Shown: positions 1 to 64,000 of the stretch, piece after piece | Layout: each line of letters starts with the position of its first letter | How positions within the stretch are numbered: the stretch's first letter is position 1 | Assembly: GCF_947489565.1 (NCBI RefSeq) | Contig: NZ_CANLEA010000010.1 | Coordinates: 62,001 to 126,000 of the forward strand | Length of the DNA: 64,000 bases | Direction: 5' to 3' | Origin: an uncultured Kordia sp. | GTDB lineage: Bacteria > Bacteroidota > Bacteroidia > Flavobacteriales > Flavobacteriaceae | Notes under the pieces: model-generated | The model's input: only the letters and a program-made list of their open reading frames with translations | What the model was told of the DNA's origin: nothing | Database searches by the model: none | Made by a program: the position numbers and the translations under genes

Positions 1-378
1 AGAGAAGATCAATTGATTGAGCACTATGATTTAAATATCTTCGAAAATGCTAAAAAAACAGGCACAACTTGGGTAGTTGGCTCGCATCAAATTGCCTACC
101 TACGACCTGCAAATGTGATGGAAACCGTTACTATTGAATCACAATTGCTTCACTATGGCAAAAAACAACTCTTAGTTGAAATTCGCATGTACAATGAAGA
201 AAAAACCGAATTAAAAGCGGTGATGTGGAGTTCTTTTGTGCATTTCAACGTACTCAAAGGAAAAGCACACGAACATAATGAACAGTTTTTATCACTTTTT
301 GAAAATGTTCAACTTCCTGTAGCTGAGACTAATTTTGACGAACGTGTAAAAAGTTTGCGAATGGTCAGCATTTCTTGA
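1..378 (+). CDS. Acyl-CoA thioesterase, hotdog fold (5' end outside the window)
   Basis: The reading frame is open from base 1 and ends at a TGA at 376-378, so this is the C-terminal part of a gene that begins upstream of the window. The visible ~125 residues read like the second half of a YbgC/FadM-type hotdog thioesterase: a central strand pattern around AYLRPANVMETVTIES, then a lysine-rich strand pair and a stretch ending in WSSFVHFNV. Such enzymes hydrolyse acyl-CoA thioesters in the cytoplasm. The catalytic Asp normally lies in the missing N-terminal part. An internal TTG at 13 could be taken as a start but would cut the fold. The next gene, deoC, starts 59 bases on and is functionally unrelated. 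Substrate cannot be told from the sequence. Confidence 0.7.
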   Translation, partial: REDQLIEHYDLNIFENAKKTGTTWVVGSHQIAYLRPANVMETVTIESQLLHYGKKQLLVEIRMYNEEKTELKAVMWSSFVHFNVLKGKAHEHNEQFLSLFENVQLPVAETNFDERVKSLRMVSIS

Positions 379-437
379 TAATTATCAGTTTTCGAAGTTG
401 AGTTTTTAAGTATCTTTACAGCAAAACTGAACGTTTT

Positions 438-1103
438 ATGAACATTAACCGTTATATCGATCATACGTTACTAAAACCTACAGCAACGATCGCTGACATA
501 CAACAACTCTGTACAGAAGCTATTGAACATAACTTTTTTTCTGTTTGTGTGCATAGTTCACATGTAAATTTGGCAAAGGATTATCTTTTTCCCAACACCG
601 ATGTAGTTGTCTGTAGTGTTATTGGTTTTCCGTTGGGCGCAATGAGTACCGAAGCGAAAGTAGCAGAACTGCGACAGGCAAAAATTGATGGTGCTTACGA
701 ATTTGATATGGTTATCAATTTGGGTTGGCTTAAATCGGGAGAAGAAAATTTAGTCGAAGAAGAAATCAGAAAGCTAAAATTTACTGCTGGAAATAGTGTT
801 TTAAAAGTCATTATAGAAACCTGTTACCTTTCGGATGAAGAAATTGTAAAAGCATCTCAACTTGCGGTAAATGCAGGTGCTGATTTTGTAAAAACTTCCA
901 CAGGATTCGGAACTGGCGGCGCTACTTTAGAAGCAATCAATTTGATGAAAAATGCTGTAAACGGAAAAGCAAAACTAAAAGCTTCTGGTGGTATTCGTGA
1001 CTTTGAAACCGCTCAAAAATATATTGATGCTGGTGTTTCTCGTATCGGAACTTCTAACGGAATTGCTATTGTTTCTGGAACTTCAGCTCAAAACAGTTAT
1101 TAA
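438..1103 (+). CDS. deoC: Deoxyribose-phosphate aldolase
   Basis: A 221-residue class I aldolase that cleaves 2-deoxyribose-5-phosphate into glyceraldehyde-3-phosphate and acetaldehyde, feeding deoxynucleoside carbon into glycolysis. The full TIM-barrel family pattern is present: Asp90 in EFDMVINLG, the Schiff-base Lys152 in VKTSTGFG and the proton-relay Lys181 in KASGGIRD. Length is normal for the short bacterial form. Only 2 bases separate it from deoD, so the two are almost certainly one transcript that breaks down purine deoxynucleosides. The phosphopentomutase that would link the two steps is not in the window. A -7-like element TATCTTTA at 411-418 (7 of 8 to TAnnTTTG) lies upstream but lacks a clear -33 box. 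Confidence 0.96.
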
Positions 1104-1105
1104 TT

Positions 1106-1804
1106 ATGAGCATACATATCAATGCAAAAAAAGGTGATATTGCATCCACAGTATTACTTCCTGGCGATCCAGTTCGTGCCAAATGGATTGCAGAAACATT
1201 TTTAGAAAATCCAGTATTATACAACGATATTCGTGGTATGTACGGCTATACAGGAACATTTCAAGGGAAACCTGTTTCTGTACAAGGTACCGGAATGGGC
1301 GCGCCATCAATCTCCATCTATGTACATGAATTGATCAATGAATACGATGTGCAAAAACTCATTCGTGTAGGAAGTGCAGGTTCATATCAAAAAGAAGTGC
1401 AAATTCGTGATATTGTGGTAGCCATGTCAGCTTCTTCAAACAGTAGCATGAATAGTTTGCCTTTTTTGGGAGAAAACTTTGCGCCTACTGCTGATGCGGA
1501 ATTGTTTATGGATGCAATTAATGTTGCCAAAGAAAAAAACATTCCTGTAAAAGCCGGAAACATCTTGACTAGCGATATTTTTTATCAAGAAGATCCTGAT
1601 TATTATAAAAAATGGGCAAAGTATGGCGTTTTGTGTGTAGAAATGGAAACTTCTGCCTTATACACAATTGCTGCGCGTTTTCAAGTAAAAGCATTATCTT
1701 TACTCACAATCTCGGATAGTTTGGTAACGCATGAAACCACAACTTCCGATGAACGAGCGCAAACTTTCAAAGAAATGATCGAAATTGCACTTGCTATTAG
1801 TTAA
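1106..1804 (+). CDS. deoD: Purine-nucleoside phosphorylase, DeoD type
   Basis: A 232-residue hexameric-type purine nucleoside phosphorylase, which converts purine (deoxy)nucleosides and phosphate into free base and (deoxy)ribose-1-phosphate. Visible family landmarks are the phosphate-binding start [11 protein letters not shown], the [17 protein letters not shown] segment, [14 protein letters not shown] for ribose binding, and SDSL with the catalytic Asp near residue 200. Length matches the DeoD family. It follows deoC by 2 bases and is almost surely co-transcribed with it. Confidence 0.96.
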
Positions 1805-1824
1805 TCAAAAAACACAAACACCTA

Positions 1825-2352
1825 ATGAAAAAAAATATACTATTCGTGCTAAGTTTATTCTTAGTCGTAAATTGTTTTGCACAAGAAAGAAAAGACACTA
1901 AGAAAGAAGAAAAAGTAAAAACTTCTGTGTACTACTTAATTCGTCATGCGGAAAAAGATCGTTCTGACAAAAGCAATAAAAATCCAGATTTAACAAAACA
2001 AGGTCACAACAGAGCTGAATATTGGGCTTCTGTATTTAAAAAAGTGCCTTTTGACGCTGTGTATTCTACAGACTATAATAGAACACGACAAACGGCGAAG
2101 CCAACAGCAGAATCACAAGAATTAGAAATAAAAACCTATAATCCATTTGGAATAAAACTAGATGATTTTTTAAAGAAAACTAAAGGACAAACAGTTTTAA
2201 TTGTTGGTCACAGTAATACAACACCAGCCTTTGTAAATAGACTGATTCAAAGAGAAGATTATGAATCTATTAAAGACGATAACAATGGAAACTTATACAT
2301 TGTTACCATTTCTGGAGATTCTAAAACAGTACAATTATTGACGGTAAATTAA
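1825..2352 (+). CDS. Secreted histidine phosphatase family protein
   Basis: A 175-residue protein of the histidine phosphatase (phosphoglycerate mutase-like) superfamily. A signal peptide covers about residues 1-20, ending at CFAQ, so the enzyme is probably periplasmic. The phospho-acceptor motif is IRHAEK with Arg40 and His41, and the second catalytic histidine is His129 in IVGHSNTTP. The family includes SixA-like phosphohistidine phosphatases and sugar or nucleotide phosphatases; the substrate cannot be chosen here. It lies 20 bases after deoD, so it may ride on the same transcript. A strong hairpin terminator follows at 2378-2401. Confidence 0.85.
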   Translation: MKKNILFVLSLFLVVNCFAQERKDTKKEEKVKTSVYYLIRHAEKDRSDKSNKNPDLTKQGHNRAEYWASVFKKVPFDAVYSTDYNRTRQTAKPTAESQELEIKTYNPFGIKLDDFLKKTKGQTVLIVGHSNTTPAFVNRLIQREDYESIKDDNNGNLYIVTISGDSKTVQLLTVN

Positions 2353-2375
2353 TTTTCATCTAAAATATAGTATAA

Positions 2376-2404
2376 AAAAACGCCACTTTGTAGTGGCGTT
2401 TTTG
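2376..2404 (+). terminator. Intrinsic terminator, probably bidirectional
   Basis: A perfect 10-base-pair stem (2378-2387 with 2392-2401) with loop TTGT, flanked by an A-run on the left and a T-run on the right. It sits between the convergent phosphatase gene and the GG-leader peptide gene, so it can stop transcripts from both sides. Confidence 0.85.
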
Positions 2405-2421
2405 TTTGGTATATAATTCTA

Positions 2422-2667
2422 TTATTTTGGACAAGTACAAGACCAATTGGCACAAGTCATAGTTTCATCTGGAGTTCCAGTACAACCATTCGCAGAAGTA
2501 TCATCATTTGGACAAACAGCCAAAGAAATAGTATGTGTTACTATTGGACAAATCCACATACTAATTGCGCATTCTAATGCAGTTCCTCCTTTAATTTGGT
2601 TCATGCTGCTTAAATCTGAAATCTTTTTTTTGTTAAGCTTCAAGTTGTTTAATTGCTTTTTTTTCAT
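2422..2667 (-). CDS. GG-leader Cys-rich peptide precursor (RiPP-like)
   Basis: A small 81-residue protein with the layout of a peptide natural-product precursor. The N-terminal leader of about 28 residues is Lys/Leu/Asn rich (MKKKQLNNLKLNKKKIS then DLSSMNQIKGG) and ends in a double glycine, the cleavage signal for peptidase-containing ABC exporters. This resembles the Bacteroidota leader family often annotated as natural product precursor or class I lanthipeptide. The ~53-residue core has 7 Cys and many Ser/Thr, including a C-terminal block CANWSCTCPK. No modification enzyme, protease or exporter gene is nearby, so any partners must be elsewhere. The gene is isolated by terminators on both sides. 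Whether the core is modified, or disulfide-bonded as a plain bacteriocin, is unknown. Confidence 0.65.
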   Translation of the reverse strand: MKKKQLNNLKLNKKKISDLSSMNQIKGGTALECAISMWICPIVTHTISLAVCPNDDTSANGCTGTPDETMTCANWSCTCPK

Positions 2668-2780
2668 AATAATTGGTTTTAAAAAGGTTCATACTACTTT
2701 AAACTTAATCATTTGAAAAAGAGCTACCTAGAAAAGTAAATCGTGATTTATAAATAACGTTCAATTTCTCTGTAAAAACA

Positions 2781-2808
2781 GAAAACGTCACTCAAAAGCG
2801 ACGTTTTC
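2781..2808 (-). terminator. Intrinsic terminator after the OmpW-like gene
   Basis: A 9-base-pair stem (2781-2789 with 2800-2808) with a 10-base loop. On the minus strand it is followed by a T-rich stretch. It lies 25 bases past the stop of the porin gene and separates it from the peptide precursor gene. Confidence 0.7.
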
Positions 2809-2832
2809 TTTTCCCAAACTATGTGCAAACAA

Positions 2833-3486
2833 TTAAAACTTCATTCCAATACCAATTCCTATTACTAACGGATTGATATCTACATCTGCTCCTACGGTTG
2901 CTCCTAGTGCTGTATTCGCATTGACAGTAGCATCTGTTTGAATGAGGATCTTTTTTATATCTAAATTTAAAAACCAAGTATCTGTAAGTGCATAATCAAA
3001 TCCTGCCTGAAAAGCGAATCCGAAACTATTATCATAATCTATAGCGTCTGCCACTGGACCTTCATCTGCACTGTAAAAAATGGTATAGTTAATTCCGGCT
3101 CCTATATATGGTTTAAAATCGCCTAGCGGATAATGATATTGCAACGTTAATGTAGGCGGTAATAACCAAACATCGCCCAAATCAATTGTCCCAACTGCAG
3201 TATTGATAGCTTCAACATCATGATTGGTCGTTGCTAAGATTAATTCAGCCGCCCAATTTTCGGTGAAGAAATAGGTGAAATCCAATTCAGGAACATAGGC
3301 TGTAGCGATAGAAACATCACCACCAATAGTTTCAATAGTAGCGCTTTCATTTGGTATAACAGAAATTATACGTGCGCGCACCTGCCATTTTTTGAACGTA
3401 TTTTCATCTTGTTGTTGAACATCTTCTTGTGCTGTTAGTTGAACAATTCCTAACAATAAAAAAACACCGAATACTGCTTTTTTCAT
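2833..3486 (-). CDS. OmpW-family outer membrane beta-barrel protein
   Basis: A 217-residue outer membrane protein. Residues 1-19 form a signal peptide ending at LTAQ. The rest alternates aromatic strands and turns and ends in Phe (IGIGMKF), the usual outer-membrane barrel terminus. The central block YFFTENWAAELILATT, the LPPTLTLQYHYP strand and KPYIGAGINYT match the OmpW family of small eight-stranded barrels thought to pass hydrophobic molecules. It is divergent from smpB and ends at its own terminator, so it is monocistronic. Substrate is unknown. Confidence 0.85.
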   Translation of the reverse strand: MKKAVFGVFLLLGIVQLTAQEDVQQQDENTFKKWQVRARIISVIPNESATIETIGGDVSIATAYVPELDFTYFFTENWAAELILATTNHDVEAINTAVGTIDLGDVWLLPPTLTLQYHYPLGDFKPYIGAGINYTIFYSADEGPVADAIDYDNSFGFAFQAGFDYALTDTWFLNLDIKKILIQTDATVNANTALGATVGADVDINPLVIGIGIGMKF

Positions 3487-3608
3487 AAGTCTATTATTTA
3501 ATTATTATAGTACAAATGTATGTCCGACTTTCTCAAGGAAAAATGACAAAAGTCATAGTTTATTGAAAGATATTATTAGGAATTATAAAAGCTTAGATGC
3601 CTATATAC

Positions 3609-3638
3609 TTGCGATTCTAAGAAATGTTAGTAACTTTG
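3609..3638 (+). promoter_or_regulatory. Bacteroidota-type promoter of smpB
   Basis: TTG at 3609-3611, then exactly 19 bases, then TAACTTTG at 3631-3638, a full match to the Bacteroidota sigma-ABfr consensus (TTG-N19-21-TAnnTTTG). The smpB ATG is at 3646, only 7 bases past the -7 element, so the transcript is predicted to have almost no 5' leader. Confidence 0.7.
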
Positions 3639-3645
3639 GCAATTC

Positions 3646-4104
3646 ATGCAAAAAAACATCAACATACAAAACAAGAAGGCGCGCTTTCAATACGAAATCT
3701 TAGATAAGTATACAGCGGGAATTGTACTCACAGGAACGGAAATTAAATCCATTCGGTTGAGCAAAGCTTCTATTGCCGAAAGTTTCTGCGAATTCAACGA
3801 GCGCGGTGAACTTTTTGTAGTGAATATGTATATTGAAGAATACGCTTTTGGGACACACTACAATCACAAACCAAGAAGCACACGTAAGTTATTGTTGAAC
3901 AAAAAAGAGTTGCGCAGCTTAAACAAACAAGTCAAGAACTCAGGATTAACCATTGTTCCTTTGCGTTTGTTTTTAAATGAAAAAGGCTTGGCCAAACTTT
4001 CTATTGCGTTGGCAAAAGGTAAAAAAATCCACGATAAGCGTGAAACCATGAAAGATCGCGACAACAAACGTAATCTAGATCGTATTAAGAAGAGTTTCCG
4101 CTAG
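3646..4104 (+). CDS. smpB: SsrA-binding protein (trans-translation)
   Basis: A 152-residue SmpB, the partner of tmRNA that rescues stalled ribosomes. The OB-fold core is recognisable: [27 protein letters not shown] at the start (residues 11-37), [19 protein letters not shown] in the middle, and the positively charged tail [14 protein letters not shown] followed by a Lys/Arg-rich end that is ordered in the mRNA channel. Length is typical. It has its own promoter and is not in an operon. The tmRNA gene itself was searched for in the following gap and not found. Confidence 0.96.
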
Positions 4105-4888
4105 TTTTTTATTATTCACTATATGTATCATGTACTTGCTACATGATTTTATTACGGAATTCGTAAAACGTGCTTTCTTATGTCATCTTGAACTTAGAAG
4201 CTCATAAACTCAGTATCTTATTAATTAGCTGAATACTGTCATTTCTGCGTGGTTACTAAGTTTATCGAAGTGCAGGCAGGAATCTATTTTACGCTACTGA
4301 ACGCTCTTGTTGAATTTATCAATGCAGTTTTATTCAGCTTGTCGAAAAATTACGGAAAACCCCATTGTATATATAATCTTTGTTTTACATTTAAGGAAAA
4401 TAAGAGGAAGTTATAATAAACAAAGTTCCTGCTGTTTACTGTACTAGGTATGATAACAGAAATTCTTGTTTCACATACATTACAGAACATAGTGATAATG
4501 CTATAAGTATAAAGGAGGTTAGCCACTAAGTGTAGTAATATCGCGGAATGTAGAAACGTAAACTGAAGTGAATACTAATGATTTTTGTGAAACCTGAAAT
4601 GCTAAACGCAGGCGAAACTCAAGAATCAAACCCGTTTTAAAGAAGAATTTGCGAAGTGTTTGTGTAGAGTTTAAGTGAGAAGTAGAATGATAAAAAATAC
4701 ATTCTGTAAAACTATATAATTTGATCGAAGTAAAATGTTTATTACTTGATCATAAGGTTTTATGATTTTTTCAATACACTATATTTATAAATTGAATAAA
4801 AATTAAAAGAGAAATATTATGATGTAGTTATAATTGCCTTTTTTCTACATTTTTAGTAAGTCTTACAAACTATAAAAAATAATCCTAA
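4105..4888 (+). other. 784-base gene-free region with decayed repeats and a purine-rich stretch
   Basis: No open frame of note on either strand. The first third (about 4180-4350) is a patchwork of degenerate palindromic intergenic repeats (separate entry). The middle (about 4390-4700) is purine-rich on the plus strand, has many short complementary blocks, for example AAACTC at 4615-4620 with GAGTTT at 4667-4672 and CCTG...CAGG around 4593-4612, and looks more like a structured RNA or a decayed retroelement than spacer DNA. The last 180 bases are very AT-rich and probably hold the promoter of the next gene. No tmRNA ends, no group II intron domain V and no reverse transcriptase were seen. Confidence 0.5.
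4182..4346. repeat. Degenerate REP-like intergenic repeats
   Basis: Fragments resemble the short palindromic repeats common between flavobacterial genes: GTCATCTTGAACTTAG at 4182, GTCATTTCTGCG at 4238-4249 facing GCAGGCAGGAATCT at 4272-4285, with a TTATCGAAGTG piece between them, and TTCAGCTTGTCGAA at 4333-4346. They look nested and decayed. This rests on resemblance to repeats I know from related genomes, not on a second full copy here. Confidence 0.45.
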
Positions 4889-6016
4889 ATGAAAAAACAC
4901 TACACTTTTAAATGGAAAAAAATAGTTACTCTGTCTATGATCCTATTTTCTTGGTTTTCTACTCAGGCGTATGACTATTGTAATCCCGTAGTTAGAAGTT
5001 ATAATGCAACGGCAGAAGTAAATAGTTTAGAACATATTTCTTTCAATCCAGTTTGTTCTAGTACTCCAGTAGTTTTAAGTACTCCAACCCTTAATTCTCC
5101 CACATCCAATTCCTCTAATGCTAATGATATTTTTGTAGATTTCACATTACCTTTAAATGCAATGCCAGGAAGCGTAACGTTAACATTTGTAGGGTCATTT
5201 ACAGTCGTCGTCACCTTTGATAACAGCTTTGAAAATGCAGGGCAACACAGTACAACTCTTGATAGTTCTGATATCACAAACAATCCTTTTGTTGCCTCTA
5301 GTAATTCTTTTTTTTTGCCGGATGATACCTATTCTGTGCAATTAGCGTATTTAGATACAACAGGGAACCCCTTTCTTAGTGATATCAATACTAATATTAC
5401 TTATGATTCTGTTACCTTACCTCCAGTACTTATTAGTCCCTCGGATAATTCTTCAACTACACCGGGTAGTTCTCTAATAAACTTACAGTTTACAATTCCA
5501 GAAACACCACTTACAGGAACTGTTAAATTAACATTTACTGATGCAAGTAATAATGATATTGTTTTAACACTATTGGATATAACGTCTTTTAGTGGAAACA
5601 TTGACGGATTGAATTTTGCATCAACTCCAGAAATTCTTATCGCTAGTTCAAATAGTTTAGCAGATGGCATTTATGATATAACTCTAGAATATCAAGATTC
5701 CGTTGGTAATTCCATAGCTACCGATACAGCTACAGGATTCTCTTTTGACACCGTTACTTTATCCAATGACACATTTCAATTTAATAATTTCACTATTCTT
5801 CCAAACCCTACCTCCTCAAAAGTAGTTATCAATACAAAAGAAAATATAAAAAATATTTCACTTATTTCCAGTATAGGATTCCAATTTCATATCAAAATAG
5901 ATCATATCATTAATGAAAAATATTCTGTAGATATGAGTAATTTGAGTAATGGAGTGTACTTTGTAGTTATAGAAACTGACTCAAAATATTATACCAAGAA
6001 AATAATCAAAAAATAA
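4889..6016 (+). CDS. Secreted protein with two Ig-like modules and a T9SS sorting domain
   Basis: A 375-residue exported protein. The signal peptide is about residues 1-27. Two homologous modules of about 110 residues follow; each starts with a Ser/Thr/Pro-rich linker (around residues 64-75 and 180-200), continues with a V(T/K)LTF strand and ends with a DxVTL motif. The last ~80 residues (from FTILPNPTSSKVVIN to TKKIIKK) form a type A T9SS C-terminal sorting domain that sends the protein through the outer membrane and is then removed. The modules are probably beta-sandwich adhesive or spacer domains. The next gene starts 24 bases on but is not obviously related. Confidence 0.75.
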   Translation: MKKHYTFKWKKIVTLSMILFSWFSTQAYDYCNPVVRSYNATAEVNSLEHISFNPVCSSTPVVLSTPTLNSPTSNSSNANDIFVDFTLPLNAMPGSVTLTFVGSFTVVVTFDNSFENAGQHSTTLDSSDITNNPFVASSNSFFLPDDTYSVQLAYLDTTGNPFLSDINTNITYDSVTLPPVLISPSDNSSTTPGSSLINLQFTIPETPLTGTVKLTFTDASNNDIVLTLLDITSFSGNIDGLNFASTPEILIASSNSLADGIYDITLEYQDSVGNSIATDTATGFSFDTVTLSNDTFQFNNFTILPNPTSSKVVINTKENIKNISLISSIGFQFHIKIDHIINEKYSVDMSNLSNGVYFVVIETDSKYYTKKIIKK

Positions 6017-6040
6017 ATGTTTAGGTAAAATTCGATAAAA

Positions 6041-7213
6041 ATGAACATAGAACAGATTAGAAAAGATATTAAAGATTGTGACAAAAAGTTTTTTTTGGAT
6101 AGCGCAGGTTCTTCATTAATGCCAAAATCTGTTGTAAAACAAATCACGACTTATTTACAGAGTGAAGAAAATCATGGAGGATATTTAGTTGCAGAAAATG
6201 AAAGAGAGGATATAGAAATCTTCTACTCTCAAGCTGCTCAATTAATTAATTCAAAACCTTATAATATTGCCTATACACATGACGCAACCGATTCATACAT
6301 TAAAGCATTGTCTTCTATTAACTTCAAATCTAATGATGTAATAATAACATCAGATGTTGATTATGGCTCAAACCAGATTCAATTTCTTTCTTTAAAAAAA
6401 CGATTTGGGATTAAAATTAAAAGAATCAAAACTTTAGAAAATGGAGAATTAGATTTATTAGATTTTGAAAATTTGGTAGATATTCATAAACCCAAATTGG
6501 TTGCCATTACTCATGTTCCAACCAATTCAGGTTTAATACAAAATGTAAAAGCAATTGGAAAAATTTGCAATGAAAGGCATGTGCTTTTTCTTTTAGATGC
6601 TTGCCAATCTATAGGACAAATAAATGTAGATGTCCAAGAAATAAAATGTGACTTTTTAACCGTAACTGGAAGGAAATTTCTAAGAGGACCAAGAGGGACA
6701 GGATTTCTATATGTTTCTGACAGAGTATTAAAAGAGGACTATTATCCACTTTTCATAGATGGATTTGGAGCAAGATGGACAAAAACAGATGATTTTGAGA
6801 TTATTGAATCGGCAAAACGTTTTGAAACTTGGGAAAAACCTTATGCATTAAAAATAGGTTTTACTGAAGCATTAAGATATCTAAATCAAATAGGCATCGA
6901 TAATGTTCAATCTTATAATTCAAAGTTAATGAAACACTTTAGAAATAATATTTCTTCTATCCCCGGAATAAATTTATATGATAAAGGATTAAAAAAATGC
7001 AATATTTTAACCTTTAACAAAACTAACAAATCACTTGAACACACAATAACCAAATTAAAAGAAAACAATATCTATTTTAGTGTAAGCAACAAACAATGGG
7101 GTATTATTGATTTTGAAAAGAAAGAAGTTGAATGGGTTATAAGATTGTCCCCTCATTATTTTAATACTTTGACAGAAATTGATTATGTCTCTGAAGTTAT
7201 TGATGGAATGTAA
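6041..7213 (+). CDS. Class V aminotransferase-fold PLP enzyme (cysteine desulfurase/epimerase-like)
   Basis: A 390-residue fold-type I PLP enzyme of the class V group. Seen: the N-terminal DSAGSSLMP segment, HDATDSYIKAL, the cofactor-stacking His158 in THVPTNSG, Asp186 and Gln189 in LLDACQSIGQ, and the PLP lysine Lys212 in TGRKFLRGPRGTGFLYV. The RKxLRGPRG form around the lysine resembles EgtE- and isopenicillin-epimerase-like members more than the SufS form. There is no clear SufS-type catalytic Cys loop, so plain cysteine desulfurase activity is doubtful. The gene is AT-richer than its neighbours (see findings). It runs convergently into the megasynthase gene and might supply or modify an amino-acid precursor, but that is only inference from position. 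Confidence 0.75.
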   Translation: MNIEQIRKDIKDCDKKFFLDSAGSSLMPKSVVKQITTYLQSEENHGGYLVAENEREDIEIFYSQAAQLINSKPYNIAYTHDATDSYIKALSSINFKSNDVIITSDVDYGSNQIQFLSLKKRFGIKIKRIKTLENGELDLLDFENLVDIHKPKLVAITHVPTNSGLIQNVKAIGKICNERHVLFLLDACQSIGQINVDVQEIKCDFLTVTGRKFLRGPRGTGFLYVSDRVLKEDYYPLFIDGFGARWTKTDDFEIIESAKRFETWEKPYALKIGFTEALRYLNQIGIDNVQSYNSKLMKHFRNNISSIPGINLYDKGLKKCNILTFNKTNKSLEHTITKLKENNIYFSVSNKQWGIIDFEKKEVEWVIRLSPHYFNTLTEIDYVSEVIDGM

Positions 7214-7387
7214 AAAAACTTTACCTAACAATGTATATATTCAATTGCTAGCTTCTAGCTTACTAGCGAAATTATTTGTTGAAACACGCAACGAAATCAT
7301 CCACAAACACGCCAAACAACACATACCAAAATCAAGCACATTCAGATTTCCCGAATGCGCTCAATTTAGTACATCTTATACCTTTTT

Positions 7388-10300
7388 CTAAGCAATCGCT
7401 TCTTCTGATGCTGTATGAGTTACATCAGAAAGTATTTGAGCATCTTTTTTATAGTCTATCAATCTGCTAAAAAACCATATAAAAGGTTCTGTTTGTCCTT
7501 TGAGTTTACAACTTCCATTACATATACTAGCAAGCAATTCTTGAATATCACACGCTTGTAAAGCAGCCATGGAGACTTCAGTATCAAATACGAATGAACA
7601 AAAAGAGATATCTTCAGTAGGCAAGGTACTTGTTGTGACAGTTCCTTCTTTGATTAGCATTACAAATGGCTCAGAATCTTCCTCCACTTTTAGGGTGATT
7701 TGCAAGTCTGGAGTAGGAAGCTTTTTTGTTGCTATTGATTGTCTAAGATAATTGACAAATCTATCGCTCCAATCGTCTAAATTGAAACGTTCTGTATTGG
7801 TAGTTTCAACTTTGTTACGTTTTGATGCAAGTTCAAGATCAACTTCTTTTTCTGCTAATATAAGCGCTTCAAGTGTTTTATCGACATCGGCTTTTGTATG
7901 TGCTGCAGAGCAAATAAATCGCAAACGTCCTTTTCCACTTTCCACAATTGGATAGGTTACCGCAGATGTTTGCACACCGCGTTTATATAAACTTTGTACA
8001 ATAGCGTATAATTTATCTTTATCTTCAAAATGTGGTGTGACAATAGGTCCATCGCCAGTGCCTAAATCATATCCAGCATCTTCAAACTGTGTACGCATAT
8101 AACGCGTTGTATCCCACAATCGTTCTTGTAATGTAGCATCCGAACGAAGACGTCTTAAAGCGGTAAGCGCAGCTGCCATATCTGCGGGACTTATGGAAGC
8201 TTGAAAAATATAAGCTCTCGAAGATGATTTTAAAAGATCAACATGTTCATGATTCGCAGCGACAACTCCACCAAGACTTCCTAAAGCTTTACTCAGTGTA
8301 GTCATGATAAAATCTACTTCTTCAGTAACTCCTTGGTCTGCACAAATTCCAGCTCCATTTTCTCCATAAAAACCAAAAGAATGTGCTTCATCTACCAATA
8401 CAAGCGCATTGTATTTTTTGGCCATCCGTACAATCTCTGCAACTGGTGCTGCGCCTTCTCCCATGCTATATACGCCTTCTAGTACGACTAAAATAGTATT
8501 GTATGGAGATACTTCTGATTGCAAAACGGATTCTAAATCCGCAACATTATTATGTTTAAATGTTCGAACAGTTGCACCACAAAGACGTGCTCCATCTACT
8601 ATAGATGCATGACAAAGTTGATCAATAACAACTACATCATTTTTCCCTAAAAGTCCAGCCACAGCTCCAACATTGGCCGTATATCCCGTAGGAAACAAAC
8701 ATGCACTTGGTTTACCTACCAAATTGGCAAATTCTGTTTCAAATTCTAAATGCTGATTCGTCATTCCGGATGCTGCAGCGGAAGTTCCCATACCTGTTCC
8801 GAAGTTTTCTAAAGCACTTAGTGCATTATTCATAACCTCACGATCACGATTTAATCCTAAGTATAAATTAGTGGTCCAAATAATAGCTTCTTGTACCTCA
8901 TCATTATACGCATCGCCCACAATTCCTTTCGTGGCACTTCCCGTTTTTAAAACTTTTCCATACGGATTTCTACGATTTGTATTTACCATACGCATTACTT
9001 CTTGAACTAACTTACTCTTATCCGTCACGCTCCATGCTGTAACTTTTGCGGCTTGAAATGTAGGATGACTCGACTGAATGTGAGATTGAAAAGTTGCCAA
9101 TGAATCTAGCGTAGTATTGAATTGCTTTTTTGCGGAAACTTCATTCCCACTAACGACAGTAGCAATATAGTTTGAAAGTGTGTGTAGTGTTGGATTTTCG
9201 AAAATTACATGCGCCGATAATTTAATAGCTAATGCATTCGAAAGTCTGCTACTAAATTCCAATGTGCTTAGCGAATCTAATCCATAATTCTCAAATGATT
9301 CATCAGGTGAGATTTGAATGGAACTGGCTAAATTCAAAATTGTAACAAATTCATTTTTAACGATTTCAGAAATGTTACTTTTTAATTCTTCAGTAGATAA
9401 TTTTGTCAATTTTTGAAACTCTTTGCCTGTTGTTGATGCAGATGTACAATTATTATCATGCTGTACACTAGAAAGCTTTTTACGATCTAATTTATCATTT
9501 GGTAAAAGCGGTAATTTGTCAAGGTAATTTACAACTTGAGGAATCATATATTTTGGCAATCGTTTTGACAAATAAAGTTTTATAGAATCCTTTGTCGGTG
9601 ACATATCTTTATCCGTTACAACATATACAGCAAGTATTTTTTGTCCAATTCCTCCTTCTATCACTGAAGCTGCGGCAGCTTTAATACCTTTCATTGTTTC
9701 GAGAGTGGATTCTATTTCCTCCAATTCAATTCGAAAACCTCTTATTTTCACTTGCTGATCTACACGTCCAAGAAATTCAATGTCTCCATCTTGTAGTCTG
9801 CTACACAAATCGCCTGTTTTGTATAATCTTTTATGTGGAATGAGGTCGCTAGGTATTATTTCAACAAATCGTTCTTTTGTTTTTTCTTCATCATATAAAT
9901 ATCCACGTGCGAGTTTGCTTCCCGCAAGGTATAATTCTCCTGCTTCGCCAATCGGTAGAAGCTGTAGATTTTCATCTAAAATATAAGAGTTTGAGTTTTT
10001 TACAGACTTTCCTATAGTGACGATTTCAGTATCTTCAAAAAGTTCCTTCACCGTAGAAAATACCGTGTCTTCTGTAGGTCCATAAAAGTTGAATACGCGT
10101 GAAACTGATTTTTGGTCAAATACTTGCTTTACCAACGAACGTTTGAGTGCTTCTCCTCCAAAAATGAGTGTTTTTATGCCGCTTGGCAAATCTTCTACGG
10201 AAAGTAATGCTTGTACTGAAGACGGAACCATCACACAGGTTCTTACTTCTGCAACTGCTGGAATATGATTTAAATCTAACGCATTTTGGGCCAATATAAT

Positions 10301-10957
10301 TTTTCCGCCTAATGCTAAAGTTCCCATGATTTCCATCACAGAAGTATCAAAACATACCGATGCTGCAGCAAGCATTCCATTCAATTCTGCATCACTAAAC
10401 AATGCTCGCATCGATTGACTCATCGCAACAGCACTACGATGTTCTACAGCAACACCTTTTGGTTTTCCTGTAGAACCAGAAGTATAAATAATATACGCCA
10501 ACGCATTCGCACTGGCTTTCACTACAGCACTTTTGTGATTCCCTAAATTATCAATTTGAATTAACTCCGTTGCGTCTTTGCACAGATTGGCAGTTTGTTC
10601 AGCATCAACAATAGTGATCACCGCACGAGAATTTTTCAACATGTACTTGATTCTATCTTCAGGGTATGATGGATCTAGTGGAACATACGCACATCCTGCT
10701 TGCATCACTCCGATTAAAGCTGCAATAAGTTCCCACGATCTATTCATACAGACTCCTACTAAAGATCCGGGCAAAACGTTACGATGTTTGAGTTCTCCAG
10801 CAACTTCATCAACCTTTTCTAACAAGGTTTTATAGTCAATTCTGGTAGTTCCATCTACGATTGCTATTCGTTCTGGGGAAGCTAGCATTTGCTTTTTAAT
10901 CAATCCGCAAATAGTTGTTTCTAGGTTTTCATCAATATTTTGAATTAATTCATCCAT
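7388..10957 (-). CDS. NRPS-type adenylation / carrier protein / alpha-oxoamine synthase megasynthase with SCP2-like tail
   Basis: A 1189-residue multidomain enzyme. Adenylation domain ~20-495: phosphate loop [10 protein letters not shown] at 159-168, Asp204 in [10 protein letters not shown] (amino-acid-binding Asp), FYGPTEDT at ~291, YKTGDL at 379, [15 protein letters not shown] at ~397 and Lys489 in NDKLDRKKL. Carrier protein ~520-605 with phosphopantetheine Ser562 in YGLDSLS. Alpha-oxoamine synthase ~655-1045: [13 protein letters not shown], His783, DEAHS with Asp856 and His859, and PLP-lysine Lys890 in [10 protein letters not shown]-terminal ~110 residues (1060-1170) with GTVTTS and [11 protein letters not shown] resemble an SCP2 sterol-carrier fold. 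Expected chemistry: load an acid on the carrier, then condense it with an amino acid, losing CO2, to give an alpha-aminoketone, as in PigH-type enzymes. There are no condensation, thioesterase or reductase domains. No further biosynthetic genes flank it except possibly the class V enzyme. Confidence 0.85.
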
Positions 10958-11220
10958 ATCATCTTTCTTTATAATTAAGTTGTTTTTTAAAAGTCAGATG
11001 GATTGTAGGGAAGTCCAATTATTACTTAGCGATTGTCTAACCAATAATTATAAAATTTTATCTATTATTTTTTAGTGGTATGAATACAGTAATTACTTCG
11101 GTTGTTACTAAAATTATGACATAATTATTCCAATTCAAAATAATACCTATGAAACTATAAAAGATCTCGTCAAGAAGAATTTAAAGCAGTATAACAATCT
11201 TTGTAAAAACACGTTGTTAT

Positions 11221-12216
11221 ATGTATATGAGAATTTTAATTCCTTTACTATTTATTGTCTTTTTATCTGCTTGTTCAGAGCAAAAAAGCACATCATACAA
11301 ACCCAAAGTATTTACTAAGGTTGATAACATTTCATCGCTTCCAGAGTTACGTCAATTTGTAAAAAGTGTAGATTCAAGTTTGCAAAAATTCATAACAAAA
11401 TCGCCTAAGTTTTATGGTATGAATAGTAGAAATCTTGTTGCTACATTAAAGCATCGATTGGATTCTATGTTTCCCAATTTCACCTTTATCAAAGAAGATT
11501 TTGACGGCAATGGATATACCGATTTGGTCGTGACTGGAGAGTATTATGAAAATGAATTGCTAGTATTGGCAATTATGAATGATGGAAAAGAAAAATATAC
11601 TGCAATTCCTTTAAATTTAAGATATCATGATGATTTCCCAACCTATCCAAAATTGGTTTACAAAGATCAAATTCCAGTAATTGAACTCTATTCTAGTCAT
11701 GCTTTTGCGGAACGTTCAGAGAATGGCATTTCCAAAACGACACTCAGGTATAAATTTGGAACCTTTATCGATTATGTAAAACCTTCAAAAGCGTATGAAA
11801 TTGCTAATATAGAATTTAGAACACATGGTTGCCATGGATATTGTCCCGTTTATGAATTAATTTTAAATGAAAATTCAACTTCAACTTTTAAGGCTAAATA
11901 TCACAATTTCGGCAAAGAACGTATTGCCGATATAAAAAACGAAGAAGGAGAATTTGAAACCATCATTCGGAAGGAAGATTATATGGAACTATGCAATATC
12001 ATAAGCTATTTGCAAATAAAGAATTATTACGATGATTATTTTTCTGGTAGCATGCATTCGGCATCTGCTACTTTGAAAGTGCATTTTAAAGATGGAACTA
12101 CAAAAACGATAGAAGATGATGGAATGGCTGCAACGAACGGTTTAGTATACCTTTACAATAAACTATCTGCCATACGGTTTAATCAAGATTGGAAAGAAAT
12201 TGATACTGTAAACTAG
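11221..12216 (+). CDS. Lipoprotein with C-terminal DUF6438 domain
   Basis: A 331-residue lipoprotein: hydrophobic signal then the lipobox LSAC, so Cys is lipidated after ~17 residues. The middle (about 60-200) is a mixed alpha/beta region with a DFDGNGYTDLVV segment that resembles an FG-GAP or calcium-loop element. The C-terminal ~130 residues match DUF6438: the signature HGCHGYCPVYELIL, a FKAKYHNFGKE strand, and a final KVHFKDGTTKTIEDDG block. Function is unknown; it probably faces the periplasm. Two start codons are possible, 11221 or ATG at 11227; the second sits closer to the signal peptide core. It ends overlapping the convergent pcm gene by 4 bases. Confidence 0.7.
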   Translation: MYMRILIPLLFIVFLSACSEQKSTSYKPKVFTKVDNISSLPELRQFVKSVDSSLQKFITKSPKFYGMNSRNLVATLKHRLDSMFPNFTFIKEDFDGNGYTDLVVTGEYYENELLVLAIMNDGKEKYTAIPLNLRYHDDFPTYPKLVYKDQIPVIELYSSHAFAERSENGISKTTLRYKFGTFIDYVKPSKAYEIANIEFRTHGCHGYCPVYELILNENSTSTFKAKYHNFGKERIADIKNEEGEFETIIRKEDYMELCNIISYLQIKNYYDDYFSGSMHSASATLKVHFKDGTTKTIEDDGMAATNGLVYLYNKLSAIRFNQDWKEIDTVN

Positions 12217-12860
12217 TTCTTATCTTCCAACATAGGCACAAAACGAAACTCTCCAAATTCTTTTTTAGAAAATTCTTTTTCAGAAATTCTAATGAATAGC
12301 GTCATGATTTGTGCTTTATTATTTTCTCCCACAGGAATGACGAGCTTTCCTCCTACTTTTAATTGTGCTAATAAAGGTTTTGGCACATACGGCGCGCCTG
12401 CGGTAACCACAATTCCGTCAAAAGGTGCTTGTTCTGGTAAGCCTTTGTAACCATCGCCAAAAATGAGTTTTTTTGGTCTATATCCTAACTTTGGTAAGAA
12501 TAGACTCGTACGCTTAAACAATTCTTTTTGACGCTCAATACTGTATACTTTGGCTCCTAATTCGAGTAACATCGCTGTTTGATAGCCACTTCCTGTCCCG
12601 ATTTCTAAAATTTTCGCTCCTTTTTCTATGGCGAGCAATTGTGTTTGAAACGCTACGGTATACGGTTGAGAAATGGTTTGATCGGCGCCAATAGGAAACG
12701 CTTTGTCTTGGTACGCGTGTGCTTCAAAACTCGAATCCATAAACAAATGACGTGGAATATTTCGAATTCCATCCAATACTTTTTCATCAGTAATTCCCTT
12801 GTTAGCAACTACTTGCGCTAACTGGTTTCGCATTCCTTTATGTTTAAACGAGTCTTTCAT
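12213..12860 (-). CDS. pcm: Protein-L-isoaspartate O-methyltransferase
   Basis: A SAM-dependent methyltransferase that marks isoaspartyl residues in damaged proteins for repair. Landmarks: the substrate-side motif IGADQTISQPYTVAFQ, the SAM loop ILEIGTGSGYQTA, FGDGYKGLPEQAPFDGIVVTAG and GGKLVIPVG. I place the start at the ATG ending at 12860 (MKDSFKHKGMRNQLAQ), giving 216 residues, the normal family length; the open frame runs on to 12941, but those extra residues are hydrophobic and not family-like. It is a single gene, convergent with the DUF6438 lipoprotein and divergent from the oxidoreductase gene. Confidence 0.93.
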   Translation of the reverse strand: MKDSFKHKGMRNQLAQVVANKGITDEKVLDGIRNIPRHLFMDSSFEAHAYQDKAFPIGADQTISQPYTVAFQTQLLAIEKGAKILEIGTGSGYQTAMLLELGAKVYSIERQKELFKRTSLFLPKLGYRPKKLIFGDGYKGLPEQAPFDGIVVTAGAPYVPKPLLAQLKVGGKLVIPVGENNKAQIMTLFIRISEKEFSKKEFGEFRFVPMLEDKN

Positions 12861-13038
12861 CTGTTCGCAAAAATAACAGTATTTTTTATCTAACAACACA
12901 AATAATTCATTAAAAATACAAGTTATTGAGTACGAATGCATTTCAACTTACATTCCGCATTCAAACAAAAAAAATAAAAAATAATAGGTTTCCAAGAGAA
13001 TTGTTTGTTATAAATCTAAGCGTTTTAGAAAAATAAAT

Positions 13039-13046
13039 TATTTTTG
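13039..13046 (+). promoter_or_regulatory. Putative -7 promoter element
   Basis: TATTTTTG fully matches TAnnTTTG and lies 17 bases before the ATG at 13064. No TTG sits at the right distance for a -33 box. It overlaps the GTG at 13046, which argues that the oxidoreductase starts at the ATG. Confidence 0.4.
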
Positions 13047-13063
13047 TGCAAAACACTTTTTTT

Positions 13064-14029
13064 ATGCTAAAAGCTGGAGTTTTAGGTGCTGGACACTTAG
13101 GAAAAATTCATCTTCGTTTATTACAACAATCTTCCAAATACGAACTAGTCGGTTTTTATGATGCAAATCCTGAATATGCAAAGGAAATAGCGGCTGAATT
13201 TGGATACACATATTTTGATACGATTGATGCATTGATTGATGCGGTAGATGTAATAGATATTGTAACTCCAACACTTTCTCATCACGAGTGTGCAAAAAAA
13301 GCAATTACCAAAGGAAAGCACGTTTTTATAGAAAAACCAATTACCAATACTGTTGCAGAAGCTGAAGAGTTAATTGCTTTATCTAAGGAATACAATGTAA
13401 AAGGACAAGTAGGACATGTAGAACGTTTCAATCCTGCATTTACGGCGGTGAAAGATAAAATTAACTCGCCAATGTTTATTGAAACACATCGTTTGGCTGA
13501 GTTCAATCCGCGTGGTACAGATGTTCCTGTGGTTTTAGATTTAATGATTCACGATATTGATGCTATTTTAAGTGTGGTAAAATCTAAAGTTGTACAAATT
13601 AATGCGAGCGGTGTTTCTGTCATTAGCAATTCGCCTGATATTGCCAATGCGCGTTTGGAATTTGAAAATGGCTGTGTTGCCAATCTGACGTCAAGTCGTA
13701 TTTCCATGAAAAACATGCGTAAAAGTCGTTTCTTTCAGCGTGATGCTTACATTTCAGTAGATTTCTTGGAGAAAAAAGTGGAAGTGGTAAAAATGAAAGA
13801 TGCGCCTAAAGTAGCAGACGAATACGCTATGATTCTTCAAAATGCAGAAGGCGTAAAAAAACAAATCTATTTTGAAAATCCTGACATTGATCAAAACAAT
13901 GCTATCCTAGATGAATTGGAAACGTTTGCAGATGCCATCAACAATGATACAACACCAATTGTTTCCTTAGAGCAAGGAACAGAAGCTTTACGTGTTGCGA
14001 TTCAAATCATAGAAAAATTCAATAAATAA
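13064..14029 (+). CDS. Gfo/Idh/MocA family oxidoreductase
   Basis: A 321-residue NAD(P)-dependent dehydrogenase. The N-terminal Rossmann fold opens with AGVLGAGHLGKIHL; the family signature EKP is in VFIEKPITNT; and the second domain has the usual active-site block around VGHVERFNPAF and DLMIHDIDAIL, with the HDID His near the sugar-binding site. Likely substrates are sugars or other polyols; nothing here narrows it. I use the ATG at 13064 rather than the GTG at 13046, because the latter lies in a -7 promoter match and the Rossmann fold begins right after the ATG. The secreted protein gene at 14037 follows 7 bases later, so they may be co-transcribed. Confidence 0.88.
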   Translation: MLKAGVLGAGHLGKIHLRLLQQSSKYELVGFYDANPEYAKEIAAEFGYTYFDTIDALIDAVDVIDIVTPTLSHHECAKKAITKGKHVFIEKPITNTVAEAEELIALSKEYNVKGQVGHVERFNPAFTAVKDKINSPMFIETHRLAEFNPRGTDVPVVLDLMIHDIDAILSVVKSKVVQINASGVSVISNSPDIANARLEFENGCVANLTSSRISMKNMRKSRFFQRDAYISVDFLEKKVEVVKMKDAPKVADEYAMILQNAEGVKKQIYFENPDIDQNNAILDELETFADAINNDTTPIVSLEQGTEALRVAIQIIEKFNK

Positions 14030-14036
14030 TTTTCAA

Positions 14037-14729
14037 ATGAACATACTAAAACAAACACTCTTGTGCATTTGTCTGTTTACGATAACGTTTGCGTTTTCAC
14101 AAGAAGAAGAAATAATTCCTGCCAAGAATATAGATTTATCAGCATTTATAAAGGATGCTCAAATCATGAGTAAGGAAAAAGATGCCTTTAAAATGGTTTG
14201 GTGGATTCCGTCAAAATATTGGAGATTATCTTTAGAAGACAGCAATATTGTTGATAGTGATCGTGCATATATTGATGAAATGATTGATTCTTTTGGAAAA
14301 TTCACTTTAGTATGTATTATCAACACTGAAATTAATGCATATGGTAGTTTGGATAAGAAAGAATCTACCGTACGAATCAAAGATCAAAAAGGAACTATTT
14401 ATAAACCTTTAGACGATAGTCTTGTTCCTGAAGATTTTAAAATGACATTATCCATCATGAAACCTATGATTTCTCAAATGTTAGGACAATTTGGAGAGCA
14501 ATTAGAATTTCATGTCTTCCCCAAAAAAGCAAAAGACGGAACACTGATCGCGAATCCGTTAAGCAAAGGGAAATTTACAGTACTATTGAACAAAAAAGAA
14601 TTTGATTTCATGCTTCCACTAAGTTCGATGGTTGAAAAAAAAGTATGTCCAGAAGATGATAAATTATTCAACGGGACTTGGAATTTTTGTCCTATACATG
14701 GTAAAAAACTAAAATTACAGACTAAATAA
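14037..14729 (+). CDS. Exported protein of unknown function with C-terminal Cys/His cluster
   Basis: A 230-residue protein I do not recognise. Residues 1-21 are a signal peptide (ending FAFSQ). The body is a mixed fold with an ALSTI-free, lysine-rich character; near the C terminus there is CPEDDKLFNGTWNFCPIHGKKL, where a Cys pair and a CPxHG unit could bind zinc or make a disulfide. This resembles the bacterial habit of ending a periplasmic domain in a small ribbon. It sits 7 bases after the oxidoreductase and 10 before the 3-hydroxybutyryl-CoA dehydrogenase, so it is inside an operon-like run, but no shared role is clear. Confidence 0.6.
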   Translation: MNILKQTLLCICLFTITFAFSQEEEIIPAKNIDLSAFIKDAQIMSKEKDAFKMVWWIPSKYWRLSLEDSNIVDSDRAYIDEMIDSFGKFTLVCIINTEINAYGSLDKKESTVRIKDQKGTIYKPLDDSLVPEDFKMTLSIMKPMISQMLGQFGEQLEFHVFPKKAKDGTLIANPLSKGKFTVLLNKKEFDFMLPLSSMVEKKVCPEDDKLFNGTWNFCPIHGKKLKLQTK

Positions 14730-14739
14730 ACTATATAAT

Positions 14740-15627
14740 ATGAAAAATGTAGCTGTCATCGGAGCAGGAACAATGGGCAATGGAATTGCACACACTTTTG
14801 CTCAATTTGGCTTTAAAGTTCAACTAATAGATATCTCTCAAACTTCACTCGATAAAGGAATTGCAACCATTACGAAAAACTTAGATCGTATGGTTTCTAA
14901 AGAACGTATTTCTGAAGAAGACAAGCAAAATACCTTAAGCAATATTACCACTTTTACCGATTTGAAAGAAGGTGTTGAGTATGCTGGTTTAGTCGTAGAA
15001 GCTGCTACTGAAAATGTAGATTTAAAATTGAAAATATTTAGAGATTTAGACGAATTATGCTCAGAAGATACCATTTTGGCAACCAATACGTCTTCCATTT
15101 CTATTACACAAATTGCGGCGGTAACTTCGCGTCCGGAAATGGTGATTGGAATGCACTTTATGAATCCTGTACCAATTATGAAGTTGGTAGAAATTATTCG
15201 TGGGTACAATACTTCTGATGAAGTAACAAACACTATCATGGAACTTTCTAAGCAATTGAATAAAGTGCCAACGGAAGTAAATGATTATCCAGGATTTGTA
15301 GCCAACAGAATTTTAATGCCAATGATCAACGAATCTATTGAAACGTTGTATAATGGTGTTGCAGGTGTTACAGAGATTGATACGGTAATGAAATTAGGAA
15401 TGGCACATCCAATGGGACCATTACAATTGGCAGATTTCATCGGACTAGATGTGTGTTTGTCTATATTGAATGTAATGTATGAAGGATTCAAAAATCCAAA
15501 ATACGCGCCGTGTCCACTATTAGTAAATATGGTAATGGCAGGAAAATTGGGTGTAAAATCTGGAGAAGGATTTTACGATTATGCAGAAAGTAGAAAAGCG
15601 GAAAAAGTCGCAAAAATGTTTAGCTAA
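14740..15627 (+). CDS. 3-hydroxybutyryl-CoA dehydrogenase
   Basis: A 295-residue NAD-dependent 3-hydroxyacyl-CoA dehydrogenase of the short stand-alone type (Hbd/PaaH/FadB2-like). Seen: Rossmann motif GAGTMGNGIAHTFA, ATNTSSIS with the substrate serine, catalytic His139 in GMHFMNPVP, and the second-domain start NDYPGFVANRILMPMINE. It interconverts acetoacetyl-CoA and 3-hydroxybutyryl-CoA, in butyrate/ketone metabolism, beta-oxidation or phenylacetate breakdown; the context does not choose. Its stop codon overlaps the next gene's ATG by one base, pointing to translational coupling. Confidence 0.92.
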   Translation: MKNVAVIGAGTMGNGIAHTFAQFGFKVQLIDISQTSLDKGIATITKNLDRMVSKERISEEDKQNTLSNITTFTDLKEGVEYAGLVVEAATENVDLKLKIFRDLDELCSEDTILATNTSSISITQIAAVTSRPEMVIGMHFMNPVPIMKLVEIIRGYNTSDEVTNTIMELSKQLNKVPTEVNDYPGFVANRILMPMINESIETLYNGVAGVTEIDTVMKLGMAHPMGPLQLADFIGLDVCLSILNVMYEGFKNPKYAPCPLLVNMVMAGKLGVKSGEGFYDYAESRKAEKVAKMFS

Positions 15628-16067
15628 TGATCGATACCAAAACGTATCAACTAACGAGTAAAAAGTATCGAAATATCTTCTTTTTTATTTTTGGAAGAAG
15701 TTTGCTACAACTCTTACCATTTTTAATTGTGTGGACGCTATTATTAGGTTGGCAACTCGGTCGTTTGATTGCATTGTACAGTTTGATTGTACTAATTGTT
15801 GCAGGTTTTAGTTTTCTCATTTTAACGTTTGTTAAAAACTTAGAACCGTTTTTTTCGGATACACAAGTGCAATTTGATGAAGATACTTTACAAATTACAA
15901 GCAATGGCAAAAGTGCTTCTTGGAAAATGGGCGAACTCAAAAATGTAATCATCAAAGAGGATTATTGGCTTATCTATGTTACCAAAACAAAGTATGCATA
16001 TGTTCCACATAATATATTTTACTCGGAAGACGATTTTAAAAAATTCAAAACTTATATAAACGCTTGA
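15627..16067 (+). CDS. Small two-helix membrane protein, YcxB-like domain
   Basis: A 146-residue inner-membrane protein. Two hydrophobic helices lie at about 29-50 and 52-72, followed by a soluble ~70-residue domain with a TLQITSNGKSASWKM strand pair, then DYWLIYVTKTKYAYVPHNIFYSE. This order (two helices then a PH-like beta domain with Tyr-Val-Pro) fits the YcxB-like family of unknown function. Start overlaps the dehydrogenase stop by 1 base and its own stop overlaps the next start by 4 bases, so it is in a tightly coupled operon. Confidence 0.65.
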   Translation: MIDTKTYQLTSKKYRNIFFFIFGRSLLQLLPFLIVWTLLLGWQLGRLIALYSLIVLIVAGFSFLILTFVKNLEPFFSDTQVQFDEDTLQITSNGKSASWKMGELKNVIIKEDYWLIYVTKTKYAYVPHNIFYSEDDFKKFKTYINA

Positions 16068-16678
16068 AACAACTCTTAGTTATACTATGTTTGTGTTTGC
16101 TTTGTTGTAAACAAACGGAGCAAAAAAGCGTGTCTAAAAACCAAATCAAAAAGACAAATGTATCGCAAGATCCGTTTGTCTTTTTTGATACTTTATTTAA
16201 AAAAAATCCAACGTATATCGCCAAAGGTTTTGACTTTCCTGTGGGAAAACCAGATGCAAAAGGCTATTACAATGCACAAAAATTTACGGTAAACGATCAT
16301 TTAGGTGACGATTGGAACGGAACTGGTGGCGGAAACACCGATTTAGGCGATCCTATTTATGCCATTGGAAATGGATATGTAAAATTTGCTGAAGACTATG
16401 GTGGCGGTTGGGGAAATGTCATTCGCATCGTTCACAAATACAAAGGCAACTATTACGAATCCTTATATGCACATTGCGATAAAATTTCTGTAAAAAAAGG
16501 TAGCTTTGTAACCAAAGGAATGCAAATTGGCACTATTGGCAATGCTGATGGCGCTTATTATGCACATTTACATTTAGAAATTCGCGACGCCATTTTTATG
16601 GAAATCGGTGGCGGATATAGTAAGAATACAAAAGGATTTTTAGATCCTACGAAATTTATCAAATCAAACAGAGAATAA
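16064..16678 (+). CDS. M23-family metallopeptidase lipoprotein
   Basis: A 204-residue lipoprotein with a TTG start that overlaps the upstream stop by 4 bases. The signal segment ends in LCLLCC, giving lipidation at Cys14 or Cys15. The peptidase M23 (LytM/lysostaphin-type) core has every metal and catalytic residue: His79 and Asp83 in NDHLGDDW, His137 in YAHCDK, and His168 with His170 in AHLHLEIR. It probably cuts peptide bridges of peptidoglycan from the periplasmic face. The intact catalytic set separates it from inactive EnvC/NlpD-like activators. Confidence 0.85.
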   Translation: MKQLLVILCLCLLCCKQTEQKSVSKNQIKKTNVSQDPFVFFDTLFKKNPTYIAKGFDFPVGKPDAKGYYNAQKFTVNDHLGDDWNGTGGGNTDLGDPIYAIGNGYVKFAEDYGGGWGNVIRIVHKYKGNYYESLYAHCDKISVKKGSFVTKGMQIGTIGNADGAYYAHLHLEIRDAIFMEIGGGYSKNTKGFLDPTKFIKSNRE

Positions 16679-16679
16679 C

Positions 16680-17918
16680 GTGGCAAAAATACAACCATTC
16701 AAAGCAGTACGACCAACACGTGACAAAGTAAGTCTTGTCGCAGCACGATCGTATCAAAGTTATACACAAGACCAACGAGAAGCGCGTTTGAATTACAATC
16801 CGTTTTCGTTTTTACATATTGTAAATCCTGGGTATAAATATCATAAAGAAATTTCTGGAAAAGAACGCTATGGTTTGGTGCGCAATCGGTATTTGGAGTT
16901 TAAAGAAGATGGAATTTTGGTGCAAGATGCATCACCGTGTTTTTATATTTATAGAGTTGTCAATCGCGAACAGCAAGTTTTTACAGGAATTGTCGCTGCA
17001 GCAAGTACAGAAGACTATAAAAATAATATCATCAAGAAACATGAAGATACGATAGAATATAGAGAACAGATTTTTAAAGAATATCTGAAAACGGCTGGTT
17101 TCAACGCCGAACCTGTGCTCCTCACCTATCCTGATTCTGAAACTATTGGCAACATTTTAGCATCGTATACAAAAACACGTGCCGAATTTGAATTTACCAC
17201 AACTTATAGAGATACACATTATTTATGGTTGGTTGAAAATACTGATGATATCAAAGCTATTCAGGAAGAATTTACGCGTATGGATGCTATTTATATTGCG
17301 GACGGACATCACCGTTCGGCTTCTTCTTTTTTACTAAGTGTCGATGCCAAAAATGAAAATAGTGCGCATACAGGCAAAGAAAGCTACAATTCTTTTATGA
17401 GCTATTTGATTCCTGAATCAGAGTTGCGTATTTATGAGTTTAATCGTTTGATTAAAGATTTAAATGGCTTATCAAAAGAACATTTTTTGCTAAAGCTCGA
17501 TCAAGTATTTCGTATTGAAAATAGAGGTAACGGACTTTATAAACCTTCTAAAAAACATCATTTTAGCATGTATTTAGATGGTGAATTTTATTCGTTATAC
17601 TTGCGAAAGACAGATTATGAATTTACCGATTCCTTAAGCAAATTAGACACACATATTCTCTTCATTACCATATTGAAACCTATTTTAGGTATTACCGATT
17701 TGCGAAACGATAGTCGAATTGATTACGGATATGACAAGCACAATGTCATTGAAATGAAAAACCGAATTGATTCAGGCGAATTTGCTGTTGGTTTCGGACT
17801 CGTTCCTGTGAATGTTGATGAAATGAAGCGTATTGCTGACGAAGGCTTAACCATGCCTCCAAAAAGCACGTATATAGAACCTAAATTACGCAGTGGTGTT
17901 ACTATTTATGAGTTCTAA
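16680..17918 (+). CDS. DUF1015 family protein
   Basis: A 412-residue cytoplasmic protein of the DUF1015 family, which is widespread in bacteria but not well characterised. It opens with the conserved IQPFKAVRPT and NPFSFLHIVNPG segments and carries the signature IADGHHRSASSF at about 209-220, whose His-His pair is the strongest family mark, and a late KPILGITDLRNDSRIDYGYD block. GTG start, one base after the M23 gene's stop. In other genomes this family is often near serine biosynthesis genes, but no such gene is here. Confidence 0.8.
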   Translation: MAKIQPFKAVRPTRDKVSLVAARSYQSYTQDQREARLNYNPFSFLHIVNPGYKYHKEISGKERYGLVRNRYLEFKEDGILVQDASPCFYIYRVVNREQQVFTGIVAAASTEDYKNNIIKKHEDTIEYREQIFKEYLKTAGFNAEPVLLTYPDSETIGNILASYTKTRAEFEFTTTYRDTHYLWLVENTDDIKAIQEEFTRMDAIYIADGHHRSASSFLLSVDAKNENSAHTGKESYNSFMSYLIPESELRIYEFNRLIKDLNGLSKEHFLLKLDQVFRIENRGNGLYKPSKKHHFSMYLDGEFYSLYLRKTDYEFTDSLSKLDTHILFITILKPILGITDLRNDSRIDYGYDKHNVIEMKNRIDSGEFAVGFGLVPVNVDEMKRIADEGLTMPPKSTYIEPKLRSGVTIYEF

Positions 17919-17930
17919 TGTTTAAAAAAA

Positions 17931-17951
17931 CATCAATCATCAATCATCAAT
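17931..17951. repeat. CATCAAT tandem repeat
   Basis: Three exact copies of the 7-base unit CATCAAT in tandem, followed by looser copies (CGTTAATC, AAAAATCAAAT), between the DUF1015 stop and the yggS start. It makes a leader with few G and no hairpins. No known function. Confidence 0.7.
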
Positions 17952-17985
17952 CGTTAATCAAAAATCAAATACTAAAAGATTAGAA

Positions 17986-18648
17986 ATGTCTATCAAAGAA
18001 CAATTAATCAATATAAAATCTTCCTTACCGAAAGAAGTTACCTTAGTTGCTGTTTCCAAAACAAAACCTGTCAGCGATTTACAAGAAGCATATGATGCTG
18101 GACAACGTGTGTTTGGTGAAAATAAGATTCAAGAAATGGCAGCAAAATGGGAAGTATTACCCAAAGATATTTCTTGGCATATGATTGGTCATGTACAACG
18201 AAATAAAGTCAAATACATGGCTGAGTTTGTAGATTTGATTCATGGTGTAGATAATTTCAAACTTCTAAAAGAAATTGACAAACAGGCAAAAAAACACAAT
18301 CGCGTCATTGATTGCTTGCTTCAAATAAAAATTGCCGAAGAAGATTCTAAATTTGGAATGTCTGAAGAAGAAGCTACTGCGCTACTTACTTCCAATGAAT
18401 TTCAAGAACTAGAAAATATCGTCATTGTTGGTGTGATGGGAATGGCAACTTTTACAGACAATCTCACGCAAGTGCGACAAGAGTTTAAAAAACTAAAAGA
18501 CACCTTCGGTGTTTTACAATCTATTCATGAACGCTTGGAAACTATTTCTATGGGCATGAGTGGCGATTATGAACTCGCTATTGAAGAAGGTAGCAACATG
18601 GTGCGTATTGGAAGTAGTATTTTTGGCGCACGAAATTATCCTATATAA
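17986..18648 (+). CDS. YggS/PROSC family PLP homeostasis protein
   Basis: A 220-residue alanine-racemase-fold protein that binds PLP and helps keep PLP and amino-acid pools in balance. PLP lysine is Lys25 in VAVSKTKPV; FGENKIQEM, WHMIGHVQRNKVKYM, MGMATFTDN and SMGMSGDYELAIEEGSNMVRIGSSIFG are all classic family blocks. Normal length. A 67-base spacer with three CATCAAT copies precedes the start. Confidence 0.93.
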   Translation: MSIKEQLINIKSSLPKEVTLVAVSKTKPVSDLQEAYDAGQRVFGENKIQEMAAKWEVLPKDISWHMIGHVQRNKVKYMAEFVDLIHGVDNFKLLKEIDKQAKKHNRVIDCLLQIKIAEEDSKFGMSEEEATALLTSNEFQELENIVIVGVMGMATFTDNLTQVRQEFKKLKDTFGVLQSIHERLETISMGMSGDYELAIEEGSNMVRIGSSIFGARNYPI

Positions 18649-18836
18649 GCCATGAATGAGTTTGTTTGCTTCTAAAAATTCAACAAATACCATCATTATT
18701 ATATTGTAGGAAAAGTAATAAACAGGTATTTACCCGTATTTCATCTATATTTTTTAAAGATTAAGCGTCATTAGATAGCAAACATCCTTAGGATATTTTT
18801 ATATTTATAGCATAATCTAAAAATTACGCAGATCGT

Positions 18837-20198
18837 TTGTACGCAATAGTAGACATAGAAACCACAGGTGGAAAATATAATGAAGAAGGAATTACAGAAA
18901 TTGCTATTTATAGATTTGACGGTCATGAGGTTGTAGATCAATTTATTAGCCTCGTAAATCCTGAACGTGAAATTCAACCTTTTGTGGTAAATTTGACTGG
19001 AATTAACAATAAAATGCTTCGCGATGCTCCTAAATTCTACGAAGTTGCCAAGCGAATTGTAGAAATTACACAAGATTGTATCATTGTAGCACACAATGCA
19101 AGTTTTGATTACAGAATTCTTCAAATGGAATTTAAACGTCTAGGTTTCGAATACAAACGCAAATCTTTATGTACCGTAGAACTTTCTAAAAAGCTCATTC
19201 CAGAAATGGAATCATACAAATTAGGAAAACTAGTTCGCGCATTGGGAATTCCTATGAGTGATAGACATAGAGCTTCTGGCGATGCACTTGCTACGGTAAA
19301 GTTATTTCAATTACTGTTGGATAAAGATTCTGAAAAAGATATCATTCAACAAGCTGTCAAAACAGAAATCAAGAAGAAAGTTGCCACACGCCTACTCGAT
19401 ATTTTAGAAAATTTACCTTCTGCCACGGGCGTATATTATATGCACAATAATAAAGGTGAAATTATTTATATCGGGAAAAGTAAGAATATTAAAAAACGTG
19501 TCAATCAACATTTCACAGGCACCAATAACAAATCTAAAAAGATTCAAAAACAAGTCGCAGCTGTAACTTTTGAACGTACAGGAAGCGAATTGGTGGCACT
19601 TTTAAAAGAAAGTCAAGAAATAAAACTTAAAAAACCCATCTACAATCGTGCGCAACGCAGAACTATTTTTCAATACGGCATGACTTCGCATACAGATGAG
19701 TTTGGCTATATTAATTTTCGTTTAGAAAAAGCAGATGGACGCAAAAAGTACATCACTACTTTCACCAATATTTCACAGGCAAAGCATGTCATGTTTAAAC
19801 TGACAGAAGAATTTGGTTTGTGCCAAAAACTAAACGAACTGTACGCCACTAAAAAGCACTGTTTTCAGTATACTATAAAAGAATGTCAAGGTGCTTGTAT
19901 TAAGGAAGAAACTCCCGAAAGTTATAATAAACGTGCATTACAAGCTATTGAAAAATACAGTTACTCAAACAAAGATATGTTGATCATTGATCGCGGACGC
20001 CATCATGATGAACGCAGTGCCATTTTAATTGAAAATGGCGAATATAAAGGCTATGGTTTTTACAGTCTAAACTATCAAATTACCAATAGAGAAGTTTTAA
20101 AAACCATCATTACTCCAATGCAGAATAATAGAGATGTTCAACATATTATTCAGAGTCATCTTCGCCGTAAAAACAAATTTAAGATCATTACCTTATAA
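18837..20198 (+). CDS. DEDDh 3'-5' exonuclease fused to a GIY-YIG nuclease domain
   Basis: A 453-residue fusion. Residues 1-165 form a DnaQ/epsilon-like exonuclease with all DEDDh residues: Asp6 and Glu8 in DIETTG, Asp91 in HNASFDYRIL, and His144 with Asp149 in RHRASGDA. Residues ~190-275 form a GIY-YIG domain like that of UvrC/Cho: GVYYM at 198 and YIGKSKNIKKRVNQHF at 211. The C-terminal ~180 residues include a Cys-bearing block ECQGACIKEE and match the extension of Cho-like proteins. The likely role is incision plus 3' trimming in DNA repair. The start is TTG; an in-frame stop just upstream (18813) leaves no ATG option. Known from other Bacteroidota, so not novel in itself. Confidence 0.85.
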   Translation: MYAIVDIETTGGKYNEEGITEIAIYRFDGHEVVDQFISLVNPEREIQPFVVNLTGINNKMLRDAPKFYEVAKRIVEITQDCIIVAHNASFDYRILQMEFKRLGFEYKRKSLCTVELSKKLIPEMESYKLGKLVRALGIPMSDRHRASGDALATVKLFQLLLDKDSEKDIIQQAVKTEIKKKVATRLLDILENLPSATGVYYMHNNKGEIIYIGKSKNIKKRVNQHFTGTNNKSKKIQKQVAAVTFERTGSELVALLKESQEIKLKKPIYNRAQRRTIFQYGMTSHTDEFGYINFRLEKADGRKKYITTFTNISQAKHVMFKLTEEFGLCQKLNELYATKKHCFQYTIKECQGACIKEETPESYNKRALQAIEKYSYSNKDMLIIDRGRHHDERSAILIENGEYKGYGFYSLNYQITNREVLKTIITPMQNNRDVQHIIQSHLRRKNKFKIITL

Positions 20199-20213
20199 CA
20201 CATAATTAGCATT

Positions 20214-22184
20214 ATGAAACCGATGTACCAACTAGTTACCATGTTAAGCGTTCTGTTTTGTCATGGGCAAAATCCAATGAGTATTAAGTTTAATAAAGTA
20301 TCACAAGAAGAACTTAATATGACTGTTTATGAGAAAGATACGACTGCACACGCCGTAGTGATTGAAGAATACGGAGAAAATTATTTTGATGTTGTGAATG
20401 ATCGTATTTTTTTAATCAAACATTTTTATGCGAAGATTAAAATTTTAGACAAGCAAGGAATTGAGCAAGCTGCAAAAGTTCAAATTCCGTTTTATAAAGG
20501 TAAAAATTCGTATGAAGTCATTAAGAACGTAAAAGCCATTACACACAATTCTGATAAAATTGACCATTTAGGAAAAGATCAGGTGTTTTCGGTAGATATT
20601 AATAGCTTTTATGGCGAAAAACGATTCACCTTTCCCAATGTAAAAGTTGGAAGCGTTTTGGAATATCAGTACACGCTTGAATCACCTTTTATTTACAATT
20701 TTGAAGGTTGGGATTTTCAATCGGACATTCCAAAAATGTACAGTGAATTTAATGCCAAAATTCCTGCAAACTATCGTTATAACCGAACATTAAAAGGTTT
20801 TCAGAAGTTAGCTGTTAATGAAGCATCTGTTACAAAAAGATGTTTTAAAATTCCTGGCATTACTGGCAGAGCTGATTGCGAATTACTTAAATATGCCATG
20901 AAAGATATTCCTGCGTTTAAGGAAGAATCATACATGCTTTCAAGAAATAATTATTTGTCTAAAATTGCTTTTGAATTGGCTGAATTTGTTCGTTTTGATG
21001 GCGGAAAAGATGTGTATACAAAAACATGGAAAGCCGTTGATAAAGAAATGCGCAAAGACAAAGATATTGGTGCACAAGTGCGAAAAAAAGGGTTCTTTAA
21101 GAATCAACTTTCAAAAGAAATTTTAAATGAACCTTCTAAATTAAAAAGAGCACAAAAAGTATACGAATTCATCAAAAATCATTACGCATGGAATGGAGAT
21201 TATAAATTGTTTCAAGATGCCAATGTGCGACAAGCTTTTCAGAATAAAGTTGGAAATGTTACCGAAATCAATCTTTCGCTAATTAACAGCTTACTCGCAG
21301 CAGATATTAAAGCGGAAACTGTCATGCTATCAACACGCGCCAAAGGATTGCCAACACAGAAACATCCTGTAATGTCTGATTTTAATTATGTAATTGCCAA
21401 AGTTACGATCGGTGAAGAAACCTTCTTTTTAGATGCTACAGAAAAGTTGCTTTCATTTGGATTGTTGCCAATTCGTGCTTTAAATTATAATGGACGCGCC
21501 ATGGATTTTAAAAATCCAAGTTATTGGTGTACCATCAATCCATATCCAGAAAATCGCCAAAATACGACTGTCACTATTATTGTAGATGAAGAAGGTGTAG
21601 CCAAAGGAAAATTGACGGAAGTAAATACCGGATATTTAGCATACAGCAAACGTGAAGAATTGGCATCGCAAAGTACCGAAGATTATTTGGACGATTTTGA
21701 AGAAAGTTTGCCGTTTTTGGAGGTTGAAAAGTATGAAGCACAAGAACGCACCAATGTTGACAAACCGCTAAAAGAAGTATTTACGCTAGCATTTGATGAA
21801 GAAGGTTTCTCAAGTGGAGAAACCTATATTGATCCGTTTTTCACCAAAGTATTTTCAAAAAATCCGTTCCGTTTGAACGAACGTCAATATCCTGTAGATT
21901 TTGCATTTTCGCGTGTACATACCACACGTTTTTTGTTATCATTACCTCCAAATTATGAATTTGTAAACATTCCAGAGAACCAAAATTTTACTTTGGCCGA
22001 TGGAAAAGCAGTTTGTGGTTTAAAAGTGATACAACAAAACGGACAATTAAATCTAACTTTTAAGCTTATTTTAAACAGTTTTTACTTTGAACCTGAAGAA
22101 TATCAGGAATTGAAAGATTTTTTTAGTAAATTATCCATCCTCCAAAAAAACACACGATTGGCCATTAAAAAGAAACTAGGTTAA
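20214..22184 (+). CDS. DUF3857 / transglutaminase-like / DUF3858 periplasmic protein, copy 1
   Basis: A 656-residue exported protein with a short signal peptide (about 1-19). The DUF3857 domain spans about 50-230 (VLEYQYTLESPF is its family strand), a transglutaminase-like fold lies at about 290-400 (EFIKNHYAWNG then NVTEINLSLINSLLAADI), and a DUF3858-like domain ends the protein. In a true transglutaminase core the segment before the helix carries a Cys; here the position reads NVTEINL, so the catalytic Cys appears lost. Function is unknown. Its neighbour at 22200 is a full-length paralogue, and the two are 15 bases apart. Confidence 0.8.
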   Translation: MKPMYQLVTMLSVLFCHGQNPMSIKFNKVSQEELNMTVYEKDTTAHAVVIEEYGENYFDVVNDRIFLIKHFYAKIKILDKQGIEQAAKVQIPFYKGKNSYEVIKNVKAITHNSDKIDHLGKDQVFSVDINSFYGEKRFTFPNVKVGSVLEYQYTLESPFIYNFEGWDFQSDIPKMYSEFNAKIPANYRYNRTLKGFQKLAVNEASVTKRCFKIPGITGRADCELLKYAMKDIPAFKEESYMLSRNNYLSKIAFELAEFVRFDGGKDVYTKTWKAVDKEMRKDKDIGAQVRKKGFFKNQLSKEILNEPSKLKRAQKVYEFIKNHYAWNGDYKLFQDANVRQAFQNKVGNVTEINLSLINSLLAADIKAETVMLSTRAKGLPTQKHPVMSDFNYVIAKVTIGEETFFLDATEKLLSFGLLPIRALNYNGRAMDFKNPSYWCTINPYPENRQNTTVTIIVDEEGVAKGKLTEVNTGYLAYSKREELASQSTEDYLDDFEESLPFLEVEKYEAQERTNVDKPLKEVFTLAFDEEGFSSGETYIDPFFTKVFSKNPFRLNERQYPVDFAFSRVHTTRFLLSLPPNYEFVNIPENQNFTLADGKAVCGLKVIQQNGQLNLTFKLILNSFYFEPEEYQELKDFFSKLSILQKNTRLAIKKKLG

Positions 22185-22199
22185 TATTATTCTTTATTT

Positions 22200-24167
22200 A
22201 TGAAATATTTATGTGTGTGCATTTTATGCATCGTATCATTCCAAACTTTTGGGCAAAATCCATTTGAAGAACAGTTTAATAAAGTATCTGAGCAAGAACT
22301 CAGTATGACAGTGTATTCAAAAGATACCAATGCCGCAGCGGTGGTTTTGAATGAACAAGGAAACAAAACTTTTGAATATGTAGAAGAAGCTAATGATATT
22401 TACACAACTCTTCATTATTATTCTAAAATCAAAATTCTATCCACAGAAGGTTTAGAAGAAGCCAATATTACCATTCCGCATATAGGATCGGAAAAAGTAA
22501 TTCATATAAAAGGAATTACACACAATCCGGATGGTTCTTCAAATTTAGAGGAAACTCAAATTATAAAAAACAATGTTTCTGGAAGTATTTCAGAGGTAAA
22601 ACTATTGCTTCCTAATGTAAAAGTTGGAAGTGTCATTGAATATCAATACAGTCTTGTATCTCCATACGCGTTTGCTTTTAGACCTTGGATGTTTCAAGCT
22701 ACCATTCCGAAAGTACGCTCTGAATTTAATGCAAAAATTCCATCGAATTATAAATTCCTCAGATCGCTCAAAGGACAATTAAAACTTGATGTGAACAAGG
22801 CTTTTGCGCTTAAGAATTGTTTTAAAATTCCAGAATTAAGCGATGCAGGTTCTTGTGAGGTATTGCGCTATGTAATGCTCAATGTTCCTGCTTTTAAAGA
22901 AGAACAATATTCCTTATCATATCAAAATTATATCGCTAGAATTGAATTTGATCTTGCAGAGTATCGAAGTTTCCGTTTGTATGGCATTGGAAGTTACGGA
23001 TATACAGATACTTGGGCAAAGTTTGATGCTGCCATCAATGAAGATCATGATAATATCAAATCCATTCTAAAAAAACCGATGTTCAAAGGATTTCTTCCTA
23101 AAGAAATTTTAGCAATCAAACCTTCTTTAGAAAAAGCAACCAAAATATACGAATTCATCAGAGATCATTATACGTTTAGTGGTGAACTTGGCGGACTTAG
23201 TGAAAATGAGCTTAGAAAAGCGTTTCGAAAAAAACGAGGCAACGCAACAGAAATCAATTTATCATTAATGAATGCTTTGCAAGCTGCTGGAGTTCATGCA
23301 GAAGTATTGTTATTATCTACACGAGATCATGGCATTCCGACTCAGAAGTATCCAGAAATGAGTGATTTCAATTATATCATTGTAAAAACTATTGTCAATG
23401 GAAATGTGTACTTTTTAGATGCTACTGACAAAAATGCTCCTTTTGGTATTTTGCCTTTGAGAGCGTTGAATTACAAAGGAAGAGCTCTTGATTTTGTGGC
23501 AGAAAGTTACTGGGAAACAATTTCTCCAAATCCTATAAATAAATTTATCACATCGATCAGCATACAATTTGATGAAGAAGGTGCAATTAAAGGTCGATTC
23601 ACAAACATGTCTACAGGACACATAGCTTTGCGTCACAGAACGGTTGCAGATACAACACGTGTTGAAGATTATTTAAATATCATAGAAACCGAATATCCCG
23701 ATTTGGAAATCACCAATTATAAAGTCCTCGATAAAGAAACGCCCGAACTTCCGTTAAGAGAATCTTTTGAATTTACTATTGATAAAGAATTTACGAATGA
23801 TGCTTTATTTTTAGATCCTTTCTTATTTAAAATCTTTCCTAAGAATCCGTTTACACTAGAAAAACGCGAATATCCTGTAGATTTTGCATATCCAAGAATG
23901 TATACTACGCGTTTTGTAGTTTCACTTCCTGCAAATTATTCTTTTGAAAATTTACCCAAAGATCAACTCTTTGAAATGCCAGAAAAGAAAGCTGCGTACA
24001 AACTTACGACAGTCGAAAAAGATGGAAAACTCAATATGACGTTTACATTAATGATCAATGAGTTTCACTATCTTACTGACGAATATGAAGTCTTAAAATC
24101 GTTCTTTAGAGATGTCGTAAAAATTCAAAAAAATACACTTTTAACCATTAAGAAAAAGAATTCCTAA
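22200..24167 (+). CDS. DUF3857 / transglutaminase-like / DUF3858 periplasmic protein, copy 2
   Basis: A 655-residue paralogue of the gene just before it, from the signal peptide to the closing IQKNTLLTIKKK segment. Shared blocks include SMTVYSKDT, LLPNVKVGSVIEYQYSLVSP, SEFNAKIPSNYKF, NATEINLSLMNALQAAGVHAEVLLLSTR and FPKNPFTLEKREYPVDFAYPR. The catalytic Cys position is again replaced (NATEINL), so both copies look like non-enzymatic transglutaminase folds, perhaps peptide- or glycan-binding. They are probably co-transcribed. Confidence 0.8.
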   Translation: MKYLCVCILCIVSFQTFGQNPFEEQFNKVSEQELSMTVYSKDTNAAAVVLNEQGNKTFEYVEEANDIYTTLHYYSKIKILSTEGLEEANITIPHIGSEKVIHIKGITHNPDGSSNLEETQIIKNNVSGSISEVKLLLPNVKVGSVIEYQYSLVSPYAFAFRPWMFQATIPKVRSEFNAKIPSNYKFLRSLKGQLKLDVNKAFALKNCFKIPELSDAGSCEVLRYVMLNVPAFKEEQYSLSYQNYIARIEFDLAEYRSFRLYGIGSYGYTDTWAKFDAAINEDHDNIKSILKKPMFKGFLPKEILAIKPSLEKATKIYEFIRDHYTFSGELGGLSENELRKAFRKKRGNATEINLSLMNALQAAGVHAEVLLLSTRDHGIPTQKYPEMSDFNYIIVKTIVNGNVYFLDATDKNAPFGILPLRALNYKGRALDFVAESYWETISPNPINKFITSISIQFDEEGAIKGRFTNMSTGHIALRHRTVADTTRVEDYLNIIETEYPDLEITNYKVLDKETPELPLRESFEFTIDKEFTNDALFLDPFLFKIFPKNPFTLEKREYPVDFAYPRMYTTRFVVSLPANYSFENLPKDQLFEMPEKKAAYKLTTVEKDGKLNMTFTLMINEFHYLTDEYEVLKSFFRDVVKIQKNTLLTIKKKNS

Positions 24168-24187
24168 ATTAATAGTATTTTAGCAGC

Positions 24188-25018
24188 ATGGCGAAACATT
24201 GGAAATCGAAACTTCACGAAATTATTTATGAAGCTGACACACCTGCGGGAAAACTATTTGATGTAGTTATTTTAGTGTTGATTTTGGCTAGTATTGCATT
24301 GGTAATGCTAGAAAGTGTGAATGATTTTGCTTTGCAGTATGGAAATTTTCTCTTTATAGCAGAATGGATCATTACGATATTATTTACGTTTGAATACTTT
24401 GCCAGAATTATTTCGATTCGAAAACCTTCACAATATATTTTTAGCTTTTATGGAATTATTGATTTTCTATCTACAATTCCGATGTATTTGTCCTTCTTTA
24501 TCGTGGGTTCTCAATCATTAATTGCCTTACGAGCACTGCGCCTAATGCGTGTTTTTAGAATTTTAAAACTAGCGCGTTATATTGGCGAATCGAACAATAT
24601 CATGCGAGCATTAAAGTCTAGTAGAATTAAAATAGGTGTTTTTATCATGTTTATTTTAATTCTCTGTACCATTTTGGGTTCTGTTATGTATTTGATAGAA
24701 AGTGAAAAAGACAGCGGTTTTACAAGCATTCCGCGAAGTATTTATTGGGCCATTGTGACCTTGACGACTGTGGGTTATGGTGACATTGCTCCGCATACTC
24801 CTTTGGGACAGTTTATTGCCTCTATCATTATGATTTTGGGTTACGGAATTATTGCTGTTCCTACGGGAATTGTTACGGCTGAATTGGCTACGATGGAAAA
24901 AGAAGAAATTCATCTCAATACACAATCATGCCCAAATTGTTCTGCGGAAGGACACAGAGATAATGCCGAATTTTGTTTTGATTGTGGTGAAAAATTGAAT
25001 CCTAAAAAAACTGATTAA
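24188..25018 (+). CDS. Voltage-gated-type potassium channel with C-terminal zinc ribbon
   Basis: A 276-residue six-helix ion channel. The S4 segment LIALRALRLMRVFRILKLAR has regularly spaced Arg/Lys, and the pore holds the selectivity filter TTVGYGDIAP. The fold therefore fits a Kv-type K+ channel. After the last helix the cytoplasmic tail ends in a four-Cys ribbon, CPNC ... CFDCGEKLNPKK, a metal-binding tail that is uncommon in the family. It is followed 10 bases later by miaA, so both may be on one transcript, without a functional link. Confidence 0.88.
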   Translation: MAKHWKSKLHEIIYEADTPAGKLFDVVILVLILASIALVMLESVNDFALQYGNFLFIAEWIITILFTFEYFARIISIRKPSQYIFSFYGIIDFLSTIPMYLSFFIVGSQSLIALRALRLMRVFRILKLARYIGESNNIMRALKSSRIKIGVFIMFILILCTILGSVMYLIESEKDSGFTSIPRSIYWAIVTLTTVGYGDIAPHTPLGQFIASIIMILGYGIIAVPTGIVTAELATMEKEEIHLNTQSCPNCSAEGHRDNAEFCFDCGEKLNPKKTD

Positions 25019-25028
25019 TCCTTTTTTG

Positions 25029-25934
25029 ATGACAAACTATTTAATTTCTGTTGTCGGTGCTACTGCCATTGGAAAAACAGCGCTGAGTATAAAACTCGCA
25101 CAACATTTTAAGGCAGAAATTATTTCTTGCGATTCCAGACAGTTTTTTAAAGAAATGGAAATTGGTACTGCTGTTCCTTCTGCGGAAGAGTTAGGTGCTG
25201 CAAAACACCATTTTATTCAGCATATCAGTATTTTTGACGATTATAATGTAGGACAGTTTGAAAAAGACGCCATTGCAAAGCTAGACACGTTGTTTCAAAA
25301 ACACAATATTGTAATCATGGTTGGCGGAAGCGGATTGTATGTAGATGCCGTGATTAAAGGTCTGGACGATTTTCCAAAAGTTGATCCTACAATTAGAGAA
25401 AACCTAAATAATCAGCTTGAAACTGCTGGCATTGCGTCTTTACAAGAAATGTTGCTCAAGCTCGATCCTGTGTATTATGAACGTGTTGCGCTTGAAAATC
25501 CGCATCGTTTGATACGCGCTTTGGAAATTTGTATTGGAAGCGGTAAACCGTATTCTAGCTTTTTGAAAGATAAAACGGCTACTCGAAATTTTACAGCGAT
25601 CAAAGTTGGACTTACTGCCGAACGTGAGATTATGTACGATCGTATCAATCGACGTGTAGACATTATGATGAACGAAGGTTTGCTAGAAGAAGCAACAGCG
25701 TTGTATCCGCATAAAGCGTTGAATGCTTTACAAACTGTTGGTTATCGTGAGCTTTTTGAATATATGGACGGAAATTGCACGTTGGAATTCGCCGTGAGCG
25801 AGATTCAGAAAAATACACGCCGTTTTGCCAAACGACAAGGAACTTGGTTCCGAAGAGATGAAACTACTTTATGGTTTGATTATGAAGAAGATATAAAAAC
25901 GATTGTGGAGAAAATTGAAGGTAGACTTTCTTAG
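25029..25934 (+). CDS. miaA: tRNA dimethylallyltransferase
   Basis: A 301-residue enzyme that adds dimethylallyl to A37 of tRNAs reading UNN codons. The P-loop GATAIGKTALSIKLA, CDSRQFFKEMEIGTAVPS, the HHFIQHISI substrate region, GGSGLYVDAVIKG and LQTVGYRELFEYMDG are all standard. I use the ATG at 25029; a TTG three bases before it is also in frame. The stop codon lies inside the first unit of a 10-base tandem repeat. Confidence 0.96.
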   Translation: MTNYLISVVGATAIGKTALSIKLAQHFKAEIISCDSRQFFKEMEIGTAVPSAEELGAAKHHFIQHISIFDDYNVGQFEKDAIAKLDTLFQKHNIVIMVGGSGLYVDAVIKGLDDFPKVDPTIRENLNNQLETAGIASLQEMLLKLDPVYYERVALENPHRLIRALEICIGSGKPYSSFLKDKTATRNFTAIKVGLTAEREIMYDRINRRVDIMMNEGLLEEATALYPHKALNALQTVGYRELFEYMDGNCTLEFAVSEIQKNTRRFAKRQGTWFRRDETTLWFDYEEDIKTIVEKIEGRLS

Positions 25935-25958
25935 ACTTTCTTAGACTTTCTTAGACTT
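25922..25958. repeat. 10-base tandem repeat over the miaA stop codon
   Basis: About 3.7 copies of the unit TTAGACTTTC. The first copy encodes the last MiaA residues and the stop (25932-25934), the rest are downstream. Because each unit carries a TAG and the copies are identical, this looks like replication slippage. Confidence 0.8.
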
Positions 25959-25975
25959 GTTAGATTATCTGAACG

Positions 25976-26090
25976 TTAGTTCGAGTGAAATTTTGAAAAA
26001 ATTTAGTATCGAGAACAGCTAAGATTTAAAGAATTCTTCTCGATGCAACTTTTCTTTATTTCGACTGTGTTCAATATGACAAAAAATCAC
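25976..26090. repeat. Degenerate palindromic repeat (REP-like) downstream of miaA
   Basis: Inner arms ATCGAGAA (26008-26015) and TTCTCGAT (26037-26044) are exact inverted repeats. An outer TTCGAG/TTTCGACTGTGTTC pair resembles the element at 63747-63820, here more decayed. Such elements are common in flavobacterial gene-free spacers. Confidence 0.5.
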
Positions 26091-26152
26091 TAAAACTAAT
26101 TATTAAAAAACATTACCAAAACCAAAGACCCAAAACCAAAGACCAAAAACCC

Positions 26153-26656
26153 ATGAACCAAGAAATACAAACACTCGTAGAAAGCTTACAATTATTACCA
26201 CATCCGGAAGGCGGATTTTATAAAGAAGTATACCGCAGTGAAAAAGTGATTGCTAAAGCTGCCTTACCAGATAATTTTTCTGGAGATCGCAGCTATTGTA
26301 CAAGTATTTATTTTTTATTGACTTCTGAGAATTTTTCAGCATTTCACAGAATTAAACAAGATGAAATTTGGCATTTTTATGGTGGAAGTTCACTCAGCGT
26401 TCATGTAATTGATCAAAATGGAGATTATATAGAACATAAAGTCGGAATGAATTTTAGTCAAGGAGAACAGCCACAATTAGTGGTTCCGGCGGGTTGTTGG
26501 TTCGCATCAAGTGTTTCACAAAAAGATTCATACGCGTTTGTAGGTTGTACAGTAGCACCAGGATTCGATTTTGAAGATTTCGAATTGGCAGAACGTACAA
26601 GCTTACAACAGGAATATCCGCAACATGCAGACATTATTCACAAATTAACACGCTAA
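26153..26656 (+). CDS. Cupin superfamily protein, DUF985
   Basis: A 167-residue one-domain cupin. The DUF985 marks are HPEGGFYKEVYRS near the N terminus, FHRIKQDEIWHFYGGSSLSVHVI with the metal-type His cluster, and CWFASSV then FVGCTVAPGFDFEDFELA toward the end. Function is unproven; related proteins have been linked to sugar or nucleotide-sugar binding. It stands alone, with an A/C-rich spacer of repeated CCAAAGACC units before its start. Confidence 0.85.
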   Translation: MNQEIQTLVESLQLLPHPEGGFYKEVYRSEKVIAKAALPDNFSGDRSYCTSIYFLLTSENFSAFHRIKQDEIWHFYGGSSLSVHVIDQNGDYIEHKVGMNFSQGEQPQLVVPAGCWFASSVSQKDSYAFVGCTVAPGFDFEDFELAERTSLQQEYPQHADIIHKLTR

Positions 26657-26672
26657 TTTTTTAGAAAATATA

Positions 26673-28205
26673 TTAGTTTTTTAGAATTGACTTTGTCGTA
26701 TCTGTTCCTAAAACTTTTGCATAATACATTCCAGCTGGATATCCTTTTAAACTGATAGCGTTGTCCATGTTTGAAATTTCTTTTGAAAATAAACGCATGC
26801 CTAAAGCATTAAATATTTCAACAGTTATAGAAGCCTGCATATTGTCATTTTTTACATAAACAACATCATTCGTTGGATTTGGATACATTGCAAATGTTCC
26901 GTTAACTTCATTTTCATCTACACTTAAGATAACATTGCTTTGTTCTGGTAACACGGAATAGAATAATGATTCATCACTGAGTTGATTGAGTGTGGATTTA
27001 CCTAATATCATTAATTCTCCACTTGCATTCAAATTCATTTCTAGCGGATACATTTTTCTACGTTCTGTTTCTGAAGGATTCCAACTTCCATCTCCGTAAA
27101 AAGAAGTATCCAAATTTCCACTGCTTGTCAATTTTCGAAGTTGAAAATCAAATAATTTCACAGCAATATATACTTCTTGCGTTGGAGAAACTGCCATAGA
27201 TACTCTTGGCGAGAAGAAGTCGTCTATAAAATATTCTCCATTCCCATTAAATGTATTGTCATAAGCTCCATTGGCATTCATTTTAAAAATAAAACGATTG
27301 GTATTACTTCCACTTCCAGGGTTGCATCCAACACAGTATTTTGTAGCTAATATAAATATAGTATCATCAGTGTTGATATGAAATTCACTCGCATAATATT
27401 CAAAACTAGTACTTCCTGAGCTGTATTCATAGATTCCATTACCACTGCCATAGGTTGTATCTGGTTGGCCGTTATCTGTGAATCTGACGAGTAATATGCT
27501 ATATTCTGTATTGGCAAGCGTCATTATTTTACCATCAGGAAGTATATTCATGTCACTTATATAATTGTTATCAGAACTATTTCCAAGATCTGTAACACTT
27601 ATTCCGTCAAGATTGAAAGTAGTATCATACGTTCCATCATCGTTTAATTTAATAATTGCTAATTGACTAACAGTGCTTGTAGAAATAGTACCTCCGACAA
27701 AAATTTCATCATTATCATCAACTATAATTTTATAGGCAGTGTTTGAATATCCATTATCAATTTCTAATACACCATCAGTATTAAAACTTGTATCTAATGT
27801 TCCATTCTGATTCAATCGAATCACAAATAAATTTCGATGTGTAAATGATTCTGCAGCATAGCCTGTTACCAATATTTTTCCGTTGGCATCGATCGCAATA
27901 TCAATGCCTCTTTGATATATCATTGATCCAAAATCGTAGGTGAAAATACCATCAGTTCCGAAGGAAGTATCTAAAACTCCGTTTGGCATGTATTTTATTG
28001 TAACAATTTCTTCGTAGTTGGTATTATTATTGTCTAGTTTTCCCGTAGCATAGATATTTCCCGTACCATCAGTAGTAAAGGCATAATTCCATAAATCATA
28101 ACCATTAACACTAGTTTTTATAAAATTATATGTATCTAAATCTTGAGAGAATAAAGGACTTGACCCTATTAAAAAGATAGTTAATAGTAAGTAGTATTTT
28201 TTCAT
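26673..28205 (-). CDS. T9SS-exported delta-60 repeat (beta-propeller-like) protein
   Basis: A 510-residue secreted protein. After a signal peptide (about 1-20) it holds about seven to eight delta-60 repeats of ~50 residues, each with a LDTSFNTDG-like block and a DGKILVTG-like strand (for example at residues 75-90, 130-140 and 215-225). They probably form a beta-propeller. The last ~80 residues are a T9SS sorting domain (FAMYPNPTNDVVYVKN ... YPAGMYYAKVLG). A two-Cys loop CVGCNPGSG at about residue 300 is a small oddity. It is a single gene. Confidence 0.85.
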   Translation of the reverse strand: MKKYYLLLTIFLIGSSPLFSQDLDTYNFIKTSVNGYDLWNYAFTTDGTGNIYATGKLDNNNTNYEEIVTIKYMPNGVLDTSFGTDGIFTYDFGSMIYQRGIDIAIDANGKILVTGYAAESFTHRNLFVIRLNQNGTLDTSFNTDGVLEIDNGYSNTAYKIIVDDNDEIFVGGTISTSTVSQLAIIKLNDDGTYDTTFNLDGISVTDLGNSSDNNYISDMNILPDGKIMTLANTEYSILLVRFTDNGQPDTTYGSGNGIYEYSSGSTSFEYYASEFHINTDDTIFILATKYCVGCNPGSGSNTNRFIFKMNANGAYDNTFNGNGEYFIDDFFSPRVSMAVSPTQEVYIAVKLFDFQLRKLTSSGNLDTSFYGDGSWNPSETERRKMYPLEMNLNASGELMILGKSTLNQLSDESLFYSVLPEQSNVILSVDENEVNGTFAMYPNPTNDVVYVKNDNMQASITVEIFNALGMRLFSKEISNMDNAISLKGYPAGMYYAKVLGTDTTKSILKN

Positions 28206-28317
28206 AGCAATCAGTTTCGTTAAAGGTACTAAAAACTGAGCTTTTTCTAAATATGATCAAAAAAACAACTTTGACCATAAGTGCATATTCCATAGACTTA
28301 CTAGGGAATAAATGAAA

Positions 28318-28342
28318 AAGTCGACATTCGGGTAGTCGACTA
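28318..28342 (-). terminator. Intrinsic terminator after the two-component operon
   Basis: Seven-base-pair stem (28319-28325 with 28335-28341, core GTCGAC on both arms) with a nine-base loop. On the minus strand it is followed by CTTTTTC. It lies 40 bases past the response regulator stop. Confidence 0.65.
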
Positions 28343-28381
28343 TATTTTTCAAATGTTTGAGGGAAAATTAGAGCAGTACTA

Positions 28382-29095
28382 CTACTCCGCTTTATTTTTG
28401 ATTACCAATCTAAATCCTTCTCCGTGAATGTTTAAAATTTCTACGTCTTCGTCTCTTTTTAGATACTTACGTAGTTTGGCAATATAAACATCCATAGATC
28501 GTGAAGTGAAATAGTTATCATCTCTCCAAATCTTTGTTAACGCCAGTTCTCTTGGCATTAAATCATTTTCGTGCAATGCTAATAAACGCAATAATTCGTT
28601 TTCTTTTGGCGATAATTTGATTGGCTCCTCTTGATCAAACGTTAAGAAACGTAGTTTTGAGTTTAAGCTAAATCTTCCAATAACGAATTCAAATTGTTTG
28701 CTGTCTGCTACTGAATCTGATGTTTTACGTTGCATTATTGCTTTGATTTTCATCAATAATACTTCCGAATCAAAAGGCTTATTTAAGTAGTCATCTGCGC
28801 CTACTTTATATCCTTTCATCACATCTTCTTTGAGTGCTTTTGCAGTTAAGAAAATGATTGGGACTTCTGTATTTTTTTCACGAATTTCTTTCGCAAGTGT
28901 AAAACCATCTTTGTACGGCATCATGACGTCAAGTATGCAAAGGTCGTAATTGTCTTTTTTGAATTTCTCAAATCCTTCCATTCCGTTTTTTGCATGAACA
29001 ACGTCGTAATCGTTCATTGATAGATAGTCTTTTAATACAGTTCCAAAATTCGGATCATCTTCTACTAATAAAATTTTCTTGTTTTGAATCTCCAT
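28382..29095 (-). CDS. OmpR-type response regulator (RprY-like)
   Basis: A 237-residue regulator: receiver domain 1-125 with acidic pair EDD near 12-14, phospho-acceptor Asp56 in LCILDVMMP and Lys in LTAKAL; winged-helix DNA-binding domain 140-232 ending in KRDEDVEILNIHGEGFRLVIK. Length and order match the RprY class of Bacteroidota. It is 5 bases after the kinase gene on the same strand, so the pair form one two-component system. The signal is unknown. Confidence 0.92.
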   Translation of the reverse strand: MEIQNKKILLVEDDPNFGTVLKDYLSMNDYDVVHAKNGMEGFEKFKKDNYDLCILDVMMPYKDGFTLAKEIREKNTEVPIIFLTAKALKEDVMKGYKVGADDYLNKPFDSEVLLMKIKAIMQRKTSDSVADSKQFEFVIGRFSLNSKLRFLTFDQEEPIKLSPKENELLRLLALHENDLMPRELALTKIWRDDNYFTSRSMDVYIAKLRKYLKRDEDVEILNIHGEGFRLVIKNKAE

Positions 29096-29100
29096 GCTAG

Positions 29101-30681
29101 TTACAATATTAAAGGTAATTTAATGATAAATGTACTTCCTTTTCCTTTCTCACTTTCAACGCTTATTTGTCCACCATGATCGTCGACAATACGTTTTACA
29201 TAAGCCAAGCCAAGTCCGTGCCCTTTTACATTATGTATATCACCTGTATGTTCTCTATAAAATTTTTCAAATATTCTTTTTTGTACAGATTTGGACATTC
29301 CTTGTCCTTGATCTTTTACTCTAATCTGTATATTATTTTTCACTTTTTCAGTGTAAATATCAATTTTTGGCTCTCCTTCCGTATATTTAATGGCGTTGTC
29401 TAATACATTTACCAAAACGTTGGTAAAGTGTGTATCGTTTGCCATTACCATTGAATCATTTGCTTCCAAATGCGTTTTTACATATCCGTTTCGATCTTCT
29501 ACAATCAATTCTATATGCGACATTGCATCTTCTATTAAGTCGTGCGCATCTACTTCTTCCTTACTAATTTCCAACTGGTTTTTTTCAAGTTTGGAAATTT
29601 GCAATACATTTTCTACCTGTGCATGCATTCGTTTATTTTCTTCACGAATCATTCGCAAATAACGCTTTACTTTATCTTTATCGTCAATGACTTTCGGATT
29701 TCGTACAGCATCTAAAGCCAAATTGATGGTGGCAATTGGTGTTTTAAACTCGTGCGTCATATTATTGATAAAATCAGTTTTAATTTCAGAAATCTGCTTC
29801 TGTTTGATCAACTGATACAAAGCACTAGAATATGCAATTATAATTATTAACGTAAAAACGATGGACATAATTGCCATTCCCATAATGGATGACAATACAT
29901 ATTTGTTTCTTTTTGGGAAACTTACAAATAATGTATACCCTGTTTTTTGATCGTCATTTTCAAATAATGGAACATCGTACATTCCTTCATTTGTTATCTT
30001 AAATCCGTCCGATTTTATTTTTGTAGCAAGTCCATCATCATACACACCATATTCAAAATCCATATCCAAGTCCAACTCATCCAAATAGGCTTGTATTAAA
30101 AAGGATAACAAATCATTGTTTACACGTTCATCAATGGGAGCTTGTTTCGTCAATTCATTAATGACTTCCTTGTACTGCGCCATCTTTTTAGAAACGCTGT
30201 TTACTCTTTTAAACTTCTGTACTGGAGATAGTTTTAAATCGGTATTATCTAATAAATCTTCTCGGTACGTAACGCGCGTTTCCACCACTTTAAAGTTTTT
30301 AATGGAAGTACTGTCATCTTCGGAAGCACTGTCAATGAACGTTGGAAAAATATTAAAATCTTCCTCTATAATTCCGCGAGTATATATACTAGTTTCATTA
30401 TTTTTTTCATCTCTACTAGTAATCTGATAGACATTTAACACTTGTGCATCTTTTGGTTCTCCTACACTATCCATCAATTTTTGAAATCGCAAATAGTATC
30501 TTCGGTCCTCATACTCAGACACTCTTTCGGATACACTGGTTAAGATTTGATTTGCATTCAAGGAAAAAGACTCTTGTTTTTCTTCAACAGCAGAGGCAAT
30601 CCAATAGCCTTGAACAAATATAATCCCAATGAGTGATAAACTCATCAAAATGACTAGAACAATAAATAATCGTTTACTCAT
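29101..30681 (-). CDS. Sensor histidine kinase (RprX-like)
   Basis: A 526-residue membrane kinase. Helix 1 is at 5-27, a periplasmic sensor domain covers about 28-260, and helix 2 is at 262-288. The dimerisation/phospho-acceptor domain has His310 in NMTHEFKTPIATINLALDA; the ATPase domain has NVLDNAIKYTEG, KDQGQGMSKSVQKRIFEKFYR and GHGLGLAYVKRIV. The large sensor shows no recognisable ligand motif. With the regulator downstream it matches the RprXY-type pair. Confidence 0.92.
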   Translation of the reverse strand: MSKRLFIVLVILMSLSLIGIIFVQGYWIASAVEEKQESFSLNANQILTSVSERVSEYEDRRYYLRFQKLMDSVGEPKDAQVLNVYQITSRDEKNNETSIYTRGIIEEDFNIFPTFIDSASEDDSTSIKNFKVVETRVTYREDLLDNTDLKLSPVQKFKRVNSVSKKMAQYKEVINELTKQAPIDERVNNDLLSFLIQAYLDELDLDMDFEYGVYDDGLATKIKSDGFKITNEGMYDVPLFENDDQKTGYTLFVSFPKRNKYVLSSIMGMAIMSIVFTLIIIIAYSSALYQLIKQKQISEIKTDFINNMTHEFKTPIATINLALDAVRNPKVIDDKDKVKRYLRMIREENKRMHAQVENVLQISKLEKNQLEISKEEVDAHDLIEDAMSHIELIVEDRNGYVKTHLEANDSMVMANDTHFTNVLVNVLDNAIKYTEGEPKIDIYTEKVKNNIQIRVKDQGQGMSKSVQKRIFEKFYREHTGDIHNVKGHGLGLAYVKRIVDDHGGQISVESEKGKGSTFIIKLPLIL

Positions 30682-30753
30682 TTGATCAAAATTAACGTAT
30701 AATATCGGTTATATTAACTTTTTAACCAAACCTTAACAAATATGTTAATTTCA

Positions 30754-31347
30754 TCAGATTTTCTGACTTAACAGCGAAATTTCATGATGTATTTTAGCAA
30801 CTTGAGTTTTTGCTTTTTCTAAATCTTCATTGTGAATTACATAATCAGAAAGTGCTATTTTTTTAGCATCATCCCACTGATTATTGATTCGACTTTGAAT
30901 GGCTTCTCGTGTGGTTTGGTCTCTTTGTAACAAACGTTGAAAACGTGTTTCTAAAGGTGCTACAACCGTAATAATTTTGTCGCAATGTTTATAAGAATCA
31001 TTTTCAAATAAAATGGCAACTTCTTTTATAATGTATTTTTCTTCGCTTCGTGACATATACCAATCTTTAAAATGTTGGCCAACACGTGGATGCACTATAG
31101 CGTTTATCTTTTGTAGTTCTTCTGGTTGATTAAATACAATGTTTGATAAATAACTTCGGTTTAACTCACCATCTACATAGGTTTCTTCTCCAAAAGCAGC
31201 GATCAATTCTTCTTTGATTTCTTGAGAAGTATGCATCAACTTTTTAGCTTCTATATCTGCTATGTATATTGAAACGCCTAATTCATGAAACATCTTTGCA
31301 ATGGTTGTTTTTCCACTGCCAATTCCGCCTGTAAGTCCTACTATCAT
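30754..31347 (-). CDS. coaE: Dephospho-CoA kinase
   Basis: A 197-residue P-loop kinase for the last step of coenzyme A synthesis, phosphorylating the 3'-OH of dephospho-CoA. The P-loop is GLTGGIGSGKTTIAKMF, then IADIEAKKLMH and HPRVGQHFKDWY; all typical. It overlaps the YbbR gene by 4 bases. coaBC of the same pathway lies at 45344-46555. Confidence 0.95.
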   Translation of the reverse strand: MIVGLTGGIGSGKTTIAKMFHELGVSIYIADIEAKKLMHTSQEIKEELIAAFGEETYVDGELNRSYLSNIVFNQPEELQKINAIVHPRVGQHFKDWYMSRSEEKYIIKEVAILFENDSYKHCDKIITVVAPLETRFQRLLQRDQTTREAIQSRINNQWDDAKKIALSDYVIHNEDLEKAKTQVAKIHHEISLLSQKI

Positions 31348-32306
31348 TTTTTGATTAAAAAATTTATTTTTTTGTCTTCAATGCGATGTGTTTTTACCGT
31401 TTTTGGAAATTTCACCAATTTCGGAATAAAAAAAGATGCATTTGTGTTTTTAATATCATTGTAATCGCAATATACCGCAAAGTCGTTTTCCGTAATTTTA
31501 TTGAAGTCAGATACATTCGCCGTATAGGTAATGCTTATTTCTTTTGGAAATAGTTTGATTAAATATCCTTGAGGAAGATTTTGCACTTGTAATGGAATAT
31601 TTAGTTTCCCTTCTGTAAATTTATCAACCTTTGCTACTGCCTTTACCGTTGGTTGCGAATATTTCAGACGTTTTAAGGAATCATTTTTTACGAGTTCTAA
31701 TTCTAAATCAATATCAGCATTAATATCTTCCAATTGTTTGATTTCGGTATACACTACTTTTAGTTTGTCTACAACATCTTCAGGTCCTGATATTTCAATA
31801 AATTTTGGTTCTATACGCAACGAATCGTATAAATTAAATCCTTGTTCAAACTCAAGTTCTAATTGAGGAATTACAGGAACGCGTTTCGTTTTGTTTTTTC
31901 CTAATGTAAAGTATAAGGTATCTGGAGATACGTTTAAAATTTCAATATCTTGATAAATATGTTTGTTGATAGCGTCGTTAGCAAGCACATAAAATGTATT
32001 CTCTTTTTTTGTTTTTGCAACTTTCTTTAAGTCTACTTCTATTTCTTTTTTGAAGAATTTTTGACGCAACATGCGAAATCCTGTCGTTTTTACTTGCGCC
32101 TGCACGTTATTTTCTTGGCTTCCTAATAGAATTTTATCGTTTGACAAGTTCTTATAAGCAACCGTCATATTAATCGTATCAGTATACGTATCAGAGAGTT
32201 TTACAAGTGTCCAAACAATAAAGGAAACCACAAAGAATATTAAAAATACGTTGATTTTTTTTCCTTTGATCGTAGCGCTAAATAAACTTTTTATTCCTTT
32301 AAGCAT
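31344..32306 (-). CDS. YbbR-like domain protein, membrane-anchored
   Basis: A 320-residue protein with an N-terminal hydrophobic segment (about 20-40) and a long extracytoplasmic part rich in beta strands and Lys. The repeated pattern of VxGP-like turns (EISGPEDVVDKLKVVYTEI at ~172) is the YbbR sign. It is probably periplasmic or in the outer leaflet of the inner membrane; function is unknown. Coupled by overlap to coaE, and 1 base after the glycosyltransferase. Confidence 0.7.
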   Translation of the reverse strand: MLKGIKSLFSATIKGKKINVFLIFFVVSFIVWTLVKLSDTYTDTINMTVAYKNLSNDKILLGSQENNVQAQVKTTGFRMLRQKFFKKEIEVDLKKVAKTKKENTFYVLANDAINKHIYQDIEILNVSPDTLYFTLGKNKTKRVPVIPQLELEFEQGFNLYDSLRIEPKFIEISGPEDVVDKLKVVYTEIKQLEDINADIDLELELVKNDSLKRLKYSQPTVKAVAKVDKFTEGKLNIPLQVQNLPQGYLIKLFPKEISITYTANVSDFNKITENDFAVYCDYNDIKNTNASFFIPKLVKFPKTVKTHRIEDKKINFLIKK

Positions 32307-32307
32307 G

Positions 32308-33315
32308 TTATTTTTTAAAGAAGAGTTTTGGGAATCGCTCTTCGGGTTTTTGTTTGAAAATTTTTAATGCGATGGTCGATTTTAAAAATCCAATACCATA
32401 TCCATAAAACTGAATACAGACTGCTATGATTGATAAAAACGCAATCTTGATACTTTTTGTTGTGCGCAGTGCATCTAGTAATATGGCTATAAAATATACA
32501 CCATATCCTATTAAAAACCAATGAAAAGCAAAAAATATACTGAGAATTATAGAAGTTACAAGTCCTATACAGAATAGTGTTGGAAACCAGTACGTAAGTT
32601 TAGCCGTTTCTGGATGCCACAAATTGAGTATTGGACGCACCATTCCAAACTTGTTGACTTGAATATGAAATTTTTCCCAAGAAATTCTACGTTTATGATA
32701 TACATACGCTTCTGGAATAAGTATGGTTTCATAACCTGCGTTCCAAATACGAATTGTTAAGTCTGGATCTTCTCCTGGATGAATTTGTCCAAAACCTTGA
32801 GTTTTTTCAAAGGCTTCTTTGGAAATTCCCATGTTGAAACTTCTCGGTTGAAATTTATTGACAGCCTTTTTTCCACCTCTAATTCCTCCTGTGGTTAAAA
32901 AAGCGGTCATTGCATAGCTAATTGCCTTTTGTATGGTAGTAAATGAACTATGCGCTGCATCTGGTCCGCCAAAACAATCTACATACTTATGATCTAATGC
33001 TTTTGAAACTTCTGATAAATATTGCTGTGGTAAAATACAATCTGAATCAAATATGAGGTAATAATTCCCTTTAGCACGCTTCATTCCGTAATTACGTGAG
33101 TCACCTGGTCCAGAATTAGGTTTAAAATAATAACTAATATCTAGCGAATCTTTGTATGTATTCACAATCTCTTCAGAAGAAACTGTAGAACCATCTTCTA
33201 CGATCACAACTTCAAAATCTTCCAGATATGTCTGTTTTGAGATGCTTTCAAGCAACTCTGCTACTTCATCAGGTCTGTTATATACAGGAACAACAATTGA
33301 GAATTTTATTTGCAT
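32308..33315 (-). CDS. Glycosyltransferase family 2 with C-terminal membrane helices
   Basis: A 335-residue GT-A fold transferase. SIVVPVYNRPDEVAELLESI begins the nucleotide-sugar domain, VIVEDGS is the UDP-binding strand, DSDC is the DxD-like metal site, and GEDPDLTIRIWNAG is the catalytic-loop ED pair. Several C-terminal helices, about 235-310, anchor it. I place the start at the ATG ending at 33315; an in-frame TTG at 33336 would overlap the terminator of the upstream gene, so it is less likely. Product may be a surface glycan. Confidence 0.85.
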   Translation of the reverse strand: MQIKFSIVVPVYNRPDEVAELLESISKQTYLEDFEVVIVEDGSTVSSEEIVNTYKDSLDISYYFKPNSGPGDSRNYGMKRAKGNYYLIFDSDCILPQQYLSEVSKALDHKYVDCFGGPDAAHSSFTTIQKAISYAMTAFLTTGGIRGGKKAVNKFQPRSFNMGISKEAFEKTQGFGQIHPGEDPDLTIRIWNAGYETILIPEAYVYHKRRISWEKFHIQVNKFGMVRPILNLWHPETAKLTYWFPTLFCIGLVTSIILSIFFAFHWFLIGYGVYFIAILLDALRTTKSIKIAFLSIIAVCIQFYGYGIGFLKSTIALKIFKQKPEERFPKLFFKK

Positions 33316-33338
33316 GCCGCAAATATAGGGAAACAAAA

Positions 33339-33364
33339 AAAGCTGTTCAACGAAGAACAGCTTT
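33339..33364 (-). terminator. Intrinsic terminator of the 1135-residue surface protein gene
   Basis: Ten-base-pair stem (33339-33348 with 33355-33364), loop AACGAA, and an A-run on the plus strand giving a U-run on the minus-strand transcript. It ends just before the GT2 gene. Confidence 0.85.
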
Positions 33365-33389
33365 TAATGATAAATATATGTTTAGAAGC

Positions 33390-36300
33390 TTACCTCACGA
33401 ATTTTACAACTGAAGTTCTTCCGTTTTCTAATGTTACTCTTGCAAAGTACACTCCGTTTTTAACTGAACCTAAATTTGCTTCTCCTTCTGTCGCATTTGG
33501 TTTTGCTGTCGTAAGAATTTGTCCAACTAAATTGTATACTTCTATAGATTTGATAGTACTTTGAGCATTTACTACAAAGCTATTCGTTATCGTATTTACA
33601 TAGTGTATGAAACCTCTTGTTTCCGCAGATTCAACAGATAATGGTGCGCAGGTCACTGTTGCTTCCCATCCTGGTCTTGTTACAGATCCGTCTGAAGTAA
33701 ATACAAAAGTTAAACATCCTGAAGCATCTGTAGAAATGATGGTCATACCTTGTAAATCTCCTGTTCCTACTGCTGGTGTATCATTTCTATCCCAACACCA
33801 GATAGTTCCGCCTCCTGGTGGATCAATTGTTGTTGCCATTGCATCAGCTCCATTATGAACTGTTAATCCATCATAACAAGCTGCAGCTCCATTATTTTCT
33901 GTATTAAACGAACTAAACGTTACTTGTACTCCTTCTCCAGCCATATCTGGACAAATTGTATACGTAATATCTTCATTACTTGAGTAATCTCCTGAAGCTC
34001 CTCCTGAATCTAAGAAGATTCCATTTGTACAATCAGGTGGTACAGCCACATAAGGTGTATTGAAAGCAAATGGTCCTGCCCATGCAGAAACTCCATCTGG
34101 TCCGCAATCTGCTTGTACATAAAACTCATAATTATTGTCTCCTACTAAACCTGTAGCCATATATGGATTCATAACTCCAGAAGCTGTAGCAGTTCCTGTT
34201 GCAGTTCCTCCAGCAGTTATATCTACTAATTCAATATTCCACGAAGTAGCCATTCCATTTTCTGTCCAGCCTAAGTCAGCTGTAGTTTCCGTAATATTTG
34301 TGGCTGTTAATCCATTTGGCGCTGGACATGTTTCAAGTGTTGTAAATGAAAATGGTCCTGCCCATGCAGAGAATGTTCCGCCTCCACAATCAGCTCTTAC
34401 ATAGAAAGAGTAATCATTATTTTGAGTAAGTCCCATTGCCGTGTAAGGGTTTGTAACTCCTGATACTGTTGGTGTGCCCGTTGCCATTCCGCCTCCTGTA
34501 ATGTCAACGATTTCAATATCCCAAGCTGTAGATGTTCCATTTTCTGTCCATCCTAAATCAGCACTAGTATCCATAATATTAGTTACAGTTAACCCATTTG
34601 GTGTAGGACAGGCTGGTAATTCTGTAAAGGAAATATTATCAATAGCGATATCTCCTTCAAAACTTCCTGCACTTCTTGCTCTAAATGTTACTGTAACAGT
34701 TTGTCCAGCATACGCTGCTAAATCGACAACTGCAAGTTCCCATGGTTCCGTTTCTCCTCCTTGTTGCTGACCTGATAAAGACCAAACAGTAGATCCACTT
34801 ATAATGACTTCTAATGACCCGATTTGCATTCCGAACATGTGATAGTTAAATGTCAATGCAGGCGCTGTTAAAGCTGTTAAATCTACTTGAGGAGAAAGCA
34901 ACTCTGCTGCATCTCCTATTGCTGATCCTGAAGCTTCTGTATAAAAATAGTTTCCTGTCGTAATAGATGGTGCTGGTCCAGTACCTCCTGAACCTACATC
35001 GGTTCCTGGTGCTGATTCCCAAAAATAAGACCCACTTGTATTGGTTGCTGACCAACAGTTTTCAGAAACAAAAGCTGTTGTTGCTGTTGTAAAGGTTTCA
35101 AAATCTTCTGTATATGTTGCTGCAATTGGAGCACAAGCTGTCCTGAACGTAAAAGGTCCTGCCCACGTTGATGTTCCATCTACACCACAATCAGCTCTTA
35201 CATAGAAGTCATATTCTGTATTTTCTGTAAGTCCCGTTGCAGTATATGGATTTGTAACACCTGTAGCTGTAGGTGTTCCTGTAGGCGGTGTTCCAGCTGT
35301 TACTATTTCAATATCCCAAATGGTGGCTGTTCCGTTTTCTGTCCATCCTAAATCGGCTGTAGTATCAGTGATATTACTAATTGTTAATGCATTCGGCGAT
35401 GTACATGTTGGCAATTCATCAAATACTACATTATCAATTGAAATATCTCCTTCAAATGTTCCTGCGCTTGTTCCTCTAAAGGTAACCGATATAGTTTGAC
35501 CTGCAAATGCAGATAAATCTACAGTAGCAAGTTCCCATTCGGCTGTTGCACTTGTTTGTTGTTGTCCTGACAATGTCCAAACATTCGTAGTTCCATTTAC
35601 TAATACATCTAAAGTTCCTATTTCTCCTCCAAACATATGATAGTTAAATGTTAGTGATGGAGTTGTCAATCCTGATAAGTCTACTAATGGAGATATTAAG
35701 TCTGTTGTATCGCCTGCTGTTCCATTAGATGCTTCAGTATAAAAGTAATTTCCTGTTGTAATTGATGGGTCTGGTCCTGTTCCTCCTGAACCTGCATCAG
35801 TTCCTGGAGCTGATTCCCAAAAATAAGCACCGCCAGTTCCTTCCCAACAATTTTCAGAAGCAAATGCTGATCCCGAAGTAGTAAATGTTTCAAAATTTTC
35901 AGTGTATGGTGCTGTAAATGCAGTACAGGCTGTTCTAAATGTAAAAGGTCCAATCCAATTGGAAACACCATCTACACCACAATTAGCTCTTACATAGAAG
36001 TCATATTCTGTATTATCCATAAGTCCCATTGCAGTATATGGGTTTGAAACACCTGTAGCTGTAGGTGTTCCTGTAGGAGCTGTTCCAGCTGTTACTATTT
36101 CTACATCCCAAGCTGTAGCAGATCCACTTTCTAACCAAGATAAATCTGCTGTTGAAGCGGTAATATTAGCAGCTGCTAAAGTAGATGGATCTGGGCATGT
36201 TGGTGGTGCCGCAGAAGTAATTGTTGGTGAATCAAAACAAAATCCCCATTCAAAACCTGGGCCACCTACTAAATCATCAAAATAAATTCTATATTGAAAG

Positions 36301-36797
36301 CCTGATAATTGTGTTGGCGTAAAAGCAACAATATTAAGAACTTCGGTTGTATAAGTTTCTGAAGTCCCTGAACAAAAATCATTTGTTGGAGCTCCTGCTG
36401 TATCAGCATTAAATGGTTGTCCTATAATATTCCAAGTGCTTGCATCTGCATCCCAGTATTCAAATTGTAGAATGTCATCATTGTTATAATTATAAACAAA
36501 ATCACCAGAAATGGTAATCCAAGTTTCTCCTGCTGCATGCGCAGCCGTTAAATCAATTACTGGTGATTCTGCCGCAATATCATCATCACTTCCATTTCCA
36601 GCATCGTCATCATCAAAAGCGAAATTTGGTGAAACTGTAGGATCAGCTTCCAATGCTAAAGGATCTGCATTGTATGTTCCTGTAAGCGTCCAAGCTCCAT
36701 TAGGCCACATTGCATTTTGATTTAATGTTTGAGCATACCCAATATAGGTAAATGCAAAAAACATTATAAATAAAGTTTTAAGTGTAGTTTTTCTCAT
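33390..36797 (-). CDS. Large T9SS surface protein with FnIII, MAM-like and CUB-like domains
   Basis: A 1135-residue secreted protein. After a signal peptide (1-22) comes an N-terminal ~180-residue domain, then FnIII (~200-290), MAM/choice-of-anchor J-like (~295-460), FnIII (~465-555), MAM-like (~560-725), two FnIII (~730-915), a CUB-like domain (~925-1050, with TICPDMAGEGV and CWDRND) and a T9SS sorting domain (~1055-1135, ending VVKFVR). FnIII repeats share the TADLSW/TADLGWTENG strand. It is rich in Gly, Thr and Asp and is likely an adhesin or cell-surface matrix protein. The paralogue at 37077 has one FnIII-MAM pair fewer. Confidence 0.82.
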   Translation of the reverse strand: MRKTTLKTLFIMFFAFTYIGYAQTLNQNAMWPNGAWTLTGTYNADPLALEADPTVSPNFAFDDDDAGNGSDDDIAAESPVIDLTAAHAAGETWITISGDFVYNYNNDDILQFEYWDADASTWNIIGQPFNADTAGAPTNDFCSGTSETYTTEVLNIVAFTPTQLSGFQYRIYFDDLVGGPGFEWGFCFDSPTITSAAPPTCPDPSTLAAANITASTADLSWLESGSATAWDVEIVTAGTAPTGTPTATGVSNPYTAMGLMDNTEYDFYVRANCGVDGVSNWIGPFTFRTACTAFTAPYTENFETFTTSGSAFASENCWEGTGGAYFWESAPGTDAGSGGTGPDPSITTGNYFYTEASNGTAGDTTDLISPLVDLSGLTTPSLTFNYHMFGGEIGTLDVLVNGTTNVWTLSGQQQTSATAEWELATVDLSAFAGQTISVTFRGTSAGTFEGDISIDNVVFDELPTCTSPNALTISNITDTTADLGWTENGTATIWDIEIVTAGTPPTGTPTATGVTNPYTATGLTENTEYDFYVRADCGVDGTSTWAGPFTFRTACAPIAATYTEDFETFTTATTAFVSENCWSATNTSGSYFWESAPGTDVGSGGTGPAPSITTGNYFYTEASGSAIGDAAELLSPQVDLTALTAPALTFNYHMFGMQIGSLEVIISGSTVWSLSGQQQGGETEPWELAVVDLAAYAGQTVTVTFRARSAGSFEGDIAIDNISFTELPACPTPNGLTVTNIMDTSADLGWTENGTSTAWDIEIVDITGGGMATGTPTVSGVTNPYTAMGLTQNNDYSFYVRADCGGGTFSAWAGPFSFTTLETCPAPNGLTATNITETTADLGWTENGMATSWNIELVDITAGGTATGTATASGVMNPYMATGLVGDNNYEFYVQADCGPDGVSAWAGPFAFNTPYVAVPPDCTNGIFLDSGGASGDYSSNEDITYTICPDMAGEGVQVTFSSFNTENNGAAACYDGLTVHNGADAMATTIDPPGGGTIWCWDRNDTPAVGTGDLQGMTIISTDASGCLTFVFTSDGSVTRPGWEATVTCAPLSVESAETRGFIHYVNTITNSFVVNAQSTIKSIEVYNLVGQILTTAKPNATEGEANLGSVKNGVYFARVTLENGRTSVVKFVR

Positions 36798-37024
36798 GTA
36801 TATGGTTGTTAAATAGTTGTATATAAATATATGAATTATTTACATACAACTGCTTACCAACTACACATCTCTCGTTTATAAGCAGTAAAAACGGTTATTT
36901 GATCGTTAGTTTTACTACTAAGACACTTTACTTTATCTAAAATCGAGAAAAACTTATTTATCTACATATAAATAGTATTACAATATTTTTGAGAATAAGT
37001 ATACTCATTAAAACAGGAAATAAA

Positions 37025-37052
37025 AAAAGCTGCTCAATATTGAGCAGCTTTT
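37025..37052 (-). terminator. Intrinsic terminator of the 865-residue surface protein gene
   Basis: Twelve-base-pair stem (37025-37036 with 37041-37052) with loop ATAT, and an A-run to the left on the plus strand. Its sequence is close to the terminator after the paralogue at 33339, as expected if the gene and its end were duplicated together. Confidence 0.88.
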
Positions 37053-37076
37053 CATTATAATATATTGTTTAGAAGG

Positions 37077-39674
37077 TTACTTCACGAATTTTACAACTGA
37101 AGTTCTTCCGTTTTCTAATGTTACTCTTGCAAAGTACACTCCATTCTTAACTGAACCTAAGTTCGCTTCTCCTGCAGCAGCATTTGGCTTCGCAGTCGTA
37201 ATGATTTGTCCAACTAAGTTGAATACTTCAATAGAATTGATAGTACTTTGTGCGTTTACTACAAAGCTGTTGTTTACAGTATCTACATAGTGTAAGAAAC
37301 CTCTAACTTCTGCAGACTCTACTGATAATGGTGCACAAGTTACATTTGCAGTCCATCCTGGTCTTGTAACAGAACCATCAGATGTAAATACGAATGTTAA
37401 ACATCCAGAAGCATCTGTAGACGTAATAGTCATACCTTGTAAGTCTCCTGAACCATCAGCAGGCGTGTCATTTCTATCCCAACACCAAATTGTTCCGCCT
37501 CCAGCAGGATCAATAGTTGTTGCCATAGCATCTGCACCGTTGTGAATAGTTAGTCCATCCCAACATCCAGTTCCATTATTTTCAGCAGAGAAGAATGTAA
37601 ATTCAACATTTACACCATCTCCAGCCATATCTGGACAGATTGTATATGTAATATTTTCACCAACACCGTAATCTCCTGAGTTACCTCCTGAATCTAAGAA
37701 GATACCATTAGTACAAGATGGCGGTACTGCAACATAAGGTGTTGCAAATGCAAATGGTCCTGCCCAAGCAGATAATCCACCTGGTCCACAATCAGCTTGT
37801 ACATAGAATTCATAGTTATTATCTCCAACTAAACCTGTAGCTGAATAAGGGTTCATAACTCCTGTAGCTGTAGCAGTTCCTGTTGCTGTTCCTCCAGCTG
37901 TTATGTCTACTAATTCAATATTCCAAGTAGTTGCAGTTCCATTTTCTGTCCAACCTAAGTCAGCACTAGTCTCCATAATATTTGTAGCGGTTAATCCTGA
38001 TGGCGCTGGGCAAGTTTCTAACGTTGAGAAGTTAAATGGTCCAGCCCATGCAGAGAATGTTCCTCCACCACAATCAGCTCTTACATAAAAAGCATAATCA
38101 TTGTTTTGAGTAAGTCCCATTGCTGAGTAAGGATTCGCAACTCCTGTAGCTGTTGGCGTACCTGTTGCCATTCCTCCACCAGTTACATCAACGATTTCAA
38201 CATCCCAAACTGTAGCTGTTCCGTTTTCTGTCCATCCTAAATCAGCAGTAGTATCTGTGATCATTGTAGCTGTTAATGCATTTGGCAATGGACATGCTGG
38301 TAATTCAGTAAATGATACATTATCAATAGCAATATCTCCTTCAAAAGTTCCTACTGCTGTTGCTCTAAACGTTACAGTAATCGATTGTCCTGCATACGCA
38401 GCTAAATCAACAACTGCTAGTTCCCATGGTGCAGTAGCAGTTCCTTGTTGTTGTCCTGATAATGTCCAAACATTTGTTGTTCCATTAACAATTACATCTA
38501 AAGTACCAATTTGTGCACCGAACATGTGATAGTTAAATGTTAATGCAGGCGCAGTCAATGCTGTTAAGTCTACTAATGGAGAAACTAATTCAGCTACATC
38601 TCCGTTTGCTGCTCCAGAAGCTTCAGTATAAAAATAATTTCCTGTAGTAATTGTTGGATCTGGTCCTGTTCCTCCTGACCCTGCATCTGTACCAGCTGCA
38701 GATTCCCAGAAGTAAGATCCTCCAGTATTAGTTCCTGTCCAGCAGTTTTCAGCTGCAAATGCTGCATCTACTGCAGGTGTAAACGTTTCAAAGTCTTCTG
38801 TATATGTTGCTGCAATTGCTGCACAAGCAGTTCTAAATGTGAATGGTCCAATCCAGTTAGATGTTCCAGATCCACCACAATCAGCTCTTACATAAAAGTC
38901 ATATAATGTATCAGCAGTAAGTCCAGTAGCTCCATAAGGATTCATTACCCCAGAAGCAGTTGGTGTTCCTGTTGCCATTGCACCACTAGTTACAACTTCT
39001 ACATCCCATGCTGTTGCTGTTCCGTTTTCTGTCCATCCTAAATCAGCAGTAGTATCTGCGATATTTGTTGCTGTTAACATAGAAGGGTCAATACATGATG
39101 GCGGTGCAGCAGATGTAATAGTTGGTGAAGTTACACACCATCCCCATTGCCAACCTCCTTGGTCATTATAAGATATTCTATATTGGAATCCTGACAACTG
39201 AGTACCTGTAAATCCAGAAATATCGAGTACTGGAGTCGTATATGCTTCTGTGTTAGCACATGTTTGAAAGTCATTGACAGTAGAATTTCCTGCAAATGTA
39301 TATAACGTAGACCATGTCATTGCGTCTGCGTCATACGTTTCAATAATTAAGACGTCTCCACCAAGAGCTCTATACGTAAATGCACTATTGATAGTAATCC
39401 AAGTTTCTCCTGCTCCACTAGCTGCAGTAAGATCGATTACTGGTGAAGTTGCAATGATATCATCTGCTGATCCGTTTCCGGCAGCATCATCATCCCAAGT
39501 TAAAGAGGTACCAGCACCAGTAGGATCTGAAAGTAATCCTCCAGCTGTGTAAGTACCTGAAAGCGACCAACCGGCGTTAGGCCAGTTTGCTGCCTGGTTT
39601 AATGTTTGAGAGGTACCAATAAAGGTCCCAAACAAGCACATTACCATAAAAATTTTAAGTGTAATTTTTCTCAT
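37077..39674 (-). CDS. Large T9SS surface protein, shorter paralogue
   Basis: An 865-residue secreted protein with signal peptide (1-23), the same N-terminal domain, FnIII (~185-280), one MAM-like domain (~290-455), two FnIII (~460-640), the CUB-like domain (~655-780) and a T9SS sorting domain nearly identical to that of the 1135-residue paralogue at 33390-36797. Relative to that paralogue it lacks one FnIII plus MAM-like unit of about 270 residues. Each gene has its own terminator, so they are separate transcripts. Probably an adhesin-like surface protein; no ligand is known. Confidence 0.82.
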   Translation of the reverse strand: MRKITLKIFMVMCLFGTFIGTSQTLNQAANWPNAGWSLSGTYTAGGLLSDPTGAGTSLTWDDDAAGNGSADDIIATSPVIDLTAASGAGETWITINSAFTYRALGGDVLIIETYDADAMTWSTLYTFAGNSTVNDFQTCANTEAYTTPVLDISGFTGTQLSGFQYRISYNDQGGWQWGWCVTSPTITSAAPPSCIDPSMLTATNIADTTADLGWTENGTATAWDVEVVTSGAMATGTPTASGVMNPYGATGLTADTLYDFYVRADCGGSGTSNWIGPFTFRTACAAIAATYTEDFETFTPAVDAAFAAENCWTGTNTGGSYFWESAAGTDAGSGGTGPDPTITTGNYFYTEASGAANGDVAELVSPLVDLTALTAPALTFNYHMFGAQIGTLDVIVNGTTNVWTLSGQQQGTATAPWELAVVDLAAYAGQSITVTFRATAVGTFEGDIAIDNVSFTELPACPLPNALTATMITDTTADLGWTENGTATVWDVEIVDVTGGGMATGTPTATGVANPYSAMGLTQNNDYAFYVRADCGGGTFSAWAGPFNFSTLETCPAPSGLTATNIMETSADLGWTENGTATTWNIELVDITAGGTATGTATATGVMNPYSATGLVGDNNYEFYVQADCGPGGLSAWAGPFAFATPYVAVPPSCTNGIFLDSGGNSGDYGVGENITYTICPDMAGDGVNVEFTFFSAENNGTGCWDGLTIHNGADAMATTIDPAGGGTIWCWDRNDTPADGSGDLQGMTITSTDASGCLTFVFTSDGSVTRPGWTANVTCAPLSVESAEVRGFLHYVDTVNNSFVVNAQSTINSIEVFNLVGQIITTAKPNAAAGEANLGSVKNGVYFARVTLENGRTSVVKFVK

Positions 39675-39819
39675 AAAAAGTTTGATTTTTTGTTAGTTAG
39701 TTGAATATCAATTGAAAGAACCACATTTTTTTTGAATCAACCATGTTAATATCGATAAAAGAACATTTTTTGTCGACAAAACACCCAAAAAGCGGTTTTT
39801 CTTACGGTTTATATTTACA

Positions 39820-41550
39820 TTATTTTAACATTATTTTTTTATTAAAAACGGCTTTTTCACCCAATATTTTAAGCGTATAATAACCTGAAGATAATGTTGA
39901 AATATCCATGTAATTTTGAGGCGTTATTTTTCCATTTTTTACTTGTACTCCTCGACTGTCAAAAATGACATATTTATAGGTCTCGTTTGTAGTTGTTTGT
40001 AGCCAAATTTTTCCGTTAGTTGGGTTTGGATATACTTGAACAGCATTTCTTTCTTGAAATTCCTCAGTACTTAAAGGACTACTTCCTTCTAAAATAGTTA
40101 AAGCTTGATTTGGTATTACATCATATATAATGTCTTGCGCACCTCCTAACCAAGTAACTTTTACATATTCTATTGTTGTATTGACTCCTATACCAAAGAA
40201 TTCTGTTTCTGAGTTTTGCGAAATATAACCTTCTCCACATACAGTATATCTGTACTGAGATACTCCTTCACTTTTGAGTTCTATAATAGCTCCAACTCCT
40301 TGTTTATTGCTTGCAACACCTTCTAAATTGACTTTTAGCCAATTATTACTAGAAGTCGTTTGGTTTTTCCACAAAAAGATATCATCTCCGCCAGAGTTGC
40401 TCACTATAATTTCAGGAAAACCATCATTATCCGTATCTCCAATAGCATTTGCATAACTTTCAGTATTATCATTTTCGAAACCAGAGCTTCCTAAAATGCT
40501 AAATGTGCCATTACCATTGTTTGTGTAGAATGCTGCTGAAATAAGGCTTGGGACTCCTCCATCAAGTGATCCACTTACGTATAAGTCTAAATCACCATCA
40601 TTTTCAGCATCTAAAAAGACGGATCCCCATGCAATGCTTTCAAACATGGTTCCTGTATCAGAAGCAATGTTTGTAAATGTTCCATCGCCATTGTTTCGCA
40701 ATAAATAATTTCCTGGAATTCCATTGGTTACATAAATATCAAACCAACTGTCTCTATCAAAATCAGCAATCGTAACTGACATTGCATCAATTGCTAGATT
40801 GGTTCCTGATTCTTCACTTACATCCGAAAAAGTACCATCGCCATTATTTTTATATAAAATATTTGTGGTATTCACTTTATCGTTTGCCATGTATATATCC
40901 TGCCATCCATCATTATTATAGTCAAAGAATGCAGAACAGAATGATAAGTGACTTCCATTGTCTATTCCTGCAGCTGCACTTACATTTGAAAAAGTACCAT
41001 CACCGTTATTTTTGTATAAATAATTTGGTTGTGGCGTACTTAATCCTCTGTTGCATAGAAAAACATCTAAGTATCCATCATTATTATAATCGCCCCAAGA
41101 AGCTCCAAAGTTATCTTGAGCTGCCGTTGGTAAGCCACAACTTATAGTTACATCTACTAGAGTAGTTCCGCTATTTCTGTATAAACGACTTCCATCAACA
41201 TCGCCAGAAACATATAAATCTTTATCGCCATCATTATCAAAATCTACCCAGATTACTTGTTTTTGTTGCGCATTGTTATTTGGAACCAATGTAGTTTCAA
41301 GCGCATAAGTTCCATCTCCGTTATTTCTGTAAATCTTTAAAGGATCGCCACTTTGTGTACCAATGGTAATATCGTCCCATCCGTCATCATTATAATCACA
41401 AAAAGAAATTCCATTTCCTAGATATGTAGTTCCGCTAAAATCATCCACACCCAATGTGGTCGCTTGATTTTCAAAATAAGCTTGTGCATTTAGCTGAAAA
41501 CAGATGATATAAATAATAAACGAAAAGGAGAAGCGTAGTCGTCTTTTCAT
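39820..41550 (-). CDS. T9SS-exported FG-GAP repeat protein with ASPIC/UnbV domain
   Basis: A 576-residue exported protein. After the signal peptide (about 1-24) there are at least seven FG-GAP/VCBS repeats of the form FxDYNNDGWxDI(Y/T)xxN with NNGDGTF blocks, each a Ca-binding propeller blade. The ASPIC/UnbV domain follows at about 400-480 (NNWLKVNLEGVASNKQGVGA, EGYISQNSE) and then a T9SS sorting domain (VYPNPTNGKIWLQ) at ~500-576. Likely a cell-surface protein; function is unknown. Monocistronic. Confidence 0.88.
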   Translation of the reverse strand: MKRRLRFSFSFIIYIICFQLNAQAYFENQATTLGVDDFSGTTYLGNGISFCDYNDDGWDDITIGTQSGDPLKIYRNNGDGTYALETTLVPNNNAQQKQVIWVDFDNDGDKDLYVSGDVDGSRLYRNSGTTLVDVTISCGLPTAAQDNFGASWGDYNNDGYLDVFLCNRGLSTPQPNYLYKNNGDGTFSNVSAAAGIDNGSHLSFCSAFFDYNNDGWQDIYMANDKVNTTNILYKNNGDGTFSDVSEESGTNLAIDAMSVTIADFDRDSWFDIYVTNGIPGNYLLRNNGDGTFTNIASDTGTMFESIAWGSVFLDAENDGDLDLYVSGSLDGGVPSLISAAFYTNNGNGTFSILGSSGFENDNTESYANAIGDTDNDGFPEIIVSNSGGDDIFLWKNQTTSSNNWLKVNLEGVASNKQGVGAIIELKSEGVSQYRYTVCGEGYISQNSETEFFGIGVNTTIEYVKVTWLGGAQDIIYDVIPNQALTILEGSSPLSTEEFQERNAVQVYPNPTNGKIWLQTTTNETYKYVIFDSRGVQVKNGKITPQNYMDISTLSSGYYTLKILGEKAVFNKKIMLK

Positions 41551-41787
41551 AGGCAGTCGGTAAATAAATTATTGAGTTCGAGACTCCTAAACTATTAAAA
41601 CAACTTAAATTTCACAAATATTTAACACTAATATACTCATGAAGCACAATGATAAAGCATCTAACTTCTAATAAAACCTACGTGTTTACTAAGCTTAAAC
41701 AGTAATAAGTATTTTTTGATTTCTTTTCTAAAAATCACAGCATCTTTATCAATACTAATTTTCTGTACACTTTTTCCAAAAAAAATA

Positions 41788-41808
41788 CCTCTAAGTTAAA
41801 CTTAGAGG
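41788..41808 (-). terminator. Intrinsic terminator after fabI
   Basis: Eight-base-pair stem CCTCTAAG / CTTAGAGG (41788-41795 with 41801-41808), loop TTAAA, followed on the minus strand by a T-run. It sits 27 bases past the fabI stop. Confidence 0.8.
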
Positions 41809-41834
41809 CACTTTCATTTTTGATAAAATATTTT

Positions 41835-42650
41835 TTATTCTTCTGTGAATCTTTCTATTACTTCTTGGCTGACACCTGTATTTGAGAATCCACCATCATT
41901 GTATAAGTTTTGCATAGTTACTCTCTTTGTTAAGTCAGAGAATAAGCTGACTGTATAGTTTGCGCAGTCTAAAGCAGTTGCATTTCCAAGCGGTGACATT
42001 TTTTCTGCATACGAGATAAATCCTCCAAAACCTTTTACACCTTGACCTGCTGTTGTAGGAGTTGGCGATTGAGAAATTGTGTTGACACGTACTTTTTTAT
42101 CTTTTCCGAAAAAGTATCCAAAACTACGCGCAATTGATTCCAAGTATGCTTTGTTATCTGCCATATCGTTGTAATCTGGAAATGTACGTTGTGCTGCCAT
42201 ATATGTCAATGCAACAATACTTCCCCACTCATTCATTGCGTCGGTTTTGTATAATGTTTGCATTACTTTGTGAAAAGATACTGCAGAAACATCCCAACCT
42301 TTAGTCATCCAATCGTATTTTAAATCTGTATAATGTCTTCCTTTACGAACATTTACAGACATTCCGATAGAATGCAATACAAAGTCAATTTTCCCGCCAA
42401 GGATTTCCATTGACTTTTCTATTAGGTTTTGAATATCTTCGAGGTTTGTAGCATCAGCAGGAATAATTTCTGAACCAGTTTTTTCTGCTAATTCATTTAT
42501 TTTTCCCATACGCATTGCAATTGGCGCATTTGTTAATACAAATGTTCCTCCTTCTTCATGCACGCGTTCAGCAGTTTTCCATGCGATAGAGTTTTCGTCT
42601 AAAGCACCAAATATGATCCCTTTTTTTCCTTTTAATAAGTTATATGACAT
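41835..42650 (-). CDS. fabI: Enoyl-[acyl-carrier-protein] reductase [NADH]
   Basis: A 271-residue short-chain-dehydrogenase-type enoyl-ACP reductase, the last step of each round of fatty acid elongation. The dinucleotide motif GIIFGALDENSIAW is the FabI variant, the active pair is Tyr160-x6-Lys167 (YNDMADNK), with Tyr150 before it, and SQSPTPTTAGQGVKGF is the substrate loop. Length is normal. A -7 element at 42680-42687 and a terminator at 41788-41808 show it is monocistronic. Confidence 0.95.
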   Translation of the reverse strand: MSYNLLKGKKGIIFGALDENSIAWKTAERVHEEGGTFVLTNAPIAMRMGKINELAEKTGSEIIPADATNLEDIQNLIEKSMEILGGKIDFVLHSIGMSVNVRKGRHYTDLKYDWMTKGWDVSAVSFHKVMQTLYKTDAMNEWGSIVALTYMAAQRTFPDYNDMADNKAYLESIARSFGYFFGKDKKVRVNTISQSPTPTTAGQGVKGFGGFISYAEKMSPLGNATALDCANYTVSLFSDLTKRVTMQNLYNDGGFSNTGVSQEVIERFTEE

Positions 42651-42679
42651 GCTTGTTATTTTTAAGTCGTTTGGTGGTT

Positions 42680-42687
42680 CAAATATA
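42680..42687 (-). promoter_or_regulatory. Putative -7 promoter element of fabI
   Basis: CAAATATA on the plus strand reads TATATTTG on the minus strand, a full match to TAnnTTTG, 30 bases before the fabI ATG. The -33 box at 19-21 bases is not clear. Confidence 0.4.
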
Positions 42688-42734
42688 TGGTAAAAGATTG
42701 AAATGATCGATTTCTAAGGTTCGAAACTTCTTTT

Positions 42735-44390
42735 TTAGGATTGTAACAATTCTTTTGCATTTGCCAAGGCTGAATCCGAAATTTTAGCGCCACTTAACAT
42801 CTGCGCAATTTCTTGTACGCGCTCTTCTGCATGCAACTGTTTTAATTGTGTAGTCGTAACTTCGTTTACATCTTGTTTGTATACTTTGAAGTGCTGTTTC
42901 CCTTTGGCTGCTATTTGCGGCAAATGCGTTATGGAAAATACTTGCATGCTTTTGCTCATTTGCTGCATGATTTTTGCCATTTTATTAGCCACTTCTCCAG
43001 AAACTCCTGTATCAATTTCATCAAACATAATGGTTGGCAATTGCATGTATTTTGATAAGATGGCTTTTATACATAACATAACGCGCGATAATTCTCCGCC
43101 AGAAGCCGCTTTTTTCAATTCATTAAAGCTTCCTCCTTTATTCGCCGAAAATAAGAACTGTAAATCATCCATACCATTGGCGTGAAACTGATTTCCTATA
43201 TGTACTTTGATTTCAAAACGTGCGTTCGGCATGCCAAGCATTGCTAACATATTTTCTAGCTGCTGCACTAATGTTGGAATTCCTTGCGAACGTTTTTTGT
43301 GAATTATCTTTGCTATTTGTTGCAGTTCCTTACTCAATTCTTGTAATTCTTTTTCTTTTCCTTGAATCACCGCATCTATGTTTTCTGAAACGGAAGCTTT
43401 TTCTGAAAGTTCTGTTTGAATCGAAAGTAATTCCTCTACGGTAAGTACATTGTGCTTTTTTTGCAGATCGAATATTTTTTGAAGCTTTCCAGAGATTTCT
43501 TCAAACAATGCTGGATCAAAAGAAACTTCTCCTTGCAAGTTGATGATTTCGTTATAAATATCATCCAATTCTATATACGAACTTTTAATACGTTCCGCCA
43601 ACTGTTGAAATTCTGGCGCAATTTCCGATAGTTTCCCCGAAGCGACTTGTAGTTCCGAAAGTAAATTTAAAACTCCTACTTGTTCGTCCGAAAGTATTTG
43701 TTCAGAAGTACTCAAATTTGTTTTAATATCTTCTGCGTTGTTTAAACGTTCATATTGCGCTTCTAAATCTGCCAGAATCAATCCTTCAAGTTTTGCCTCT
43801 TCCAATTCTTTCAACAAAAACATATTGTAATCGTGCTCTTTTTCTAAAGCTGCTTGTTCTTCTCGAATGTTACGCAATTCTTTTTGTGTGAATTGATAGT
43901 TTTTCAACACTTCTCTAAACGAATTGACTTCTTCTGAAACATTCGCCAAAATGTCAATGACTTGAAATTGAAATTGATTGTCGGTTAATTGTAGCGTTTG
44001 ATGTTGTGAGTGAATATCAATTAATTGATCACCTAGCGCATTCAATACATCCAAACGTACAGGCACATCGTTTACAAAAGCTCTTGATTTCCCCGAAGGC
44101 AATATTTCTCGACGCACAATGGTATCGTGATCGTAATCGAGATCTTTAGCTGCAAAGAAATTTTTGAGTTTGTATTTCTTAATAGAAAACTCAGCTTCAA
44201 TCACACATTTACGTGATTTGTCTTTTAAGGAGGATAAATCTGCTCGCTTCCCTAATATCAATGCCAGTCCTCCAAGAAGAATAGATTTTCCAGCTCCAGT
44301 TTCTCCGGTGATGATTGTCAATCCTTTATCAAATTCGACTTGTAAAGAATCAATGAGGGCAAAGTTTTTTATAGAAAGTTGTGTGAGCAA
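42735..44390 (-). CDS. recN: DNA repair protein RecN
   Basis: A 551-residue SMC-like ATPase that works in double-strand break repair. The P-loop is TGETGAGKSILLGG, a long coiled coil runs from about 155 to 365, then ABC signature ASGGELSRVMLCIKAIL and the Walker B/D-loop IMFDEIDTGVSGEVANKMA, followed by the SITHLPQIAAKG His switch. It lies 70 bases after the DUF4835 gene in the same direction, the usual flavobacterial order. Confidence 0.95.
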   Translation of the reverse strand: MLTQLSIKNFALIDSLQVEFDKGLTIITGETGAGKSILLGGLALILGKRADLSSLKDKSRKCVIEAEFSIKKYKLKNFFAAKDLDYDHDTIVRREILPSGKSRAFVNDVPVRLDVLNALGDQLIDIHSQHQTLQLTDNQFQFQVIDILANVSEEVNSFREVLKNYQFTQKELRNIREEQAALEKEHDYNMFLLKELEEAKLEGLILADLEAQYERLNNAEDIKTNLSTSEQILSDEQVGVLNLLSELQVASGKLSEIAPEFQQLAERIKSSYIELDDIYNEIINLQGEVSFDPALFEEISGKLQKIFDLQKKHNVLTVEELLSIQTELSEKASVSENIDAVIQGKEKELQELSKELQQIAKIIHKKRSQGIPTLVQQLENMLAMLGMPNARFEIKVHIGNQFHANGMDDLQFLFSANKGGSFNELKKAASGGELSRVMLCIKAILSKYMQLPTIMFDEIDTGVSGEVANKMAKIMQQMSKSMQVFSITHLPQIAAKGKQHFKVYKQDVNEVTTTQLKQLHAEERVQEIAQMLSGAKISDSALANAKELLQS

Positions 44391-44460
44391 TGCTGTAGAA
44401 TTTTGTTACGTTAGTTTTCCGCTCACAAAAATAGCGTATTGCTCTAAATTTTCGCTAAAA

Positions 44461-45351
44461 TCAGAATTTAATTTTTTCCCACTTGGTTGCGTGAAATGGC
44501 GCTACCTTATTTAAGGTTTCTACCAAGCGTACCACATTTATTTTTGGTCCACCAGAAAATATTCGCTGAATTTCTTCTGATTTGGCATCAAAAAATGTTT
44601 GTAATAAGAAAGAATTTGGTCTTCTATTGTTCAATGCTTTAAAGAGTTCTAGCGTTCCACCAATTGCGGATTTTGCTGCACGCGAATCGTCTGCCATTTT
44701 ATCCATTCCTACTCTGTGGTAGTTATACATTACAGTTCTGTATTCTTTGTGCGTGTTGTTTAACATGTTATCTAGTAAAGTCCAACGTGTACGATTTCCA
44801 TCTGCTTCTTTCCAACCTAAAAATGGTCCTGATTGTGAAAGATTGACAATTTGCTGTGCTTGTGCAAAATAATCTGATCCGCCACGAAGCGAAAACGTAT
44901 CTGCGTCAATTCCTAAAATTACATATACATAATACGCTACAACCGAAACTAAGTTTGATGTAAAAGCATTCGGATTGTATACAATTGGTTGAAATTCTTG
45001 ATAAATAAATCGAAACTGTCTGTCATTAAAGTTAAATACAGGCGATTCAAAAGATGAATTATAAATTGGACGTGATGATTGTACTTGGATGGTGGCTACA
45101 AATTCATCTGAATTGTATTGAGAAACATTAATCACCATGCTACAATTGATACGTTCTGTAGTAGCAAACTTTTTATTTGTCCACTGGGTTTTATTTACAA
45201 AATCATTCAACGAACGTTCGAGCGTTTTAAAGATTTGCTGATTGGTTTGATTGATTTGTTGTGTGTCAATAGTGATTTGACAGTTCAATTCTTGTGCTGT
45301 TGCAAAAGAAATTCCACATAAAAACAATAGACTTAAAACAAGATTACGCAT
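44461..45351 (-). CDS. DUF4835 family periplasmic protein
   Basis: A 296-residue exported protein with signal peptide (1-19, ending ATAQ). It opens with LNCQITIDTQQINQTN and carries blocks FVNKTQWTNKKFATTERINCSMVI and FNDRQFRFIYQEFQPI, as in DUF4835 proteins, which are restricted to Bacteroidota and almost always lie next to coaBC and recN. Function is unknown. Overlaps coaBC by 8 bases, so it is co-transcribed with it. Confidence 0.88.
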   Translation of the reverse strand: MRNLVLSLLFLCGISFATAQELNCQITIDTQQINQTNQQIFKTLERSLNDFVNKTQWTNKKFATTERINCSMVINVSQYNSDEFVATIQVQSSRPIYNSSFESPVFNFNDRQFRFIYQEFQPIVYNPNAFTSNLVSVVAYYVYVILGIDADTFSLRGGSDYFAQAQQIVNLSQSGPFLGWKEADGNRTRWTLLDNMLNNTHKEYRTVMYNYHRVGMDKMADDSRAAKSAIGGTLELFKALNNRRPNSFLLQTFFDAKSEEIQRIFSGGPKINVVRLVETLNKVAPFHATKWEKIKF

Positions 45352-46555
45352 GGATTCGCTTTAAAATTTCATTAAATATATCAATGGCTACTTCGGCTTT
45401 CGATTTTAACCCAAAAGCTAAGGTATTCATTTTTTTGTCAATAATAGTTACTTTGTTCGTTGGTTTTCCAAATCCTGCTCCTTTATCGTTTAGAGAATTT
45501 AGGACAATCATATCTAAATTTTTACGCGTAAGTTTCCCTTTTGCGTTTTCCAATTCATTATTTGTCTCTAATGCAAAACCTACTAAAAATTGTGCTTTTT
45601 TGATGTCTCCTAAAGATGCTAAAATATCTTTTGTTTTCACCAACTCAATATGTAACGATGAATCTTTCTTTTTTATTTTCTGAGTAGCAATATCTTTTGG
45701 TTTATAATCGGCAACTGCTGCTGAAAGAATGGCAATATCTGCCGATGAAAAATCGTTGTGTGCTGCATTATACATGTCTTCCGCACTTATTACATCAACT
45801 ACTTTTACGGATGCATGCGAAATACTTTGATTGTTGGGGCCAGCAATTAAAGTGACCTCTGCACCTAAGTTAGCTGCTGCACGTGCCAATTCGTAGCCCA
45901 TTTTCCCTGAAGAATGATTCCCAATAAAACGCACAGGATCAATAGCTTCATAAGTTGGACCAGCCGTAATCATGACTTTTTTCCCTTTTAACGGAAGTTG
46001 ATCTAAAATATCTTTTTCAATAAACGCGACCATATCTTCCGGTTCCGCCATACGTCCTTCTCCAACCAAACCACTCGCCAATTCACCACTTGTTGCAGGA
46101 ATCATCTTGTTTCCAAACTTGGTGAGTTGTTCAAAAGAGTTTTTGGTAGATGGATGTTTGTACATATCCAAATCCATCGCAGGTGCAAAATATACAGGAC
46201 ATTTTGCTGACAGATAAGTTGCTAACAATAGATTATCACTATTTCCGGAAGCCATTTTGGACATTGTATTGGCTGTTGCAGGTGCAATCAACATAAAATC
46301 TGCCCACAAGCCTAATTCAACATGATTTGTCCATACAGCATTATCATCTTCTTCATTCGTAAAAGATGAGTGTACTGGATTTTTAGATAATGTAGATAGC
46401 GTTAACGGTGTAATGAAGTCTTTGGAAGCAGGCGTCATCACCACTTGGACTTCGGCGCCTGCTTTTATGAATAACCGTACTAAAGAAGCTATTTTATAAG
46501 CGGCAATACCAGCGGTAACGCCTACTAATACTTTTTTGCCCCTTAATATTGACAT
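45344..46555 (-). CDS. coaBC: Bifunctional phosphopantothenoylcysteine decarboxylase / phosphopantothenate-cysteine ligase
   Basis: A 403-residue two-domain enzyme of coenzyme A synthesis. The CoaC flavoprotein half (1-180) has VGVTAGIAAYK, a MTPASKDFITP block, the active-site His in WTNHVELG and the cysteine-bearing lid near PVYFAPAMDLDMY. The CoaB half (185-400) starts KGKKVMITAGPTYEAIDPVRFIGNHSSGKMG and has AAVADYKP with the catalytic Lys. It is 3 bases after rpoZ. Confidence 0.95.
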   Translation of the reverse strand: MSILRGKKVLVGVTAGIAAYKIASLVRLFIKAGAEVQVVMTPASKDFITPLTLSTLSKNPVHSSFTNEEDDNAVWTNHVELGLWADFMLIAPATANTMSKMASGNSDNLLLATYLSAKCPVYFAPAMDLDMYKHPSTKNSFEQLTKFGNKMIPATSGELASGLVGEGRMAEPEDMVAFIEKDILDQLPLKGKKVMITAGPTYEAIDPVRFIGNHSSGKMGYELARAAANLGAEVTLIAGPNNQSISHASVKVVDVISAEDMYNAAHNDFSSADIAILSAAVADYKPKDIATQKIKKKDSSLHIELVKTKDILASLGDIKKAQFLVGFALETNNELENAKGKLTRKNLDMIVLNSLNDKGAGFGKPTNKVTIIDKKMNTLAFGLKSKAEVAIDIFNEILKRIHA

Positions 46556-46558
46556 AAA

Positions 46559-46885
46559 TTATGCTTCTTCTTTTGTGTTACGGTAGTAAATTTTGTCTTC
46601 CAACCATTCGTGAACTGCAATTGCATGTGGCTTTGGAAGTTTTTCGTAGAATTTAGATACTTCGATTTGCTCTTTGTTTTCAAAGATTTCCTCTAAACTG
46701 TCGTTGTGTGTAGCAAATTCATCTAATTTCTCGATCAATTCTTTTTTGATTTCAGAGTTGATTTGAATCGCTCTTTTAGCTACAACTGAAATTGCTTCAT
46801 AAATATTGTCCGTCGGTGCATCAAACTGATTTCTTTCAATTGTTTTTGTGCTAATTGGAGCGTCTAAGTTTTTAATATCAACCAT
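46559..46885 (-). CDS. rpoZ: DNA-directed RNA polymerase omega subunit (Bacteroidota type)
   Basis: A 108-residue protein with a family-specific start and a helical core (DNIYEAISVVAKRAIQINSEI) that matches the omega subunit, which helps fold and assemble the beta' subunit. The C-terminal HAIAVHEWLEDKIYYR segment is typical of the Bacteroidota version. It is 5 bases after bamD and 3 before coaBC in the conserved cluster. Confidence 0.88.
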   Translation of the reverse strand: MVDIKNLDAPISTKTIERNQFDAPTDNIYEAISVVAKRAIQINSEIKKELIEKLDEFATHNDSLEEIFENKEQIEVSKFYEKLPKPHAIAVHEWLEDKIYYRNTKEEA

Positions 46886-46890
46886 AATTT

Positions 46891-47685
46891 TTATTTTGAA
46901 AATTTTGCTAATTCTTCTGTTATAGTAGCCATGATTTTATCGGCTTCTTCTCTATATTTTGATTCAGGGTAAAACTTGACCAACGACTTATACGCTGATC
47001 CTGCTTCGTTTAAACGATCTTCCATTAAGGTTTCAAAGCTTCGGATAGCAAGATTGTACATCGCGCTTAAACGCAAATACATTGCATCTTCTCTGAAAGA
47101 TGTTCCTGGAAAATCTGAAAGAAAGTTTTCTGTTGCTTTGATAGCAGCTTTGTAATCTGAAATTGTATTGTATTGTTTTGCAATTTCGTATGCTTTCTTT
47201 TCTATCTTAGTTGTTAATTCATCTACCATTTTATTGGCATCATCAAGATGTTCTGAATCTGGATAGTTATTGATAAATCCTTGTAATTTATTAATGGCAG
47301 TATATGTATCTCTTTGGTCTATGCTAAAACGAGGCGATTGCATATAATAACTTTTTGCTTCATAAAAAGAAGCTACTTCTACGCTATCACTCTTTGGATA
47401 TGAACGTGCAAAACGCTCAAACTGATATCCAGATACAATATATTGTTCAATTTCAAACAACGTGCGTCCGTACATAAATGTAACACGCTCTCCTTGTGGC
47501 TTTCCTCTAAATTTAGGTACAATTTGCTCGAAAAGTCTACTTGATTTTTTAAACTTTTTCTCTTTGTATAAACGCTCCGCAAGTTTGTATTTTACTTTCG
47601 TATCTTCCGACTTTAACGCTTTTTGGTATTCACTACAAGAAGCGAGCGTAGCAACTGCTAGAATTAGGTATAGAAATTTCCTCAT
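46891..47685 (-). CDS. bamD: Outer membrane protein assembly factor BamD
   Basis: A lipoprotein of the BAM complex with five TPR-like repeats. The signal MRKFLYLILAVATLASC ends at the lipobox LASC. Repeats such as YKLAERLYKEKKFKKSSRLFEQIV, then FMYGRTLFEIEQY and FERFARSYP, then ALKSYYEAKSYYMQ-like helices fit BamD. I place the start at the ATG ending at 47685 (264 residues); the ATG ending at 47697 lies in the expected transcription start zone of the -7 element at 47702-47709. First gene of the bamD-rpoZ-coaBC run after the inserted cassette. Confidence 0.92.
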   Translation of the reverse strand: MRKFLYLILAVATLASCSEYQKALKSEDTKVKYKLAERLYKEKKFKKSSRLFEQIVPKFRGKPQGERVTFMYGRTLFEIEQYIVSGYQFERFARSYPKSDSVEVASFYEAKSYYMQSPRFSIDQRDTYTAINKLQGFINNYPDSEHLDDANKMVDELTTKIEKKAYEIAKQYNTISDYKAAIKATENFLSDFPGTSFREDAMYLRLSAMYNLAIRSFETLMEDRLNEAGSAYKSLVKFYPESKYREEADKIMATITEELAKFSK

Positions 47686-47701
47686 CTTTTTAAACATCTG
47701 G

Positions 47702-47709
47702 CAAAAATA
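47702..47709 (-). promoter_or_regulatory. Putative -7 promoter element of bamD
   Basis: CAAAAATA on the plus strand reads TATTTTTG on the minus strand, a full match to TAnnTTTG, 16 bases before the ATG at 47685. No clear -33 box. It would let bamD-rpoZ-coaBC-DUF4835-recN be transcribed independently of the genes beyond the inserted cassette. Confidence 0.45.
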
Positions 47710-47995
47710 GGTATTTATTATGTATTATGAAAACATTTTTAAAGCGCTAAAATAACTTTACAAATCTGATTTTAGTATTCTTTATCATAGATTTAACTTT
47801 TTAGCTAGCTTGTAAGCGTTTTTAGGTGTCTTATCCTTTTGGAAGATTAGACATATTTCGCTTTTAGATTGTTGATTTTTTTAGCAATTCTAAATTTTAT
47901 CAAACGAAGCATATTTGCCATTTTGTGACTGTGAGAAAATTTTGTAATTTTAGTAGATTCTAAAAACGTATAACAACTCCTTAAATTGTCTTGCA

Positions 47996-50227
47996 ATGAT
48001 TCATATAGATCGTACTGCTGTCCCAATTCCATCAGCTCTTCTTCCAAACAACAAAAGATTAGCAAGAGAACTTGAAGAAGCAAAAGCTTTTTTTGAATAT
48101 GCCGAACACTCAAGAGGACAACGGCGATTTCGTTTTAAGAATTATTTAGATAAAACCATTAAAAATGCGCTAAAAGATCTTTTTCATGGAAAATGTGCAT
48201 ACTGTGAAAGTTTAATATTGACCACATTTGTAGGAGATCTGGAACATTACCGACCTAAAGGTGGTGTTTCAGAATCTTCAGACCATCCAGGATATTGGTG
48301 GTTGGTAAATGATTGGGATAATTTATTAGTTTCGTGTAGAAACTGTAATATTAAAAAAAAGAATTACTTTCCTATTAAAGATGAAACGAAAAGAGCGTTT
48401 TCGCCCAATGATGATTTGAATGACGAGAATCCTCTTATTTTAAATCCATGTATCGATCATCCAGAAGAACACTTTATGTATACGGATAAAGGTGTGATTG
48501 TCTCTAAAACAGAAAGAGGAAAAGCTTCTATCATGATTTTAGGCTTAAATCGTACAGCGCTTGTGCTAGCTCGTGAAAAAACCATCATTACTATTAAAGC
48601 TGCTATCGCGAGAATATATAAATTACTTGAGTCGGACGCAAAAGATCCTGAATTTCTAAAATCAGAAATCGAGATTTTGCAAAAAATGACAGCTAGCTCC
48701 GAAGAGTATGCTGGACTCAAAAGACAGTATATTTTATCCTTTTTAAAAGAACTTGAAGAGTTTAAAACGGAACCTTTACAAACGAAATCTTTCGAATATA
48801 CCAAAACCTACACAGACGACGAAAAGCAAGCCGCAACCAAAGAATATGAAGACTTTACACAAGAAGTTGAAAGCAGCTATATGGATGTAGAATCTGAAAT
48901 GAGTTCTATGTATATGCTGAAAGAACATTTTGTCGCTAAGATTGAATTGACCAATGTAAAAACGTATACAAGTCAAGAATTCAATTTGGTAAATGATGAA
49001 GGCAATTTTGTATTGTGGTTCATGTTATTAGGAGAAAATGGCACTGGAAAAAGTACCGTATTAAAATCCTTATGCATGAATTTGTGCGATATTGATTATT
49101 TTCAGGATATGATTCGAATGGATTTAATTGATCCAACAAGTTTTATAAAACACGGAGAATCTAAAGCCACTATTAAAGTGTGGATGACAGGAAGTAAAAA
49201 TCCTCGAATATTAGAAATAGAAGAAGATTCCGTGACATTTACCAATGTTAAAGAACAAAGTGTTACGCTACCATTATCACTACAGGAAGAAAATATGCAA
49301 AGTAAAGTTTGGTCCTCTCCTACTTTTTTATTGGCATATGGCGCTACACGATTGCTTCCAAGAGGTTCCAAACATGAAGCTAAACATATTGTCAACAAAA
49401 TGAATAAGCTTGACAATCTTTTCAATCCTTTTATTCCGTTAGGAGATGCTGAAAAATGGCTTTTGAATTTAGATGAAAAATTGTTCCGACGAGCTGCCAT
49501 TATCATCAAAGATTTATTACGCATTCCAGAAGATGAGGAAATTTTAAGAACCGAAAATGAAGTAAAAATATATGTCAATCATCATTTGGAAACCTTCAAA
49601 GATTTAAGTGATGGATATCAGTCCGTAATGGCATTGACTACCGATATTTTACAATTGGTGATGAATTTCTGGGAAAATCCAGATGAAGCCAGAGGTATTG
49701 TTATTATTGATGAAATTGGCGCACATCTACATCCGCAATGGAAAATGCGCATTGTGAGTAGTATTCGCAAAGCCTTTAAAAACATGCAATTTATTGCTTC
49801 CACACATCAACCGTTGTGTTTGAGAGGTTTGGATGATGGCGAAGTGATTTTGATGCGACGAGATGCGGACAGACATGTAGAAGTGATCACGGAACTTCCT
49901 AATCCGAAAGAATTGCGGATTGGACAAATTTTAACCTCTGTATTTGGCTTGAGTTCTACGATGGATCCAGAATTAGAAGCTGAGTTTAATCGCTATTTTG
50001 AATTGAGAGCTATGAATTCAAGATCCGAAGAGGAAAAAGAAGAAATGAGCGAGTTGGAAGCGCAATTGAAACCTGATTTATTGTTAGGTGAAACTTTGTT
50101 AAATACGCAAGAATATAAAATCGTAAAGGAAAAATATGAGTTTTATAAGAAAAATGAAAAACCAAGTGATCTAGAAAAGCTAACAGATGATACATTATCA
50201 GCTGTACAAGAACTTTGGAAATCGTAA
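47996..50227 (+). CDS. HNH nuclease - ABC/AAA ATPase fusion, Septu-like defence effector candidate
   Basis: A 743-residue fusion. Residues ~1-250 are an HNH nuclease of the TIGR02646/PtuB type: zinc Cys pairs CAYC (67-70) and CRNC (114-117), active-site Glu83-His84 in DLEHYRPK and the downstream blocks PGYWWLVNDWDN and GLNRTALV. Residues ~305-670 are an ABC/SMC-like ATPase of the AAA_21/PtuA group: Walker A GENGTGKST (346-354), signature-like LSDGYQSVMAL (537-547), Walker B IVIIDEIGAHLHP (568-580, Asp572-Glu573) and switch His604 in STHQP. A charged tail follows. In Septu (PtuAB) and retron Ec78 these parts are two proteins. The ATG at 47996 is 23 codons before the first helix. No signal peptide, so it is cytoplasmic. 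A second HNH gene follows 23 bases on. Confidence 0.85.
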   Translation: MIHIDRTAVPIPSALLPNNKRLARELEEAKAFFEYAEHSRGQRRFRFKNYLDKTIKNALKDLFHGKCAYCESLILTTFVGDLEHYRPKGGVSESSDHPGYWWLVNDWDNLLVSCRNCNIKKKNYFPIKDETKRAFSPNDDLNDENPLILNPCIDHPEEHFMYTDKGVIVSKTERGKASIMILGLNRTALVLAREKTIITIKAAIARIYKLLESDAKDPEFLKSEIEILQKMTASSEEYAGLKRQYILSFLKELEEFKTEPLQTKSFEYTKTYTDDEKQAATKEYEDFTQEVESSYMDVESEMSSMYMLKEHFVAKIELTNVKTYTSQEFNLVNDEGNFVLWFMLLGENGTGKSTVLKSLCMNLCDIDYFQDMIRMDLIDPTSFIKHGESKATIKVWMTGSKNPRILEIEEDSVTFTNVKEQSVTLPLSLQEENMQSKVWSSPTFLLAYGATRLLPRGSKHEAKHIVNKMNKLDNLFNPFIPLGDAEKWLLNLDEKLFRRAAIIIKDLLRIPEDEEILRTENEVKIYVNHHLETFKDLSDGYQSVMALTTDILQLVMNFWENPDEARGIVIIDEIGAHLHPQWKMRIVSSIRKAFKNMQFIASTHQPLCLRGLDDGEVILMRRDADRHVEVITELPNPKELRIGQILTSVFGLSSTMDPELEAEFNRYFELRAMNSRSEEEKEEMSELEAQLKPDLLLGETLLNTQEYKIVKEKYEFYKKNEKPSDLEKLTDDTLSAVQELWKS

Positions 50228-50250
50228 CGTTTTAATTACTAGCATACGCC

Positions 50251-51306
50251 ATGATAAAAATTAATCGTCCAGAGACTCCAAATATTAACATCTATACAGA
50301 AAAGACAAAATCGCTCTCTCTTGAACTGCGCACCAATTTGTTGAAATTGATTGCTGAAGATGCTGTCCATTTTCAAGGTTTCGTTTCGCGATTAGAAGAT
50401 GAAAATGAAATGTTTACCAAAGCTGAGGAAGAAACTTTGGAAGCCATCAATTATTATGCTGATCCCGCTAATTTTAAAGTGGAAGGCAAAAAAGCACCAA
50501 GTTTTACGGTGTATAAAGACAAAGAGTTAAAAGAAAAAATTCGTACTGTATTTAATGATAAATGTGCGTATTGCGATAGTAAGTTTTTAGCCAATAGCAA
50601 TGCCGATATTGAGCATTTTAGACCAAAAAAAGCATTCAATCCTTTTAGAGATGCTGTCGATGAAAAACTCATAGAACCGGGTTATTATTGGTTGGCTGCT
50701 GATTGGCACAATTTACTATGGTCGTGTATTCTTTGCAATCGAAAAAGCAATTTAGATCAACCCAATGTTGAAGGTTTGAAACCACTAGGAAAGAAAAACC
50801 GCTTCCCTATCGCCGAAGAAACAAAACGAATCCGATCGCACAACCAAGATTTAGATACTGAAAAAGATATTTTATTGATTATTGATCCGTGTGTCGATGA
50901 TCCTGACGACCATTTTGTATTTCCTGTGAACGAAGAAAAGGACGTTGGCATTGTAAAAGCAAAAGTTTTAGACGATAATAAACCAAGCAAAAAAGGCGAA
51001 ATCTCCATTGCCTTGTATGGTTTGAACCGAACCAAATTGGTTGCCGATCGTATGGAAGCTGGTTTGGACTTAAAATCTATTTTCATGGGACTTTTAGATA
51101 GTATTGAAGCCTTCTCACGAAAGAAAAATGCGGGAGAAGATACTTCCGAGGAAATCGAAAAGTTTAAATTTCAAAAAGCGCGATTTCAATCGAAAATGAA
51201 AGAGACATCCGATTATTTAAGCTTTAAAAAAATGCTGCTAGAAGATTTTAAAAACTTCTCGCAACTTCAAAGATTAGGACTTACTATTGAAGGATTATTG
51301 AAATAA
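50251..51306 (+). CDS. Stand-alone HNH nuclease, PtuB/TIGR02646-like
   Basis: A 351-residue protein of the same HNH family as the N-terminal domain of the gene before it. Cys pairs CAYC (105-108) and CILC (159-162), active-site Glu121-His122 in DIEHFRPK, YYWLAADWHNLLWS, and the late segments IIDPCVDDPDDHF and ALYGLNRTKLVADR line up with the fusion protein's PCIDHPEEHF and GLNRTALVLAR. It has no ATPase domain but a longer N-terminal extension (~95 residues before the first Cys) and a C-terminal helical tail. It starts 23 bases after the ATPase gene and is surely co-transcribed. It may be a second nuclease subunit of one complex, or a regulator. Confidence 0.82.
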   Translation: MIKINRPETPNINIYTEKTKSLSLELRTNLLKLIAEDAVHFQGFVSRLEDENEMFTKAEEETLEAINYYADPANFKVEGKKAPSFTVYKDKELKEKIRTVFNDKCAYCDSKFLANSNADIEHFRPKKAFNPFRDAVDEKLIEPGYYWLAADWHNLLWSCILCNRKSNLDQPNVEGLKPLGKKNRFPIAEETKRIRSHNQDLDTEKDILLIIDPCVDDPDDHFVFPVNEEKDVGIVKAKVLDDNKPSKKGEISIALYGLNRTKLVADRMEAGLDLKSIFMGLLDSIEAFSRKKNAGEDTSEEIEKFKFQKARFQSKMKETSDYLSFKKMLLEDFKNFSQLQRLGLTIEGLLK

Positions 51307-51313
51307 AGATTTG

Positions 51314-52231
51314 CTATATTTTTTTTGTATTACTTATTTTATGATGATCTAACACGGTAAAACCATCTTCATCGTAATAGAATGCTTTTTCAAAAGCGAC
51401 ATTCATCAGCAATTCTTCAAAAGTATACGAATGCAGTTTGTGCACTTCTTCATTGAAAGCTTCATCATGATAGGAAACCATGATTAAAAACTCGCCGTTG
51501 AGTGTTTTGAGTTCTTCTTCTGTGAATTTATACAAAGGTGATTCTTCTGTAATTTCATGCACTAATGTCCATGTGGTTGGCAAATATGTAATATGATCTC
51601 TTTCCAGCTCTAGCTGATAAAAATTACGTCTGTAACCTTGCTTTTCATCGGGTTCTGTCATCGCCAACGTGACTTTTACACGCGGATTGATCATGACATC
51701 GATCTTACTATTCATCAAGCGAAACATCAATGCTTTTCCCTCTTTAAAATCACGGTAAATCATATGATCACTGAATTGAATAGATGCTTTTGGTTTGGAA
51801 AAACGTCCGTACAACAATCCTGTGACGAATGAAAAACTTAACAACCCAATCAAAGCTTGAAAACTCGACACAATTCCTGCCAATACACTTGTTGGCGCCA
51901 TAGCTCCATATCCTAACGTAGTAATGGTTTGTGAGGAAAAGAAAAATGCATTTACAAAATCTACTAAAAAACCTTGCGGTTCTACAGAAATATATTCGAC
52001 ACCAATACTCACATAGATGGTGGCAAATGTCATATTGATGATAAAGTATACTAAAAAAACCAAGCAAAAAAAGCGTGACCAGCTTATATCTACCAAATAC
52101 GCGTACAAAGCAGAAATTCCAACTTTTCCATGCAGGTGTTTAATATTAAACGAACCATCTTTGTTGACCATTCGTTTTGCGGATGTAATGGTAGCTTCTC
52201 CTAATCCTGGGTCTTTTACTTTTTTTGCCAT
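51314..52231 (-). CDS. Kir-type inward rectifier potassium channel
   Basis: A 305-residue channel of the prokaryotic Kir family. Two membrane helices, around 50-75 and 115-140, flank a pore with the filter TTLGYG; after that comes a large cytoplasmic beta-sandwich domain (FSKPKASIQFSDHMIYRDFKEGKALMFRLMNSK onward), the hallmark of KirBac. It is convergent with the HNH gene (8 bases apart) and 9 bases past dapA on the same strand, so it is probably read from the dapA promoter. No link with the nuclease genes is known. Confidence 0.88.
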   Translation of the reverse strand: MAKKVKDPGLGEATITSAKRMVNKDGSFNIKHLHGKVGISALYAYLVDISWSRFFCLVFLVYFIINMTFATIYVSIGVEYISVEPQGFLVDFVNAFFFSSQTITTLGYGAMAPTSVLAGIVSSFQALIGLLSFSFVTGLLYGRFSKPKASIQFSDHMIYRDFKEGKALMFRLMNSKIDVMINPRVKVTLAMTEPDEKQGYRRNFYQLELERDHITYLPTTWTLVHEITEESPLYKFTEEELKTLNGEFLIMVSYHDEAFNEEVHKLHSYTFEELLMNVAFEKAFYYDEDGFTVLDHHKISNTKKI

Positions 52232-52240
52232 GTACGTTCT

Positions 52241-53122
52241 TTAAGCATATAATGCATCTGTAAAATTATGCAACTTTTCTTTGAGTGCTTCCGAAGCTTC
52301 TATCAAAGGCAAACGAACCGTAGCTGTTGATAGGTTCAATTTTTCAAATACAGCTTTGATTCCTGCGGGATTTCCTTCTTCAAAAATATAATCAATGGCT
52401 GGCATCAATTGATAATGCAATTCATTGGCAGCTTTAATATTTCCTGCCAAGCCCAAACGCACCATTTCCGAAAATTCTTTAGCGTACCCTTGTCCTATCA
52501 CTGAAATAACACCTGCTCCACCAGCATTTACCATAGGCAAGGTAATCATATCGTCTCCCGAAATTACCAAGAAATCTTCTGGAGCATCTTTTAGCAATCG
52601 CATTGCTTGAACAATATCGCCTGCTGCTTCTTTTACAGCAATGATATTTTTAAAATCATTCGCGAGTCTAATAATTGTTTCTGGCAATATATTGCTTGCT
52701 GTTCGCCCAGGAACATTATATACAACTATTGGTTTTGGACTTGCTTCAGCCACAGCTTTAAAATGCTGATAAATTCCTTCTTGAGTAGGTTTATTATAAT
52801 ATGGAGAAACGGATAATACCGCATCAAAATCCTGTAAATCGGTGTTTTTTAATTCATCTACAACGGCAGCAGTATTGTTTCCTCCAATACCTAAAATCAT
52901 TGGCAAACGTTTATTATTTGCTTTTACGACAGTATCGATAACCAACTGTTTTTCTTCTGTGGTTAAAACGGCACTTTCTGCGGTAGTTCCTAAAACCACC
53001 AAATATTCTATTCCGCCTTCAATTACATGCTCAACAATGTTGACCAATGCAATCGTATCTACTGAAGTGTCTTTGTTAAAAGGTGTCACTAAGGCAACTC
53101 CAGTTCCTATGAATTTCTTCAT
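52241..53122 (-). CDS. dapA: 4-hydroxy-tetrahydrodipicolinate synthase
   Basis: A 293-residue aldolase of lysine and meso-diaminopimelate synthesis. Schiff-base Lys164 in [10 protein letters not shown], proton-relay Tyr135 in VYNVPGRT, Arg140, and Thr46-Thr47 in GTTAES are all present. In related flavobacteria dapA usually lies directly before bamD; here it is separated from it by the HNH cassette and a channel gene. It overlaps the start of the DUF6913 gene stop by one base. Confidence 0.95.
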
Positions 53123-53634
53123 TATTGTAATTTATTTAGTATGTGTAAATATGTGTGTAATTCTTTTGCAAATATTTTCAATTCGTTTTCTTTGGTTTGA
53201 ATGATAACATCGTGAATTTCTTGACTGCATCCGGCAATTCCAATTTTAAAATTTGCCTTTTGTAAACCTGACGCTAATTGCAATGGTAAAATATCATCAC
53301 TGTAATAACTGATCAATAAATCGTAAGGTTTGTCTAAAAATTCTGCTAATGCTGTTGTTTTTGCTTTTCCTTTCCAACCAATGTCTTTTTCATAAAAAAC
53401 AGGATATTTTACTTCGCGTGCTTTTTGAAAGGTTTTATGATAACACATCACATCTATTGCTACATTGAGTTGTAAACTTTTAGCAATATGCTGAAAATCT
53501 TCTGTTACGTCAGCGTTTACAATAATACCAACAGTTTGAATTGGTTGTCCACTCACTTCCTTTGTAGTGGTTTTGTTTAGCTTTTTCGTAAGTACTTTCT
53601 TAGCTGATTTATGTTGTAATCCTTTTAAAAACAT
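53122..53634 (-). CDS. DUF6913 family protein
   Basis: A ~170-residue cytoplasmic protein that in flavobacteria commonly sits upstream of dapA. The start is taken at the ATG ending at 53634 ([13 protein letters not shown]); the open frame to 53751 runs through a terminator hairpin and is not believable. [31 protein letters not shown] and the [29 protein letters not shown] block fit the family. Function is unknown. A -7 match at 53655-53662 lies just before. Confidence 0.65.
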
Positions 53635-53654
53635 GTATGCGAATTGATATTGCA

Positions 53655-53662
53655 CAAAAATA
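53655..53662 (-). promoter_or_regulatory. Putative -7 promoter element of DUF6913-dapA
   Basis: CAAAAATA reads TATTTTTG on the minus strand, a full match to TAnnTTTG, 21 bases before the DUF6913 ATG and just after a terminator hairpin. No -33 box at the expected spacing. Confidence 0.4.
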
Positions 53663-53680
53663 CTCTTTTTCCACAAAAAA

Positions 53681-53708
53681 AGAGATGCACGTATGTATAT
53701 GCATCTCT
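53681..53708 (-). terminator. Minus-strand terminator upstream of DUF6913
   Basis: Nine-base-pair stem AGAGATGCA / TGCATCTCT (53681-53689 with 53700-53708), loop of ten, followed on the minus strand by seven Ts. It points at a short transcript coming from the gap 53709-53939, where no gene is evident. Confidence 0.75.
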
Positions 53709-53939
53709 CTTTTATTAAAATAAAACGAATTATGTTCTTCCTCATGAACATTGATTATACACGAAGTTACAAGGAGTTTCTTAGATGAAAAAAAATATTT
53801 CATAAGCGTCATTTTTTAACAACGAACGTCCATTTTGAGCAAGTAATCACAAAAAAAGTGTATGTTTTTACAATTATTTAGTGTAGTTGACAACGCTTGT
53901 ATCTGCTATTTTTTATAATTTGCCGCATATTTAAAGTTT

Positions 53940-54689
53940 ATGAGAAAAATTATTGCGCTGCTTGTTGTTTTTATAGCAATTTCTTGTTCCCAAGAAAAAC
54001 AGTCCATTTCCAAGATTGAAGGAAAACGTATCAACATCAACGATTCCTTAACTGCCAATCAAGAAATTGAAGATTTTATCAAACCTTTTCGCGAGCGTAT
54101 CGAAGAAGATATGAATAAAGTGTTGAGTTATGCTCCAAAAGACATGCACAAGAATGATGGCGAACTAGAAACTACGATTGGAAATTTAATGGCCGATTTG
54201 GTAAAATCGCAAAGCGAACCTGTGTATAAAAAACGAACTGGAAAATCTATTGATATTTGTTTGTTGAATCACGGTGGAATTCGTGCGCCAATTCCTGCTG
54301 GACCTATTAAAACAAGAACGGCTTTTAATGTAATGCCTTTTGAAAACTCGATTGTTGTGGCCGAATTGACTGCTGAAAATGTACATAATATGGTGGCATA
54401 TTTGGCAAAAGCAAAACGTGCACATCCAATTTCTGGTCTAACTGTTAAACTCGATAAAGATTTAAAAGTAACAGAAGCTTTGGTCAATGGGAAACCTATT
54501 GAAGATGGAAAAACCTATACGGTTGTTACTTCCGATTATTTACAAAATGGTGGTGATCGTATGAATTTCTTGAAAAATCCGGAAACTTTAGAGGTTTTAG
54601 ATTATAAGATTAGAAATGCAATGATTGATTATTTTAAAACTGTTGACACCATTCCTGCACAACTTGATGGCAGATTTATTCAACAATAA
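53940..54689 (+). CDS. Lipoprotein with 5'-nucleotidase C-terminal domain
   Basis: A 249-residue lipoprotein with lipobox AISC (Cys ~16). Nearly the whole body is the 5'-nucleotidase C-terminal (substrate-recognition) domain: LNHGGIRAPIPAGPIKTRTAFNVMPFENSIVVAEL, then GLTVKLDKDLKVTEALVNG and the nucleotide-stacking SDYLQNGGDRMNF. It is the recognition half of a UshA-type enzyme; the metal-binding half is the next gene, 12 bases downstream. Confidence 0.88.
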   Translation: MRKIIALLVVFIAISCSQEKQSISKIEGKRININDSLTANQEIEDFIKPFRERIEEDMNKVLSYAPKDMHKNDGELETTIGNLMADLVKSQSEPVYKKRTGKSIDICLLNHGGIRAPIPAGPIKTRTAFNVMPFENSIVVAELTAENVHNMVAYLAKAKRAHPISGLTVKLDKDLKVTEALVNGKPIEDGKTYTVVTSDYLQNGGDRMNFLKNPETLEVLDYKIRNAMIDYFKTVDTIPAQLDGRFIQQ

Positions 54690-54701
54690 CTCAACTAAGA
54701 A

Positions 54702-55619
54702 ATGAAAAGAAGAGATTTTATACAAAATTCGTTGGCTACTAGTGCTTTTGTGACCTTAGGAGGTTTGTCATTACAGAGTTTTACAGCGAATACAGCAAAG
54801 AAACACATTACAATTTTACATACCAATGACGTTCATAGTCATATTGATCCTTTTGGAGCCAATCATCCAAGAAATCCGAATCAAGGTGGCGCTGCGCGTA
54901 GAGCGAGTTTGATCGCAAACATCAGAAAAGAAAATCCTAATACATTGTTGTTAGATGCTGGTGATATTTTTCAAGGAACTCCATATTTTAATTATTATGG
55001 TGGCGAATTGGAATTTAAGCTTATGAGCATGATGAAGTACGATTTGGCAACAATCGGAAATCATGATTTTGACAATGGTATCGACGGATTGTTTGCGCAG
55101 TTACCAAATGCAAATTTTGAATTTGTTTCTGCCAATTATGACTTTAAAAATACCGTTTTAGATACACATGTAAAACCGTATAAGATTTTTGTAAAAGATG
55201 GTATTAAGATTGGAATTTTTGGTCTTGGTGTAAAATTAGGAGGTTTGGTTGATAAGCGTATGTACAAAGAAACTGTGTACAATGATCCAATTGAATCTGC
55301 GCAAGACATAAGTCGTATCTTAAAAGAAGAAGAAAAGTGCGATTTGGTAATTTGTCTCTCTCATATTGGTTACAATTACAAGAGAAATCCTGAGCGTCCA
55401 TCAGATTTAAAATTGGCACGTGCTACCAAAGATATCGATTTGATTATTGGCGGACATACACATACATTTTTACAAAAACCAACCATTGAAAAAAATAGCA
55501 AAGGCGAATCTGTCTTAGTAAACCAAGTTGGTGCGTATGGTGTTTATGTGGGAAGAGTTGATTTTTATTTTGATGATGAGAAAAATGTAATTGCCAACGG
55601 AAAATCAATTATCGTTTAG
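54702..55619 (+). CDS. Tat-exported metallophosphatase, N-terminal half of a 5'-nucleotidase
   Basis: A 305-residue calcineurin-like phosphatase with a twin-arginine signal (MKRRDFIQNS). Metal-binding motifs: HTNDVHSH, DAGDIFQGTP, GNHDFDNG, SHIGY and GGHTHTF, all complete. It matches the N-terminal domain of UshA/5'-nucleotidase, with its recognition domain made by the gene upstream. So the usual single protein is in two pieces here and in reverse order. Together they likely act on periplasmic nucleotides or related phosphoesters. Confidence 0.9.
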   Translation: MKRRDFIQNSLATSAFVTLGGLSLQSFTANTAKKHITILHTNDVHSHIDPFGANHPRNPNQGGAARRASLIANIRKENPNTLLLDAGDIFQGTPYFNYYGGELEFKLMSMMKYDLATIGNHDFDNGIDGLFAQLPNANFEFVSANYDFKNTVLDTHVKPYKIFVKDGIKIGIFGLGVKLGGLVDKRMYKETVYNDPIESAQDISRILKEEEKCDLVICLSHIGYNYKRNPERPSDLKLARATKDIDLIIGGHTHTFLQKPTIEKNSKGESVLVNQVGAYGVYVGRVDFYFDDEKNVIANGKSIIV

Positions 55620-55649
55620 CATTTAGCATTTAGTAAAAATAAAAAATCA

Positions 55650-56321
55650 CTATACTTCTTGCTGGATTTCTTCAGTATCCTTAATGATAATGTATTGCCA
55701 CATTTTATAATGAGAAAATATAAAAAGTGCATTTGAGATTACTGTATATATAGGTTTTCTTTCAATAAACAAATAGGTTCCAAATAGAATTCCCATGAAT
55801 GCGGTGGACAAGCCTGCAAGCACCAGTTTTTTAGTAACTAGATTTCTGCTGCTTATGTACGTCATGGTAGACATGAATGAGAAGTATCCAATCGCAAAGG
55901 AGTAAAATATCACTTCTCCAAAAATTTCGTCACTAATTCTATCTACAAAAAGGATAAAAGGCAACATATAAATTGCTAAAAATGGAATGGTCGTAACAAG
56001 TAATCTACGGGTAGAAATATAATGCGCTTGCTTCAGTACGATAACTCCATATATAGACAAGGCAACTCCACTACTTATAATTCCGTTTGCTAGACTTTTT
56101 TCTATGAAAAAATAATAATCTGCAACCAAAAAAGCGATCAAGGCTAGTAAGTACAATATGTTCTTCACCTCAACATACAAAAAATAGCAAATGGTAATTA
56201 TCGGAATCGTCAGTACTATGGCATATTTCCGAGATATATAATCAGGAAAAAATAACCATAAAATGTCTACAAAAGCAATGCATGCAAGTAGCGCAATTAA
56301 AAGCGAAGCAATCTTTTTCAT
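55650..56321 (-). CDS. Eight-helix membrane protein, family paralogue A
   Basis: A 223-residue integral membrane protein with about eight hydrophobic helices covering nearly its whole length, and no soluble domain. It shares helix order and length with the genes at 56403, 57576 and 58266, though it is the most diverged. The topology recalls the YhhN (lysoplasmalogenase) group, but I see no convincing motif, so I leave the family open. Function is unknown. Confidence 0.55.
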   Translation of the reverse strand: MKKIASLLIALLACIAFVDILWLFFPDYISRKYAIVLTIPIITICYFLYVEVKNILYLLALIAFLVADYYFFIEKSLANGIISSGVALSIYGVIVLKQAHYISTRRLLVTTIPFLAIYMLPFILFVDRISDEIFGEVIFYSFAIGYFSFMSTMTYISSRNLVTKKLVLAGLSTAFMGILFGTYLFIERKPIYTVISNALFIFSHYKMWQYIIIKDTEEIQQEV

Positions 56322-56402
56322 TAACGATACAAAGTAACTTATTTCTAGATAAAATTCCTATACTTTTTTATTTTCAAGCAGTTAAAACGGAATCTCCTGT
56401 TC

Positions 56403-57044
56403 TTATTTCGTAATTATATATCTATACATTGCATAATGCATAAAGAGAAATGTAAAAACGATGGCAACTCTTATGCTGACTAATTTTTCAGAAAAAATAT
56501 AATACCCATGAATGACAGTAGAAATTAAGAACACAATTCCTGAGTTAAGAAGCCATAAGTTCTTTGTGTTTCGTTGATTCACATATACAAGTCCAGAAAC
56601 AAAGAAAAATAAGCCTACAAAAAACACATAAAACATGATGTAGTTAAATATATCAGTTTGTACACTATCATAATAATAAAATAGCGGCACCAAGTATACA
56701 ATTAAAAAAGGAATGGTAGTCATTAAAATACTCCGCATGGATATTACAACCGCTGTTTTTAATACAATTACAACATACAAACACACACCAATTGCATAAA
56801 AGATAAGTGAAGGTTCAAAATAGGATGCGGTATTAAATAAAACAATGCCGCAAAACGTAGCTAGTAAGGATATAAAATAAAGTATATTCACCTTTTTCAC
56901 AGAAAAAAGGTACAGTAAAATCAATACGGGAAATGGCAAAAATGTCACCAATTTTTTATCAATAACTTCGGGAAATATAATTCCTAATGCATTCAAAATA
57001 GACAGAAGGACAAAAAGGTATGTTAGGGGTTTTTGTTTAGACAT
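56403..57044 (-). CDS. Eight-helix membrane protein, family paralogue B
   Basis: A 213-residue hydrophobic protein with the same layout as its neighbours: short loop after helix 2 (VKKVNILYF), then ISMRSILMTTIPFLIVYLVPLFYYY in the middle and NTKNLWLLNSG near the end, aligned with NLWML in paralogues C and D. Function is unknown. Confidence 0.55.
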   Translation of the reverse strand: MSKQKPLTYLFVLLSILNALGIIFPEVIDKKLVTFLPFPVLILLYLFSVKKVNILYFISLLATFCGIVLFNTASYFEPSLIFYAIGVCLYVVIVLKTAVVISMRSILMTTIPFLIVYLVPLFYYYDSVQTDIFNYIMFYVFFVGLFFFVSGLVYVNQRNTKNLWLLNSGIVFLISTVIHGYYIFSEKLVSIRVAIVFTFLFMHYAMYRYIITK

Positions 57045-57164
57045 TCAGCAATAATTCTAAAGTGATTTTTAAGGTACAAAATATTTTACAGAAATTAAAT
57101 CTTTCCTATTTTTTGTAAGCTCTATTTCTACTTATCGACTACAAAGTCATTAAAAACCAACAAC

Positions 57165-57563
57165 ATGAAAAAATATATTCCATTTATTATACGCTTGGCA
57201 GTTGCTGTCATTTTGATACAAACATTACGATTTAAATTAACGGCACATCCTGATAGTGTTGCCATTTTTGAAGAAGTAGGTTTAGAACCTTTTGGACGTA
57301 TTGGAATAGGAATTGCCGAATTAATCGCTGGAATTTTAATCGTTATTCCAAAAACGGCTTGGATAGGCGCTACCTTAACTTTAGGAATTATTGGAGGTGC
57401 AATTATGATGCATTTAACCAAATTAGGAATTGAAGTTCCTTTTGAAGGAGAGCCTGATGGAGGTGTTTTGTTTATAACCGCGATTGTTGTATTTGTTTTA
57501 AGCGCTGTTACACTTTGGCTACAACGCAAAGAGATTCCATTTATTGGAAAGAAGTTTCAATAG
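57165..57563 (+). CDS. DoxX/MauE-like four-helix membrane protein
   Basis: A 132-residue membrane protein with four helices (about 5-22, 47-64, 69-90, 100-118). RLAVAVILIQTLRFKLTAHPDSVAIFEEVG then EPFGRIGIGIAELIAGILIVIP and a late GGVLFITAIVVFVLSAVTLWL fit the DoxX/DoxD superfamily, which is linked to quinone or sulfur redox in some species. It is the only plus-strand gene in a run of four minus-strand membrane paralogues. Role is unknown. Confidence 0.8.
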   Translation: MKKYIPFIIRLAVAVILIQTLRFKLTAHPDSVAIFEEVGLEPFGRIGIGIAELIAGILIVIPKTAWIGATLTLGIIGGAIMMHLTKLGIEVPFEGEPDGGVLFITAIVVFVLSAVTLWLQRKEIPFIGKKFQ

Positions 57564-57575
57564 AGTTTTAAATGA

Positions 57576-58265
57576 TCAGACAATATCTGTTAAGGTATTT
57601 TTTTCATCTTCAATCATAAATTTGAATGAAAAATATAATACAAAGTGACTGCAAAAAACCGCAATTACGGTAAACATAGTTTCGTACACATACAGTTCAT
57701 TAATAGTAATAATGATATTCATAATACCTAAGTTAACAGCCGTAATTAACATCCATAAATTTGATTGATTTTTGTTTCTTAAGTAATAGTACAATGCTGC
57801 CATAATGTAGCCTAACATCAAGAAAGCCATAATAGCAAAATACACAAAATCCTCTTCTATTTCAGGATATATCAAACAGATAACTCTATCATAAATATAT
57901 AATACAGGGAGAAATATTACAATCAACCAGATGTACATTTTGGTTGTTGTTTTCATCTTTTCATTTTTCAAATACATCAATCGGAGATATATTATATAGA
58001 ATATTGAAACTAAAATGGATACCTCTTTAACATATTCCCCAAACCCTAGAATTAAATAAATTCCACTGGAAAGCCCAAAAATAAGCGCTAGTACAAACAA
58101 AATACTTGTTGGTTTCTTTTTTTCAGTCATATACACCACAAAAATAGAAACGAATGTAAGTGGATATACAAATAGCAAATCGCTCTTTTCAAATAAAAGA
58201 GCAACCAACAATGATATAAAAGCGGTTATAAAGAATGCAATATATGTCGGCTTGGTATACTTCAT
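57576..58265 (-). CDS. Eight-helix membrane protein, family paralogue C
   Basis: A 229-residue hydrophobic protein, clear paralogue of the next gene (D): KPTYIAFFITAFISLLVALLFEKS against KPTHLAFIVTAVTTILVSIFLEKF, and the shared YLRLMY and SNLWMLITAVNLGIMNI blocks. Its stop abuts the start of D with no spacer, so the two are one operon. Function is unknown. Confidence 0.6.
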   Translation of the reverse strand: MKYTKPTYIAFFITAFISLLVALLFEKSDLLFVYPLTFVSIFVVYMTEKKKPTSILFVLALIFGLSSGIYLILGFGEYVKEVSILVSIFYIIYLRLMYLKNEKMKTTTKMYIWLIVIFLPVLYIYDRVICLIYPEIEEDFVYFAIMAFLMLGYIMAALYYYLRNKNQSNLWMLITAVNLGIMNIIITINELYVYETMFTVIAVFCSHFVLYFSFKFMIEDEKNTLTDIV

Positions 58266-58967
58266 TTAACTCATTATATTCAACATATCGTCATCATCTT
58301 GACTACTATCATGTAACATAAATTTTAATACAAAAAACTGTATACATAAACTACAAAATACAACAATTACGGTAAAAAAGGTTTCGTACATGTACAATTC
58401 GTTCAAACCTATGATAATATTCATAAATCCTAGATTAACTGCAGCAATGAGCATCCAAAGGTTGGTTGGAGACTTATCTTTTAGGTAATAATACAAAGCA
58501 GTAATGATGTAACTCAACATAAAAAACATTAAGAAACTAAAGTAAATCACTACGTCTTTGAGCTCAGAAGAAATGGTTTGAATGACGTTGTAATAAATAT
58601 ATAATACCGGAATTGAAATTAAAAAGACATAAAAATACGTTCGAAGTTCTGTACGCTTCATCACATTACGCACATACATCAATCGAAGGTATATGATATA
58701 AAACAATGAAAATAATATAGAAACCGCTTTTAAATGATCGCGCAATCCTAATATCAACAATATACCACCTGCTAATCCTATAATTTGCGAGAGTAAGTAT
58801 AAAACGCTTGTAGGTTCTTTTTTCTCCGTAAAATATATGATTAGTATTGTAAATACCGTAAATGGTTGCGCATAAATCAAACTAAACTTCTCCAAAAATA
58901 TAGATACTAGTATTGTTGTCACTGCTGTAACAATAAAAGCTAAATGTGTCGGTTTAGTTAAAATCAT
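58266..58967 (-). CDS. Eight-helix membrane protein, family paralogue D
   Basis: A 233-residue hydrophobic protein with the same fold pattern as paralogue C: shared EKKEPTSVLYLLSQIIGLAGGILLILG, YLRLMYVRN and TNLWMLIAAVNLGFMNI blocks. It follows ligA directly with no spacer, so ligA-D-C are probably co-transcribed. Function is unknown. Confidence 0.6.
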   Translation of the reverse strand: MILTKPTHLAFIVTAVTTILVSIFLEKFSLIYAQPFTVFTILIIYFTEKKEPTSVLYLLSQIIGLAGGILLILGLRDHLKAVSILFSLFYIIYLRLMYVRNVMKRTELRTYFYVFLISIPVLYIYYNVIQTISSELKDVVIYFSFLMFFMLSYIITALYYYLKDKSPTNLWMLIAAVNLGFMNIIIGLNELYMYETFFTVIVVFCSLCIQFFVLKFMLHDSSQDDDDMLNIMS

Positions 58968-61004
<2,037 letters not shown>

Positions 61005-61036
61005 CTATACTTTCGGAACAATAATATTACGTTAGA

Positions 61037-62359
61037 TTATCCTGCAACTACAGACTTTTTTCGCTTGGTATACCCATAATACATGATATATGCATAACAA
61101 ACCATTGCTAAGATAAATGCAAGTTTGAAACCTACAGTATCAATTAAAGAACCTATAATAAATGGAATTACAGCTCCACCAACAATAGACATACACAACA
61201 ATCCTGAAGCTTGTGCTTTTAATTTCCCTAAACCTTCTAAGCTTAAGGTAAATATTGTTGGGAACATAATTGAGTTAAACAGTCCTACCGCTAACATAGA
61301 CCACATAGATAGGAGTCCTGTTGTCGTAATTGAAATCGTAATCATAGAAATTGCTAGTATTGCAAAAATACTTAATACTCTTCCGGGCGCCATTATTTTA
61401 GTTAAATACGCACCTACAAAACGACCAATCATTGCGCCGCCCCAATAAAATATTATAAATACTCCTAATAATGATTTCGGATCTTTTCCATCAAAATCTT
61501 TTCCAAAAACATCAGCAATTGTATTTGCAATGCTCATCATCGTATCATTAGCAGCTACCGTAGCTCCCAAATTCATACTGTCAAAATAATTTACCATAAA
61601 ACTTCCTATAGCAACTTCGGCACCTACATAGACAAAAATTCCCAAAGCACCCATTAACATTACTTTGTTTTTTAGCAGAGTTAAATAGCCATCTTTTGGA
61701 CTCTCTTCCATTATTTTTGGTAGTTTGATAAAGAAAAAAGCCAAGGCTAAAAGCGCTATCAATCCAGCAATTAACAAAAAAGGAGTTTGCACCGTTGAAG
61801 CTTCTGCAATATAATATGCTTTTTTATCTAGTTCGCTTAATGCTTCTATTTCATCCGAAGTTTTTACACTATCACTCAATAAATATAAAGCACCCACAAC
61901 TGGAGCTAATGTAGTTCCTAATGAGTTAAATGCTTGTGACAAGTTCAAACGACTCGATGCGCCATCTTCAGAACCTAACAAAGCTACATACGGATTGGCG
62001 GCTACTTGTAATACGGTAATTCCAGCTGCAACAGTAAAATATCCTATTAAAAAGACTGAAAATATTCTGTATTCAGCAGCAGGATAAAATAATAAACATC
62101 CTACTGACATAATAGCTAAACCTAAAATGATTCCTTTTTTATAACCAATCCGAGATAAAATGATACTTGCTGGTATTGAAACAACGAAAAAAGCTATGAA
62201 AAAGGCAGATTGCACTAACACCGTTTTAGCATATGTCATTTCAAACACATCTTTTAATCTTGGTACTAAACTATCGACCAATACGGTAATAAATCCCCAA
62301 AGGAAGAATAAAGTCGTTAGAAATATAAAAGCACTTTTGTACGATTTGTTGGTTGACAT
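61037..62359 (-). CDS. Sugar MFS transporter, FucP/GlcP type
   Basis: A 440-residue transporter with twelve predicted helices. FLWGFITVLVDSLVPRLKDVFEM near the N terminus and QVAANPYVALLG at ~118 with LSQAFNSLGTTLAPV are the FucP family signatures. Such proteins import L-fucose, glucose or N-acetylhexosamines with protons. The neighbour on one side is an N4-(beta-GlcNAc)-asparaginase, so an N-acetylglucosamine or fucose role is plausible. The gene lies 230 bases from the next gene start. Confidence 0.9.
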   Translation of the reverse strand: MSTNKSYKSAFIFLTTLFFLWGFITVLVDSLVPRLKDVFEMTYAKTVLVQSAFFIAFFVVSIPASIILSRIGYKKGIILGLAIMSVGCLLFYPAAEYRIFSVFLIGYFTVAAGITVLQVAANPYVALLGSEDGASSRLNLSQAFNSLGTTLAPVVGALYLLSDSVKTSDEIEALSELDKKAYYIAEASTVQTPFLLIAGLIALLALAFFFIKLPKIMEESPKDGYLTLLKNKVMLMGALGIFVYVGAEVAIGSFMVNYFDSMNLGATVAANDTMMSIANTIADVFGKDFDGKDPKSLLGVFIIFYWGGAMIGRFVGAYLTKIMAPGRVLSIFAILAISMITISITTTGLLSMWSMLAVGLFNSIMFPTIFTLSLEGLGKLKAQASGLLCMSIVGGAVIPFIIGSLIDTVGFKLAFILAMVCYAYIMYYGYTKRKKSVVAG

Positions 62360-62551
62360 ATTTGGTGTGTTTTTGTTGTTAGTTTCTAGTTGTTGGTTGG
62401 TTATTATGTGTTTACGATACTTTCTAAATCAAAATGTAAGCTATTAAACTATTCAATTTCGTTTTTGTTATTCGTTTTTTTGTGGATTTGTTAGTTTACT
62501 TTTACATAACTTATCACTTTTCAATTCTTAACGAGCTATCAATTACGATAC

Positions 62552-62589
62552 TTTTACATTTTAAATTTAGAGTTTTACATTTTAAGTTT
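62552..62589. repeat. Direct repeat in the MFS-asparaginase spacer
   Basis: A 17-base unit TTTTACATTTTAAATTT at 62552-62568 recurs, with one change, at 62573-62589, a 21-base period. Its last base overlaps the end of the asparaginase gene. No role is apparent. Confidence 0.6.
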
Positions 62590-63603
62590 CTACTTCGTTT
62601 TATGATAAAAATCCGCTTTGTGATTTTTGTTTTCGTTGTTTTGATACGTGGTATAATTGAACCACTCATGGATGCAATACGCGCCCGTTTCTCCTTTTTT
62701 GTTGACCGCAATATAACCTACTTGAAAATCCTTGTAATTTGGACTTTTCTTTATGACACGTTTTACTGCTTCTTCACAGGCTTCTTGTGGCGATTTTCCT
62801 TGTCGCATCAGTTCTACAATAAGAAAACTTCCTACTGTTTTTAAAACCTCTTCTCCCATTCCTGTAGCGGTGGCACCTCCAATTTCATTATCTATAAACA
62901 ATCCAGAACCTATAATGGCCGAATCTCCAACACGACCTTGCATCTTATAAGACAATCCGCTTGTGGTACACGCTCCAGAAATGTCTCCGTTTTTATCAAT
63001 CGCTAACATTCCAATGGTATCATGGTTTTCCACATTGATGATCGGTTTGTATTCCGATTTCACTTTCCATTCCTCCCATGCTTTTTTAGAAGCTTCTGTC
63101 AATAGATTTTCTGGTTCAAAACCACTTTCAATCGCAAATTGTTTTGCTCCATTTCCTGCCAACAATACATGTGGCGTATCTTCCATCACTTTTCGGGCAA
63201 CCGAAATTGGATGTTTTATATTTTCAATACACACAACAGCGCCATAATCTCCTTCTTTATTCATAATGCACGCATCCAACGTTACATTTCCATCTCTATC
63301 GGGCAAACCGCCTTTTCCCACAGATTGATTGTTTACATCTGCTTCTTCAATCATGACACCTTGCTCTACCGCATCTAAAGCCGATTTTCCTGCTTGCAAT
63401 ACTTCCCACGCCTTCGCTGTGGCATTCGGTACATTCCAAGTAGCAATCACCATTGGAATGACAGGTTTTGAATTCGTATTTACAGTCGTGCCGGCAACTT
63501 TTTCAGTTCCTTTTTTATCATCTGCACAAGCAGCCAATGTGGTTCCAACTGTTAAGCCTAAACCTGTTAAAGCAGCATTTTGAATAAACTTTCTTCTTTT
63601 CAT
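62590..63603 (-). CDS. N4-(beta-N-acetylglucosaminyl)-L-asparaginase
   Basis: A 337-residue Ntn-hydrolase that cleaves the GlcNAc-Asn bond of glycoproteins after the peptide has been trimmed. The nucleophile Thr196 follows Asp195 in ENHDTIGMLAIDKNGDIS, with partner GACTTSGLSYKMQGRVGDSAI and the later GGATATGMGEEVL block. The N terminus combines twin arginines (MKRRKFIQN) with a lipobox LAAC, so it is exported and probably lipidated. The chain should self-cut before Thr196. It forms a glycan-degradation trio with the MFS transporter and the GH20-like gene end. Confidence 0.9.
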   Translation of the reverse strand: MKRRKFIQNAALTGLGLTVGTTLAACADDKKGTEKVAGTTVNTNSKPVIPMVIATWNVPNATAKAWEVLQAGKSALDAVEQGVMIEEADVNNQSVGKGGLPDRDGNVTLDACIMNKEGDYGAVVCIENIKHPISVARKVMEDTPHVLLAGNGAKQFAIESGFEPENLLTEASKKAWEEWKVKSEYKPIINVENHDTIGMLAIDKNGDISGACTTSGLSYKMQGRVGDSAIIGSGLFIDNEIGGATATGMGEEVLKTVGSFLIVELMRQGKSPQEACEEAVKRVIKKSPNYKDFQVGYIAVNKKGETGAYCIHEWFNYTTYQNNENKNHKADFYHKTK

Positions 63604-63746
63604 CGTGTGTAATTTTAAACACTGCTTTTCACGATTTTCAAATTAAATGAATAAAATGTAAAACAGTCAATCGTATTTTTGCTTCTTTTGATACTATTTA
63701 ATTTGAGAACGGTATTTTCTAATTCATGAGCTCAAAAAACAGTATT

Positions 63747-63820
63747 GTCACTTCGAGCGCAGTCGAGAAGTAATCTATACATATCTATTTTCAAAGAATC
63801 TCGACTGTGCTCGATTTGAC
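63747..63820. repeat. Palindromic intergenic repeat (REP-like)
   Basis: Two 22-base arms in inverted orientation, 63747-63768 (starting GTCACTTCGAGCGC) and 63799-63820 (starting TCTCGACTGTGC), matching in 19 of 22 positions when one is reversed, with a 30-base loop. This is a familiar flavobacterial intergenic element; a related, more decayed copy is at 25976-26090. Confidence 0.75.
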
Positions 63821-63851
63821 ATCTTTTTATATTTTGCTTGCCGTTGAACTA

Positions 63852-64000
63852 TTATTTAACTTCAATTTCATCTACAAATAACCACGAACGTCCATCGTGT
63901 TTGTAACCCAAATGCCATTCAGGCAATACGCCTAATTTTTTGGCAACTATTTTTACATAACGCGCCTTTTTCGTGTTAAATGCAGCGCCTATTTTATGAA
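63852..64000 (-). CDS. C-terminal end of a GH20-like beta-N-acetylhexosaminidase (rest outside the window)
   Basis: An open frame of 49 codons running into the right edge and ending at the stop 63852-63854. It reads HKIGAAFNTKKARYVKIVAKK then LGVLPEWHLGYKHDGRSWLFVDEIEVK, which matches the C-terminal part found after the GH20 domain of Bacteroidota hexosaminidases. This is a call from memory of that tail, so the exact family is uncertain. Next to a GlcNAc-asparaginase and a FucP-type transporter it makes sense as a chitobiose/N-glycan enzyme. Confidence 0.55.
   Translation of the reverse strand, partial: HKIGAAFNTKKARYVKIVAKKLGVLPEWHLGYKHDGRSWLFVDEIEVK

Follow-up and report, generated by a model that had tools for sequence, protein, structure and literature searches.

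Septu type I systems combine a PtuA-type ATPase with a PtuB-type HNH nuclease, encoded as separate single-domain proteins in one operon, and a table in PMC12948488 lists the PtuA:PtuB ratio of Septu as 6:2. Retron I-A systems (Ec78/Eco7 and Ec83/Eco4) also have PtuA and PtuB as separate proteins, and the PDB titles of the solved complexes give ratios of 4:2 for Ec78 and 2:1 for Ec83. The targets named in the literature vary between systems: tRNA-Tyr for Eco7 (PMC11555353) and for Septu EcB88 (PMC13096335), nicked DNA for a different Septu of E. coli (work cited in PMC11555353), and single-stranded DNA for Ec83 (work cited in PMC12948488). A PtuA-like ATPase is also coupled to a different nuclease set in the ptuXYZ operon, the three genes of which encode the PtuA-like ATPase, a DUF262 nuclease and a RelE-type RNase; the available portion of PMC11980606 describes PtuX as unlike PtuB and contains no fusion of the type reported below.

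The locus studied here lies in a stretch of 64,000 nucleotides (the window) from contig C10 of a 6.42 Mb Kordia genome. Its features are:

46891–47697, minus strand: left flank, bamD-type lipoprotein gene (PF13525), with a counterpart of 75–100% identity in all 11 genomes of the genus
47996–50227, plus strand: HNH–ATPase fusion (PtuB-like domain and PtuA-like ATPase), 743 aa, recognised from the ORF and from profile and structure matches
47996–48760, plus strand: N-terminal HNH domain of the fusion, aa 1–255, with Cys67/70/114/117, Glu83-His84, Asn109 and Asn118
48761–48919, plus strand: linker, about aa 256–308, of low confidence (mean pLDDT of 36–54 per block from residue 261 on)
48920–50224, plus strand: PtuA-like ATPase domain, aa 309–743, with Walker A 346–354, D572-E573 and H604
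50251–51306, plus strand: free-standing second HNH (PtuB1-type), 351 aa, 23 bp downstream of the fusion on the same strand
51314–52231, minus strand: right flank, ion channel gene of the inward-rectifier type (PF17655, PF07885), with a counterpart of at least 80% identity in 10 of the 11 genomes

The original prediction was that a single chain of 743 aa begins with a PtuB-like HNH and continues into a PtuA-like ATPase, and this was borne out by the ORF, which is exact and open from its ATG start, by profiles and by residues. C67, C70, C114, C117, E83 and H84 of the HNH part, and G346–T354 of Walker A with K352, D572-E573 and H604 of the ATPase part, were all found at the positions given; K352, D572, E573 and H604 did not vary in any of the 27 fusions aligned. 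When the two parts were checked separately, aa 1–254 gave PtuB/HNH matches (PADLOC PtuB1, E 1.9e-68; NCBIfam PtuB, E 1.2e-16, which is under the model's curated cut-off), and a profile of fused HNHs matched solved PtuB chains with a best E of 4.8e-13. The region of aa 312–700 matched PADLOC PtuA models and solved PtuA chains (E 1.6e-18), and the best PADLOC PtuA1 match extended over nearly the full length of the fusion (E 5.4e-211); weaker matches and generic ATPase or other matches were also present in these family and structure lists. The best PHROGs matches included families of unknown function and plain HNH endonucleases.

In the predicted model of the fusion, a strand-strand-helix arrangement surrounds the HNH motif (80–84, 110–114, 115–121), and Foldseek matched the model to PtuA with an E of 3.8e-17 and a TM-score of 0.33 by query and 0.50 by target. 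The pTM of the monomer was 0.52, and the arrangement of the HNH relative to the ATPase is of low confidence. Promoter and terminator scans were near the expectation from shuffled sequence (18 found versus 14.6, and 4 found versus 2.1, respectively). A sequencing or frameshift artefact and chance were ruled out as sources of the fusion, since it recurs in one frame with 83% identity in a further Kordia genome and is found at 58 distinct loci.

The gene that follows, at 50251–51306, was absent from the earlier account of this DNA. Its product has Cys105/108/159/162, Glu121-His122, Asn154 and Asn163, and matched PADLOC PtuB1 with an E of 9.9e-75; an intact HNH motif thus adjoins a PtuA-type gene, as in Septu type I. 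The predicted model again has a strand-strand-helix around the motif (118–122, 155–159, 160–163). Its nine best Foldseek matches came from retron I-A or Septu complexes, the chains being PtuB/HNH by their length, with E of 0.001 or less in five of the nine and TM-scores of 0.32–0.37 by query and 0.46–0.56 by target. The profiles of the fused and the free HNH aligned as homologues over almost their whole length (hhalign probability 100). Because this free HNH gene follows the fusion, in the window and likewise at all 58 intact fusion loci, the proposal that the fusion fixes a 1:1 stoichiometry of nuclease and ATPase has to be abandoned.

Compared with the described systems, the pair is most like Septu type I: a PtuA-type ATPase and a PtuB-type HNH lie in one operon, the best matches in the window are PADLOC PtuA1 and PtuB1, the fusion has the Walker A, Walker B and conserved His of PtuA, and fold matches include E. 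coli PtuA (8eea, 8ee4) and PtuB (8eea_G, E 6.5e-3). It differs in that the PtuA of the window carries a PtuB-like domain at aa 1–254, and in having a second, free HNH besides the fused one. The closest solved structures for both parts are PtuA and PtuB of retron I-A, but the NCBIfam retron models scored below their cut-offs for the fusion (PtuA 118.2 of 500 bits, PtuB 61.3 of 150, TIGR02646 42.3 of 52.15) and for the free HNH (PtuB 46.4 of 150, TIGR02646 42 of 52.15). A retron at this locus was rejected, as no reverse transcriptase domain was found among the ten scanned neighbours and no retron RNA was found in an Rfam scan of 47400–51700, in which the one match was an FMN riboswitch at 19.1 bits versus a gathering score of 66.2.

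The fusion architecture is already known as a PADLOC entry. Models PDLC00292, PDLC00288 and PDLC00291, filed as PtuA1, share it and matched aa 1–742, 1–740 and 1–700 of the window protein, respectively, but their one-line descriptions (AAA ATPase domain) omit the fused HNH and the second HNH. The view that this is a distinct layout therefore holds in part: it is real, recurrent and unlike the two-protein Septu and retron Ec78, but it had been catalogued in these three full-length fusion models of PADLOC (2023). No description of the fused HNH or of its loss of function was found in the open-access literature searched, which does not imply absence from print.

Fusions were found elsewhere in Bacteroidota, where the original prediction had proposed to look, and also in Pseudomonadota, Actinomycetota and Bacillota; some of these phylum assignments are our own and are not taken from record titles. 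A genome scan with the single window protein as query found nothing, and one with alignment A1 found at least 37 loci. Full-length fusions were present in at least 3 of 296 genomes of the phylum sample and at least 8 of 349 of the family sample, the window's own genome being included in both, and these counts are lower bounds as up to three candidates were scored per genome. Altogether 58 distinct intact fusion loci were collected, namely the window, 19 and 24 loci from genome samples and 14 from plasmid records. The free HNH was directly behind the fusion on the same strand in every one of them, with gaps of -255 to +24 in the first 48 loci. Seven phage records had a match, and none of these covered 80% of the query. 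Fusions occur on plasmids, and some records have nearby genes annotated or matched as defence. The neighbour scan covered 86 neighbours (100–900 aa, up to two per side) at 23 of the 24 distinct loci from the A1 scan; among the matches listed (25 of 83 families) were PDC-S06, with two members, and HEC-06, Orf5, a CBASS-type cyclase, E2, PifA and others, with one each, all as raw counts. Matches to mad3 and mad8 are unspecific, because these two models also hit the window's recN-like gene.

The active-site residues were compared between the fused and the free copies, using the window numbering of the fused domain. In the free copies, E83, H84, N109 and N118 were each conserved in 58 of 58. In the fused copies the four zinc cysteines and N109 were likewise present in all 58, while H84 was retained in 24 and replaced by Arg in 23, Gln in 8, Leu in 2 and Asn in 1; Glu or Asp was found at position 83 in 27 of 58 and Asn118 in 18 of 58. 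Thus 34 of the 58 fused copies lack His84, 48 lack at least one of the four HNH residues, and ten keep all of them (window, L073 and L152, which are of the window type, and L074, L075, L150, L151, L077, L079 and L095). After clustering at 50% identity, the full fused site was kept in 5 of 34 clusters. All 46 PtuBs of two-gene systems have H84, and 40 of them have the full set. The fused copy of the window keeps E83, H84, N109 and N118 and so does not show the residue loss of a pseudo-nuclease; the window belongs to the minority type with both HNH sites intact.

For Septu EcB88, PMC13096335 reports that immunity is lost when H75 or N91 of PtuB is substituted. These residues would correspond to H84 and N109 here, since the histidine of the EH motif and the asparagine of the NL motif are the same 16 residues apart in the Ec78 sequence. 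Given that the H75 substitution abolishes immunity in EcB88, loss of H84 should by analogy disable cutting.

In an ATPase tree of 98 rows and 416 columns, the 52 fusions formed one clade (support 100/99), inside which the window, L073 and L152 grouped with three Rhizobium plasmid copies (L036–L038; 100/98). On this tree, H84 required 11 changes, or 11 losses if only loss was allowed, and the full HNH site 4 changes with regain allowed or 15 losses without it; the loss counts assume no regain and depend on the tree. The fused domain is under purifying selection. Between the window and genome G301 its dN was 0.157 and its dS 1.18, and the dN of its partners, the ATPase and the free HNH, was 0.063 and 0.079; between L006 and L067, both from Kordia and without the His, the fused domain had a dN of 0.199 and a dS of 2.24. 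In these two pairs dN of the fused domain was two to three times that of the ATPase and the free HNH, the dS values being near saturation. Between the window and L152, with dS saturated, dN was 0.397 for the fused HNH versus 0.281 and 0.287 for the others (1.4 times), and between L074 and L150 it was alike across the three parts (0.027–0.033).

HNH trees, built with the trait columns left out, placed window-subclade fused domains beside free HNHs and not with other fused ones: five of them in the first tree (96/85) and six beside free HNHs in the second (SH-aLRT 84). Both trees were noisy, fused row L089 falling outside in the first, and two-gene L020, L107 and L108 falling among fused and free L154 among two-gene rows in the second. 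This placement, seen while the corresponding ATPases are nested among the fusions, would fit a replacement in which a free-HNH copy overwrote the fused HNH of the window subclade, and such an event would also explain the intact active site of that subclade. We regard replacement as rather unlikely, as support for the placement was modest, a slowly evolving intact fused domain could be drawn toward intact free copies, and an AU test, for which the rows were thinned to 97 (41 fused, 41 free and 15 two-gene), did not reject a single clade of fused HNHs (p 0.466). Because that single clade was left unrejected, we prefer one duplication and fusion, after which the window type kept the ancestral site and the Rhizobium branch lost the His.

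Within the genus, the pair is an insertion between the bamD and channel genes. To judge from their Pfam families, the neighbours on the left resemble recN, a DUF4835 gene, coaBC, rpoZ and bamD, and those on the right resemble an ion channel gene, dapA, a DUF6913 gene and two genes of the 5'-nucleotidase/phosphoesterase kind. The question whether the fusion sits in a defence island had a negative answer for the window copy: the ten neighbours scanned with Pfam and the nine scanned with PADLOC included no defence genes, the PADLOC scan giving nothing but ATPase-type matches to the recN-like gene. The interval was compared in the nine of 11 genomes where clear orthologues of the two flanking genes share a contig, leaving out G303 (flanks on different contigs) and G298 (no clear channel orthologue). 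Two of the nine (the window's own genome and G301) hold the pair, their flanks lying 3619 and 4191 bp apart; in the other seven, 200–1325 bp separate the bamD and channel genes. The window copy is therefore accessory. The interval, 47698–51313 in the window, is a variable insertion spot within the genus, and contained a DDE transposase gene in G297 and a 235-aa ORF without a Pfam match in G300.

A second pair was found on contig C14 of the same genome (L006:7489-10760), consisting of a fusion of 791 aa, 31% identical to that of the window, and a free HNH of 299 aa. Pairs of this type (homologues L063–L072) were present in 11 of 11 Kordia genomes, which we judge to be unusual for a defence system, and flanking genes were common on at least one side in ten of them, G297 being the exception. 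A DNA polymerase III delta-type gene adjoins the pair in eight genomes, identified by Pfam in one of the eight and by BLAST cluster in the others. In all but one of the 11 Kordia copies, the catalytic His is missing from the fused HNH. A gene for an eCIS_core-domain protein (PF13699; L006:5738-7315) also adjoins the core pair on C14. In Kordia genome G305, the fusion (L072:8130-10943) contains a run of 157 glutamines (156 CAA, 1 CAG) in the linker between HNH and ATPase (L072:9009-9479), a feature dependent on the assembly; in the other ten Kordia copies of the C14 type the longest Q runs were 1–21.

The window pair is probably an anti-phage variant of the Septu family, and we consider it fairly probable that it represents a two-gene PtuA/PtuB-type system where the role of the fused HNH is to dock or control the free cutter. 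An ancestral PtuB would have been duplicated, one copy being fused to the N-terminus of PtuA and the other staying free as the next gene. The ATPase, as the sensor, would oligomerise like PtuA and on an infection cue release or position the HNH pair, and the free HNH would cut DNA or tRNA, as reported for PtuAB of Septu and retrons. Because of its residue loss, we infer that the fused HNH-fold domain would serve chiefly as a tethered partner for docking, regulation or substrate binding; where the fused HNH site is complete, as in the window pair and a few relatives, both copies may cut. To judge from the sequences, the usual state appears to be an active-looking free nuclease with a fused pseudo-nuclease under purifying selection. 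Such a division of labour seems the most economical reading, with the fused ATPases forming a single clade, every locus collected having a free HNH of invariant site, and the fused site lost repeatedly while the zinc cage was kept. Against a Septu variant stand the window copy itself, with no degenerate residue and no defence neighbours, and the core status of the C14 pair (11 of 11). We put forward more tentatively that these loci form a widespread branch of Septu, an obligatory nuclease/pseudo-nuclease pair from one fusion event, in which the fused HNH fold was repeatedly stripped of catalytic residues yet retained, braced by zinc, to regulate the free HNH or to dock with it, the window being a rare two-site form whose sister copy is core in the genus.

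The four HNH residues present in both window proteins and in the close relatives L073 and L152, together with purifying selection on the fused domain, could instead reflect a machine in which both HNHs of the window are active and cut together, at two DNA strands or two RNA sites, the degenerate copies being later relaxations. With a full fused site in only 10 of 58 loci, double cutting cannot be the general mechanism, and the fused domain of the window has evolved at about twice the rate of its partners relative to G301 and 1.4 times relative to L152; we regard this reading, too, as rather unlikely. A housekeeping role in DNA repair or in plasmid or replication quality control, at least for the Kordia core version, would suit the universal presence of the C14-type pair, its shared flanks and its polymerase-type neighbour, but we hold it to be quite unlikely: the window-type copy is accessory, fusions occur on plasmids, some records place them close to genes with a defence annotation or match, and the characterised relatives known to us are defence effectors. 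Lower still we place the reading that this is ordinary Septu, the fusion and duplication being neutral rearrangements without mechanistic meaning; PADLOC does file the fused proteins as PtuA1, but one clade, a free HNH at 58 of 58 loci and an active site strict in one copy only would be hard to obtain without a division of labour.

These loci provide a natural series: each ATPase has an HNH-fold domain of its own, which appears dead in most of the lineages seen and intact in a few, beside a strictly conserved free nuclease. The series separates docking or regulation from cutting and supplies ready-made loss-of-function variants; it bears on how PtuA controls PtuB and on why the known complexes hold fewer PtuB than PtuA. 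It would also set annotation right, as the fused protein is labelled a plain AAA family ATPase in plasmid records and PtuA1 in PADLOC.

Two further arrangements were observed among the collected loci. At least five of the 58, a lower bound as some loci have short flanks, have a conserved five-gene operon with genes for an N6/N4 DNA methyltransferase, a HerA/DUF87 ATPase, a protein of unknown function of about 446 aa, the HNH–ATPase fusion and the free HNH (L074:4131-11600, L150, L075, L151 and L088; four from the window's family and one from Pedobacter), and this operon looks like a modification-linked Septu variant. On plasmid pRlX3 of Rhizobium ruizarguesonis (L143:3501-6689), a gene of the fusion family is split over two frames and is probably inactivated.
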